Source: Cumulibacter manganitolerans
GTDB taxonomy: Bacteria; Actinomycetota; Actinomycetes; Mycobacteriales; Antricoccaceae
Length of the DNA: 49,720 bases
Reading direction: 5' to 3'
Assembly (NCBI RefSeq): GCF_009602465.1
Contig: NZ_WBKP01000025.1
Location: 1-49,720 of the forward strand
How positions within the stretch are numbered: position 1 is the first letter of the stretch; each line of letters starts with the position of its first letter. Below are positions 1 to 49,720 of this stretch, piece by piece. Both the position numbers and the translations under genes were made by a program. Under the pieces are notes generated by a model. It saw nothing but the letters and a program-made list of their open reading frames with translations. It was not told where the DNA came from and made no database searches.

Positions 1-213
1 GGGCTCTACAAGACCGAGTGCGTGAAGATCGACGGCCCGTTCCGGACCGCCGACGAGCTCGAGCTCGCCACCCTGTCATGGGTGCACTGGTTCAACGAGA
101 ACCGGCTCCACTCCTCGATCGACTACCAGACACCCCTCGAGGCCGAGCAGCAGTACTACCGTCAGAACAACCCCCGACAGCAGCCGCTGCCGGGAGAACT
201 CGCCCTCCACTAA
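1..213 (+). CDS. IS3-family transposase (OrfB), C-terminal fragment
   Basis: This is the last 70 codons of an integrase-type DDE transposase, open at the left edge of the window, with TAA at 211-213. The residues YKTE, then GPFRT, then WVHWFNENRLHSSIDY match the end of the rve catalytic core and the C-terminal tail of IS3-family OrfB proteins, where the final catalytic Glu lies just upstream of WxxxFNxxRLH. The rest of the gene and the other IS end lie outside the window. The coding end is followed by a terminal sequence typical of IS3 elements. Confidence 0.85.
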   Translation, partial: GLYKTECVKIDGPFRTADELELATLSWVHWFNENRLHSSIDYQTPLEAEQQYYRQNNPRQQPLPGELALH

Positions 214-228
214 ACCCGGGGCGATTCA
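1..228 (+). mobile_element. right end of an IS3-family insertion sequence
   Basis: Read on the minus strand, the element starts TGAATCGCCCCGGG, a sequence that resembles terminal inverted repeats of actinobacterial IS3 elements. The boundary is placed at 228 because the minus-strand reading frame of the interrupted DUF222/HNH gene is coherent from 229 rightward and loses family similarity to the left. The left end, and therefore any 3-4 bp target duplication, cannot be seen. Confidence 0.65.
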
Positions 229-1516
229 CTTGCCCGTTCGCGATCGTCGTCGGTCCGCCTGTGGCGTGGGGCTGGATGTGGTCGAGGTGGCGGATGGGTG
301 CGCCGCAGCCGCGGCAGTCCCGGTCGCGCGCCACGATCGCCCGTCGGGTGGCGCCGGTGAACCGCCGCCGGGTGGCGTCCACTGCCGTGATCTCGCCGCT
401 GATCGGGTCGGTGAACAGCCGCCGGATCCACCGCGCCGCCTCCTCGGCCCCGCTGGCGAGGGCGATGTCGCGGGCGATCACCGCGGGAATCGGGTGCTCG
501 CCGATCCAGCCACACTCCCCACCGGTCGGGCGTGCCTCGGCATCACCGGGCTCCGCGGACTGCGGGGGCAGGAGGGTGCCGGCGGGCATGACGAGCTGGA
601 CCTCGCCCGGGATCAGCTCGGGTGAGGCGTACCCGGTGAGGCGGTGCAGGAGCTCGTCGGCCATGATCGCGCCGCGGGACCGCTCATCACCGGCGGCCTT
701 GAGAGTGTCGGCGTGCTGGGACAGGGCGGCGTAGGCGGCGACGCCGTCCTTGACCGGCAGCAGCGCGCTGAGATACACCATCGCATCCGGCGCCGGCCGG
801 AGCGTGACGCAGCGATCCGCCTCGGCCATCCGGATGCGCCGCACCACCGACTCGGCGTCAACTTTCGCGGCCTCCGCGCGGGCGGTCGCCGCCGCGCGTG
901 TCGGGCTCATCCCACCGAGCCGCCCGGCGAGCTTCTCATCCACCACCGCCCGGTCCTCGGCCATCAGGCACACGGTCTCCCGGGCGACGTTCTGCGCGGC
1001 CTGCTCGCCGATCGCGGCGCCGGTCAGCAGCGCGAGGGTCCGCGGGAGCTCGCGGACGAGGCCCTTGGCGAGGGCGAGGTCGTTCGCGGCCCGCCACGGC
1101 GACACGCCGCGAGCGAGGGCGACCTGCTCGGCGATGCCCTTGCCGGCATCCGCCCGGCTCGCACCCGCCGCGAGGGCCGCGCCGCGGACGGAGGTGTCGA
1201 ACGCGACCTGCACGTGCGCCTCGACCGCGGCCACCGCCGCCCGCAGCCGCCGCAGATCACCGAGCATGTCGATCAGGCCCGCATCACTCACGCTGCCCAG
1301 ACCCCGGTCGGTCGTGTCCGCAGCCGCATCCGCCGTGCCGGCCGCCGGCCACGCATAGACCGCCGGGGCGGCCGTGTCCGCTGCATCCGCCGTGCCGGCC
1401 GGCGCCGCCGCGGCGTCGAGGGCGAGCTGCTGCACCGCCAGCCACGCGCCGCGCACCACCGCCACCGGCGAGGCCACGTCGGCTCCCGGGTCCGTCACGG
1501 GCGGGCTGCTGATCAT
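229..1516 (-). pseudogene. DUF222 / HNH endonuclease domain protein, truncated by IS insertion
   Basis: The protein belongs to the REP13E12-like DUF222 family, which is multi-copy in many actinobacteria and carries a C-terminal HNH nuclease motif. It starts at ATG 1516 (MISSPPVTD). After a low-complexity Ala/Thr/Asp stretch comes the helical DUF222 region, containing SPTRAAATARAEA and VYLSALLPVKDGVAAY. The HNH part begins near residue 395 with RDCRGCGAPIRHLDHIQPH, so the Cys pair and the H-DH core are present. The reading then meets the IS end at 228 and the last HNH element (normally GLC..CN..K) is lost. Translation would continue into the IS as an unrelated tail to position 92. It is very unlikely to be an active nuclease. 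The physiological role of this family is unsettled. Confidence 0.85.
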
Positions 1517-2280
1517 GCCCCTGACTCTACGGACCGGCACCGACAAGATTTGGGTACCAGAATCCCGCTGCAGCAGGGATCTGTGCACAACCGGTTTTCT
1601 GTGGACGACCACCGCGCGCACCGGCGACATTGTCGGCTCCCGGCGTCTCGACGTCGCTCGCCCCAGGGGGCTCGCTCGCTCGACGACCAAGAGGAGAGTC
1701 GCTCGACGACCGAGACAAGGGCCCTCAAGGTGCGGACCTGTGCAGCGTCTGGCGTGCGGAACCAGGCACCTAGGCCCAGGCCGCCACGTCGCTCGCCCCC
1801 CGGGGGCCCGCTCGGCCACTGTGCGCACTGGCGACATTGTCGGCTCCCGGCGTCTCGACATCGCTCGCCCCAAGGGGGCTCGCTCGCTCGACGACCAAAG
1901 AAAAACGGCCCGCTCGGCCACCAAAAGGAGAGTCGCTCGAGAACCAGGAAGAGGGTGGCTCGACGTCCACAAAAGGGCCCGCTCGAGGTGCCGACCTGTG
2001 CAGCGTCTGGGGTGCGGAACCCGGCACCTAGGCCGAAGCCCGTCACGGTGCTCGACCAACGTGAAGCGGCGGGGCGACGGGGGGCGTGTCTCGGTGTTGC
2101 GTCAGTGAGCCCGGGCCGAGGAACGAAGCCGGCGTGCGGTGCGTCCCACGCCGGGGCGCGCTCGAAAGCAGCGATCGTCGCGGCATGGCGCATGACGAGC
2201 AGGTCATGTCCGATTACTGTTAAGTGCGAGCGCACCCCGAACGCCCCCTCAGCCCCGAGCAGCAGAAGAACAGGATCGTC
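1517..2280. repeat. gene-free region with two degenerate direct repeats
   Basis: No credible gene lies between the DUF222 gene and the gene at 2281. Most of the stretch is made of two long related copies: about 1623-1776 and about 1830-2034. Both begin GGCGACATTGTCGGCTCC and both end around CACCTAGGCC; the second is about 50 bp longer through extra internal units. A third partial unit lies at about 1786-1816. Each copy contains a left block CGGCGTCTCGACGTCGCTCG (one mismatch in copy 2) and a right block CTCGCTCGCTCGACGACC around a C/G-rich centre of 10-11 bp. The same two blocks recur inside lgt at 12750-12790. Long frames on both strands here are products of the repeats and high GC. Confidence 0.75.
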
Positions 2281-3231
2281 ATGACGCACCCCAATACTGG
2301 TTCGAACCCCAGCCAGGACCCCGGCTTCAACCAGGGGTACCAGTCGCCGAGCACGGGCGGGCAGCCGACCAGCGGCGCCTGGAACGCGCAGGGGCCGGCG
2401 ACCGGCGGCCAGCCGGCGTACGGCCAGCAGCACGACGCCCAGCAGCACGACGCCCAGGCGCCGACCACCGGCGCGCAGCCGGCCTACGGCCAGCAGTACG
2501 ACGCGCAGGCGCCCACCACCGGCTCGCACCAGGCGTACGGCCAGCCGCAGGGCTACGAGCAGCCGCAGGGCTACGGCCGGCCGGCGTACGGCCAGCAGGG
2601 CTACCCGCAGCAGGGCTACGGCCAGCAGGGCTACGGGCAGCAGGGCTACGGCCAGCAGGGCTACGGCCAGCCGCAGTACGGGGCCCAGCAGGGCTACGGG
2701 CAGCAGCAGTACGGCGGCTTCCCCGCCGCGCCGCAGGCGTACGGGCAGGCCACGTCGGGCCAGCGTCCCGGGACGGCGACCACCGCCGGTGTGCTCGGCT
2801 TCATCTTCGGGAGCTTCGGCATTCTGGGGTACGGGTGGATTCTGATCGCCCTGACCGGCGCAACCGAGTCCGGCGGCCAGGGAATGTTCGGTGACGCCCA
2901 GTCGGGTATCGCGAGCGCGTTCCTGTGGATCTGGGTCCTCGGCGGCCTCGCGGCCGCGGTGCTCGTCTTCATCGGCGCCATCCAGCTGATGGGCGGCAAG
3001 ACCAACAAGCCGATCGTCATCTCTGCGATCGTCTACATCGCAGCGCAGCTGTGCTTCTTGATCGCGATGCTCGTCGGCACGGGCGGTCAGGTCCCAATCG
3101 GGACGATGATCGTCTCGTTCGTCGTGTCGTGCCTGTTCGCCGGTCTGGTCCTGTTCCTGGCCAAGAGCAAGGACGTCGAGAAGTGGCTCGCCCGCAAGAC
3201 CGCGGCGCGCGCTGCCGGCTACGAGGACTAG
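2281..3231 (+). CDS. membrane protein with Q/G/Y-rich N-terminal repeats
   Basis: This is a 316-residue protein of unknown function. The start ATG at 2281 follows AGAAGAACAGGA. Residues 1 to about 165 are hydrophilic and low in complexity: first GGQPAYGQQ-type units, then tandem QQGYG pentapeptides from about residue 95 to 145, encoded by a 15-bp minisatellite at about 2594-2700. The C-terminal half has four hydrophobic helices (starting [62 protein letters not shown] and [19 protein letters not shown], each followed by polar residues) and ends with a basic tail. The layout resembles other actinobacterial membrane proteins with proline/glutamine-rich cytosolic tails. It is monocistronic, with a strong hairpin just downstream. 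Confidence 0.85.
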
Positions 3232-3246
3232 CCACCCCGCTCCGCC

Positions 3247-3281
3247 ACTGCAGCCGCGCCCGATCCGGGCGCGGCTGCAGT
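3247..3281 (+). terminator. hairpin terminator after the QGYG-repeat gene
   Basis: This is a perfect 16-bp stem (ACTGCAGCCGCGCCCG) with a 3-nt ATC loop, starting 16 nt after the stop codon. There is no U-tract, as is common for actinobacterial terminators. It separates the upstream membrane protein from hisI. Confidence 0.7.
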
Positions 3282-3303
3282 CGTCTGCACCGAGGTTGCG
3301 AGA

Positions 3304-3695
3304 ATGGATGCCATGTCACCGCAAACCCCCACCGAGCGCGTCCCCGCGGAACGCTCGGCCCTGGATCCCGCCGTCGCCGCGCGCCTCAAGAGGGACCGCG
3401 ACGGCCTGGTCGCGGCCGTCGTCCAGCAGCACGGCACCGGCGAGGTGCTCATGATGGGCTGGATGGACGACGAGGCGCTGCATCGCACGCTGACGACCGG
3501 CCGCGCGACGTACTGGTCGCGCAGCCGCCAGGAGTACTGGGTCAAGGGCGAGACCTCGGGGCACGCCCAGCACGTGCGGGCGGTCGCGCTCGACTGTGAC
3601 GGCGACGCGCTGCTGGTGACCGTCGACCAGACCGGGCCGGCGTGCCACACCGGCGATCACACCTGCTTCGACTCGGGATCGCTCGAGGTGCTTTC

Positions 3696-3699
<4 letters not shown>
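3304..3699 (+). CDS. hisI: phosphoribosyl-AMP cyclohydrolase
   Basis: The enzyme opens the purine ring of phosphoribosyl-AMP, the third step of histidine synthesis, in the cytosol. At 131 residues it is the usual length for a monofunctional HisI without the HisE pyrophosphatase domain. Diagnostic motifs are [26 protein letters not shown] and DCDGDALLV, followed by [12 protein letters not shown]; the cysteines and acidic residues form the Zn/Mg sites. The start is ATG 3304 or 3313 (a second in-frame ATG). The stop overlaps the trpE GTG, so the two are co-transcribed and perhaps translationally coupled. hisI upstream of trpE also occurs in mycobacteria. Confidence 0.95.
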
Positions 3700-5206
<1,507 letters not shown>

Positions 5207-5210
<4 letters not shown>

Positions 5211-5866
5211 CGGCGGCCGGAGGCGATCGCGGCCCCTCCGCCGCGCGCGGCGAGGTCGGCGGCGCGACCCGTAGCGGCTCGTCCAAGAGCGCGCTGGGCA
5301 GCGTGGTGTTGCTGCTCGTCGCGGCCGGGGCCGCGCTGCTGTGGTCCTCGAGCCTGGTCTGGGATGCCCGCCAGGTGGCCCGCGCCGCACCGCTCCCACC
5401 GGTGGTGTACTCGATCGCGGGCTCGACCGCCGTGCCCATGACGGTGGCGCTCGGCCTCGTCGCGCTGGCCGCCGTGGTCGCCGTCCTCGCCGCCGGCACC
5501 CTCGGGCGCCGGATCGTCGGCGGCGCGGTGGCCGCGGTGAGCATCTGGACGCTCGTGCAGCTCGTCGGCTGGAGCGGCGCCTCGCCGGCGCAGCGGATCG
5601 CCGTCCTGCAGGACGACGGCATCAAGCACGGGATCGGCAGCGCCCCGCAGACCGGTGCGCTCGCGGTGCCGATCGGGTACGCCGGCGTCCTGCTGGCGCT
5701 CGCGGCCGCGGCCGTCCTGCTGGTGCGGGCCGGCGCGTTGCCGCGGATGGGCAGCAAGTACGAGCGGGGGACGGCACGGACGGCTCGCCCGGGCAGCACC
5801 GACCCCGCGGCGCAGGACCGGGACATGTGGTCCCGCCTCGATCGCGGCGAGGACCCCACCGACTGA
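5207..5866 (+). CDS. Trp biosynthesis-associated membrane protein
   Basis: This 219-residue protein of the actinobacterial Trp-operon membrane family (Rv1610-like) starts at GTG 5207, overlapping the trpE stop. There are four hydrophobic helices: SVVLLLVAAGAALLWSSSL, MTVALGLVALAAVVAVLAAG, a central one around VGGAVAAVSIWTLVQLVGW, and IGYAGVLLALAAAAVLLVRAG. The C-terminus MWSRLDRGEDPTD is a conserved ending of the family (MWxxLDxGxDPT). The function is unknown; identity rests on position and pattern. In related genomes trpC follows directly, but here about 3 kb of unrelated genes intervene. Confidence 0.88.
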
Positions 5867-5886
5867 CCCGCGGCCCGTCTCCCGCA

Positions 5887-5952
5887 CCGGCCCGTTGTGT
5901 TGTGACGAGTCCGGGCGACGACGCCCGAAGTCGCAACAACGTAACGGGCCGG
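5887..5952. repeat. nested long inverted repeat
   Basis: Three concentric stems can be drawn. The outer is CCGGCCCGTT (5887-5896) with AACGGGCCGG (5943-5952). The middle is GTTGTGAC (5899-5906) with GTCGCAAC (5930-5937), one G-U pair. The inner is CGGGCG (5912-5917) with CGCCCG (5922-5927) around ACGA. It sits 20 bp after the Trp membrane protein stop, so it may be a terminator, or a small palindromic mobile repeat left at the operon break. The rest of 5867-6121 holds no gene. Confidence 0.6.
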
Positions 5953-6121
5953 GTCCATCGCAGGATGCGGCGGCCGCGGCAGTGACCTGCCCGACAGCAG
6001 CCGCCGCGCGAGTTTGGCGACCTGCGGCCTGGGTACGGGGTTGGCTGCACGCCCGGCGTCCGCGCTCCGCGGTCGGGGACGTGCGCGCGAGGGATGTGAC
6101 CGAGACCGCGAGGAGTGAGCG

Positions 6122-6693
6122 ATGGCCCAGCAACCGGTGCACGACTACGAGAAGCTTCCCGAGGGCGACGTACTCAGGATGCTGGCCGAGCAGCACAAGA
6201 GGATCAAGAAGCTGTTCGCCGCGGTCGACGCCGCCGAGGGGACCGACAAGCAAGACGCGTTCGACGAGCTGCGCAGGTTGCTCGCCGTCCACGAGGTGGC
6301 CGAGGAGATGGTGCTGCGTCCCACCACCACGTCCACCGAGGACACGTCGCGAATGCGCGCAACAAGGAGGAGGCGGAGGCCACCAAGATCCTTGCGCAGC
6401 TCGAGGAGATGGGCGTCGACGCCGCCGGGTGGACGGCGACCTTCACCACGCTGCGGCACGCCGTCGAGCAGCACGCCGAGCACGAGGAGACGCTGGAGTT
6501 CCCGCTCCTGCTGAACGGCTGCGGTCCCGCCGAACGAAAGGCGATGGGCCTGCGGCTGAACACGGTGAAAAGCTTCGCGCCCACGCACCCGCACCCGTCC
6601 ACCGCCGGCTCGCCGCTAGCGAACTGGCTGGTCGGGCCGTACGTCTCCCTGATGGACCGGGTGCGCGATGTCTTCAGCAGCACGGACAAGTAA
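6122..6693 (+). pseudogene. hemerythrin HHE-domain protein, frameshifted
   Basis: Hemerythrin HHE proteins are four-helix bundles that bind a di-iron centre and sense or carry O2 or NO. The start ATG 6122 has a good purine-rich leader (gaggagtgagcg). The first half (to about 6340) reads MAQQPVHDYEKLPEGD, LAEQHKRIKKLF and LAVHEVAEEMVLRP in one frame. The second half reads GHVANARNKEEAEATK, TLRHAVEQHAEHEETLEFP and then a YVSLMDRVRD tail in the frame one base earlier, stopping at 6691-6693. All expected helices and His/Glu ligands are present across the two frames, so one base appears to be missing near 6338-6344 (GAGGACAC). Without a shift the N-terminal frame ends at 6514 with an unrelated Arg/Ser tail. 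This may be a real mutation or an assembly error. Confidence 0.8.
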
Positions 6694-7078
6694 GGCGCTC
6701 CTCGCCGGTCTCGGGCTCGTGCTGGCTTCCGGGTGCGCTCGCGCCGACACCGACCTCGAGCGGACCGCCGCCACGTTCAGCGAGAGCGCCGCGAACGACC
6801 CGGTGAGCGCCTGCGCGCTGCTCGCGCCGAAGACGCGACAGGAGCTCGAGTCCGAGCGCAACGAGCCGTGCGACAGCGCGATCGCCGGCGTCGCCCTGCC
6901 CCGCGGTGGAGCGGTCGTGCGCTCGGAGGTCGCCGGGCACTCCGGCCAGGTGGTGCTTCGCGGCGACACGGTGTTCCTGTCGTTGTTCGACGACGGATGG
7001 AAGGTCACCGCCGCGGGGTGCCGACCTCAGGACGCGTCGCACGACCTCCCCTACGACTGCTCTGTGAAAGGTGGATGA
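6668..7078 (+). CDS. putative lipoprotein
   Basis: This is a 136-residue exported protein of unknown function. ATG 6668 lies inside the end of the hemerythrin gene. The N-terminus has a basic residue, a hydrophobic core (LLAGLGLVLA) and a lipobox-like ASGC, giving an acylated Cys at residue 23. The mature part has three further Cys residues (ACALLAP, EPCDSA, AGCRPQD) and a fourth near the end (YDCSVKG), which could form two disulfides. The phrases VFLSLFDDGWKVTAAGC and PYDC resemble small actinobacterial lipoproteins found next to DUF6766 genes. It probably forms one unit with the following two genes. Confidence 0.75.
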   Translation: MSSAARTSKALLAGLGLVLASGCARADTDLERTAATFSESAANDPVSACALLAPKTRQELESERNEPCDSAIAGVALPRGGAVVRSEVAGHSGQVVLRGDTVFLSLFDDGWKVTAAGCRPQDASHDLPYDCSVKGG

Positions 7079-7081
7079 GGG

Positions 7082-7165
7082 ATGCGCAGAGTGTTCTGGG
7101 GCTACCTCGTCTTCATCGCCGTCGGCCTCGCGTGGTTCATCGCGATGGGGCTGATGAGCCGATGA
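7082..7165 (+). CDS. 27-residue single-helix membrane peptide
   Basis: ATG 7082 opens a 27-codon frame encoding MRRVFWGYLVFIAVGLAWF and then IAMGLMSR, with TGA at 7163-7165. It has an Arg-rich start, one hydrophobic helix and a terminal Arg, the form of a small membrane protein. A ribosome site (AAAGGTGGATGAGGG) precedes it, it starts 3 nt after the lipoprotein stop, and it overlaps the next gene by ATGA. This coupling on both sides is the main support for it being real. The function is unknown. Confidence 0.6.
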   Translation: MRRVFWGYLVFIAVGLAWFIAMGLMSR

Positions 7166-7865
7166 GCACCGTGACGCACGATCGCTCCGGGGCTCGGCGC
7201 TCCTGGCTGCGCGAGAGCTCCTTGTCGCTGGTCTTCGGCGTGCTGCTGCTGGCCACGCTCCTCGCGCAGTCATTCGTCGGCTTGGCCGGCTACAACGAGA
7301 CCGCGGCGGAGTCCGGCCTGCAGCAGATCTCCTGGCTGCGCTACGTCGCGTCCTCGTCCTTCGCCGTGGACGTCGCCGAGAACTGGCAGTCGGAGTACCT
7401 GCAGTTCACGCTGTTCATCCTGTTGACCGTCTGGCTGGTGCAGCGCGGGTCGTCGCAATCGAAGCAGCCGGGGCAGGAGGGCCGCCAGAGCGACGAGGAT
7501 CAGCTCGTCGGGGAGTTCGCGAAAGAGGACAGCCCACGTTGGGCGAGAGCCGGCGGCTGGCGCACGGCGCTTTTCTCCCGTTCCTTGATCACGGTCATGA
7601 CGGTGATCTTCGTGCTGTGCTGGCTGGCGCAGGCCGTCGCCGGACGTGTCGCCTACAACGAGGAGCAGCTGCGCGATTTCATCGACCCGGTGACGTTCTG
7701 GCAGTACCTCGGTTCGTCCGACTTCTGGAGCCGCACCCTGCAGAACTGGCAGTCGGAGCTGCTGGCGGTCGGATCGATGACCGTCTTCACGATCTACCTG
7801 CGCGAACGCGGATCCCCGGAGTCCAAGAAGGTCGGTGCGCCGACGCGGAGACCTCGAGCGACTGA
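7162..7865 (+). CDS. DUF6766-family membrane protein, 3' end frameshifted
   Basis: ATG 7162 overlaps the 27-residue peptide stop. The protein has two halves of similar design, each with a hydrophobic helix (SLVFGVLLLATLLAQSFVGL; LITVMTVIFVLCWLAQAVAG), a YNE motif (AGYNETAAE; VAYNEEQLR), a NWQSE motif and a second helix. This suggests an internal duplication with four membrane helices. The pattern ending YLRERGSPESKK matches DUF6766. After GAP (about 7842) the frame runs on antisense to the Nudix gene as far as 8778, which is implausible. The frame one base earlier reads DAETSSD and stops at 7863-7865, a normal-looking end, so one base seems to be missing near 7838-7846. The function is unknown. 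Confidence 0.75.
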
Positions 7866-7890
7866 CCGCGACCCGGCGCGCGGACGCTGG

Positions 7891-8772
7891 CTACTCGGCG
7901 AGCTCGCCGGCCTCGAGGTGCAGGGTGCGGGCCGGCTTGTGCGGCAGCAGCAACGGCAGGCGGCGGGCGTTCAGCGGCGACACGACCCCGGCGAGCTCGT
8001 CGACGGTGAACCAGTCGGCGCGGCGGATCTCGCGCGGGTCGTAGACCAGCCGATCCAGCAGCCCGCTGTCGTGCTCACCGCCGTCGTAGAGCACCTCGAT
8101 GGCGTCGCTCCAGCCGAGGTACGGCGGCAGCCAGTCGAGCGCCAGCAGGCGGCCGGTCTGGATGTCGATGCCGATCTCCTCCTTGACCTCGCGCCGGGCC
8201 GCGAGCACCGGCGACTCGCCGTCCTCGACGATGCCGCCGGGCAGCTCCCAGTCCTTCTTGAACGTCGTCTGGCACAGCAGCACCCGCCCGTCGGGGTCGG
8301 TCATCACGACGTGCGAGATGAGCCGCTTGAGCGGCATCACCGAGTCCAGCATGAAGGTGAACCCGCCGGCCGAGTCCGGCGCCGGATCCGCGGCCAGGCT
8401 CGCGAACAGCGCCCCGTCGCGCAGCCCGCCGCCGCGCGAGAGACCCCCGCGCAGGATGCCCTCGCGGCGCAGCCCGGTGCGCATCGCCACCTGCGTCTCG
8501 CGGCGGTCGTCATGGTCGATGACGACCTCCACCCGGCTCACGCCGTGGCGGCCGTACAACGCGTCGATCAGCGCGCGGATCGCGTGGGCGGTCGTGCTCA
8601 CTGGCGCGTCGGCGAGCTCCCAGTGCAGCCGGGCCACCGACTCGTCGCGCACCTCGATGCGGCAGACCCCCAGGCGGACGCCGTGCTCGCTGAGCTCGAC
8701 GACCGGCTCCGCGCCGGCGCGCCGCTCGATCCGCACGTCCCCGGCCGTCTGGGCGAGCTGCGACCAGTCCAC
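7891..8772 (-). CDS. GNAT-like / Nudix hydrolase fusion
   Basis: The start is GTG 8772, preceded by AAGGGA at 7-nt spacing on the minus strand; the longer frame to 8838 lacks such a site. The product is 293 residues. Residues 20-130 look like an acetyltransferase (GNAT) fold remnant, with RLHWELADAP, VEVVIDHDD and the typical GLRREGILRGG ending. Residues 145-290 are a Nudix domain with an intact box: G180-x5-E186, then RREVKEEIGI (194-202). Nudix enzymes cleave nucleoside diphosphate-linked substrates; the substrate here is unknown. It is convergent with the DUF6766 gene and divergent from trpC. Confidence 0.85.
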   Translation of the reverse strand: MDWSQLAQTAGDVRIERRAGAEPVVELSEHGVRLGVCRIEVRDESVARLHWELADAPVSTTAHAIRALIDALYGRHGVSRVEVVIDHDDRRETQVAMRTGLRREGILRGGLSRGGGLRDGALFASLAADPAPDSAGGFTFMLDSVMPLKRLISHVVMTDPDGRVLLCQTTFKKDWELPGGIVEDGESPVLAARREVKEEIGIDIQTGRLLALDWLPPYLGWSDAIEVLYDGGEHDSGLLDRLVYDPREIRRADWFTVDELAGVVSPLNARRLPLLLPHKPARTLHLEAGELAE

Positions 8773-8895
8773 GTGTGAATCCCTTCGGACGGCGATAGCA
8801 CCTTGTCTACCAGAGCCAGAGAGACGGGGGCGTGACACGGGCGCCGGAGGCGGTGACTACTGTTTTAGTCCACGACAGGTAATGAGGGGAGCCAG
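8773..8895. promoter_or_regulatory. divergent intergenic region before trpC
   Basis: This 123-bp gap separates the start of the Nudix gene (leftward) from trpC (rightward) and must hold promoters for both, because trpCBA is cut off here from the trpE promoter. A weak candidate for trpC is GTGACA (8832-8837) with GACTAC (8855-8860). The sequence AGGGGAGCCAGG just before the GTG is the trpC ribosome site. No leader peptide rich in Trp codons and no obvious attenuator hairpin were seen. Confidence 0.3.
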
Positions 8896-9701
8896 GTGAC
8901 CGTTCTCGACGACATCATCGCAGGAGTGCGCGAGGACGTCGCGGCTCGGCAGGCCCATGTCTCCCTCGACGAGCTGAAGAGGCGCTGCCGCGCCGTACCC
9001 GACGCGCTCGACGCGTACTCGGCGCTCAACCGCGACGGCGTGGCCGTCATTGCCGAGGTCAAGCGGGCCAGCCCGTCCGCCGGGCCGCTCGCCGACATCG
9101 GCGACCCGGCCGCGCTCGCCGCGGAGTACGAAGCCGGCGGCGCCCGCGCGATCAGCGTGCTCACCGAGCAGCGCCGCTTCGGCGGGTCGCTCGACGACCT
9201 CGCCGCGGTCCGCAAGGCGGTCTCCATCCCGGTGCTGCGCAAGGACTTCGTGGTCTCGTCGTACCAGGTGCACGAGGCGCGGGCGTACGGCGCCGACATC
9301 GTGCTGCTGATCGTGGCGGCGCTGAACCAGGACACCCTCGTCGGGCTGCGCGAGCGCGTCGAGTCCCTCGGGATGACGGCGCTGGTCGAGGTGCACGACG
9401 AGCAGGAGGCCGACCGCGCGCTGCAGGCCGGTGCGTCGGTCATCGGGGTCAACGCCCGCAACCTGAAGACCCTCGAGGTCGACCGCGCCACCTTCGAGCG
9501 CATCGGCCCCGGGCTGCCGAGCAACGTCGTGAAGATCGCCGAGTCGGGCGTGCGCGACGCCCGCGACCTGATCGCCTACGCCAAGGCCGGGGCGGACGCC
9601 GTCCTGGTCGGCCAGGGGCTCGTCACCGCCGGCGACCCGCGGCAGGCGGTCGCCGCCCTGGTCACCGCCAGTGAGCACCCCTCGACCCCCGGGAGCTGCA
9701 G

Positions 9702-9705
<4 letters not shown>
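8896..9705 (+). CDS. trpC: indole-3-glycerol phosphate synthase
   Basis: TrpC closes CdRP to indole-3-glycerol phosphate. The 269-residue (beta/alpha)8 barrel is a stand-alone TrpC without a TrpF domain, as usual in actinobacteria where PriA covers that step. Catalytic residues are visible: E54 and K56 in [11 protein letters not shown]116 in VLRKDFVV, E165 in ALVEVHDE, N186 in GVNARNL and E216 in KIAESGV. It starts at GTG 8896 behind AGGGGAG. The stop overlaps the trpB ATG. Confidence 0.96.
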
Positions 9706-10912
<1,207 letters not shown>

Positions 10913-10916
<4 letters not shown>

Positions 10917-11701
10917 CCGAGCACCGCTCCCTGAGCGACGTCTTCGCCGCCACCCGCGAGGCGAACCGCGCCGCTCTCATCGGCTATCTGCCGGCCGGGT
11001 TCCCGTCCCGCAAGCAGAGCGCCGACGCGTTCCGCGCGCTCGTCGACGGCGGCTGCGACATCGTCGAGGTCGGCATGCCGTACAGCGACCCGGTGATGGA
11101 CGGTCCGACCATCCAGGCCGCGGCCACCAAGGCGCTCGCCGACGGCACCAAGATCGCCGACCTGCTCACGATCGTCGAGGCTATCTCGACGCACGGCGGA
11201 GTCCCGGTCGTGATGACCTACTGGGCGCCGGTGACCCGTTACGGGGTCGACGCGTTCGCGCGGGACCTCGCCAACGCGGGCGGCCGCGGCCTGATCACGC
11301 CCGACCTGATCCCCGACGAGGCGGGGGAGTGGCTCGTCGCCAGCGAGCAGCACGGCCTCGACCGGATCTTCCTCGTCGCGCCGTCCTCGACCGACGAGCG
11401 GCTGGCGATGACGACCAGCAGGTGCAGCGGCTTCGTGTACGCCGCGTCGTCGATGGGCGTCACCGGCGCCCGCGACCAGATCGGCGACCTCGCACCGCGG
11501 CTTGTCGAGCGCACCCGGCGGGTCACCGACCTGCCGATCGGCGTCGGGCTCGGCGTGCGCACCCCGGAGCACGTCCGCGAGGTCGCGTCGTACGCCGACG
11601 CGGTGATCGTCGGCTCGGCCTTCGTCACCGCCGTCGACCACGACCTGCGGCAGGCCGGAGAGCTGGTCACCGCACTACGAGAGGCCACCGCACGCTCATG
11701 A
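10913..11701 (+). CDS. trpA: tryptophan synthase alpha chain
   Basis: TrpA splits indole-3-glycerol phosphate to indole and G3P and channels indole to TrpB. It is a 262-residue TIM barrel. Catalytic E52 and D63 lie in [19 protein letters not shown], the family signature. Substrate-phosphate loops are seen in [14 protein letters not shown] and [10 protein letters not shown]. It starts at ATG 10913 (ATGA overlap with trpB) and its stop overlaps lgt. Confidence 0.96.
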
Positions 11702-12864
11702 CCGTCCTGGCCACCCTGCCCAGCCCGACGCAGAACCAGATCGACGTGTTCGGCATACCGCTGCGCGCCTACGCGTTGTGCATCCTCGCGGGCATCCTGC
11801 TGGCCATCTGGCTCAGCAACCGCCGCTGGGTCGCCCGCGGCGGCAAGTCCGGCGAGATCCTCGACCTCGCGCTGTGGGCGGTGCCGTTCGGCATCATCGG
11901 CGGCCGCATCTACCACGTGCTCTCCACGCCCGGGCCGTACTTCGGCAAGGGCGGCGATCCGGTGAAGGCGCTGTACATCTGGGAAGGCGGCCTGGGCATC
12001 TGGGGAGCCATCGCGCTCGGCGGGGTCGGTGCGTGGATCGGTGCCCGCCGCATGAAGCTGCGCATGACCTCGATCGCCGACACCCTCGCGCCGGGGCTGA
12101 TCTTCGCCCAGGCCATCGGCCGGCTGGGCAACTGGTTCAACAACGAGCTGTACGGCGGCCCGGACAAGGGGCCTCTCGGCCTGGAGATCCACCAGCTCGA
12201 CGCCAGCGGCAAGGCGCCCATCGACCCGGCGACGGGCAAGGCCAACGTGATCGGCACCTTCCAGCCGACCTTCCTGTACGAGCTCGTGTGGAACGCGCTG
12301 GTCGGCGGCCTGCTGCTGTGGATCGACCGCAGGTACAAGATGGGCCGCGGCCGGCTGTTCGCCGCGTACGTCGCCCTCTACTGCCTGGGCCGGTTCTTCA
12401 TCGAGAACATGCGCAGCGACTACGCCGTCCACGTGCTCGGTCTGCGGATCAACGTGTGGACCTCGATCATCGTCGGCCTCGGCGCGGTCGCCTACCTGAT
12501 CGTCGTCAAGGGCACTCGGGAGCCGACCCCGTACACCGACGACCGCCCCGCCTTCGTCACCGCCGACGACGTTTCCGCCACGCCCGACGCGACCCCCTCC
12601 ACGCCCGACGCGACCTCCTCGACGCCGGAGGGGACCTCCTCCACGCCCGACGCGACCCCCTCCACGCCCGAGGGGACCTCCTCGGCGCCCGAGGGGACCT
12701 CCTCCACGCTCGAGGGGACCTCCTCCACGGTCGAGGCGACCTCCTCCACGGTCGTCGAGCGAGCGAGGAACGAGCGACGTCGAGACGCCGCGACCGAGCA
12801 GGACGCCGCACCCCGACCGGACACCGCAACCGCGCCACCCGACGAGCGTGACGCCGGCTCCTGA
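11698..12864 (+). CDS. lgt: prolipoprotein diacylglyceryl transferase with repeat-expanded C-terminus
   Basis: Lgt moves diacylglycerol from phosphatidylglycerol to the lipobox Cys of prolipoproteins in the plasma membrane. Residues 1-280 form the multi-helix enzyme with IGGRIYHVL, EGGLGIWGA, the signature GRLGNWFNNELYG and RFFIENMRSD. ATG 11698 overlaps the trpA stop. The product is 388 residues; the last 100 or so are an added hydrophilic tail. Residues 293-355 are nine seven-residue units such as SSTPEGT, PSTPDAT and SSTVEAT, from a 21-bp tandem repeat at 12574-12760. They are followed by a basic stretch (VERARNERRRD) encoded by a dispersed repeat at 12750-12790. Other actinobacterial Lgt proteins also have variable tails, but this one shows recent tandem growth. 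Confidence 0.94.
   Translation: MTVLATLPSPTQNQIDVFGIPLRAYALCILAGILLAIWLSNRRWVARGGKSGEILDLALWAVPFGIIGGRIYHVLSTPGPYFGKGGDPVKALYIWEGGLGIWGAIALGGVGAWIGARRMKLRMTSIADTLAPGLIFAQAIGRLGNWFNNELYGGPDKGPLGLEIHQLDASGKAPIDPATGKANVIGTFQPTFLYELVWNALVGGLLLWIDRRYKMGRGRLFAAYVALYCLGRFFIENMRSDYAVHVLGLRINVWTSIIVGLGAVAYLIVVKGTREPTPYTDDRPAFVTADDVSATPDATPSTPDATSSTPEGTSSTPDATPSTPEGTSSAPEGTSSTLEGTSSTVEATSSTVVERARNERRRDAATEQDAAPRPDTATAPPDERDAGS
12574..12762 (+). repeat. 21-bp coding minisatellite in lgt
   Basis: About nine in-frame copies of a 21-bp unit (consensus around ACCTCCTCCACGCCCGAGGGG) encode S/P-S-T-P-D/E-A/G-T heptads. Later copies drift to STLEGT and STVEAT. The unit length divisible by three keeps the frame, so copy number can change without loss of the enzyme. 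Confidence 0.85.
12750..12790 (-). repeat. dispersed repeat copy inside lgt
   Basis: On the minus strand this reads CGGCGTCTCGACGTCGCTCG, then TTC, then CTCGCTCGCTCGACGACC. The two flanking blocks of 20 and 18 nt are identical to 1641-1660 and 1671-1688, where the centre is CCCCAGGGGG. The copy is translated in frame as part of the Lgt tail. Confidence 0.8.
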
Positions 12865-13551
12865 GTGAGCGGCGTCATCCGCTCGCCGAACATCTGGGAG
12901 CATCCCGCGGTCTACGAGATCGAGAACCGCGCGGTCGACCCCGACGGGCGGCTGTGGGCGGCGATGACCGCGCGGCATCCCTTGGCCGGGCAGCGGGTGC
13001 TCGACGTCGGCTGCGGCACCGGCTTCCATCTGCCCGCGTTCGCGTCCGAGGCCCGCGAGGTGATCGGCGTCGAACCTCATCCGCCACTGGTGGCGGCGGC
13101 CCGCCGGCGGACCGCCGGCGATCCCCGGGTGCAGGTCCGCGCCGGGACCGCGCAGCGGCTGCCGGTCGAGACGGCGAGCATCGACGTCGCGCACGCCCGC
13201 TGGGCGTACTTCTTCGGGCCCGGCTGCGAGCCGGGCCTCGACGAGCTGCAGCGCGTGATGCGCCGCGGCGGCACGGCCTTCATCATCGACAACGACCTCA
13301 CGCGCTCGACGTTCGGCCGGTGGTGCCGGCGGGCGTGGCCCGGCTACCGGCCGGGCAGCGTCGAGCGGTTCTTCTCCGGCCACGGCTGGACCCGCGAGCC
13401 GGTGGACATGGGCTGGCGGTTCGCGAGCCGCGCCGACCTGGAGCGCGTGGTGCGCATCGAGTTCGCGCCGGCCCTCGCCGAGCAGCTGCTCGCCGAGCAT
13501 CGGGGGCGCGACGTCGACTACGCCGTCAACCTCTGGTGGAAGCGGTACTGA
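12865..13551 (+). CDS. class I SAM-dependent methyltransferase
   Basis: The start GTG 12865 follows the lgt TGA with no gap. The 228-residue protein has the SAM motif I VLDVGCGTGFHLPAF (about residues 45-60), an acidic residue after strand 2 (IGVEPHP), and a post-II stretch LPVETASIDVAHARWAYFFGPG typical of UbiE/Methyltransf_11 enzymes. The C-terminal part is poorly known (DVDYAVNLWWKRY). The acceptor substrate cannot be inferred. Co-transcription with lgt is likely, but no functional link is evident. Confidence 0.85.
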   Translation: MSGVIRSPNIWEHPAVYEIENRAVDPDGRLWAAMTARHPLAGQRVLDVGCGTGFHLPAFASEAREVIGVEPHPPLVAAARRRTAGDPRVQVRAGTAQRLPVETASIDVAHARWAYFFGPGCEPGLDELQRVMRRGGTAFIIDNDLTRSTFGRWCRRAWPGYRPGSVERFFSGHGWTREPVDMGWRFASRADLERVVRIEFAPALAEQLLAEHRGRDVDYAVNLWWKRY

Positions 13552-13574
13552 GCCGTCAAGACCGATATTCAGCG

Positions 13575-13610
13575 TTGACTTATATAAGTCTGTACGTAGA
13601 TGATGGTGGC
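13575..13610 (+). promoter_or_regulatory. promoter and palindromic operator for arsR-type gene
   Basis: TTGACT (13575-13580) is a good -35 box and TAGATG (13597-13602) a possible -10 at 16 bp. The perfect 14-bp palindrome GACTTATATAAGTC (13577-13590) overlaps the -35 and spacer. It is markedly AT-rich for this genome and is the expected place for the ArsR-type regulator encoded just downstream to bind and repress itself. Confidence 0.6.
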
Positions 13611-13973
13611 ATGCACGCGCTGGACGTCCTGGGGGACCCGGTCCGCCGGCGGATCCTCGAGCTCATCGCCGACGGCGACGTCCCGTCGGGGGCGGTCGCC
13701 GAGGCGATCACCGCCGAGTTCGGGATCAGCCAGCCGGCGGTCTCCCAGCACCTGCGCGTGCTGCGCGAGCACGGTTTCGCGACGGTGCGCCCGCAGGGTG
13801 CCCGGCGGCTGTACTCCGTGGCGCCGGACGGCGTCCGCGAGGCCAGCGAGTGGCTGACCCCGTTCCAGCGGTTCTGGGCCGGCCCGCTGGCCGCCCTGGA
13901 GACCGAGCTTGCCCGCGGCCGGCGGGAACGCCGCCGACCCAGCCCGCCACCGGCCCACGAGGAGCAACCATGA
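13611..13973 (+). CDS. ArsR-family winged-helix transcriptional regulator
   Basis: This 120-residue HTH_20/ArsR protein starts at ATG 13611 (MHALDVLGDPVRRRIL). The helix-turn-helix is in the stretch from EFGISQPAVSQHLRVLREH, followed by the wing ARRLYSVAP and WLTPFQRFWAGPLAAL. No cysteine metal site (ELCVCDL-type) is present, so metal sensing is unlikely. The group paired with SRPBCC/AHSA1 proteins, as here (ATGA overlap), is common in actinobacteria. It likely autoregulates through the palindrome at 13577-13590. Confidence 0.9.
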   Translation: MHALDVLGDPVRRRILELIADGDVPSGAVAEAITAEFGISQPAVSQHLRVLREHGFATVRPQGARRLYSVAPDGVREASEWLTPFQRFWAGPLAALETELARGRRERRRPSPPPAHEEQP

Positions 13974-14668
13974 TCGACGTACCCGCCCAGATCGACGCCG
14001 TCACCCGCGGCCTGCGCACCGAGCAGGTCGATGACGGCAGCCCGCTCACGGTGCAGACCCTGGTCCAGGAGTACCCCGTCGGCATCGCCGACCTGTGGGA
14101 CGCCGTGACGAGCACCGACCGCATCCCCCGGTGGTTCCTGCCGGTCAGCGGCGACCTGCGGCCGGGTGGCCGCTATCAGCTCCAGGGGAACGCCGGCGGC
14201 GAGGTCCTCGAATGCGATCCGCCACGGGACGGCGCGGCGTCCTACCGGGTCACCTGGGAGATGGGCGAGGCGGTCAGCTGGCTGCGGATCCGGCTCGCCG
14301 CCGTGGCCGGTGATCGCACCTCGCTGGAGCTCGAGCACACCGCGCGGGCCGCCGACCTGCCCGCCGGCTTCTGGGAGACGTACGGCCCGGGCGCCACCGG
14401 CGTCGGCTGGGACGGCGGCCTGCTCGGGCTGGCGCTGCACCTGGGCACCCAGGACGCGGCCCTCGACCCGGCCGACGCCCTCGCGTGGGGGATGACCGAC
14501 GAGGGCCGGTCGTTCTACCGGGGGTCGGCGGACTCGTGGGCGCAGGCGCACATCAGCGCGGGTGCCGACCGGGCGGCCGCGACCGCGGCGGCCGATCGCA
14601 CGTACGCCTTCTACACCGGCGAGCCGCCGCAGCCGCAGGCAGGTGACGGCGCGGCCAAGAGTGACTGA
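13970..14668 (+). CDS. SRPBCC / AHSA1-like ligand-binding protein
   Basis: This 232-residue START-like fold protein starts at ATG 13970, overlapping the ArsR stop. The family phrases are VQEYPVGIADLWDAVTSTD, IPRWFLPVSGDLRPGGRY and SYRVTWEMGEAVSWLRIRL. The C-terminal extension (GVGWDGGLLGLALHL and WGMTDEGRSFYRGSADSW) is shared with other actinobacterial members. These proteins bind hydrophobic ligands in a deep cavity; the ligand is unknown. The coupling implies that the regulator and this protein act on the same signal. Confidence 0.88.
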   Translation: MIDVPAQIDAVTRGLRTEQVDDGSPLTVQTLVQEYPVGIADLWDAVTSTDRIPRWFLPVSGDLRPGGRYQLQGNAGGEVLECDPPRDGAASYRVTWEMGEAVSWLRIRLAAVAGDRTSLELEHTARAADLPAGFWETYGPGATGVGWDGGLLGLALHLGTQDAALDPADALAWGMTDEGRSFYRGSADSWAQAHISAGADRAAATAAADRTYAFYTGEPPQPQAGDGAAKSD

Positions 14669-14720
14669 ACACCCTCGGTGCGCGCTGCTACGCGCCGCCC
14701 ATCTCTTCTACCCTTGACGG

Positions 14721-16133
14721 GTGAACAGATGCGCCAAGATCGTGTGTACGCTCGGCCCCGCGAGCGCCAGCCTCGAGCAGATCACTGCCCTGACGGCGGC
14801 GGGCATGGACATCGCCCGGATGAACTTCAGCCACGGCACGCACGCCGACCACCAGTCCAACTACGACAACGTGCGCGCTGCGGCGGAGGCCACCGGGCGC
14901 ACGGTGGGCGTGCTGGCCGATCTGCAGGGACCGAAGATCCGCCTCGGCAAGTTCGCCGACGGCGCGGTGATCTGGACCGAGGGCGACACCGTCGTCATCA
15001 CCACCGACGAGGACGCCGGCGAGGAGAAGCGGATCGGCACGACCTACCCGCAGCTCGCGCAGGACGTCGAGATCGGCGACCGGCTGCTGATCGACGACGG
15101 CAACGTCGCCGTGGTGGTCACCGGCGTCGCCGGGCGTGACGTCCAGGTGCGCGTCGTCGAGGGCGGCACGGTCTCCGACCACAAGGGCCTGTCGCTCCCG
15201 GGCGTGAAGGTCAGCGTCCCCGCCCTCAGCGAGAAGGACGCCCGGGACCTGCGGTTCGCGCTACGGCTCGGCGTCGACTTCGTCGCGCTGTCGTTCGTGC
15301 GGCACCCCGAGGACGCCGAGCTGGTGCGCGACATCATGCGCGAGGAGGGCCTGGTGGTGCCGGTCATCGCCAAGCTCGAGAAGCCCGAGGCCATCGAGCG
15401 GCTCGACGAGATCGTCGAGTCCTTCGACGGGGTCATGGTCGCCCGCGGCGACCTCGGCGTCGAGCTGCCGCTCGAGGAGGTCCCGCTGGTCCAGAAGCGC
15501 TCGATCCAGATCGCCCGCGAGAAGGCCAAGCCGGTGATCGTCGCGACCCAGATGCTCGACTCGATGATCACGCACTCCCGCCCGACCCGCGCGGAGGCGT
15601 CCGACGTCGCGAACGCCGTCCTCGACGGCGCCGACGCCGTCATGCTGTCGGGGGAGACCAGCGTCGGCCAGTATCCCGTGCAGGCGGTCGAGACGATGGC
15701 GCGGATCATCTGCTCGGTCGAGGCCGGTGACATCGACGTCCCGGCGCTGCGCACGCGGCCGCGCACGAACGCCGGCATCATCGCCCGGTCGGCGCGGGAC
15801 GTGGCCGAGGCGCTGGACGCCGACGCGATCGCGGCGTTCACCCAGAGCGGGGACACCGTGCGCCGGCTGGCGCGGCACCACTCGAAGATCCCGGTGCTCG
15901 CCTTCACCCCGGTGCAGAGGGTGCGCAACCAGCTCGCGCTGAGCTGGGGCGTGCGGGCGTTCATCGTCGACCCGGTCGAGCACACCGACGAGATGGTCAA
16001 GCAGGTCGACGCGGCGATGCTCGAGCTGGGCGTGCACAACCACGAGGACCTCATCGTGATGGTGGCCGGCAGCCCGCCGGGCAAGGTCGGCTCGACGAAC
16101 CTCATCCGCCTGCACCGCATCGGCGAGGAGTGA
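14721..16133 (+). CDS. pyk: pyruvate kinase
   Basis: Pyruvate kinase transfers phosphate from PEP to ADP in the last step of glycolysis. It is 470 residues, starting at GTG 14721 (MNRCAKIVCTLGPAS). Motifs: MNFSHGTHADH, LADLQGPKIRLG (substrate and K+ site), the signature VIAKLEKPEAIE, MVARGDLGVELP, ATQMLDSMITHSRPTRAEASDVANAVLDGADAVMLSGET (quoted in parts of the catalytic barrel), and SGDTVRRLARH in the C-terminal allosteric domain. Position next to the trp-lgt block matches mycobacterial pykA. It is convergent with tesB, with 27 bp between them. Confidence 0.97.
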   Translation: MNRCAKIVCTLGPASASLEQITALTAAGMDIARMNFSHGTHADHQSNYDNVRAAAEATGRTVGVLADLQGPKIRLGKFADGAVIWTEGDTVVITTDEDAGEEKRIGTTYPQLAQDVEIGDRLLIDDGNVAVVVTGVAGRDVQVRVVEGGTVSDHKGLSLPGVKVSVPALSEKDARDLRFALRLGVDFVALSFVRHPEDAELVRDIMREEGLVVPVIAKLEKPEAIERLDEIVESFDGVMVARGDLGVELPLEEVPLVQKRSIQIAREKAKPVIVATQMLDSMITHSRPTRAEASDVANAVLDGADAVMLSGETSVGQYPVQAVETMARIICSVEAGDIDVPALRTRPRTNAGIIARSARDVAEALDADAIAAFTQSGDTVRRLARHHSKIPVLAFTPVQRVRNQLALSWGVRAFIVDPVEHTDEMVKQVDAAMLELGVHNHEDLIVMVAGSPPGKVGSTNLIRLHRIGEE

Positions 16134-16160
16134 CGCCGCTCGGCGAGGAGCGCCGCCGCC

Positions 16161-17069
16161 CTAGGTGACGTGCAGCAGGCCTTCCTGGGCGGTGGAGGCC
16201 ACCAGGCGGCCGTCGTGCGACCAGATCTGGCCGAGGGAGAAGCCGCGCGCGCCGCCGCCGGACGGCGAGCCGGACTGGTAGAAGAACCACTCGTCGGCGC
16301 GGAACGGGCGGTGGAACCAGACGGCGTGGTCGAGACTCGCGCCCTCCACGTTGTCGCGCATCCACGTCAGGCCGTGGCGGGTCAGCGACGAGTCGAGCAG
16401 GGTCATGTCGCTGGCGTACGTCAGCGCGCACAGGTGCAGGAACTTGTCGTCGGGCAGCCGGCCGTCGACCTTCATCCAGATGCGGTTGAGCGGCTCGTCG
16501 ACGTCCCGGGTCCGCTCCCAGGGCGGTGTCGAGACGTAGCGCAGCTCCACCGGCCGAGGCAGCGTGATGCCCGGGCCGATCTTGTCCTCCTTGCCGGCGA
16601 CGAGCTCGCGGTAGCTGGGCAGCGACTCCGGCCGCGGCACGTCCGGCATCGGCTCCTGGTGCTCGAACTTGCCCGGCTGCGGCACGGTGAACGACGCCGA
16701 CAGGGTGAAGATCGCCTTGCCGTGCTGGATCGCCTCCACGTGCCGGGTGGAGAACCGGCGCCCGTCGCGGACCCGCTGCACGATGTAGATGATGGGGATC
16801 TCCGGGTCGCCCGGGCGCAGGAAGTAGGAGTGCAGCGAGTGCACCTCCCATTCGGGCCCGACCGTGCGCCCGGCCGCGACCAGCGCCTGCCCGGCGACCT
16901 GCCCTCCGAAGGTGCGCTGCAGGGTGACCGCGGGGCTGTGGCCGCGGAACAGGTTCTCCTCGAGCTTCTCCAGGTCGAGCAGCTTCACGAGCATGTCCAC
17001 CGCGAGCTGACCGTCCTGTCCGGGCGCTGCTGCGTGGCGGAGGGCGGACAGCTCATGGGGTTGCGACAT
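16161..17069 (-). CDS. tesB: acyl-CoA thioesterase II
   Basis: TesB hydrolyses medium- and long-chain acyl-CoA in the cytosol. The 302-residue double-hotdog protein starts at ATG 17069. Visible marks: LFRGHSPAVTLQRTFGGQVAGQAL (N-terminal hotdog), VHSLHSYFLRPGD, RRFSTRHVEAIQ, ALTYASDMTLLDSS (the Asp of the catalytic triad) and SLDHAVWFHRPFRADEWFFY (C-terminal hotdog). The pyk-tesB order is as in mycobacteria. It lies 39 bp downstream of the decarboxylase gene on the same strand. Confidence 0.95.
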   Translation of the reverse strand: MSQPHELSALRHAAAPGQDGQLAVDMLVKLLDLEKLEENLFRGHSPAVTLQRTFGGQVAGQALVAAGRTVGPEWEVHSLHSYFLRPGDPEIPIIYIVQRVRDGRRFSTRHVEAIQHGKAIFTLSASFTVPQPGKFEHQEPMPDVPRPESLPSYRELVAGKEDKIGPGITLPRPVELRYVSTPPWERTRDVDEPLNRIWMKVDGRLPDDKFLHLCALTYASDMTLLDSSLTRHGLTWMRDNVEGASLDHAVWFHRPFRADEWFFYQSGSPSGGGARGFSLGQIWSHDGRLVASTAQEGLLHVT

Positions 17070-17108
17070 GCCGCAGATCCTATCGAGGGTCCTCCGGCGA
17101 GACGTCGC

Positions 17109-18560
17109 CTAGGCCAGGCCGTCGGCCGCCCGCTGCAGGGCCCGCCAGGTCAGCTCGATGTCCTCCGGCGTCGTCCACACGCCGCCGATGCTGGCCCGGA
17201 TCACGAAGCGTCCGCCCAGCCTGGTGTGGGTGAGGTAGGCGATGCCCGAGGCGTTGACCGCCTCCATCAGCCCCGCCGTCCGGTCGCCGTCGCGCAGCGC
17301 GAAGCAGACCAGCGACAGGGAGCGGGGCAGCGCCAGCTCGAAGCGGGGATCGGCGGTGACGAGCTCCTCGAGCCGCCGGGCCATCGCGATCCCGGAGCGC
17401 AGGTGTGCCCGCACGCCGTCCAGCCCGTACGTGCGCAGCACCGCCCACAGCTTCATCGCCCGGAAGCGACGCCCCAGCTGCGGGTGCCAGTCGCGGTAGT
17501 CCACGACGGCGCCGCTGTCGGAGGCGGTGTTGCGCAGGTACTCCGGCACGATGCTGAGGGCGCCGGTCAGCGCGGCGCGGTCGCGCACCCAGAACACGGA
17601 GCAGTCGAAGGTGGTCAGCAGCCACTTGTGCGGGTTGGTGACCAGCGAGTCGGCGTACTCGTCGACCCCGTCGAGCAGGTCGCGGTGCTCGGGGCAGATG
17701 GCCGCGACCCCGGCAAAGGCGGCGTCCACGTGCAGCCAGATGCCGTGCTGCGCGGCGATCTCGCCGATCGCGCGGGTCGGGTCGACGGCGCACGTCGCTG
17801 TCGTGCCGACCGCCGAGACGACCATCACCGGCACCACCCCGGCAGCGACGTCCGCCTCGACGGCGGCGCGCAGCTCCTCCGGGCGCATCGCCTGGGTGCC
17901 GGGATCGACGGCGATCTGCCGCACGTTCGCGTAGCCGACACCGGTCATCATCGCCGCCTTCAGCAGCGACGAGTGCGCCTCGGTCGAGGCGTACACGGCG
18001 TACCGCCGGCCGTCCTGCAGGCCGGTGTCGCGGGCGGTACCGCCGGTGGCGCGGTGCAGCGCCGCCAGCAGCGCGGTCATCGTCGCCGTCGAGGCGGTGT
18101 CCTGGATGACGCCGCCGCCGGGGCCGGTGCTGCGCGACCAGTCCCCGAGCCCCATCGCGTCGGCGAGCCAGTCGGTGACGACCTGCTCGATCTCGGTCAG
18201 CGCCGGCGACGTCGACCACAGCATGCCCTGGGCGCCGATGCCGCTCGAGACGAGGTCGCCGAGCACCGCCGCCGGAGAGGAGTTCGCCGGGAAGTAGCCG
18301 AAGAACCGCGGATGCTGCCAGTGCGTGATGCCCGGCAGGACGACGCGGTCGAGGTCGGCCAGCAACGCGGTGAACGGCTCTCCGACCTCGGGTGCGGACG
18401 GCGGCAGAGCGCGCGCGATCGAGCCCGGCGCGGCCTGCGAGAGCACCGGCCGTTCGCCGACCGTCGTCCAGTAGTCCGCGATCCAGTCGATGACGGCATG
18501 GCCGTGCCGGCGGAACTCCTCGGGGGTCAGGTGCGGGAGCGGGGGAACGTCCTCAGGCAT
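17109..18560 (-). CDS. PLP-dependent aromatic-L-amino-acid decarboxylase-like protein
   Basis: This is a 483-residue group II decarboxylase of the DDC/TDC type. Motifs: HWQHPRFFGYFPANSSPAAV (substrate loop), GGGVIQDTASTATMTALLAA (PLP phosphate), AHSSLLKAA (ring-stacking His), VDAAFAGVAAICPE (Asp bound to the PLP nitrogen), and NPHKWLLTTFDCSVFWVRD with the Schiff-base Lys. The family removes CO2 from DOPA, tyrosine, tryptophan, phenylalanine or related amino acids; which one cannot be read from sequence. It starts at ATG 18560, 21 bp after the LCP gene in the minus-strand direction. Confidence 0.9.
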   Translation of the reverse strand: MPEDVPPLPHLTPEEFRRHGHAVIDWIADYWTTVGERPVLSQAAPGSIARALPPSAPEVGEPFTALLADLDRVVLPGITHWQHPRFFGYFPANSSPAAVLGDLVSSGIGAQGMLWSTSPALTEIEQVVTDWLADAMGLGDWSRSTGPGGGVIQDTASTATMTALLAALHRATGGTARDTGLQDGRRYAVYASTEAHSSLLKAAMMTGVGYANVRQIAVDPGTQAMRPEELRAAVEADVAAGVVPVMVVSAVGTTATCAVDPTRAIGEIAAQHGIWLHVDAAFAGVAAICPEHRDLLDGVDEYADSLVTNPHKWLLTTFDCSVFWVRDRAALTGALSIVPEYLRNTASDSGAVVDYRDWHPQLGRRFRAMKLWAVLRTYGLDGVRAHLRSGIAMARRLEELVTADPRFELALPRSLSLVCFALRDGDRTAGLMEAVNASGIAYLTHTRLGGRFVIRASIGGVWTTPEDIELTWRALQRAADGLA

Positions 18561-18581
18561 ACCCCCGACGGTAGCCGAGGG

Positions 18582-19706
18582 CTACTTGCCGGTGAGCAGC
18601 TCGCTCGGCACGGCCTGGTCCGCGCGCAACGCGTCGAACAGCGCGGTGGCCTTCTTCGCGTCCCACTTCACCACCGAGCCGACACCGCCGATCGTCGGGG
18701 TACTCGCGATCGGGACGGTGGTCGTCACGAGGTCCTTCGACCCCATCGCCGTCCCCATGCCGGCCAGGTGCCAGAGGTGGCAGCCGTCGTCGACGGTCAA
18801 CGTGCCGGTCGCCTTCAGCGCCAAGGGGATCGACCTGAGCGGGTTGGCCAGCGTGCCGGGGCTGGAGGCCTTGGCCAGCAGCGCGGACAGGAACGTGCGC
18901 TGCCGTTCGATCCGGTCGAGGTCGGCGTTCGCGCTGGCGCGCGTACGCACGTACCCGAGGGCCTGCGCGCCGTTCAGCGTCTGGCAGCCGGCCTGCAGGT
19001 CCAGGCCGGCCTTCGGGTCCTTCATCGGCTCGTCGATGCACATGTCGACCCCGCCGATCGAGTCGACGACGCCGGCGAACCCGCCGAAGCCGATCTCGGC
19101 GTACCGGTCGATGCGCATGCCCGTCAGCCCCTCGACCGTCCGCGCGAGCAGCGGCCCGCCGCCGTAGGCGAAGGCGGCGTTGAGCTTCTGCTGGCCGTGC
19201 CCCGGGATGTCGACGAGGGTGTCCCGCGGCAGGCTGATCAGGGTCGGCGCGGCGTTCGAGTCGGGGACGTGCAGCAGCATGATCGTGTCGGTCCGCTTGC
19301 CGTTGGCGTCGCCGGTGGCCAGCTCGGTCTTCTGCTGGTCGGTGAGGTCGGCGCGCGAGTCCGAGCCCACCATCAGCCAGGTCGTGCCCGGCGTGCCGGC
19401 CGGACGCCCGGAGTAGTCGGCGAGCACGTCCTGGCGGGTCATCGACAGATCGAGGTACGCGGCGAAGCCGACCAAGGCCAGCAGCAGCGCCGCGAGCAGC
19501 CACGCGAGAACCCGCCGACCGCGGCGCCGGCGAGCCGGTCGCGGTGCCGGCCCCGTGCTGCGACCGAGCGGCGCACCGTACGGCGCGCCGTGCTGGCCCG
19601 GAGCGTCCGGCGGCGCACCGTACCGCGCGCCGTGCTCCATCCCGCGCGGGTCGAGGTACGCCGGCAGCTCGCGGGTGCGCTCGGGATCGTCGTCCGGATA
19701 CGGCAT
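18582..19706 (-). CDS. LytR-CpsA-Psr (LCP) family protein
   Basis: LCP proteins attach undecaprenyl-linked glycopolymers (arabinogalactan, teichoic acids or capsule) to peptidoglycan outside the membrane. The ATG at 19706 follows GAGGCGAGG. The 374-residue protein has a Pro/Gly/Tyr-rich cytosolic N-terminus (HGARYGAPPDAPGQHGAPYG), a basic cluster (ARRRRGRRV), one membrane helix (LAWLLAALLLALVGFAAYL), then the LCP domain: TWLMVGSDSRADL, KRTDTIMLLHV, LISLPRDTLVDIPG, KLNAAFAYGGG, GVDMCIDEPM and ALGYVRTRA. The conserved Arg and Asp residues for the pyrophosphate lipid are present. Confidence 0.93.
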   Translation of the reverse strand: MPYPDDDPERTRELPAYLDPRGMEHGARYGAPPDAPGQHGAPYGAPLGRSTGPAPRPARRRRGRRVLAWLLAALLLALVGFAAYLDLSMTRQDVLADYSGRPAGTPGTTWLMVGSDSRADLTDQQKTELATGDANGKRTDTIMLLHVPDSNAAPTLISLPRDTLVDIPGHGQQKLNAAFAYGGGPLLARTVEGLTGMRIDRYAEIGFGGFAGVVDSIGGVDMCIDEPMKDPKAGLDLQAGCQTLNGAQALGYVRTRASANADLDRIERQRTFLSALLAKASSPGTLANPLRSIPLALKATGTLTVDDGCHLWHLAGMGTAMGSKDLVTTTVPIASTPTIGGVGSVVKWDAKKATALFDALRADQAVPSELLTGK

Positions 19707-19732
19707 GGCCTCGCCTCGCTGCGGGTCGTCGG

Positions 19733-19805
19733 TAGCCCCGGTCGGATTCGAACCGACACTTGCGGTGGTTTGAGCACCGTGCCTCTGCCGTTGGGCTACG
19801 GGGCC
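19733..19805 (-). tRNA. tRNA with anticodon CAA (Leu codon UUG), class I structure
   Basis: The minus strand folds into a 73-nt cloverleaf: acceptor GGCCCCG/CGGGGCT (one G-U), D-stem GCC/GGC, anticodon stem CGGTG/CACCG with loop CTCAAAC (anticodon CAA), variable loop CAAGT of only 5 nt, and T-arm GTCGG-TTCGAAT-CCGAC. The discriminator is A73 and the genome continues CCG, so CCA is not encoded. Leucine tRNAs normally have a long variable arm; this one does not. It lies 26 bp upstream of the LCP gene start and on the same strand. Confidence 0.85.
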
Positions 19806-19903
19806 TGGTCGCGCCCGGCTGTGGCGCCGGGTGCCGCAGACTAGAGTAGCGAACGTCCCTGGACGAGTACGTCCGCCGAGCCGCAGAACGAGGATTGCCA
19901 CCG
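19806..19903. promoter_or_regulatory. bidirectional promoter region between tRNA and pdtaR
   Basis: This 98-bp gap serves the tRNA leftward and pdtaR rightward. CTAGAGTAG near 19841-19849 can act as a -10 on the plus strand (TAGAGT, 19842-19847), and its complement TACTCTAG is -10-like for the tRNA. AGAACGAGGA (19885-19894) is a good ribosome site for the GTG at 19904. The assignment is from pattern only. Confidence 0.35.
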
Positions 19904-20509
19904 GTGCCGATGGAGCCCAGCGAGGGTAGCCCCGCTCGCCTACGAGTCCTGATCGCCGAGGACGAGGCGCTGATCCGGCTCGACCTCAGCGAGATGCTGC
20001 GCGAGGAGGGCTACGACGTGTGCGGCATGGCCCGCGACGGCCAGGAGGCGATCGAGCTCGCCGAGTCGTTGCGGCCCGACCTGATCATCCTCGACGTGAA
20101 GATGCCGCGCCTCGACGGGCTGACCGCGGCGGAGGTCATCGGCGAGCAGCGCATCGCGCCGATCGTGGTGCTCTCTGCGTTCAGCCAGCGCGACCTCGTC
20201 GACCGCGCGCTCAAGGCCGGCGTGATGACCTACCTGACCAAGCCGTTCGCCCAGGCCGACCTGGCGCCGGCGATCGAGACGGCCTACGCGCGGTTCGCCG
20301 AGATGCGCGCCCTGGAGGCGGAGATCGGCGACCTGAACGACCGGATCGAGACGCGCAAGATCATCGAGCGCGCCAAGAGCTTCCTGATGACGGCGCACAA
20401 GCTCAGCGAGCCGGCCGCGTTCCGCTGGATCCAGCGCAGCGCGATGGAGCGCCGGACGACGATGAAGGTCGTCGCCGAGGCCATCCTGGACCACTCGTCG
20501 GGGCGCTGA
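19904..20509 (+). CDS. pdtaR: ANTAR-domain response regulator (PdtaR-like)
   Basis: This 201-residue receiver plus ANTAR protein, when phosphorylated, binds paired hexaloop RNA hairpins and prevents transcription termination. The receiver has the acidic pocket AEDEALIR (D20), phospho-acceptor D64 in LIILDVKMPRLDG, the Ser of VVLSAF, and K in YLTKPF. The ANTAR helices cover about residues 138-193 with RKIIERAKSFLMTAHKLSE and KVVAEAIL. GTG 19904 is preferred over TTG 19895 because AGGA ends 9 nt upstream of it. The partner histidine kinase (PdtaS) is not in the window, as in mycobacteria. Target hairpins were not identified here. Confidence 0.93.
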   Translation: MPMEPSEGSPARLRVLIAEDEALIRLDLSEMLREEGYDVCGMARDGQEAIELAESLRPDLIILDVKMPRLDGLTAAEVIGEQRIAPIVVLSAFSQRDLVDRALKAGVMTYLTKPFAQADLAPAIETAYARFAEMRALEAEIGDLNDRIETRKIIERAKSFLMTAHKLSEPAAFRWIQRSAMERRTTMKVVAEAILDHSSGR

Positions 20510-20678
20510 GCGCACGCCACAGGGCGGTCTGGGTCACATTATTGCTGTTGCATAACGCCCGCATGCCACTTCGCGGATTGGCAATACGTCTCGGCTAACT
20601 TGGTCGCCTAGGCGTTTTCGGGGAGCTGTGCACGAGAGGTGCGCACGCCTGGGATCGCTACCTGATCAGGAGGTACGC
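20510..20678 (+). promoter_or_regulatory. leader region of the liv operon
   Basis: This 169-bp region without a gene is more AT-rich than its surroundings at 20540-20600 (CACATTATTGCTGTTGCATAAC; GGCTAACTTGG), as expected for a promoter. TAACTT at 20596-20601 is a possible -10 without a clear -35 partner. A near-perfect ribosome site AGGAGG (20668-20673) sits 5 nt before the GTG of livK and predicts strong translation of the binding protein. Confidence 0.4.
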
Positions 20679-21887
20679 GTGGCGCGTCATACGGTTCGCG
20701 GTGTCGTCGCTCTGGGCGCAATCGTCGCTCTGGCAGTGACGGGATGCGGCAGCAAGGAGACCAAGTCGGAGAAGTCGGGCGGCACCGGCGCGCTGTCGAT
20801 CAAGCCGTTGGAGCAGGTCGACAAGCAGGGCAAGCCGGTGGACAAGAAGGCCGGCGGCAACGCCGCCGATCCCGCCGGTGACGGCAAGGCCAAGTGCAGC
20901 AACATCTCGCTCGGCTTCGCCGGAGCCCTGACCGGGGACAACGCCGCGCTCGGCAAGAACATCCGGTACGGCATGGAGGTGGCGATCAAGAAGCACAACG
21001 ACGCCAACAAGGACTGCCAGGTCTCGGTCAAGGAGTTCGACACCGAGGGCACGCCGGAGAAGGCGACCCAGGTCGCGCCGTCCATCATCGGCGACGCCCA
21101 GGTCATCGGCCTGCTCGGCCCGGCGTTCTCCGGTGAGTCCAACGCCGTCGACTCGCAGTTCAACGAGGCCGGCCTGGCGGCGGTCACCGCCTCCGCGACC
21201 AACCCGACGCTGTCGCAGAACGGCTGGAAGACCTTCTTCCGCGGCCTGGCCAATGACGCGGTCCAGGGGCCGGCGCTCGCGGCCTACGTCAAGAACGAGA
21301 TGAAGGCCAAGAACGTCTGCCTGATCAAGGACGACTCCGACTACGGCAAGGGCTTCGCGGCCGAGCTGAAGACCGGCCTGGGCGACCTCGTCAAGTGCGA
21401 GGCCGACACCAAGACCAAGGACAAGGAGTTCTCCGCGATCGTCACCAAGGTCAAGGAGGACAAGCCCGACGTCGTCGTGTACGCCGGCTACTACGCCGAG
21501 GCCGCGCCGCTCGCTCAGCAGTTGAAGGAGGGCGGCGTGGACGCCACCTTCGTCTCCGGCGACGGCGTCAACGACCCGGCGTTCGTCGACGGCGCCGGCT
21601 CGGCGTCCAAGGGCGCGATCCTGTCGTGCCCGTGCGGCCCGGCCCCCGATGCCTTCGCGGCCGACTACAAGAAGGTCTCCGGCGGTGCGGCGCCGGGCGT
21701 GTACTCCACGGAGGGCTACGACCTGACCACGATCATGCTGAAGGCGATCGACTCCGGGGTCACCGACCGCAAGGCGATGGTCGACTACGTGCGCAAGTAC
21801 GACGGTGACGGGCTGGCGCGCCACTACAAGTGGGACGCCAACGGCGAGCTCGAGGAGAACAACATCTGGATCTACGAGGTCAAGTAG
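20679..21887 (+). CDS. livK: branched-chain amino acid ABC transporter, substrate-binding lipoprotein
   Basis: This is a type I periplasmic-binding-fold protein (402 residues). The signal peptide ends in the lipobox VTGC (VARHTVRGVV, then a hydrophobic run, then CGSKET). A Lys/Gly linker follows, then ISLGFAGALTGDNAALGKNIRYG, the family entry motif, IGLLGPAFSGESNAV, TASATNPTLSQNGWKTFFR and PDVVVYAGYYAEAAPLAQQL. It binds branched-chain amino acids or a related solute outside the membrane for LivHMGF, encoded next. The true ligand is uncertain. GTG 20679 follows AGGAGG. A strong hairpin downstream can keep its mRNA level above that of the permeases. Confidence 0.92.
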   Translation: MARHTVRGVVALGAIVALAVTGCGSKETKSEKSGGTGALSIKPLEQVDKQGKPVDKKAGGNAADPAGDGKAKCSNISLGFAGALTGDNAALGKNIRYGMEVAIKKHNDANKDCQVSVKEFDTEGTPEKATQVAPSIIGDAQVIGLLGPAFSGESNAVDSQFNEAGLAAVTASATNPTLSQNGWKTFFRGLANDAVQGPALAAYVKNEMKAKNVCLIKDDSDYGKGFAAELKTGLGDLVKCEADTKTKDKEFSAIVTKVKEDKPDVVVYAGYYAEAAPLAQQLKEGGVDATFVSGDGVNDPAFVDGAGSASKGAILSCPCGPAPDAFAADYKKVSGGAAPGVYSTEGYDLTTIMLKAIDSGVTDRKAMVDYVRKYDGDGLARHYKWDANGELEENNIWIYEVK

Positions 21888-21906
21888 GCCCCGTCGTCCA
21901 GCAGCC

Positions 21907-21952
21907 GACGCGTTCCGGGGCGTGGCCCTCGCGGCCACGCCCCGGACGCGTC
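21907..21952 (+). terminator. livK-livH intercistronic hairpin
   Basis: The left arm GACGCGT-T-CCGGGGCGTGGCC (one bulged T at 21914) pairs with GGCCACGCCCCGG and ACGCGTC around a 5-nt CTCGC loop, giving 20 base pairs. It lies 20 nt after the livK stop and 32 nt before livH. There is no U-tract. A partial terminator or a 3' stabiliser of the livK message would explain an excess of binding protein over permease. Confidence 0.65.
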
Positions 21953-21984
21953 CTCACCGCAGTCCCGCCCACCCACTGGAGCTC

Positions 21985-22998
21985 ATGGTGCTACTCGCGT
22001 CGTCGGCGACGTTGCTTGCCGCAGACTCCTGGATAACGTTCAACATCCAGGGCTTGTTCAACAACTTCATGGAGTACACCGTCAGCGGGTTGACGGTCGG
22101 CGCGATCTACGCGCTCGTCGCGATCGGCTACACCCTGGTGTACGGCGTCCTGCGGCTGATCAACTTCGCGCACTCCGAGGTGTTCCTGGTCGGCCTGTTC
22201 GCCCAGTACTTCGTGCTCCAGGCACTCGGCTTCACCCCCAGCGGTGACGCCTACGACGAGGGCATCGGCCTGACCGTGGGCTACCTGCTCGTCGCGATGC
22301 TGATCTCGATGCTCGCCTCCGGCGCGACCGCCGTCGCCGTCGAGCGCATCGCCTACCGCCCACTGCGCAAGAAGGGCGCCCCGCCGCTGGTCTTCCTGAT
22401 CACCGCGATCGGCGCCTCGTTCGTCATCCAGCAGATCTTCTTCGTCTGGCGCGGGGCGATCCCCGAGCGGACCATCCGGCTCGTGGAGGCCAAGACCCAG
22501 TTCGACCTCGGCGGAGCCGAGGTGACCAACCTGCAGATGGTGATCATCGGCGCGTCCGTGGTGCTGATGATCGTCGCCGACTACTTCGTCAACCGCACCA
22601 AGCTCGGCCGGGGCATCCGCGCGGTCTCCCAGGACTCGACCACGGCCACCCTCATGGGCGTCAACCCCGAGCGGGTGATCATGACGACGTTCTTCTTCGG
22701 CGGCGTCCTCGCCGGCGCCGCGGCCCTGCTGTACAGCGTCTACGTCCCGCAGACGATGGTCTACAACGCGGGCTTCATCCTCGGCCTGAAGGCCTTCGCG
22801 GCCGCCGTGCTCGGCGGCATCGGCAACCTGCGCGGCGCGCTGCTCGGCGGCCTGGCGCTCGGTATTGCCGAGAACTGGGGGCAGGTCGTCTTCGGCGCCC
22901 AGTGGCGGCACGCGATCGCGTTCGTGCTGCTGATCCTGGTGCTGATGTTCCGCCCGACCGGCATACTCGGTGAGTCGCTCGGAAAGGCACGGGTATGA
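21985..22998 (+). CDS. livH: branched-chain amino acid ABC transporter permease
   Basis: LivH is one of the two membrane permeases. The chosen ATG 21985 has GGAG 4 nt upstream. It is 337 residues with about eight helices. The family start is TVSGLTVGAIYALVAIGYTL and VYGVLRLINFAHSE. The EAA-like contact with the ATPase is in AVSQDSTTATLMGVNPERV. The end has GLKAFAAAVLGGIGNLRGALLGG, a LivH hallmark. The ATGA overlap with livM shows an operon. Confidence 0.94.
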   Translation: MVLLASSATLLAADSWITFNIQGLFNNFMEYTVSGLTVGAIYALVAIGYTLVYGVLRLINFAHSEVFLVGLFAQYFVLQALGFTPSGDAYDEGIGLTVGYLLVAMLISMLASGATAVAVERIAYRPLRKKGAPPLVFLITAIGASFVIQQIFFVWRGAIPERTIRLVEAKTQFDLGGAEVTNLQMVIIGASVVLMIVADYFVNRTKLGRGIRAVSQDSTTATLMGVNPERVIMTTFFFGGVLAGAAALLYSVYVPQTMVYNAGFILGLKAFAAAVLGGIGNLRGALLGGLALGIAENWGQVVFGAQWRHAIAFVLLILVLMFRPTGILGESLGKARV

Positions 22999-24296
22999 GC
23001 GCGACAGACGCTGCGCGGGTCCGCAGCACGCACCCCAACCCGGTCGTGCGCTGGTGGGACGACCTCGCCAAGCCGGCCAAGATCGCGCTCACCGTGGTGG
23101 GCATCGTCTTCCTCGTCTTCCTGCCGGTGATGCGGCCGCCGGGGCTGTCCGGCGGCCCGAACGACTTCGCGCTGGTGATGGCCGAATGCGCGCGGATGGC
23201 GCTGATCGCGCTCGGGCTGAACGTCGTCGTGGGCCTCGCCGGGCTGCTCGACCTCGGGTACATCGGCTTCTACGCCATCGGCGCGTACGTCGTCGCGCTG
23301 TTCACCAGCAAGGGCAGCGACTGGGTGGACACCGTCCACATCCCGTGGCTGGCCGCGATCCCGATCGCGATCGTGCTGACCGCGATCAGCGGCCTGATCC
23401 TCGGCATACCCACGCTCCGCGTCCGCGGCGACTACCTGGCCATCGTGACCCTCGGCTTCGGTGAGCTCGTGCGGCTGGCCGCGGACAACATCCCGTGGCT
23501 GAAGGGCAACGGCGGCTTCAAGCAGATCGCCTACCCGAACCTGCTCAGCTCCGAGACGCTGCCCAACGGCGTCTTCTCGGCCGGCAATGTCAACAAGGGT
23601 GTGTTCAACTACGGCGTCTGGTGGTACTGGGCGCTGCTGGTGATGGTCGGCCTGGTCATCTGGGCGACGAACAACCTCGAGAAGTCCCGCGTCGGGCGGG
23701 CCTGGATCTCGCTGCGCGAGGACGAGGACGCCGCCGAGATCATGGGCGTGTCCACGTTCAAGTACAAGGTCTGGGCGTTCGCGATCGGCGCCGGCATCGG
23801 CGGCCTGTCGGGAGCGTTCATGGCGGGGCAGGTGCAGTTCGTGAACAACCAGAAGTTCGACGTCGTGTCGTCGATCTTCTTCCTCGTCGCCGTCGTCCTC
23901 GGCGGCCAGGGCAACAAGTTCGGCGTGCTGATCGGCGCGTTCCTGGTCGCCTACATCCCGGCCCGGTTCGCCGAGATCGCCGAGTACAAGTACCTCATCT
24001 TCGGCGTGGTGCTGATCGCGCTGATGCTCTTCCGCCCGCAGGGCCTGCTGCCGGCGAGGCATCGGCTGATGGGCGCCGGACCCGACGTGCCGCCGGTCAC
24101 CGACCCGGTCATCACCGGGCACACCGAGCCGGACGCGGACGACGAGGGTGCCTCGGCGCACGTCGAGCCGGGCAGCTCGCCGCTGCACAAGACCGAGGAC
24201 GACGGCCGGGGCATCGGGGCGCGCAGCCCCGGCGACCTCGACGGGCGGGCCGGCGACGACCTGCCGCCGGCCACGAACGAAAGGGAGCCGCGATGA
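22995..24296 (+). CDS. livM: branched-chain amino acid ABC transporter permease
   Basis: LivM is the second permease. It is 433 residues: an N-terminal soluble segment, about ten helices with [29 protein letters not shown] in the core (part quoted), [41 protein letters not shown] (EAA loop) and [12 protein letters not shown] hydrophilic acidic C-terminal tail of about 70 residues follows ([20 protein letters not shown]), longer than in classical LivM. It starts at ATG 22995 inside the livH stop and ends in the livG ATG. Confidence 0.94.
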
Positions 24297-25207
24297 GCAC
24301 GCCCCTCGGGTCCGCCGCCCCCGGGCCGGACGCCGACCACCCCGTCGACACCTTCACGCAGGTCGACCAGAGCGAGCTCGACGTCGGCCTCGAGCGCGAG
24401 GTCAACGCGGCCGTCGGCGAGACCCTCGTGAGCCTGCAGGACGTCACGATGCAGTTCGGCGGGCTGAAGGCGATGGACTCGGTCAGCTTCGACATCAAGC
24501 GCGGTGAGATCCTCGGCCTGATCGGGCCGAACGGCGCCGGGAAGACGACCTGCTTCAACGCGATGACCGGGGTCTACACCCCGACGTCCGGCAAGGTGGT
24601 CTTCGACGGGACGGCCATCCGCCGGATGAAGCGCAACCAGATCACCCGGATGGGCATCGCGCGCACGTTCCAGAACATCCGGCTGTTCGCGTCGATGACC
24701 GCGCTGGAGAACGTCGCGGTCGGCATCGACGCGCGCCACCGCACCTCCGTCGTCGGCGCGGTGTTCCGCTCGCCGCGGCATCGCCGCGAGGAGCGGATCG
24801 CCTACGACCGCGGCATGGAGCTGCTGGAGTTCGTCGGCATCGCCGACCGCGCCCACGAGCCGGCCCGCTCGCTGCCGTACGGCTACCAGCGGCGCCTGGA
24901 GATCGCGCGGGCGCTGGCCACCGAGCCCAAGCTGCTGTGCCTGGACGAGCCCGCCGCGGGATTCAACCCGGCGGAGAAGGTGCAGCTGATGGGGCTGATC
25001 CAGGAGATCCGCAACCAGGGCTACACGGTGCTGCTGATCGAGCACGACATGCGCCTCGTGATGGGCGTGACCGACCGGATCGTCGTGCTCGAGTTCGGCC
25101 GCAAGATCGCGGAGGGCACCCCCGACGTGATCCGCAAGGACCCCGCGGTCATCGCGGCGTACCTCGGCGTCACCGACAACGCCGACGAGGACGAGGACGA
25201 GGAGTAG
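24293..25207 (+). CDS. livG: branched-chain amino acid ABC transporter ATP-binding protein
   Basis: This is the ATPase subunit LivG, 304 residues. About 45 extra N-terminal residues precede the ABC core. Walker A is GPNGAGKT, the Q-loop [14 protein letters not shown], the signature the degenerate [15 protein letters not shown] usual for LivG, Walker [11 protein letters not shown], and the switch His is in [12 protein letters not shown]. The acidic tail ends in DEDEDEE. ATG 24293 overlaps livM. Confidence 0.94.
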
Positions 25208-25212
25208 ATCGC

Positions 25213-25926
<714 letters not shown>

Positions 25927-26069
25927 CGGCTCGCGATCGCCGCGCGCTGCCGTGCCGTGGCGCGCCTCGGCCCGCGGTCCCGACGAGAATTCTGAGTCAC
26001 CCGACCCACCTGCCGGTCCGCCGGTGCTAGGTTGAGCCCGACCCATCCGCACGTCGAGCCGGGGCGTCC

Positions 26070-26633
26070 ATGTCCAAGTGCAGCGTCATCCTCCGCGATG
26101 CCTCCGTCGAGGACGCCGAGGCGGTGGGCGCGATGGCGATGCTGGCGCTCGGCACCGACGGGCGACCGACGTCCGGCTCCAAGCTGATGATCGACCACTC
26201 GGGGCAGTGCCGGCCGGACGTCGCCGCCGTCCTCGCCAGCCCCGAGTTCCGCACGCTGCTGGCCGTCGACCCGGCGAGCGACGAGATCGTCGGTTTCGCG
26301 GTCACCTCCGAGGACCTGTTCGGCTCGCTGATCGGACGGCCGACGATCCACGTGCACTACCTCGTCGTCCCCGACGAGCGCCGCCACCGCGGCGTCGGCC
26401 GCGAGCTGCTCGCCGAGGTCACCCGCTTCGCCGAGGAGATCTCCGCCGAGCAGGTGACCGTGGACGTCTCCAGCGAGGCCCGCGACGTCAACCGCTACTT
26501 CGCCAAGTCCGGCTTCGTCCCGCTCGCGCAGCGCCGCATCGCCACCGTCGCGACGCTGCGCCGCACCCTCGGCCTCAGCCAGCCCATCGCGGCGCGCGAG
26601 GCGGCGCGCCGGCGGATCATCAACCGGTTCTGA
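26070..26633 (+). CDS. GNAT-family N-acetyltransferase
   Basis: This 187-residue acetyltransferase has an RDASVEDAEAVGAMA start, the beta-4 strand IHVHYLVVPDERRHRGVGRELLAEV holding the acetyl-CoA pyrophosphate loop (RRHRGVG; shorter quote of motif A), and YFAKSGFVPLAQRR at the end. The start ATG 26070 is in a 143-bp gap after livF; GCTAGGTTGAG at 26027-26037 is a weak promoter candidate. The substrate is unknown. Confidence 0.87.
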   Translation: MSKCSVILRDASVEDAEAVGAMAMLALGTDGRPTSGSKLMIDHSGQCRPDVAAVLASPEFRTLLAVDPASDEIVGFAVTSEDLFGSLIGRPTIHVHYLVVPDERRHRGVGRELLAEVTRFAEEISAEQVTVDVSSEARDVNRYFAKSGFVPLAQRRIATVATLRRTLGLSQPIAAREAARRRIINRF

Positions 26634-26644
26634 GCCGCTGCGAC

Positions 26645-27106
26645 CTACTGCTTCTGCGCGCCGGGCGCCTGCGGCATCGCCATCGCGGTGAGCTGCGCCG
26701 AGCACACCAGGTTGCCCTGCTCGTCGGTGATCTCGATCTTGATCGTCTTCAGGGAGCGGCCCGAGTGCACCGGGACCGCGACGCCGGTGACGACGCCCGA
26801 GCGCACCGCGCGGTGGTGGTTGGCCAGCACCTGGGTCCCGACGCAGATCATCCCCGGAGCGGAGTTCAGCACCGCGCAGGTCGAGCCGATGCTCTCGGCG
26901 AGGGCCGCCGAGGCGCCGCCGTGCAGCAGGCCGTAGGGCTGGTAGTTGCCGGCGACCGGCATGGTCGCGACCGTGCGGGCCGGGTTCCAGTCGAGATACT
27001 CGATGCCGAGCTTCTCATCCAGCAGTCCGTCGGGGCGCGGGCGGTCACGGAAGCCGTCCGGCGGCGGGTGCGGGACGTAATCGGCTTCGGGTGCTTCGGT
27101 TGTCAT
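26645..27106 (-). CDS. PaaI-type hotdog thioesterase
   Basis: This 153-residue single-hotdog protein starts at ATG 27106. The catalytic and oxyanion region is YGLLHGGASAALAESIGSTC, followed by VGTQVLANHHRAVRSGVVTG and SLKTIKIEITDEQGNLVCSA. It hydrolyses an acyl- or aroyl-CoA thioester in the cytosol; the exact substrate is not inferable. It is divergent from polA with only 23 bp between starts and convergent with the GNAT gene, whose stop is 11 bp away. Confidence 0.88.
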   Translation of the reverse strand: MTTEAPEADYVPHPPPDGFRDRPRPDGLLDEKLGIEYLDWNPARTVATMPVAGNYQPYGLLHGGASAALAESIGSTCAVLNSAPGMICVGTQVLANHHRAVRSGVVTGVAVPVHSGRSLKTIKIEITDEQGNLVCSAQLTAMAMPQAPGAQKQ

Positions 27107-27129
27107 AGGGCAACCCTAGACTCGTTGCC

Positions 27130-29823
27130 GTGAGTGACACGAAGCGACTTCTCCTGCTCGACGGACATTCCCTGGCCTACCGCGCGTTCTACGCGCTGCC
27201 GGCGGAGAACTTCCAGACGACGACCGGGCAGTCCACGAACGCGGTGTACGGCTTCACCTCGATGCTGATCAACCTGCTGCGCGACGAGGAGCCCACCCAC
27301 GTCGCGGTCGCCTTCGACCTCTCGCGGGTGTCCTTCCGCACCGAGACGTACGGGGAGTACAAGGCCAACCGGTCGAAGTCGCCCGACGAGTTCAAGGGGC
27401 AGATCTCGCTGATCCAGGACGTGCTCGACGCCATGGGCATCCCGTGGCTGGTGAAGGAGGGCTACGAGGCCGACGACATCATCGCCACCCTGACCCGCCA
27501 GGCGCGGTCCGACGGCATGGAGGTGCTGATCTGCTCCGGCGACCGCGACTCCTTCCAGCTCATCGGCGAGGGCACCACGGTGCTGTACCCGAAGCAGGGC
27601 GTCTCCGTGCTGTCCCGCATGGACGAGGCCGCCGTCCAGGAGCGGTACGGCGTACCGTCCGCGCGCTACCGGCACCTCGCGGCGCTCGTCGGCGAGGACT
27701 CCGACAACCTGCCCGGCGTCCCCGGCGTCGGCCCGAAGACGGCCGCCAAGTGGATCACGACGTACGGCGGGGTCGAGGAGATCGTCGAGCACCTCGGCGA
27801 GATCAAGGGCAAGGCCGGCCAGTCGCTGCGCGACCACCTGCCGTCGGTGCAGCGCAACTTCCACCTCAACCGGCTGCTCGACGACCTCGAGCTCGAGCTG
27901 CGCCCCGAGCAGGCGCTGCTGTCCGGCATGGACGCCGCGGCGCTGAACCGCACCTTCGACGAGCTGCAGTTCCGCGGCCAGATCCGCGACCGGCTCAACG
28001 CCGTGCTGGCCGCCGACGAACCGGTCACCGCCGAGGCGATCGACGTCGAGGTCATCACGATCGCGCCCGGCGCGCTCGGCGCGTGGCTCGCCGAGCACAC
28101 CTCCACCGGCACCCCGACCGCCGTGTCGTTCCGCGGCACCTGGGGCCGCGGCACCGGCGAGCTCACCGGGATGGCGCTCGCCGCGGGCGGGACGGCGGCG
28201 TACGCCGACATCACCAGCGACCTGATCGACCCCGCCGACGACGCCGCGCTGGCCGGCTGGCTCGCCGACGCCGAGCATCCGAAGGTGCTGCACGACGTCA
28301 AGGGCCCGCTGCTCGCCGTGGCGGCACGCGGCTGGAGCATCCGCGGGCTGGTCGACGACACCGCGCTCGCCGCCTACCTGGTCAATCCCGGCCGGCGCAC
28401 CTTCGAGCTCGGCGCGCTGACCACCGCCTACCTGCACCGCGAGCTGCAAGCCGAGGCCTCCACCGGCGCCGCGCAGCTCACCCTCGACGGCGGCGAGGCG
28501 GAGGCCGACGAGCAGATCGCCGCGGAGCAGATCTCGCGCGCGGTCGGCACCGCCGCGCTCGCCGAGGCGCTCGCGCCGGAGGTCGAGCAGCGCGGCGCCG
28601 GGGCCCTGCTGCGCGACCTCGAGCTGCCGCTCGCGCAGCTGCTGGCCGACATGGAGATCCGCGGCATCGCCCTCGACGTCGACCACCTCGGCGACCTGTC
28701 GCGGCAGTTCGGCGACGAGGTCGCCGCCGTCGCCTCCGAGGCGTACGGCGTGATCGGCCACGAGATCAACCTCGGCTCGCCCAAGCAGCTGCAGGTCGTG
28801 CTGTTCGACGAGCTGGGGCTGCCGAAGACGAAGAAGATCAAGAGCGGCTACACGACGGACGCCGACTCGCTCAAGGGGCTGCTCGAGCAGACCGAGCACC
28901 CGTTCCTGGCGTTCCTGATGCGCCACCGCGACATCACCCGGCTCAAGAGCGTCGTCGACGGCCTGATCCCGCTGGTCGACGACCAGAACCGCGTGCACAC
29001 GACGTTCCAGCAGATGATCGCGGCGACCGGCCGGCTCAGCTCGACCGATCCCAACCTGCAGAACGTGCCGGTGCGCAGCGCCGAGGGCCGGCAGATCCGC
29101 CGCGGGTTCGTGCCGGGCACCGGGTACGAGTCGCTGATGACCGCCGACTACAGCCAGATCGAGATGCGCATCATGGCGCACCTATCCGGGGACGCCGGGC
29201 TGATCGAGGCGTTCATGTCGGGGGAGGACCTGCACACCTTCGTCGCCGCCCGCGCGTTCAACATCGGCACCGACGAGGTCGACCCCGAGATGCGCCGCCG
29301 CATCAAGGCGATGTCCTACGGCCTGGCCTACGGGCTCTCGGCGTACGGCCTCTCGCAGCAGCTGCGCATCACCCCGGCCGAGGCCCGCGAGCAGATGGAC
29401 GCCTATTTCCAGCGCTTCGGCGGCGTCCGCGACTACCTGCGCGAGGTCGTCGAGGAGGCCCGCGTGGTCGGCTACACCGAGACGATCATGGGACGTCGCC
29501 GCTACCTGCCCGACCTGACCAGCGACAACCGGCAGCGCCGCGAGATGGCCGAGCGGATGGCGTTGAACGCGCCGATCCAGGGCTCGGCGGCCGACATCAT
29601 CAAGGTGGCGATGCTGGGTGTGGAGCGTGCGCTGCGCGCCGCCGGGGTGCGTTCGCGGGTGCTGCTGCAGGTGCACGACGAGCTCGTGCTGGAGATCGCG
29701 GCCGGTGAGGCCGACCAGGTCGAGGAACTCGTCCGCGAGCAGATGGCGGGGGCGGCGACCCTCGACGTCCCGCTCGACGTCTCGGTCGGGGTCGGCCCCA
29801 ACTGGGAGGACGCCGCCCACTAG
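27130..29823 (+). CDS. polA: DNA polymerase I
   Basis: Pol I removes RNA primers and fills gaps. It is 897 residues, starting at GTG 27130. Residues 1 to about 310 form the 5'-3' exonuclease: LLLLDGHSLAYRAFYALP, VAVAFD, GYEADDIIATL, CSGDRDSFQL and GEDSDNLPGVPGVGPKTA. Residues 310-490 are a proofreading fold that has lost the DxE motif, so no 3'-5' exonuclease is expected. The polymerase has motif A DYSQIEMR (D673), motif B RRRIKAMSYGLAYG with Tyr at 730 in place of the usual Phe, and motif C QVHDELVLE (D850). The Tyr and the dead proofreading site are also features of mycobacterial Pol I. Confidence 0.97.
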   Translation: MSDTKRLLLLDGHSLAYRAFYALPAENFQTTTGQSTNAVYGFTSMLINLLRDEEPTHVAVAFDLSRVSFRTETYGEYKANRSKSPDEFKGQISLIQDVLDAMGIPWLVKEGYEADDIIATLTRQARSDGMEVLICSGDRDSFQLIGEGTTVLYPKQGVSVLSRMDEAAVQERYGVPSARYRHLAALVGEDSDNLPGVPGVGPKTAAKWITTYGGVEEIVEHLGEIKGKAGQSLRDHLPSVQRNFHLNRLLDDLELELRPEQALLSGMDAAALNRTFDELQFRGQIRDRLNAVLAADEPVTAEAIDVEVITIAPGALGAWLAEHTSTGTPTAVSFRGTWGRGTGELTGMALAAGGTAAYADITSDLIDPADDAALAGWLADAEHPKVLHDVKGPLLAVAARGWSIRGLVDDTALAAYLVNPGRRTFELGALTTAYLHRELQAEASTGAAQLTLDGGEAEADEQIAAEQISRAVGTAALAEALAPEVEQRGAGALLRDLELPLAQLLADMEIRGIALDVDHLGDLSRQFGDEVAAVASEAYGVIGHEINLGSPKQLQVVLFDELGLPKTKKIKSGYTTDADSLKGLLEQTEHPFLAFLMRHRDITRLKSVVDGLIPLVDDQNRVHTTFQQMIAATGRLSSTDPNLQNVPVRSAEGRQIRRGFVPGTGYESLMTADYSQIEMRIMAHLSGDAGLIEAFMSGEDLHTFVAARAFNIGTDEVDPEMRRRIKAMSYGLAYGLSAYGLSQQLRITPAEAREQMDAYFQRFGGVRDYLREVVEEARVVGYTETIMGRRRYLPDLTSDNRQRREMAERMALNAPIQGSAADIIKVAMLGVERALRAAGVRSRVLLQVHDELVLEIAAGEADQVEELVREQMAGAATLDVPLDVSVGVGPNWEDAAH

Positions 29824-29842
29824 CGCGCCGGGTCACGCTCCG

Positions 29843-29924
29843 GCGGTGGGTTCCGCCCCGCTACTCGCGCTCGCGGTGGGTTATGCCCCGCTGTCCTGCC
29901 GATAGCGGGGTGCAAGCCACCGCG
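29843..29924. terminator. repeat and palindrome at the polA/gtrA convergent end
   Basis: Two near-identical units of CGGTGGGTT-N2-GCCCCGCT lie at about 29844-29861 and 29875-29892. The second forms an imperfect palindrome with AGCGGGG and GCCACCGCG (29104-type arm at 29904-29910 and 29916-29124 region, i.e. ending at 29924). It begins 20 nt after the polA stop and runs into the last codons of the converging gtrA-like gene, so it could terminate both. Confidence 0.5.
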
Positions 29925-30426
29925 AGAGGAGGCGCTGGGTCGCGAGCACCGGCGTCGACGGCTGCCGGTCCGGTGCGGGGAACACCAGGTAGCGGTAGGC
30001 GACGTACCGGAACACCGTGCCCAGCCCGATGGCCGCCGTCTTCACCGCGTCCAGCGGCAGCGCGTTGCGGATGTCGAAGACGCCGGCCGCCCCCGCGACC
30101 AGGCCGCCCTCGATGCCGATGCCGGCGAGGTTGACGAGCACGAACAGCACGAACGCGCGGGCTCCCGGCTGGTTGCTCGCGCCGAAGGCGTACCGGCGGT
30201 TCAGCGTGAACGACAGGACCGTCGTCGCGGCCGCCGAGGTGAACGAGGCCCAGCCGGGACTCATCGGCGTCACGGCGCCCAGCAGGGTGAACAGCGCGAT
30301 GTTCAACACCAGGTTCAGGGCGCCGATGACGCCGAACGCGGTGATCTCGCGGGCACGCGCGCCCAGCCGCAGCTGCGGGTAGCGGCTCCTGGTCACTGCA
30401 TCGAAATCGGTCGGCACGTCACTCAT
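29881..30426 (-). CDS. GtrA-like membrane protein
   Basis: This 181-residue protein has four helices typical of GtrA/DPMS-like proteins, thought to help move polyprenyl-linked sugars across the membrane. Marks: ITAFGVIGALNLVLNIALF, ATTVLSFTLNRRYAFGA (the NRRYAF motif), FVLFVLVNLAGIGIEGGLV and TVFRYVAYRYLVFP. It starts at ATG 30426. No glycosyltransferase partner is adjacent. The last residues are encoded within a hairpin shared with the polA end. Confidence 0.9.
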   Translation of the reverse strand: MSDVPTDFDAVTRSRYPQLRLGARAREITAFGVIGALNLVLNIALFTLLGAVTPMSPGWASFTSAAATTVLSFTLNRRYAFGASNQPGARAFVLFVLVNLAGIGIEGGLVAGAAGVFDIRNALPLDAVKTAAIGLGTVFRYVAYRYLVFPAPDRQPSTPVLATQRLLSRWLAPRYRQDSGA

Positions 30427-30540
30427 CCTGCCCGCGGATGCTGAGAGCGCGCTGGCCGCGCGGCCGAATGTTCACCGGACGTTCCACTACCATGCGAAAG
30501 GCCCGCGAATGCGCCGCGCGACCCGAGGAGCACCTGACCC

Positions 30541-31809
30541 GTGACCTACTCACTTCTCGTTCCCGGGATCAAGGCCCGGGACCACAGCGTCGTCGCTCCG
30601 CTGCGCCACGACGAGCCCGGCGGCGAGACGATCGAGGTCTACGCCCGCGAGGTCGTCGGCGCCGAGCACGACGACCCGGCCGGTCTGCCGTGGCTGCTGT
30701 TCCTGCAGGGCGGCCCGGGAGGCGCCGCCCCGCGCCCCACGGCTCGCGGCGGCTGGCTGGACGCGGCGCTGCAGCGCTACCGGGTGCTGCTGCTCGACCA
30801 GCGCGGTACCGGGCGCTCGACGCCGGTCGGCCCCTCGCTCGTACGCCGTCGCGGCGCGGACGGCGCCGCCGACTACGTGGCCGCGCTGCGCGCCGACGCG
30901 ATCGTCCGGGACGCCGAGCTGCTCCGCGCGCAGGTCGCCGACGGGCAGCGCTGGAGCACGCTGGGCCAGAGCTACGGCGGCTTCTGCACGTTCAGCTACC
31001 TCTCGTTCGCGCCGGAGGGCCTCGAGCGGTGCCTCGTCACCGGAGGCATCCCGCCGATCGGGTTGCGCCCCGAGGACGTGTACCGCCGCACCTGGATGCG
31101 GGTCATCGCCAAGAACGGCAACTTCTTCCGCGCCTTCCCCGACGACCGCGCACGCCTCGACGCGCTGATCGGCCTGCTGCCGCGCGGCGTCGAGCTGCCG
31201 GACGGCGGCCGGCTCACCGTCGAGCGGCTGCTGGCGCTCGGCATCGACTTCGGCAAGAGCGACGGCTTCGCCGCGGTGCACTACCTGCTCGAGCAGGCGG
31301 TCGCGGACGGCGAGGCCGGTGCGGCGTTCCTCGGCGCCGTCGCCGAGCGCACCGGCGGCGCGGCCGCACCGCTGTACGCGCTGCTGCAGGAGGCGATCTA
31401 CTGCGACGGCCCGGGAGCGAGCCGGTGGGCGGCGACCCGCACGCGCGCCGAGATCAAGGCGCTGTCGGCGGCCGCGGCGCATCCGTTGTTCACCGGCGAG
31501 ATGATGGAGCGCTGGCGGTTCACCGACGTGCCCGGGCTCGCGCCGTACGCCGAGGTCGCCGACCGGCTGCACGCGCGGGAGGACTGGCCGGCGCTGTACG
31601 ACCCCGCGCGGCTGGCCCACAACGAGGTGCCGGTGGCCGCCGCGGTGTACTTCGACGACATGTACGTCGACGCGGACGCCTCGCTCGCGGTCGCCCGGCG
31701 CACGCCCGGGGTGCGCGCCTGGATAACCAACCAGTACGAGCACGACGGGCTGCGGGCCGACGCCGCCGTCTTCGAGCGACTGGACCGGATGACGAGGGGC
31801 ATGGCATGA
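30541..31809 (+). CDS. alpha/beta hydrolase, proline iminopeptidase-like (S33)
   Basis: This 422-residue protein starts at GTG 30541 behind GAGGAGCACCT. It has the S33 oxyanion motif FLQGGPGG, LLLDQRGTGRSTP, and the nucleophile elbow GQSYGGF with the active Ser; the Asp is likely in VYFDDMYVD and the His in NQYEHDGL. The family cleaves N-terminal proline or other small residues from peptides; some members act on other amides or esters. The ATGA overlap with the cysteine desulfurase gene indicates co-transcription. The 114-bp gap before it has no clear promoter boxes. Confidence 0.88.
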   Translation: MTYSLLVPGIKARDHSVVAPLRHDEPGGETIEVYAREVVGAEHDDPAGLPWLLFLQGGPGGAAPRPTARGGWLDAALQRYRVLLLDQRGTGRSTPVGPSLVRRRGADGAADYVAALRADAIVRDAELLRAQVADGQRWSTLGQSYGGFCTFSYLSFAPEGLERCLVTGGIPPIGLRPEDVYRRTWMRVIAKNGNFFRAFPDDRARLDALIGLLPRGVELPDGGRLTVERLLALGIDFGKSDGFAAVHYLLEQAVADGEAGAAFLGAVAERTGGAAAPLYALLQEAIYCDGPGASRWAATRTRAEIKALSAAAAHPLFTGEMMERWRFTDVPGLAPYAEVADRLHAREDWPALYDPARLAHNEVPVAAAVYFDDMYVDADASLAVARRTPGVRAWITNQYEHDGLRADAAVFERLDRMTRGMA

Positions 31810-32990
31810 GCGAGGTGTACCTCGACCACGCGGCCACGACCGTCGTCCGCGCGCGGGTGATCGACGAGATGACGCGGGTGCTGCGCGAGACCGGGAACGC
31901 GTCGTCGCTGCACGCCGCCGGCCGGCGCGCGCGGCGCGAGATCGAGCAGGCCCGCGAGCAGGTCGCCGAGGCGATCGGCGCGCATCCCATCGAGGTCGTC
32001 TTCACCAGCGGCGCGACGGAGGCCGACAACCTCGCGGTCGTCGGCGGCTACCGCTGGCGGCGCGCCACCGACCCCGCGCGGTCGACGCTGGCGGTCACGC
32101 CGGTCGAGCATCCGGCGGTCCTCGACGCCGCCCAGGCGCTCGTCGAGGACGCCGGCGCGACGCTGCGGTGGATCGAGGTCGACGAGCACGGCGCCGCCCG
32201 CGTCGACGACCTCGCCGAGATCGTCACCGACCCGTCGCTCGCGATCGCGTCCGCGATGTGGGCGAACAACGAGGTCGGCACCCTCTCCGACATCCCGGCC
32301 ATGGCGCGGATCTGCGCGGACGCCGGCGTCCCGTTCCACGTCGACGCCGTGCAGGCGGTCGGCCGGGTGCCGATCGACTTCGCCGCCCTGCGCATCACCA
32401 GCCTGGCGCTGTCGGCGCACAAGCTCGGCGGCCCGCAGGGGATCGGCGCGCTGGTCGCCGGCCGGGCCTTCACGCCCCGGCCGACCTCGCACGGCGGCGG
32501 CCAGGAGCGCCGGCTGCGCTCCGGCACCCTGAATGTGGCCGGTGCCGTCGGCCTGGCGGTCGCGCTCACCGCCGCGGAGGAGGAGCGGGTCGCCGAGGCG
32601 GCGCGCCTCGGCGCGTTGCGCGACCGGCTCACCGCGAGCGCCCTGCGCATCGAGGGGCTGCAGGTCAACGGGCACGCCTCGGCGAGCGAGCCGACGCTGC
32701 CCGGCACGCTGAACCTGCACATCCCCGGCGCGGACGCCGACGCCGTGCTGATGCTGCTGGACGCCGAGCAGATCGCCGTGTCCACCGGCGCGGCGTGCAG
32801 CGCCGGTGTCAGCGAGCCGAGCCGGGTGCTGCTGGCGATGCTGGGCGACGACCGCCGCGCGCGGCAGAGCATCCGGATCTCGATGGGCCGGACGACGACC
32901 GACGCGGACGTCGACCGGCTTCTCGCGGTGCTGCCGCGGGTCGTCGAGCAGGCGCGGCGCGCGACCGGCTACCGCGACCCGCGAGGGTAG
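31806..32990 (+). CDS. cysteine desulfurase
   Basis: This NifS/IscS-type PLP enzyme takes sulfur from cysteine as a persulfide for tRNA thiolation and Fe-S work. It is 394 residues, starting at ATG 31806 (YLDHAATTVVRARV). Marks: FTSGATEADNLAV, the PLP His in VTPVEHPAVL, the Asp in FHVDAVQAVG, the Schiff-base Lys in SAHKLGGPQGIGAL, and the catalytic loop Cys in STGAACSAGVSEPS. It lies 12 bp before mnmA, its presumed sulfur acceptor. The loop length is like IscS/group I. It is equivalent by position to mycobacterial iscS. Confidence 0.94.
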   Translation: MSEVYLDHAATTVVRARVIDEMTRVLRETGNASSLHAAGRRARREIEQAREQVAEAIGAHPIEVVFTSGATEADNLAVVGGYRWRRATDPARSTLAVTPVEHPAVLDAAQALVEDAGATLRWIEVDEHGAARVDDLAEIVTDPSLAIASAMWANNEVGTLSDIPAMARICADAGVPFHVDAVQAVGRVPIDFAALRITSLALSAHKLGGPQGIGALVAGRAFTPRPTSHGGGQERRLRSGTLNVAGAVGLAVALTAAEEERVAEAARLGALRDRLTASALRIEGLQVNGHASASEPTLPGTLNLHIPGADADAVLMLLDAEQIAVSTGAACSAGVSEPSRVLLAMLGDDRRARQSIRISMGRTTTDADVDRLLAVLPRVVEQARRATGYRDPRG

Positions 32991-33002
32991 ACTCCTGCGA
33001 CT

Positions 33003-34088
33003 GTGAAGATCCTCGCTGCGATGTCCGGAGGCGTCGACTCCGCGGTCGCCGCCGCCCGCGCCGTCGACGCCGGCCACGACGTGACCGGCGTCCACCTCGC
33101 CCTGTCGCGCGCGCCCGAGGCGGTCCGCGCCGGCGCTCGCGGGTGCTGCACGATCGAGGACGCCCGCGACGCCCGGCGCGCCGCCGACGTGCTGGGCATT
33201 CCCTTCTACGTCTGGGATCTGGCTGAGCAGTTCCGCGAGGACGTCATCGACGACTTCGTCGCCGAGTACGCCGCCGGGCGCACTCCCAACCCGTGCCTGC
33301 GCTGCAACGAGAAGATCAAGTTCGCCGCGGTGCTCGACCGCGCCCGGGCGCTCGGCTTCGACGCCGTCGTGACCGGGCACCACGCCCGGCTCGACGTCGA
33401 TGCGGACGGCGTTCCCCGGCTCGCGCGCAGCGTCGACGAGGCGAAGGACCAGTCGTACGTGCTCGCCGTGCTCACCCGCGAGCAGCTGCGCTACGCGATG
33501 TTCCCGCTCGGCGACACCACCAAGGAGCAGGTGCGCCGGGAGGCGGCGCAGCGGGGGCTCGCGGTCGCCGAGAAGCCCGACTCGCACGACATCTGCTTCA
33601 TCGCCAACGGCGACACGATGGGCTTCCTGCGCGAGCAGCTCGGCAGCCGTCCGGGGGAGATCGTCGACGGCGACAGCGGCAGCGTCGTCGGCTCGCACGA
33701 CGGTGCCTACGCCTACACGGTCGGGCAGCGCAAGGGCCTGCGGCTGGCCAACCCGGTGAACGACGGCAAGCCGCGATACGTGCTCAGCATCGAGCCGGTG
33801 GCCAACCGGATCACCGTCGGCACCGCCGAGCAGCTCGAGGTGACGACCGTGGTCGCCGAGCGTCCGGTGTGGACCGGCGGCCGCGCGCCGGCGTTCCCGT
33901 GGCGGGGCACCGTGCAGATGCGGGCGCACGGCGGCCTCGCCGAGGCGACCGCCGAGGTCGACGCGACCGGGCGCCTGCTGGTCGGCCTGCACACGCCGGC
34001 TCGCGGGATCGCCGCGGGCCAGGCGATCGTGCTGTACGACGGTGACGACGTCGTCGGCTCGGCGACCATCGCATCGGCCGCCGCATGA
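33003..34088 (+). CDS. mnmA: tRNA-specific 2-thiouridylase
   Basis: MnmA installs 2-thiouridine at U34 of Lys, Glu and Gln tRNAs using ATP and a persulfide relay. It is 361 residues, starting at GTG 33003. The PP-loop is [13 protein letters not shown]; the catalytic Cys pair is in [14 protein letters not shown] and [20 protein letters not shown] and [14 protein letters not shown] are family motifs. An actinobacterial feature is the shortened N-terminal tRNA loop with [13 protein letters not shown]. The upstream cysteine desulfurase completes the pathway. Confidence 0.96.
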
Positions 34089-34107
34089 GCGCCGCGGACC
34101 GGTGGTG

Positions 34108-35098
34108 ATGCGGATCGGCACGACGGGCGTCGGCTCGCTGCCCGGCGCGGGGGCCGAGGAGGCCATGCGGGTCGCCTTCGGGGAGGGCCTGGACCTGCCG
34201 TACCTCGCCGAGACACCCGCGCGGGGCCCCGGAGCCGACCAGATCGGGCGGACCGCGGCGCGGCTCGTCGACGTCCACGTCGAGATCACGCCGTCGGCGT
34301 GGCGGGTCACGCGGCGCCCCGGGGTGGACGCGCGGCGAGCCGACGACTTCTGGGCATGGGACCTCGACGCCGTGCAGACCACCGCCGAGGGCTACGCCGG
34401 TCCGCTGAAGGTGCAGCTCGCCGGCCCGTGGACGCTGGCGGCGTCGCTCGAGCTGGCCAACGGGCACCGGTTCCTCACCGACGCCGGCGCCGTCCGCGAC
34501 CTGCAGGAGTCGCTGGCCGAGGGAGCCGTGCAGGTCCTCGACGACCTGCGGCGCCGGGTACCGGGCGCGCAGCCGGTGCTGCAGCTCGACGAGCCGTCGC
34601 TGCCCGGCGTGCTCGCCGGGTCGATCCCGACCGCCAGCGGCTTCGGCCGGCTGGAGGCGGTCGGCGCCCACGAGGCGGGCCTGGGCCTGCAGCGGGTGAT
34701 CGAGGCGGTCGGCGTGCCGGTCCTGGTGCACTCGTGTGCCGCGCGGGTGCCGTTCGGGCTGCTGCGGCAGTCCGGGGCCGAGGCGGTCCTGGTGGACGTC
34801 GCCCTTCTGACCGAGGCCGCGTACGACGACCTCGGCGCCGCCGTCGACGAAGGACTCGCTCTGGTCGCGGGGGTGGTGCCCTCCACGCGCGCCGTCCGCC
34901 GGGACGACGTCGATCGCGGTGCCGCGCGGGTGCGGGAGATCGCCTCGGCGATCGGCGTCCCGGCGGCGCGGATCGCCGACGAGATCGGCATCACGACCGC
35001 CTGCGGGCTCGCGTCCCGCACCGCCGCCGAGGCGCTGGCCGCGACCCGCGCCGTGCGCGCCGTCCACCGCCAGCTGACCGACAACCCGGAGACCGATC

Positions 35099-35106
<8 letters not shown>
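34108..35106 (+). CDS. cobalamin-independent methionine synthase (MetE)-like protein
   Basis: This 332-residue protein matches only the C-terminal barrel of MetE, with no N-terminal half. Marks: MRIGTTGVGSLPG, LQLDEPSLPGVLAG, the zinc-type VLVHSCAAR (His-x-Cys) and ITTACGLASRTAAEAL (third Cys), so a thiolate zinc site appears intact. The mycobacterial counterpart (Rv3015c-like) holds the same place between trmU and ligA. It may be a methyltransferase of unknown acceptor rather than a full methionine synthase. GTG codons at 34102 and 34105 are alternative starts. The 3' end overlaps the next gene by 8 bp. Confidence 0.88.
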
Positions 35107-38078
<2,972 letters not shown>

Positions 38079-38081
38079 CGC

Positions 38082-39344
38082 TCACTTCTGGTACGGCGCC
38101 CGGTACTTCTTCGCCTCCGCCGAGGCCGACTTGTCCTCGATTATCTTCAGGCCGCCCTCGGCGGACTTGTCGACGCCGAGCACGTAGCTCTCGCGGGTCG
38201 CCGGCGCACCCGGCACGGAGTAGTCCAGATCGCCGGTGAGGCCCTCGGTCTTCAGGTTGGTCACCTTCGCCTTGGCGTCCAGGATGCCCTGGCGGGTGAG
38301 GTCGCCGTCCCCACAGGCCTGCGTCAGGATCGCCTGCCACACGCGGCCGGCGGTGTAGCCGTACGGCACGTACGTCGACGGCTGGTCGGTGAAGCCCTTC
38401 TTGGCGTACTCGTCGCGGATCTTCTTGGCCGCCGGGAGATCGGCGCTGTACGGCGCGTTCGAGTTCATCACCGTCGCCCGCTCGGCGAGCGCGCCGGCGG
38501 CCGTGTCGTCCGCGAGCATGCTGGGGGCGAACGACCCGGCGCTGGCCAGCAGCGGCACCTGCAGGCCCTGCGTCTTCATCTGGATCGCGGCGGACGCCGC
38601 CGCCGCGGGCGCGGTGGTGATCGCGATGGCCGTGACGCCCTCGCTCTTGAGCTTGGTGATCGTCGCCGTGAGGTCGGTGTCGGTGCCCGCGAGCGCCGCC
38701 TCGACGACCTTCAGGTTGTGCTCCTTCGCGTAGGCCTTGGTGCCCAGCAGGCCGTTCTGCCCGTACTCCGAGTCGATGTAGATGTGCCCGACCGTGTCGC
38801 CGTCCTTGACCTTGCCGGTCTTCGCCAGGTAGCTCCAGCCGTTGATCATCTCCACGTCGTACGTCGTGCCGACCATCAGGATCGAGGGGCTGTCCAGGTT
38901 CACCGAGGACGGGCTGCTGGCGGTGGTCAGCACCTTGTCCGTCGTCACCTGCGACTTCAGCGCGGCCATCGCGGGCGCCCCGATCACCTGCAGGAGACCG
39001 AGCACCTTGGTCTTCTGCGTCTGGTACGTCGGGACGGCGTTCTCGGCCTTGTAGGCGATGTCGACGGTGTCCAGCTTGATCTTGCGCCCGCAGATGCCGC
39101 CCGCGGCGTTGATCTCGTCGGCCCAGATCTCGTCGCCGTGGGTGATCGCCAGGCCCGCGGCCTTGAAGATGCCGGACATGTCGGTCTGCACGCCGAGGGT
39201 GATGTCGCTGTCGGTCACGCCGACGTCGGTCTTGACGTCGCCGGAGCTCTGCGCGGCACCACCGGCCGCCTTGCTCGAGCAGGCGGTCAGGGCGAGGCCG
39301 GTGAGCACCAGCGCGGCGGTGGCGATGGAGGGTCGACAATTCAT
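38082..39344 (-). CDS. LivK-type ABC transporter substrate-binding lipoprotein, orphan
   Basis: The protein is 420 residues, starting at ATG 39344 behind AGGAG on the minus strand. The signal peptide ends in lipobox LTAC (ALVLTGLALTACSSK). The mature part is a type I binding fold: ITLGVQTDMSGIFKAAGLAI, INAAGGICGRKIKLDTVD, VLGLLQVIGAP, SPSSVNLDSPSILMVGTTYD and VGHIYIDSEYGQNGLLG. No permease or ATPase genes adjoin it, so it either shares the livHMGF system encoded at 21985-25926 or a distant one. It overlaps the AMP-ligase gene by ATGA and so probably brings in or senses the substrate of that module. Confidence 0.92.
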   Translation of the reverse strand: MNCRPSIATAALVLTGLALTACSSKAAGGAAQSSGDVKTDVGVTDSDITLGVQTDMSGIFKAAGLAITHGDEIWADEINAAGGICGRKIKLDTVDIAYKAENAVPTYQTQKTKVLGLLQVIGAPAMAALKSQVTTDKVLTTASSPSSVNLDSPSILMVGTTYDVEMINGWSYLAKTGKVKDGDTVGHIYIDSEYGQNGLLGTKAYAKEHNLKVVEAALAGTDTDLTATITKLKSEGVTAIAITTAPAAAASAAIQMKTQGLQVPLLASAGSFAPSMLADDTAAGALAERATVMNSNAPYSADLPAAKKIRDEYAKKGFTDQPSTYVPYGYTAGRVWQAILTQACGDGDLTRQGILDAKAKVTNLKTEGLTGDLDYSVPGAPATRESYVLGVDKSAEGGLKIIEDKSASAEAKKYRAPYQK

Positions 39345-40999
39345 GGGGTCTCCTGTGGTGAACGGTGGTGCGGGGGAAGGGGAGTGGTCGGGAGGTACTG
39401 CGGGGGCACGCCGTCGCGGGCCCACTCGCGCAGGGTGGCGGCTCGGATCTTGGCTCCGTTGGTGCCCGCCGTCACCGGCATCTCGGTGATGACGTGGATC
39501 TGTGCAGGCACCTTGAAGCGGGCGAGGCGCTCGGCGCAGTGCGCGAAGAGGTCGGCGTCGCCGGCGCGGGCGCCGGGCCGGAGGGTCACGAACCCCACGG
39601 CCACGGTCTCGTTACCGCGCCGTGCGCCGACGACCTTGGCCACCTGGACGTCGGGGTGCTCGCCGAGCCGGGCCGCGATCTCGTCCGGCTCGACCAGGAA
39701 CCCCTTGAGCCGCAGCGCATCGGAGGCGCGGCAGACGTACTCGAAGCTGCGCTCGTCGGTGAGCCGTCCGAGGTCGCCGGTGCGGAACCAGCCGTCCGCG
39801 GAGACGTTCTGCGCGAGCAGCTCCGGCTGGCCGAGGTAGGCGTCGACGACGTTCGGCCCGCGCAGCTCGATCTCGCCCTGGACGCCGGCCGCGACCGGCT
39901 TCCCGTCGTCGGTGACGCGCACCTGCATGCCGGCGTTGACGAGGTGGCCGCCGCCGCTCCACCGCTGCGGCTCGGGGTCGTCGACGGACCAGAAGGTGGT
40001 GAGCGCGAACACCTCCGACGAGCCGTAGACGCCGACCGTCTCGGTGCCGAACTCGGCCTTGGCCCACCGGGCCAGCGCGTGCGACTCGCCGTTGAAGTCG
40101 GCGATCCCGATCCAGCGCAGGCTGCTCAGGTCGCGATGCCGGGCCTGCCACGCCAGATGGATGCGCCCGAGCATGTCGTCGCCGAAGGCGACGTGCGTGC
40201 CGCCGTAGGCGGCGATGTCGTCGAGCAGCGCCTCGGGATCGAACGAGGGGTGCAGCAGCACGGCACCGCCGGCGTGGATCCCCGCCATGATCGCGGAGTA
40301 GCCGAAGGTACCGCTGTACGGCAGCGGTGCGACGACGACGTCCGACGGGCGCAGCGCGAGGGCGGCGGCGACCTCTCGGGCGTGCTCGGCCACCGCGGCG
40401 TCGCGGTGCGCCGCGAGCTTCGGCAGGCCGGTGGAGCCCGACGTGGTGAACGCGACCGCCAGCTCGTCGGGGTCGCTGCCGTCGGGGAGCGGCAGGTCGG
40501 GTCGCGGCGCCGGCGCCGCCAGCGCGCCGGCCCCGGCGTCATACGTCTCGATGCGGTCCGGCAGGGCGGTACCCGGCGGGGCGACCGGCACGACGAGCGG
40601 CGCGGTGCTGCCGGGGTGCGTGGTCAGCGCCTCGCGCAGCCGGCCGACGAGGTCGAGCCCGACGAATCCGGCGGCCAGCACCACGACCTTCGGCCTGCCG
40701 AGCTCGAGCACGTGCCCCACCTCGGTGACGTTGTACCGGGTGTTGATGCCGACGGCGTGCGCGCCGACCGCCCGCGCGGCGTACTGCCAGGCGATGGCGT
40801 CGGCCCAGGTGGGCAGCCAGACCCCCACGCAGTCGCCGGGCCCGACGCCGCAGCCCCGCAGCAGCCCGGCCTGGGCGGCGACCAGCGCGCCGAGCTCGCC
40901 GCGGGTCCAGCGGCGGTGCCCGGTCGCGGTCGGCTCGATCAGGGCGACGGCGCCGGCATCGTCCCGGATCAGGAGGGTCAGGTCAGCGAGCATGCTCAT
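39341..40999 (-). CDS. AMP-forming acyl-CoA ligase
   Basis: This ANL-superfamily enzyme of 552 residues starts at ATG 40999 with GGGAGG upstream. Motifs: P-loop TTSGSTGLPKLAAH, A5 GVYGSSEVFAL, ELRGPNVVDAYLG, A7 WFRTGDLGRL, A8 CRASDALRLKGFLVEPDEI, and A10 Lys in GTNGAKIRAATL. The pattern fits fatty- or aryl-CoA synthetases rather than acetyl-CoA synthetase. It would activate a carboxylate to its CoA ester. It lies between, and overlaps, the SCP2-hydrolase gene (17 bp) and the binding-protein gene (4 bp), giving one transcript. Confidence 0.9.
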   Translation of the reverse strand: MSMLADLTLLIRDDAGAVALIEPTATGHRRWTRGELGALVAAQAGLLRGCGVGPGDCVGVWLPTWADAIAWQYAARAVGAHAVGINTRYNVTEVGHVLELGRPKVVVLAAGFVGLDLVGRLREALTTHPGSTAPLVVPVAPPGTALPDRIETYDAGAGALAAPAPRPDLPLPDGSDPDELAVAFTTSGSTGLPKLAAHRDAAVAEHAREVAAALALRPSDVVVAPLPYSGTFGYSAIMAGIHAGGAVLLHPSFDPEALLDDIAAYGGTHVAFGDDMLGRIHLAWQARHRDLSSLRWIGIADFNGESHALARWAKAEFGTETVGVYGSSEVFALTTFWSVDDPEPQRWSGGGHLVNAGMQVRVTDDGKPVAAGVQGEIELRGPNVVDAYLGQPELLAQNVSADGWFRTGDLGRLTDERSFEYVCRASDALRLKGFLVEPDEIAARLGEHPDVQVAKVVGARRGNETVAVGFVTLRPGARAGDADLFAHCAERLARFKVPAQIHVITEMPVTAGTNGAKIRAATLREWARDGVPPQYLPTTPLPPHHRSPQETP

Positions 41000-42263
41000 C
41001 GTCACCACCTCCCAGCCACGGCTCGATCCAGGCGTGCAGCCGGTCGGCGAAGTCCGGCAGCTCCTGCGGCGGGTAGTGCCCGATGCCCTCCAGCACAACC
41101 GATCGGCCGTTCGGGATGGCGTCCGCCGAGCGGCGCATCGCCTCCAGGTCCAGCCACAGGTCGTCCGCGCCGCCGACGAGCAGCACCGGGCAGCGGATGT
41201 CGGCGAGCCGGCCGGTGAGGTCGTGGCTGGTCCATCCGAGGAGGTCGCTGTTGCTGATCACCGGGTCCTCGCGGCGGTGCATGGTCGCGATCAGCTCCCG
41301 CACCTCCGCCGGCACCGCGTCACCGACGACGGCGCGCGTACCCAGGTGCGTCCGGTCGGTCCGGCTCGGCGCCGCGACGTCCTCGAGCTCGCGCAGCAAC
41401 GCCTTGCGGTTGGCCCGGCCGGCGTCCGCGGATGCCGCCATGGCCACCGCGCCGGCGAGTCGTGATCCGAGGCGGGTGGCCAGATCCAGCGTCAGCTTGC
41501 CGCCGATCGAGCATCCCGCGACGACCAGGGGCGCGTCAGCCGGGTCGAGGGCGTCGATCACCTGCACCAGCCACGCCGCGAAGTCGCCGAGGTCGGTGAC
41601 CGGCCCGGCCGCGGCGGGCTCGCTGCGACCGTGCCCCGGGTAGTCGGGGGTGATGGTGCGGTAGCCGAGCGCGGTCAGCCGGGGGACGACCCGGCGGTAC
41701 TGCACACCGCTCTGCCCGGCGGTGTGCAGCAGCAGCACCGTGGCGCGGGCCGGTCCGGCCGGCTCACCGATCTCCGCGTAGCCGAGCGATCCGTTCAGGA
41801 AGAGGTAGCTGCCCTGCACCGACCACCGCGGTGCCGGCGGCGGCACGGAGGTCGGCGGCGCGTGCGGTGCGGGCTCCGCGACCCCGGCGACCTGCCGGGC
41901 CGCGTCGACGAGGTAGGCCAGCGGCTTCGTCATCCGCAGGTACTCGTAGCCCGACCCGACGACCGAGAACGCCCCGCCCATCGCCTCGTGCATGTAGCGG
42001 TTCTCGCCGGCCGCGAGCAGGCGTTCCCACACGGCCGGCGGTACGACGAAGGCGAACGTCTCGTCGCCGTCGATCCGGTCGTCGACGGCGCGCACGGATC
42101 CCTTGTGGATCTGGAAAGCGACGCCGGGAGCGGTCCGCTCGCCACGCACGGCGAGCACCCCCTCCCAGGTCTGCGTCGCGGCGGCGAACCGCGGGTCGGC
42201 GGTGAGCGCGTCGGCGATCTCGCGCGCCCATCGGGACGTGCCGATCGTCGGGGAGTCAGCCAT
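40983..42263 (-). CDS. SCP2-like domain fused to alpha/beta hydrolase
   Basis: This 426-residue protein starts at ATG 42263 (MADSPTIGTSRW). Residues 1 to about 120 look like a sterol-carrier-type lipid-binding fold: FQIHKGSVRAVDD, FVVPPAVWERLL and MHEAMGGAFSVVGSGYEYLR. After a proline-rich linker (APPTSVPPPAPRW), residues 145-425 are an alpha/beta hydrolase with LLLHTAGQSGVQY, ITPDYPGHGRSE, the nucleophile elbow VAGCSIGGKLTLD, an Asp in VGGADDLWLD and His in EGIGHYPPQE. The union suggests that the hydrolase acts on a hydrophobic ester or amide presented by the carrier domain. The substrate is unknown. Confidence 0.83.
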   Translation of the reverse strand: MADSPTIGTSRWAREIADALTADPRFAAATQTWEGVLAVRGERTAPGVAFQIHKGSVRAVDDRIDGDETFAFVVPPAVWERLLAAGENRYMHEAMGGAFSVVGSGYEYLRMTKPLAYLVDAARQVAGVAEPAPHAPPTSVPPPAPRWSVQGSYLFLNGSLGYAEIGEPAGPARATVLLLHTAGQSGVQYRRVVPRLTALGYRTITPDYPGHGRSEPAAAGPVTDLGDFAAWLVQVIDALDPADAPLVVAGCSIGGKLTLDLATRLGSRLAGAVAMAASADAGRANRKALLRELEDVAAPSRTDRTHLGTRAVVGDAVPAEVRELIATMHRREDPVISNSDLLGWTSHDLTGRLADIRCPVLLVGGADDLWLDLEAMRRSADAIPNGRSVVLEGIGHYPPQELPDFADRLHAWIEPWLGGGDDEHAR

Positions 42264-42345
42264 GTGAATGCCGTTCCTCTCGAAATCTGTCGGTTGGCTC
42301 GCATCGTGTTGACGCGCCGGAAACCACCCACCTAGCCTCGGCAGG
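42264..42345. promoter_or_regulatory. divergent promoter region between TetR and the hydrolase operon
   Basis: This 82-bp gap holds for the tetR-type gene TTGACG (42309-42314) and TAGCCT (42333-42338) with an 18-bp spacer, so the transcript would start near the ATG and may be leaderless. For the minus-strand operon AGAGGA lies about 11-12 nt before the ATG. A divergent TetR next to its likely target operon is the normal arrangement, but no clear palindrome was seen in this gap. Confidence 0.45.
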
Positions 42346-42978
42346 ATGACGACGCCTGACACCGCCTCCGGACCCGCTCTCGAGCACGAGGTGCTGGCGC
42401 CGTCGGGCCGGGCCGGCGAGTCGGCGATCCTGTCGGCGGCGTTGCAGGTGCTCGGCGCGCGGGGCTACAACGGGATGTCGATGCGGGACGTCGCGACGAC
42501 CGCCGGCACGAGCCTGTCGAACCTGTACAACTACTTCCCGTCCAAGGTCGACCTCGTGGCGACCCTGCTGACCATCACCAACAACGATCTGCTGGCGCGC
42601 CTGGAAGCCGCGGTCGCGGGCGCGTCGCCGGACGCGACCGGGCGGTTGCGGGCCGCCATCGGCGCCTACGTCGCCTTCAACGTCGAGAAGACCACCGCGA
42701 GCCTCGTCGGCATCAGCGAGATCCGTTACATCGCCGGGAACCAGCGCGCGACGGTGGTCGCGGCGCGCGACCGCACCGAGCAGATCTTCAAGGAGATCAT
42801 CCGTGACGGGGCGCGGGCCGGCGAGTTCGGCACCGCGCGCGCCGACGCCGCCGCCCGGGCGCTGGTGACCATGCTGTCGGCGATGTCGCTGTGGTACCGC
42901 CCGGAGGGACCGCTCGGGGCCGACGAGCTCGCGGCCCAGCAGATCGACCTCGGCATGGCGCTGGTCGAGGCGCGCTAG
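42346..42978 (+). CDS. TetR-family transcriptional regulator
   Basis: This 210-residue protein starts at ATG 42346. The N-terminal helix-turn-helix spans about residues 25-73: AILSAALQVLGARGYNGMSM, RDVATTAGTSLSNLYNYFPSK and VDLVATLLTI. The C-terminal ligand domain (IGAYVAFNVEKTTASLVGI, ARDRTEQIFKEIIRDGARAGEF) resembles regulators of lipid or acyl-CoA catabolism, which usually respond to a CoA ester. By position it probably represses the divergent hydrolase-ligase-binding protein operon and possibly the SnoaL gene downstream. Confidence 0.92.
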   Translation: MTTPDTASGPALEHEVLAPSGRAGESAILSAALQVLGARGYNGMSMRDVATTAGTSLSNLYNYFPSKVDLVATLLTITNNDLLARLEAAVAGASPDATGRLRAAIGAYVAFNVEKTTASLVGISEIRYIAGNQRATVVAARDRTEQIFKEIIRDGARAGEFGTARADAAARALVTMLSAMSLWYRPEGPLGADELAAQQIDLGMALVEAR

Positions 42979-42982
42979 CCGC

Positions 42983-43477
42983 TCAGCCCGCATAGCCGGT
43001 GTCCGCGGCGGCCCGGGCGGCGCCGTAGCCGAACGTCCCGCGGTCCCAGGCCTGGTCGGCGGGCACCCACCAGAAGAACGACACCTTGCGCTCGGTGAAG
43101 CGCCACCGCCCGTCCGCGCATCGCACCATGCGGTCGGTGTACCGGCCGGCGGCGACGTGCGCCTCGCCGTCCACGACGCACGGCTGGTAGAGCCAGGTGG
43201 CGCCGGTGGCCGCGTCGCCGTCGAGGTCGATCGTCTCGTTGGCCGAGAAGTGCCACCACGCGGTCAGCCCGCCGGCGGCCAGACCCGAGAAGAACTCGAC
43301 CAGATCGGCACGGCCGCGGGCCGTCGACAGGCCCACGAACGCGCCGTCCTCGGTGAACAGCTCGGCGAGCTCCGCCCACCGGCCGTCGTCGAGCAGCTGG
43401 CAGTACCGCGCCCGCAGCTGCTGCAGGTCGTGCAGGTCCTCCAGGCGCCGAACCCGGGACTCGAGGGTGTCGTCCAT
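42983..43477 (-). CDS. SnoaL/NTF2-like protein
   Basis: This 164-residue protein starts at ATG 43477 behind GGAGG. Marks of the SnoaL_4/dehydratase-like group: LHDLQQLRARYCQLLDDGRW, ELFTEDGAF, WWHFSANETIDLDGD, YTDRMVRCADGRWRFTERKV. This fold includes hydroxylating-dioxygenase small subunits, steroid isomerases and cyclases. The reaction is unknown. It converges on tetR with 4 bp between the ends. An operator-like palindrome lies upstream at 43496-43507. Confidence 0.85.
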   Translation of the reverse strand: MDDTLESRVRRLEDLHDLQQLRARYCQLLDDGRWAELAELFTEDGAFVGLSTARGRADLVEFFSGLAAGGLTAWWHFSANETIDLDGDAATGATWLYQPCVVDGEAHVAAGRYTDRMVRCADGRWRFTERKVSFFWWVPADQAWDRGTFGYGAARAAADTGYAG

Positions 43478-43495
43478 CGCGCTGCCTCCAAGAAC

Positions 43496-43507
43496 GAACG
43501 ATCGTTC
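43496..43507 (-). promoter_or_regulatory. TetR-type operator palindrome
   Basis: The perfect 12-bp palindrome GAACGATCGTTC lies 19 bp upstream of the SnoaL-like start. The GAACG-N2-CGTTC form is common among operators of TetR regulators controlling lipid and acyl-CoA genes. The regulator at 42346-42978 is the obvious candidate, but this cannot be proved from sequence. Confidence 0.55.
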
Positions 43508-43570
43508 ATGTGAGTGAAACAGCCGGTGGCCCATCCGTCAATACGTCTGCGGGGATCCGGCCGGGCCGGC

Positions 43571-44236
43571 TCAGTCGTCGTAGTCCTTGCCCTTGGCGTA
43601 CCGCAGCCAGATCGACCGGCTGATCCCGACGAGGTGCGCCAGCCGCGACAGCTCGCTCGGCCGGAAGTCCGGCCCGCCGGGGCGTCCGGCGACGAACGCG
43701 TACTCCTCGCCGGCCGGCGCGGCCATCAGCGACGTGTCGAGCGTCGTCCAGTCCACGGGCACCAGATCGGTGACCGGGTTGAGGATCTTCGCCAGCATCG
43801 GCTGGTACCACGGCTCCACCCGGTCGATCTCGGGCGCGCTCGCGCTGCGGCTGATGACCTGACCGTCGTTGCGGACCAGCGCCGCCCAGCCGGAGCGGAA
43901 GATCCGCGGGAGCTCGTCGACCATCAGCTGGCCGGCGCCGGCCGGGTCCACCGACATGGCCTCGAGCAGCTGCAGCTCCCGGTGCGTCGCGAGGGCGCCG
44001 TCGAACGGCCGGATGGACTCGACGCTGACCCCGTCGAGCCGGTGCGCCGCGCTGAGCACCTCGTCGGGCATCTGCCCGGGCCCGATGTCGACCACGATGT
44101 CGTCGACCACCAGGTTGTCGTACTTGTCGACGATGTCCACGCTGACGATGTCGGCGCCCGTGGTGCCGATCGCGGTCGCCACGAGACCGAGCGACCCCGG
44201 CCTGTTCGGCAGGATCACCCGTAGCAGGTAGGACAT
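43571..44236 (-). CDS. ACT-domain protein (Rv3013-like)
   Basis: This 221-residue protein starts at ATG 44236. The N-terminal ACT domain is [20 protein letters not shown] and [19 protein letters not shown], followed by [17 protein letters not shown]. The rest ([19 protein letters not shown]) is a conserved actinobacterial extension. ACT domains bind amino acids or nucleotides and regulate enzymes; the partner is not known. The place between ligA and gatC is conserved in mycobacteria, although here about 5.5 kb separates it from ligA. It directly abuts the menA stop. Confidence 0.88.
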
Positions 44237-45172
44237 CTACAGCACCTCCGCAGCGAGCAGACCGATGACGATGACCATTCCACACACCACCTGCAGCCTG
44301 CCGGTACGCGCCAGAACCGGTATCAGATCGCGACCGGCCGCGCCGCGCAGCACCGCGCGCACCGGTGGCACCGCGAACGCGGTCGCCGCGAGCGCCAGCA
44401 GCAGCCACGGCCAGCCGACCACCGGCATCGCCAGCAGGAACGCGCCGATCACGATGACCGCGTAGCCGACGCGGGTCGCCCGGTCGCCCATCCGCACCGC
44501 CGACGTGCGCTTGCCGACGGCGGCGTCCTTGGGCAGGTCGCGCAGGTTGTTCGCGACGAGCACCGCGACCGCCAGCAGCCCGATGGGGACCGACGCCAGC
44601 GCGGACTGCCAGGTCACCTGCGGCGGGCGGCCCGCGACGTACGCCGAGCCGATCACCGCGACGGGCCCGAAGAACACGAACACCGCGACGTCGCCCAGCC
44701 CGAGATAGCCGTAGGGCGTGGCGCCACCGGTGTAGAACCAGGCCGCGAGGATCGCGGCCGCCCCGACCGCGACCAGCCACCACGAGGTGGTGGCGGCGAG
44801 CGCGAGGCCGGCGAGCGCCGCGACGCCGAAGCAACCGAACGCCGCGGCCTTGACCTGGGCGGGAGCCACCAGGCCCGAGCCGGTGAGCCGCAGCGGCCCG
44901 ACCCGGTCGGCGTCCGTGCCGCGCACCCCGTCGGAGTAGTCGTTGGCGTAGTTCACGCCGACCTGCAGCATCAGCGAGACCACCAGCGCCAGCGCGATCC
45001 GCCACCACGACAGGTGGCCGTACCACGGCGCGGCGACGTACCGCGCCGCCAGCGCGGCCCCCACCGCGACGGGCACGACCGACACCGGAAGGGTGCGCGG
45101 CCGGGCGCCGGCCCACCACAGCCTCGGGCCGCTCGGCGGGACGGTGGCGGGGGCGGGGGATGTCGTGGGCAC
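44237..45172 (-). CDS. menA: 1,4-dihydroxy-2-naphthoate polyprenyltransferase
   Basis: MenA joins a polyprenyl chain to DHNA to make demethylmenaquinone in the membrane. It is 311 residues with about eight or nine helices, starting at ATG 45172 ([17 protein letters not shown]). The two Asp-rich motifs are [15 protein letters not shown] and [19 protein letters not shown], characteristic of MenA within the UbiA family. No other men genes are close. Its place beside gatC is not the mycobacterial one. Confidence 0.94.
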
Positions 45173-45248
45173 GACCTCTATCTTGGCCGACCCGTAGAAT
45201 TATGCGGTCGCCGACCCGGCGACCTCCGTACCCGACCGGAAGGCAGGC
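45173..45248 (+). promoter_or_regulatory. divergent promoter region menA / gatC
   Basis: This 76-bp gap includes TAGAAT (45195-45200), a good -10 for the gat operon; no convincing -35 is at 17 bp. CCGGAAGGCAGGC before the gatC ATG is a plausible ribosome site. The leftward promoter of menA must also lie here. Confidence 0.4.
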
Positions 45249-45551
45249 ATGGCCGACCAGAAGATCTCGCGTGCCGACGTCGCGCACCTCGCCCGGCTGG
45301 CGCGCCTGGAGGTGACGTCCGAGGAGATCGACATCTTCGCAGCGCAGCTCGAGAGCATCCTCGAGCACGTCGCGGCGATCGGCGAGGTCGCCACCGGCGA
45401 CATCCCCCCGATGTCCCACAACGTGCCGATGACCAACGTGATGCGCCCGGACGCGGTCGGGGCGTCGCTCGCCCGCGACGAGGTCCTCGCCCAGGCGCCC
45501 GCGGTCGAGCAGGACCGGTTCCGGGTGCCGCGCATCCTGGACGAGGAGTGA
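45249..45551 (+). CDS. gatC: Asp-tRNA(Asn)/Glu-tRNA(Gln) amidotransferase subunit C
   Basis: GatC is the small clamp between GatA and GatB. It is 100 residues: [58 protein letters not shown] and [10 protein letters not shown] are all standard. It starts at ATG 45249. The stop is close to or overlaps the gatA start, so the complex is made from one mRNA. Confidence 0.96.
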
Positions 45552-45556
45552 GCGGC

Positions 45557-47074
45557 GTGAACGAGATCACCAGGATGAGCGCGGCCGAGCTGGCGGCCGC
45601 CATCCGCACCGGTCAGACGACGTCGGTCGAGGCCACCACGGCCTACCTCGAGCGCATCGCCGCGGTGGACGAGCGCACCGGTGCGTTCCTGCACGTCAGC
45701 GCCGACCTGGCGCTGGCGCGGGCGAAGGACGCCGACGAGCGCGTGCGCTCCGGCACCGCGGGCCCGCTGACCGGCGTCCCGGTCGCGGTGAAGGACGCCT
45801 TCGTGACCCGCGGCGTCCCGACCACCGCCGGCTCGCGCTTCCTCGAGGGCTGGCTGCCGCCGTACGAGTCCACGGTGACCGCGCGGCTGGCCGACGCCGG
45901 CCTGGTGATGCTCGGCAAGACCAACATGGACGAGTTCGCGATGGGCTCGACGAACGAGAACTCGGCGTACCGTCCGGCCGCGAACCCGTGGAACCTGCAG
46001 CGCACCCCCGGGGGGTCCTCCGGCGGGTCGGCCGCCGCCGTGGGCGCCTACGAGGCGCCGCTCGCGCTGGGCACCGACACGGGCGGGTCGATCCGCCAGC
46101 CCGCGGCGCTCAGCGGCATCGTCGGCATGAAGCCGACGTACGGCACCAGCTCGCGGTACGGCGTGATCGCGTTCTCCTCCAGCCTGGACACCCCCGGGCC
46201 GTTCGGGCGCACCGTGCTCGACACGGCGCTGCTGCACGAGGCGATGAGCGGGCACGACCCGCGCGATGCCACCTCCATCGACGCGCCGGTGTCGCCGGTG
46301 GTGCAGGCCGCCCGCCGTGGCGCCGCCGACGGGCTCGCCGGGCTGACGGTCGGGGTCGTCTCCGAGCTGCTCGCGGAGGGGCTCGAGGACGGGGTGCGCG
46401 CAGAGTTCGACGCGGCCCTCGACGTGCTGCGCAGCCTCGGCGCGGACGTCCGCGAGGTCTCGTGCCCGCACTTCCGGCACGGGGTGTCGGCGTACTACCT
46501 GATCGCGCCCTCCGAGGCGTCGTCCAACCTGGCGCGCTTCGACTCGGTCCGCTATGGGCTGCGGGTCGGCGACGACGGCGAGCACAGCCTCGAGGAGGTC
46601 ATGTCGCTGACGCGCGAGGCCGGGTTCGGGCCGGAGGTCAAGCGGCGCATCATCCTCGGCACGTACGCGCTGTCGGCCGGCTACCACGACGAGTTCTACG
46701 CGCAGGCGCTGCGCATCCGCACGCTCATCGCCCGCGACTTCGCGGCCGCGTTCGAGCAGGTGGACGTGCTGGTGTCGCCGACCGCGCCGACGGTGGCCTA
46801 CCCGCTGGGCAAGGCCAACACCGACCCGCTGGCGATCTACCTGCTGGACCTGACGACGCTGCCGGCCTCCCTCGCCGGCACGCCCGCCATGTCGGTCCCG
46901 GTGGGGCTGGCCGACGACCCCCTCGAGGACGGCGAGCAGCGCCTCCCGGTGGGGTTGCAGATCATGGCTCCCGAGCTGCGCGACGACCGGTGCTACCTGG
47001 TCGCCGCGGCGCTCGAGGCCGCCCAGGACGCCGCCCGCGGCGGCGTCTTCCTCGAAGGAGCGCCCGCGCTGTGA
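45557..47074 (+). CDS. gatA: Asp-tRNA(Asn)/Glu-tRNA(Gln) amidotransferase subunit A
   Basis: GatA releases ammonia from glutamine for tRNA amidation. GTG 45557 is preferred because GAGGAG (45543-45548) sits 8 nt before it; GTG 45548 would give three more residues and overlap gatC. It is 505 residues. The amidase Ser-cisSer-Lys triad is seen in [13 protein letters not shown] (Lys), [16 protein letters not shown] (cis-Ser) and [13 protein letters not shown] (nucleophile). [18 protein letters not shown] and [17 protein letters not shown] are family motifs. The stop overlaps the next gene. Confidence 0.96.
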
Positions 47075-47373
47075 GTGACCGACGACAACCAGTCGACATC
47101 GCCGAGACCGACCAGATCGGGCTCAGCGGCTCCGGACGCGCGGTCAGCATCGCGGCGTGGGCGCTGTCCGCGTTCGTGATCGCCGCCGGGATCGTGGCGC
47201 TGGTGCTGACCGGCAAGAAGGTGTTCATCGTCTTCATCGTGCTGGGCATCCTCACGCCGCTGAACGTGCTGATGTACGACACGTTCGTGCTCAAGCCGAA
47301 GATCGCCAAGCTGAAACGAGAGCGCGCCGAGCAGCGAGCGGCCGACGACGCGGCGAAGGAGACCGACCAGTGA
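47071..47373 (+). CDS. small two-helix membrane protein between gatA and gatB
   Basis: This 100-residue protein of unknown function starts at GTG 47071 (GTGA overlap with gatA) and ends inside the gatB start. Residues 25-48 ([21 protein letters not shown]) and 52-70 ([19 protein letters not shown]) are membrane helices. The tail from about residue 75 is strongly charged ([19 protein letters not shown]) and probably helical. The four-base overlaps on both sides argue that it is translated with the Gat subunits, but no link to tRNA amidation is known. Confidence 0.8.
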
Positions 47374-48875
47374 CCATGTCGACGGCAGCGGACGCCGAGG
47401 TGACGGCCGTGCTGGAGCGCTACGAACCGGTCGTCGGGCTGGAGACCCACGTCGAGCTCGGCACCGAGTCGAAGATGTTCTGCGGGTGCGCGACCGACTT
47501 CGGGGCGGACCCGAACACCCAGATCTGCCCGGTCTGCCTCGGGCTGCCCGGCGCGCTGCCGGTGCCCAACGAGAAGGCGATCGAGTCCACCATCCGGATC
47601 GGGCTGATGCTGCACTGCAGCATCGCCGAGGTGTCGCGGTTCAGCCGCAAGAACTACTTCTACCCGGACATGCCCAAGAACTTCCAGACCTCGCAGTACG
47701 ACGACCCGCTGTGCGCGGATGGCTACCTCGACGTCGTCGTCGACGGTGAGTCGTTCCGCGTCGACATCGAACGCGTGCATCTCGAGGAGGACACCGGGAA
47801 GACGCTGCACGTCGGGGGATCGACCGGCCGCATCCAGGGAGCGACGTACTCCCTGGTCGACTTCAACAGGGCCGGGATCCCGCTGGTGGAGATCGTGACC
47901 CGGCCGATCGTCGGGGCGGGGGACAAGGCTCCCGCGGTGGCCCGCGCCTACGCCACCGAGCTGCGCGAGATCTGCCGTGCGCTCGGCGTGTCCGACGTCC
48001 GCATGGAGCAGGGCTCGATGCGCTGCGACGTCAACGTCTCGCTGAACCGGCCGGGCGAGCCGTGGGGCACCCGGACCGAGACGAAGAACGTGAACTCGCT
48101 GCGCTCGATCGAGCAGGCGGTACGCGGCGAGATCGTCCGGCAGGCGCCGCTGCTGGACGCCGGGTCGCGGATCCATCAGGAGACCCGGCACTTCCACGAG
48201 GACACCGGGGAGACGACCCCGGGCCGCAGCAAGGAGGAGGCCACCGACTACCGGTACTTCCCCGAGCCCGATCTGGTGCCGATGGCGCCCGACCGCGAGT
48301 GGGTGGCGCGGCTGCGCGCCGAGCTGCCCGAGCCGCCGAGCGCCCGCTTGGCCCGCCTGCAGGACGAGTGGGGACTCACCGACAAGGAGCTCGCGTCGCT
48401 GGTCGGCGCCGGGGCGCTCGAACCGGTGCTGGCCACCATCGACGCCGGCGCGCCGCACGCGGCCGCCCGCAAGTGGTGGACCGGGGAGCTGGCCCGTCGC
48501 GCCAACGCGGCCGGGGTGGAGCTCGAGCGGCTGGCGATCAGCCCCGCGCAGGTCGCCGAGGTGATCGGCCTGGTCGACTCCGGCAGGATCAACGACAAGC
48601 TCGCCCGCCAGGTCGTCGACGGGGTGCTCGCCGGCGAGGGCGAGCCCGAGCAGGTGATGCAGGCCCGAGGCCTCGCCGTCGTCTCGGACGCCGGCGCGGT
48701 CGGCGCGGCCGTGGACGCCGCGATCGCCGAGCACCCGGACGTGGCCGAGAAGATCCGCGGCGGCAAGCTGCAGGCCGTCGGCGCGCTCGTCGGCGCGGTC
48801 ATGAAGGCGACTCGCGGGCAGGCGGACGCCGGGACCGCGCGCAGCCTGATCCTCGAGCGCCTCGGCGTCGGCTGA
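47370..48875 (+). CDS. gatB: Asp-tRNA(Asn)/Glu-tRNA(Gln) amidotransferase subunit B
   Basis: GatB activates the mischarged aminoacyl-tRNA with ATP and adds the amide group. The start GTG 47370 has AAGGAG 8 nt upstream; ATG 47376 is an alternative. It is 501 residues. Motifs: [36 protein letters not shown] (Cys zinc site), [47 protein letters not shown] and [12 protein letters not shown]. The C-terminal tRNA-binding YqeY-like domain ends in [19 protein letters not shown]. The protein is complete. Confidence 0.97.
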
Positions 48876-48905
48876 GCGTCGGCGTACCGGAGGAGTGAGT
48901 ATTTC

Positions 48906-49646
48906 GTGCTGGTTCTGACCCATGGATCGCCCGCGAACGACGCGCAGCGCGGCGTCTTCGCCGTTCTGCACAACCTCGGTCTCGGCGCGGAGGGGCGCCG
49001 CGGCGTGGTCGTGCTCGGTGACGGCTTCGAGCGCTTCGGGCCCATCGCCGGCGTGATCTGCACCCCCGAGGGGATGGCGGTGCTCTCGGTGCACGAGGTA
49101 TCCGGCGCCGACGGGTACCTGTTCGCGCCGCTGCGCGGCACCTGGACCATCGGCGGCCGCCCCGCGAGCGTGGACGGCATCCAGGCCAACCCCGTGCAGG
49201 CGGTGGACGCCGCGCTGAAGAAGGTGGTCGCCGCGGTGCGCCGCGGCGGGCTCGACCCGGGGTACGTCCAGTCGATCCTGCTGGTCGCCGGGCCGGTCAC
49301 CGGCGTGGCGCAGCCCGAGACGGAGCGCGGCACGGGCGCCGTCGTCGCCGCCGCGCAGCGCGAGGCGATCGTCGAGGCGATCGACATCGCCACCACCAAC
49401 CGGCAGCCGGGTCTGCCGAGCACCTGGACCACCGCCGACCTCACCGGCATGCTCGAGGTGCTGGGCTTCGACTGCTCCGACCTCGACTCGCAGCTGCTGA
49501 CCGGCGAGGGCTTCCCGTACTCGCCGTACGTGCTGCGGCCGACGTCCGCCGACGACATCCCGTTCTCGCGCCCGGAGACCACCGCCGGCGCCACCCGCGC
49601 GCTGCGCTCGCACTCGCCGGTCTCCGGCGTGGTGCCGGTCGCCGGC
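48906..49646 (+). CDS. NERD-like hypothetical protein, 3' end missing
   Basis: GTG 48906 is preceded by GGAGGAG at 10 nt. About 247 residues are seen before an apparent junction near 49646; the frame itself stays open to the window end. GRRGVVVLGDGFERFGPIAGV, ICTPEGMAVLSVHEV and then WTIGGRPASVDGIQANPVQA resemble the NERD (nuclease-related) pattern of a strand ending in p-x-G-hydrophobic followed by an NPxxQ-like helix, but the catalytic Lys and Asp cannot be placed with confidence. It is the next gene after gatB with 30 bp between. The function is unknown. Confidence 0.55.
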
Positions 49647-49720
49647 GCGACCTCGTGCCCAAGGACACCAATCTGCTCGAGCAGTACGCCAGCTTCGGCG
49701 AGCTCGAGGCGGCGTGTGAG
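49646..49720 (+). mobile_element. putative IS21-type transposase fragment at the window edge
   Basis: In the frame one base earlier than the NERD-like gene the last 25 codons read RDLVPKDTNLLEQYASFGEL then EAACE. From memory this is like the segment following the DDE core in IS21/IstA transposases of actinobacteria (D/NLxxxYxSFxELxxAC). The entry is in the middle of a transposase gene with no IS end in front of it. It may be a truncated insertion or a mis-joined contig end. A plain frameshift within the NERD-like gene is the other possibility. Confidence 0.45.

Follow-up and report, generated by a model that had tools for sequence, protein, structure and literature searches.

The window analysed here is a stretch of 49,720 nucleotides from Cumulibacter manganitolerans, and the region of interest lies within it between ligA and an ACT gene. 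Its genes and other features are as follows.

38,082–39,344, minus strand: LivK-type (Peripla_BP_6) lipoprotein, an orphan binding protein recognised by Pfam and fold; last gene of the operon
39,341–40,999, minus strand: AMP-forming acyl-CoA ligase, PRK06164-like (Pfam AMP-binding)
40,983–42,263, minus strand: fusion of an SCP2-like domain (about residues 1–134) and an alpha/beta hydrolase (about residues 145–426)
41,862–42,263, minus strand: the SCP2-like domain by its predicted fold; most relatives have it at the C-terminal end of a MaoC-SCP2 protein
42,264–42,345, no strand: 82-bp intergenic region between the divergent TetR and hydrolase genes; best operator-matrix (PWM) score -17.1
42,346–42,978, plus strand: TetR-family regulator (Pfam TetR_N and TetR_C_24)
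42,983–43,477, minus strand: SnoaL_4-type protein, candidate dehydratase/isomerase; the open frame extends to 43,534
43,491–43,512, no strand: predicted TetR operator with centre GAACGATCGTTC at 43,496–43,507; PWM 29.1 bits
43,513–43,541, minus strand: candidate promoter TTGACG-17-TTCACT upstream of the SnoaL gene, read by eye

ORF borders and Pfam matches bear out the places and families that a sequence-only reading had given to the five genes. The ligase stop and the LivK start have the bases ATGA in common, and the start of the ligase gene overlaps the hydrolase gene by 17 nt; judging by these overlaps, the three minus-strand genes likely form one operon, as had also been proposed. The TetR gene is divergent from the hydrolase gene and convergent with the SnoaL gene, which is a fourth minus-strand gene beyond TetR and outside the overlapping set of three.

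The same reading held that these genes interrupt a conserved neighbourhood, and comparison within the family agrees. In all four other family genomes compared (G002, G031, G018 and G041), ligA and the ACT gene converge directly on each other, overlapping by 4 bases at one extreme and lying 144 bases apart at the other, so the roughly 5.5 kb that begins 3 bases past the ligA stop in the window has been inserted here. G018 does carry the module, elsewhere in its genome (locus L068), and no close relative of the hydrolase was found in G002, G031 or G041 (best E 3.9e-14). No insertion marks were detected among the 20 largest of at least 60 direct-repeat families and the 25 longest of 140 inverted pairs, and the window has no clear GC shift at the insertion. 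The two tRNAs of the window lie near 19 kb. This copy of the module was probably acquired horizontally.

How widely the gene set recurs was followed in a panel of 36 loci outside the window, comprising 29 named loci, each with up to about 8 kb of flanking sequence, six from the order sample (L068, L070–L073 and L115) and one stretch of a Sinorhizobium mexicanum plasmid (L118); L044 and L046 are identical in sequence, leaving 35 distinct loci. Since the panel was chosen by its hydrolase, the presence of that gene is no evidence. Counted by tblastn at 1e-3, the ligase and the SCP2-like domain each occur in 35 of the 36 loci, a MaoC domain in 32 (all except L055, L060, L067 and L068), TetR in 31 (30 at 1e-10) and a metabolite:H+ symporter in 28, with 27 of the latter at 60% identity or more, mostly 60–83%. 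The weak TetR match in L051 is another gene. The usual order is a MaoC-SCP2 protein of about 300 residues, then a separate hydrolase and then the ligase; in L055 and L063 the ligase match does not follow the hydrolase immediately. The named hosts are mostly Pseudonocardiaceae, and Streptomyces, Blastococcus, Prescottella, Marmoricola and the Sinorhizobium plasmid are also represented.

The window holds TetR, the SCP2-like domain, the hydrolase and the ligase together, as in this conserved module; the MaoC domain and the symporter are both absent from it. It is a variant of the MaoC-hydrolase-ligase module of mostly Pseudonocardiaceae. The counts for ligase (35/36), SCP2-like domain (35/36) and TetR (30/36) thus uphold the claim that these genes are a conserved set equipped with a TetR regulator. 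The five-gene module originally proposed fares less well: four of its genes recur together, but a search for the complete set brought no recurrence, because LivK was found in none of the 36 loci (tblastn 1e-3; for the 29 named loci the search reached at most about 8 kb into the flanks). Nor, at that threshold, was the window's other binding protein found in any of the 36. Some panel loci have an acyl-CoA dehydrogenase, thiolase, CoA-transferase III or CitE-like lyase alongside, the thiolase in some cases after the ligase, which suggests beta-oxidation-like steps; none of these four lies beside the window module. One panel gene first labelled MmgE proved by Pfam to be an acyl-CoA dehydrogenase. 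Judged from its genes, the conserved set is most likely catabolic and CoA-dependent. Papers on MaoC, SCP2 and CoA ligases found in the open-licence PMC literature concern mostly steroids, and no title among them pointed to this gene set.

Both enzymes of the operon have motifs that look intact. The ligase matches Pfam AMP-binding (6.5e-50) and the C-terminal domain (6.4e-11), and scores 513.6 bits against the PRK06164 equivalog NF004814, under the cut-off of 677; by its domains it is an AMP-forming acyl-CoA ligase, with its acyl substrate and use of CoA predicted. The hydrolase matches Abhydrolase_1 (8.7e-19), conserves Ser-Asp-His motifs (GCSIGG, D and GHYP) and is similar to esterases and 3-oxoadipate enol-lactonase. 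It also passes the cut-off of the PF00975 Thioesterase model (33.1 versus 26.4 bits), with Abhydrolase_1 scoring better at 68.6. In the order sample, 195 of 200 genomes have a match at 1e-3, mostly general hydrolases, and seven genomes including its own match at E 6.0e-78 or better; in the phylum sample only its own genome does so at 1e-40 (1/396). No relative was found in viral contigs.

The N-terminal part of the fusion had been called SCP2, an assignment that holds for the fold but not for the sequence model. Among the Pfam matches listed at E up to 10 there is no SCP2 model. For residues 1–134, the structure predicted by AlphaFold (pLDDT 91.5) superimposes on sterol carrier protein 2 (2cx7_A; Z 14.9, rmsd 2.5, 120 residues aligned), with a Foldseek value of 2.0e-07, and since only the fold fits, the domain is named no more than SCP2-like. 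Among the 35 panel loci with this domain, L068 alone shares its fusion to the hydrolase with the window, and the two hydrolases are sisters in the tree (support 100/100).

A regulatory site overlooked in the sequence-only reading links the window to its relatives. The TetR protein has TetR_N (9.8e-14) and TetR_C_24 (1.1e-27) domains, and its profile matches, to 284 distinct PDB sequences, include KstR2 (4w1u, 1.2e-23) and FadR, with 3vpr, 3him and Mce3R ranking above KstR2. A perfect palindrome at 43,496–43,507 was first noticed around the starts of the SnoaL frame in the window and of the symporter gene in L068, and then tested elsewhere. It occurs 39 times exactly and 69 times with at most one mismatch in the 610,588 panel bases; five Markov shuffles of the panel contained no exact copies and 0, 0, 2, 1 and 1 near copies. 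In the 30 TetR loci, 34 exact and 59 near copies (the latter including the exact ones) lie within 700 bases of TetR, compared with 3 and 4 farther away, and 29 of these loci have a copy with at most one mismatch. A matrix built from 67 sites in 33 loci, with the window and L068 left out, yields the consensus GGTACGAACGATCGTTCGTACC and gives scores of 29.1 for the window site and 29.4 for the L068 site; the next non-overlapping site in the window scores 0.07. Of the seven places in the genome that match GAACGNNCGTTC, the window site alone has AT at its centre.

The putative recognition helix of the window TetR, GTSLSNLYNYFPSK, equals the panel consensus. The TetR of L060 differs there; this regulator is divergent and its locus has no operator site. 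Some loci count against the pairing: L065, L067 and L115 have neither TetR nor operator, L047 and L051 have kept operators with no TetR beside them, and in L118, which lacks TetR, a single copy with one mismatch falls within the hydrolase gene. We read the palindrome as a conserved, predicted TetR operator, and as such it offers experiments a direct way into a catabolic regulon. No published description of this regulon was found in the open-licence PMC literature, where none of six spellings of the operator core appears in a relevant paper and three unrelated papers came up. The single operator copy in the window is at the SnoaL promoter, and the matrix finds none before the hydrolase-ligase-LivK operon in either the window or L068 (best score in the 82-bp region of the window -17.1), which is a point against shared control of that operon with SnoaL.

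SnoaL had been counted as part of the module, and this now has further backing in that the gene lies near TetR in several lineages and in the window carries the predicted operator at its promoter. Its frequency in the panel, seven of 36 loci at 1e-3 and six at E up to 1e-10, is low and counts against it. The window SnoaL gene and the symporter-SnoaL pair of L068, the nearest relative, have similar promoters; the simplest reading of the two sequences is that the symporter gene was lost and its promoter kept before SnoaL. The protein matches SnoaL_4 (4.3e-25), and a profile search finds BaiE (4l8p) at 7e-11. A role as a dehydratase is plausible by analogy, given the BaiE match and the existence of another SnoaL-like dehydratase, SteC, described in steroid catabolism (PMC13101464). 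BaiE is itself a SnoaL_4 protein, described as recognising both the CoA ester and the free acid (PMC10382948).

The uptake protein sets the window apart from its relatives. LivK (Peripla_BP_6, 1.6e-41; model pLDDT 89.6) has 4n03 as its closest solved relative by sequence (7.4e-75), and the folds superimpose with Z 59.0 and rmsd 1.8 over 384 aligned residues at 36% identity. The entry is titled 'Fatty acid ABC transporter substrate-binding protein from Thermomonospora curvata', a title that is the only source for the ligand; aromatic-acid binders are among the further fold matches. No permease or ATPase genes adjoin 38,082–39,344, the nearest liv set being at about 20.6–25.9 kb. That LivK shares this livHMGF, as had been suggested, now appears less likely, because that set already includes a binding protein, which is 25% identical to LivK over 267 residues, and because closer paralogues (51–56% identity) stand behind another LivFGHM, on contig 50 of the same genome, where six paralogous binding proteins follow the transporter genes. 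LivFGHM of this type occurs in all five family genomes compared, beside one to nine LivK relatives. By sequence, the contig-50 LivFGHM is the likelier permease for LivK; with 11 BPD_transp_2 matches on six contigs of the genome, it is a candidate partner only.

In the relatives, the symporter (represented by the L040 protein) has metabolite/H+ symporter as its best model, followed by shikimate transporter, both below cut-off. The window's own genome has no close relative of this symporter (best 35%, further ones 32% and 29%) or of MaoC (best 34%). Its 29–35% symporters could serve uptake. Considering that the relatives carry the set with a different uptake protein, the window copy appears to have changed its uptake, and we infer from the gene content that the symporter gave way to a binding protein of the 4n03 type.

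Building on the gene content, overlaps, insertion, fusion, and conservation of core and operator, we infer a scheme for the catabolic direction, the sequence of steps, the ligand and the effector, the partner permease, and the order of losses and gains. The locus is, with reasonable though far from full confidence, a copy, inserted here and probably gained by horizontal transfer, of a module for CoA-dependent carboxylic acid catabolism, in a derived form that would use LivK together with LivFGHM encoded elsewhere. An organic acid would enter the cell, and the ligase would form its CoA ester. The TetR protein on the palindrome may be released by this ester, de-repressing the module; the ester is proposed as effector because of the KstR2-like and FadR-like relatives of the regulator. 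The hydrolase with its SCP2-like domain would process the activated acid, as might SnoaL, acting as dehydratase or isomerase. Given MaoC and a separate hydrolase in relatives, and thiolase in some of them, later steps fit the hydrolase equally well. Loss of the MaoC part, and fusion of the SCP2-like domain to the hydrolase, probably date from an ancestor shared with L068; in the window lineage the symporter gene would have gone too, leaving SnoaL behind a promoter-operator like that of the L068 symporter, while LivK, placed behind the ligase, would work with LivFGHM encoded elsewhere, most likely on contig 50.

The order of steps could differ from this. As originally proposed, LivK would capture a hydrophobic ester or amide, the hydrolase would cut it and the ligase would then activate the released acid. 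The similarity of the hydrolase to esterases and 3-oxoadipate enol-lactonase, the 4n03 type of LivK and the gene order hydrolase-ligase all fit such a route. In the relatives, however, uptake falls to a metabolite:H+ symporter, whose group transports polar acids and betaines, and the hydrolase is found together with MaoC, joined in some loci by thiolase, all of which speaks for later steps; moreover, 21 NCBIfam models were matched, none at its cut-off. We regard this route as possible but doubtful.

A different question is whether LivK belongs to the pathway at all. The five family genomes have 10–21 LivK matches each, a few of them partial, scattered among varied genes, so its placement here could be chance: LivK would be a bystander from an expanded set of binding proteins, and the substrate would be taken up by another transporter. 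The copy in L094 is near genes read by eye as adk and map, none of the 36 other module loci has LivK, and other symporters of the same kind remain in the genome. Against this stand the ATGA coupling with the ligase, the lack of a symporter in the module and the presence of several other orphan copies near CoA enzymes: the L093 copy is near a thiolase, a CoA-transferase III and an ATP-grasp succinyl-CoA-ligase-like protein, and those in L092 and L099 have AMP ligases within about 6 kb. The copies in L094 and L100 have no CoA-enzyme neighbours by eye, and the place of LivK among 17 paralogues in the tree is weakly supported. On this evidence a bystander LivK is conceivable, and we lean against it.

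A non-catabolic tailoring or detoxification set, in which ligase and hydrolase provide CoA activation and thioester release and SnoaL is a cyclase, is improbable: cyclases do occur among SnoaL-type proteins and the Thioesterase score mentioned above would suit it, but in relatives the module is accompanied by genes for a symporter, MaoC, thiolase or an acyl-CoA dehydrogenase, and no polyketide or peptide synthetase was seen by eye among the window genes.

If the preferred reading of a catabolic module with exchanged uptake is correct, the likely replacement of a symporter by an orphan binding protein would be an example of how evolution recombines uptake with catabolism, and may point to a function for the expanded set of orphan LivK-like proteins in these bacteria. 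A more tentative extension is hub-and-spoke import, in which one LivFGHM with tandem binding-protein genes would also serve orphans that belong to separate catabolic operons with regulation of their own; on this view the window module would have been caught in transition, its proton symporter exchanged for a plug-in binding protein. Nothing fitting on shared or tandem binding proteins was found in the open-licence PMC literature.

Several known systems invite comparison. Unlike the ABC importer LivKHMGF, the window LivK has no adjoining permease and ATPases; its closest solved relative by sequence and fold is 4n03 of Thermomonospora curvata, from which it differs in being only 36% identical and in having no permease gene alongside. 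The MaoC-SCP2 protein of the relatives presumably resembles the MaoC-SCP2L half of peroxisomal multifunctional enzyme 2, since both join MaoC hydratase and SCP2-like domains, and the SCP2-like model matches human MFE-2 SCP2L (1ikt) at Z 8.1; the window protein, in contrast, has a hydrolase in place of MaoC, and the dehydrogenase domain is absent. SnoaL shares with BaiE the SnoaL_4 domain and, counted by eye, a Tyr, an Asp and a His (Tyr25, Asp30 and His76 in the window protein). It differs in that a further BaiE Asp, which we take to be Asp106, aligns with a non-acidic residue, and five solved proteins, with 2chc and 2rfr best, outscore BaiE. Finally, KstR2-FadD3 of steroid HIP catabolism in actinobacteria is described as a pathway that starts with an acyl-CoA ligase and is controlled by a TetR repressor whose effector is the CoA ester made by that ligase (PMC5380842). 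The HIP genes are absent among the window's five, the gene set is different and no membership in the HIP regulon is claimed; the likeness lies in the pairing of an acyl-CoA ligase with a TetR protein that matches KstR2.

The window carries a complete canonical livKHMGF set (20628-25926). The binding protein of this set shares only 25% identity with the LivK of the module. Relatives of the module LivK lie beside LivFGHM sets elsewhere: on contig 50 of the same genome (L069:9330-17628), and likewise at three further loci (L123, L124 and L125), a tandem array of them directly follows a single LivFGHM set, with 5 to 9 relatives per array. At L126 the LivFGHM set is accompanied by one such relative only, with no array.

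Just before ligA, the window encodes a further protein:
35099-36004, protein with two SnoaL_2 stretches
Its counterpart stands beside ligA in L112, L113 and L114 (52-55% identity) and was not seen in L111. The module itself is also found near ligA in Pseudonocardia (L040, L044, L045 and L049), where it lies upstream of ligA in an arrangement other than that of the window; this proximity may be a coincidence. L044 is identical across a 17-kb stretch to L046; their records bear the names Pseudonocardia halophobica VKM Ac-1069 and P. autotrophica NRRL B-16064.

Predicted TetR operators are kept between the symporter and MaoC genes at L047:7303-7453 and L051:7316-7425, and no TetR gene was found there.

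One module locus lies on a Sinorhizobium mexicanum plasmid:
L118:10586-23402, module and neighbouring genes
Here the module adjoins genes for a PEP-mutase-family protein, a thiolase, an acyl-CoA dehydrogenase and an ETF subunit, together with a CoA-transferase and a lyase whose nearest matches, 2-methylfumaryl-CoA isomerase and RipC, both fall below the cut-off. This gene set is reminiscent of itaconate or mesaconate routes.
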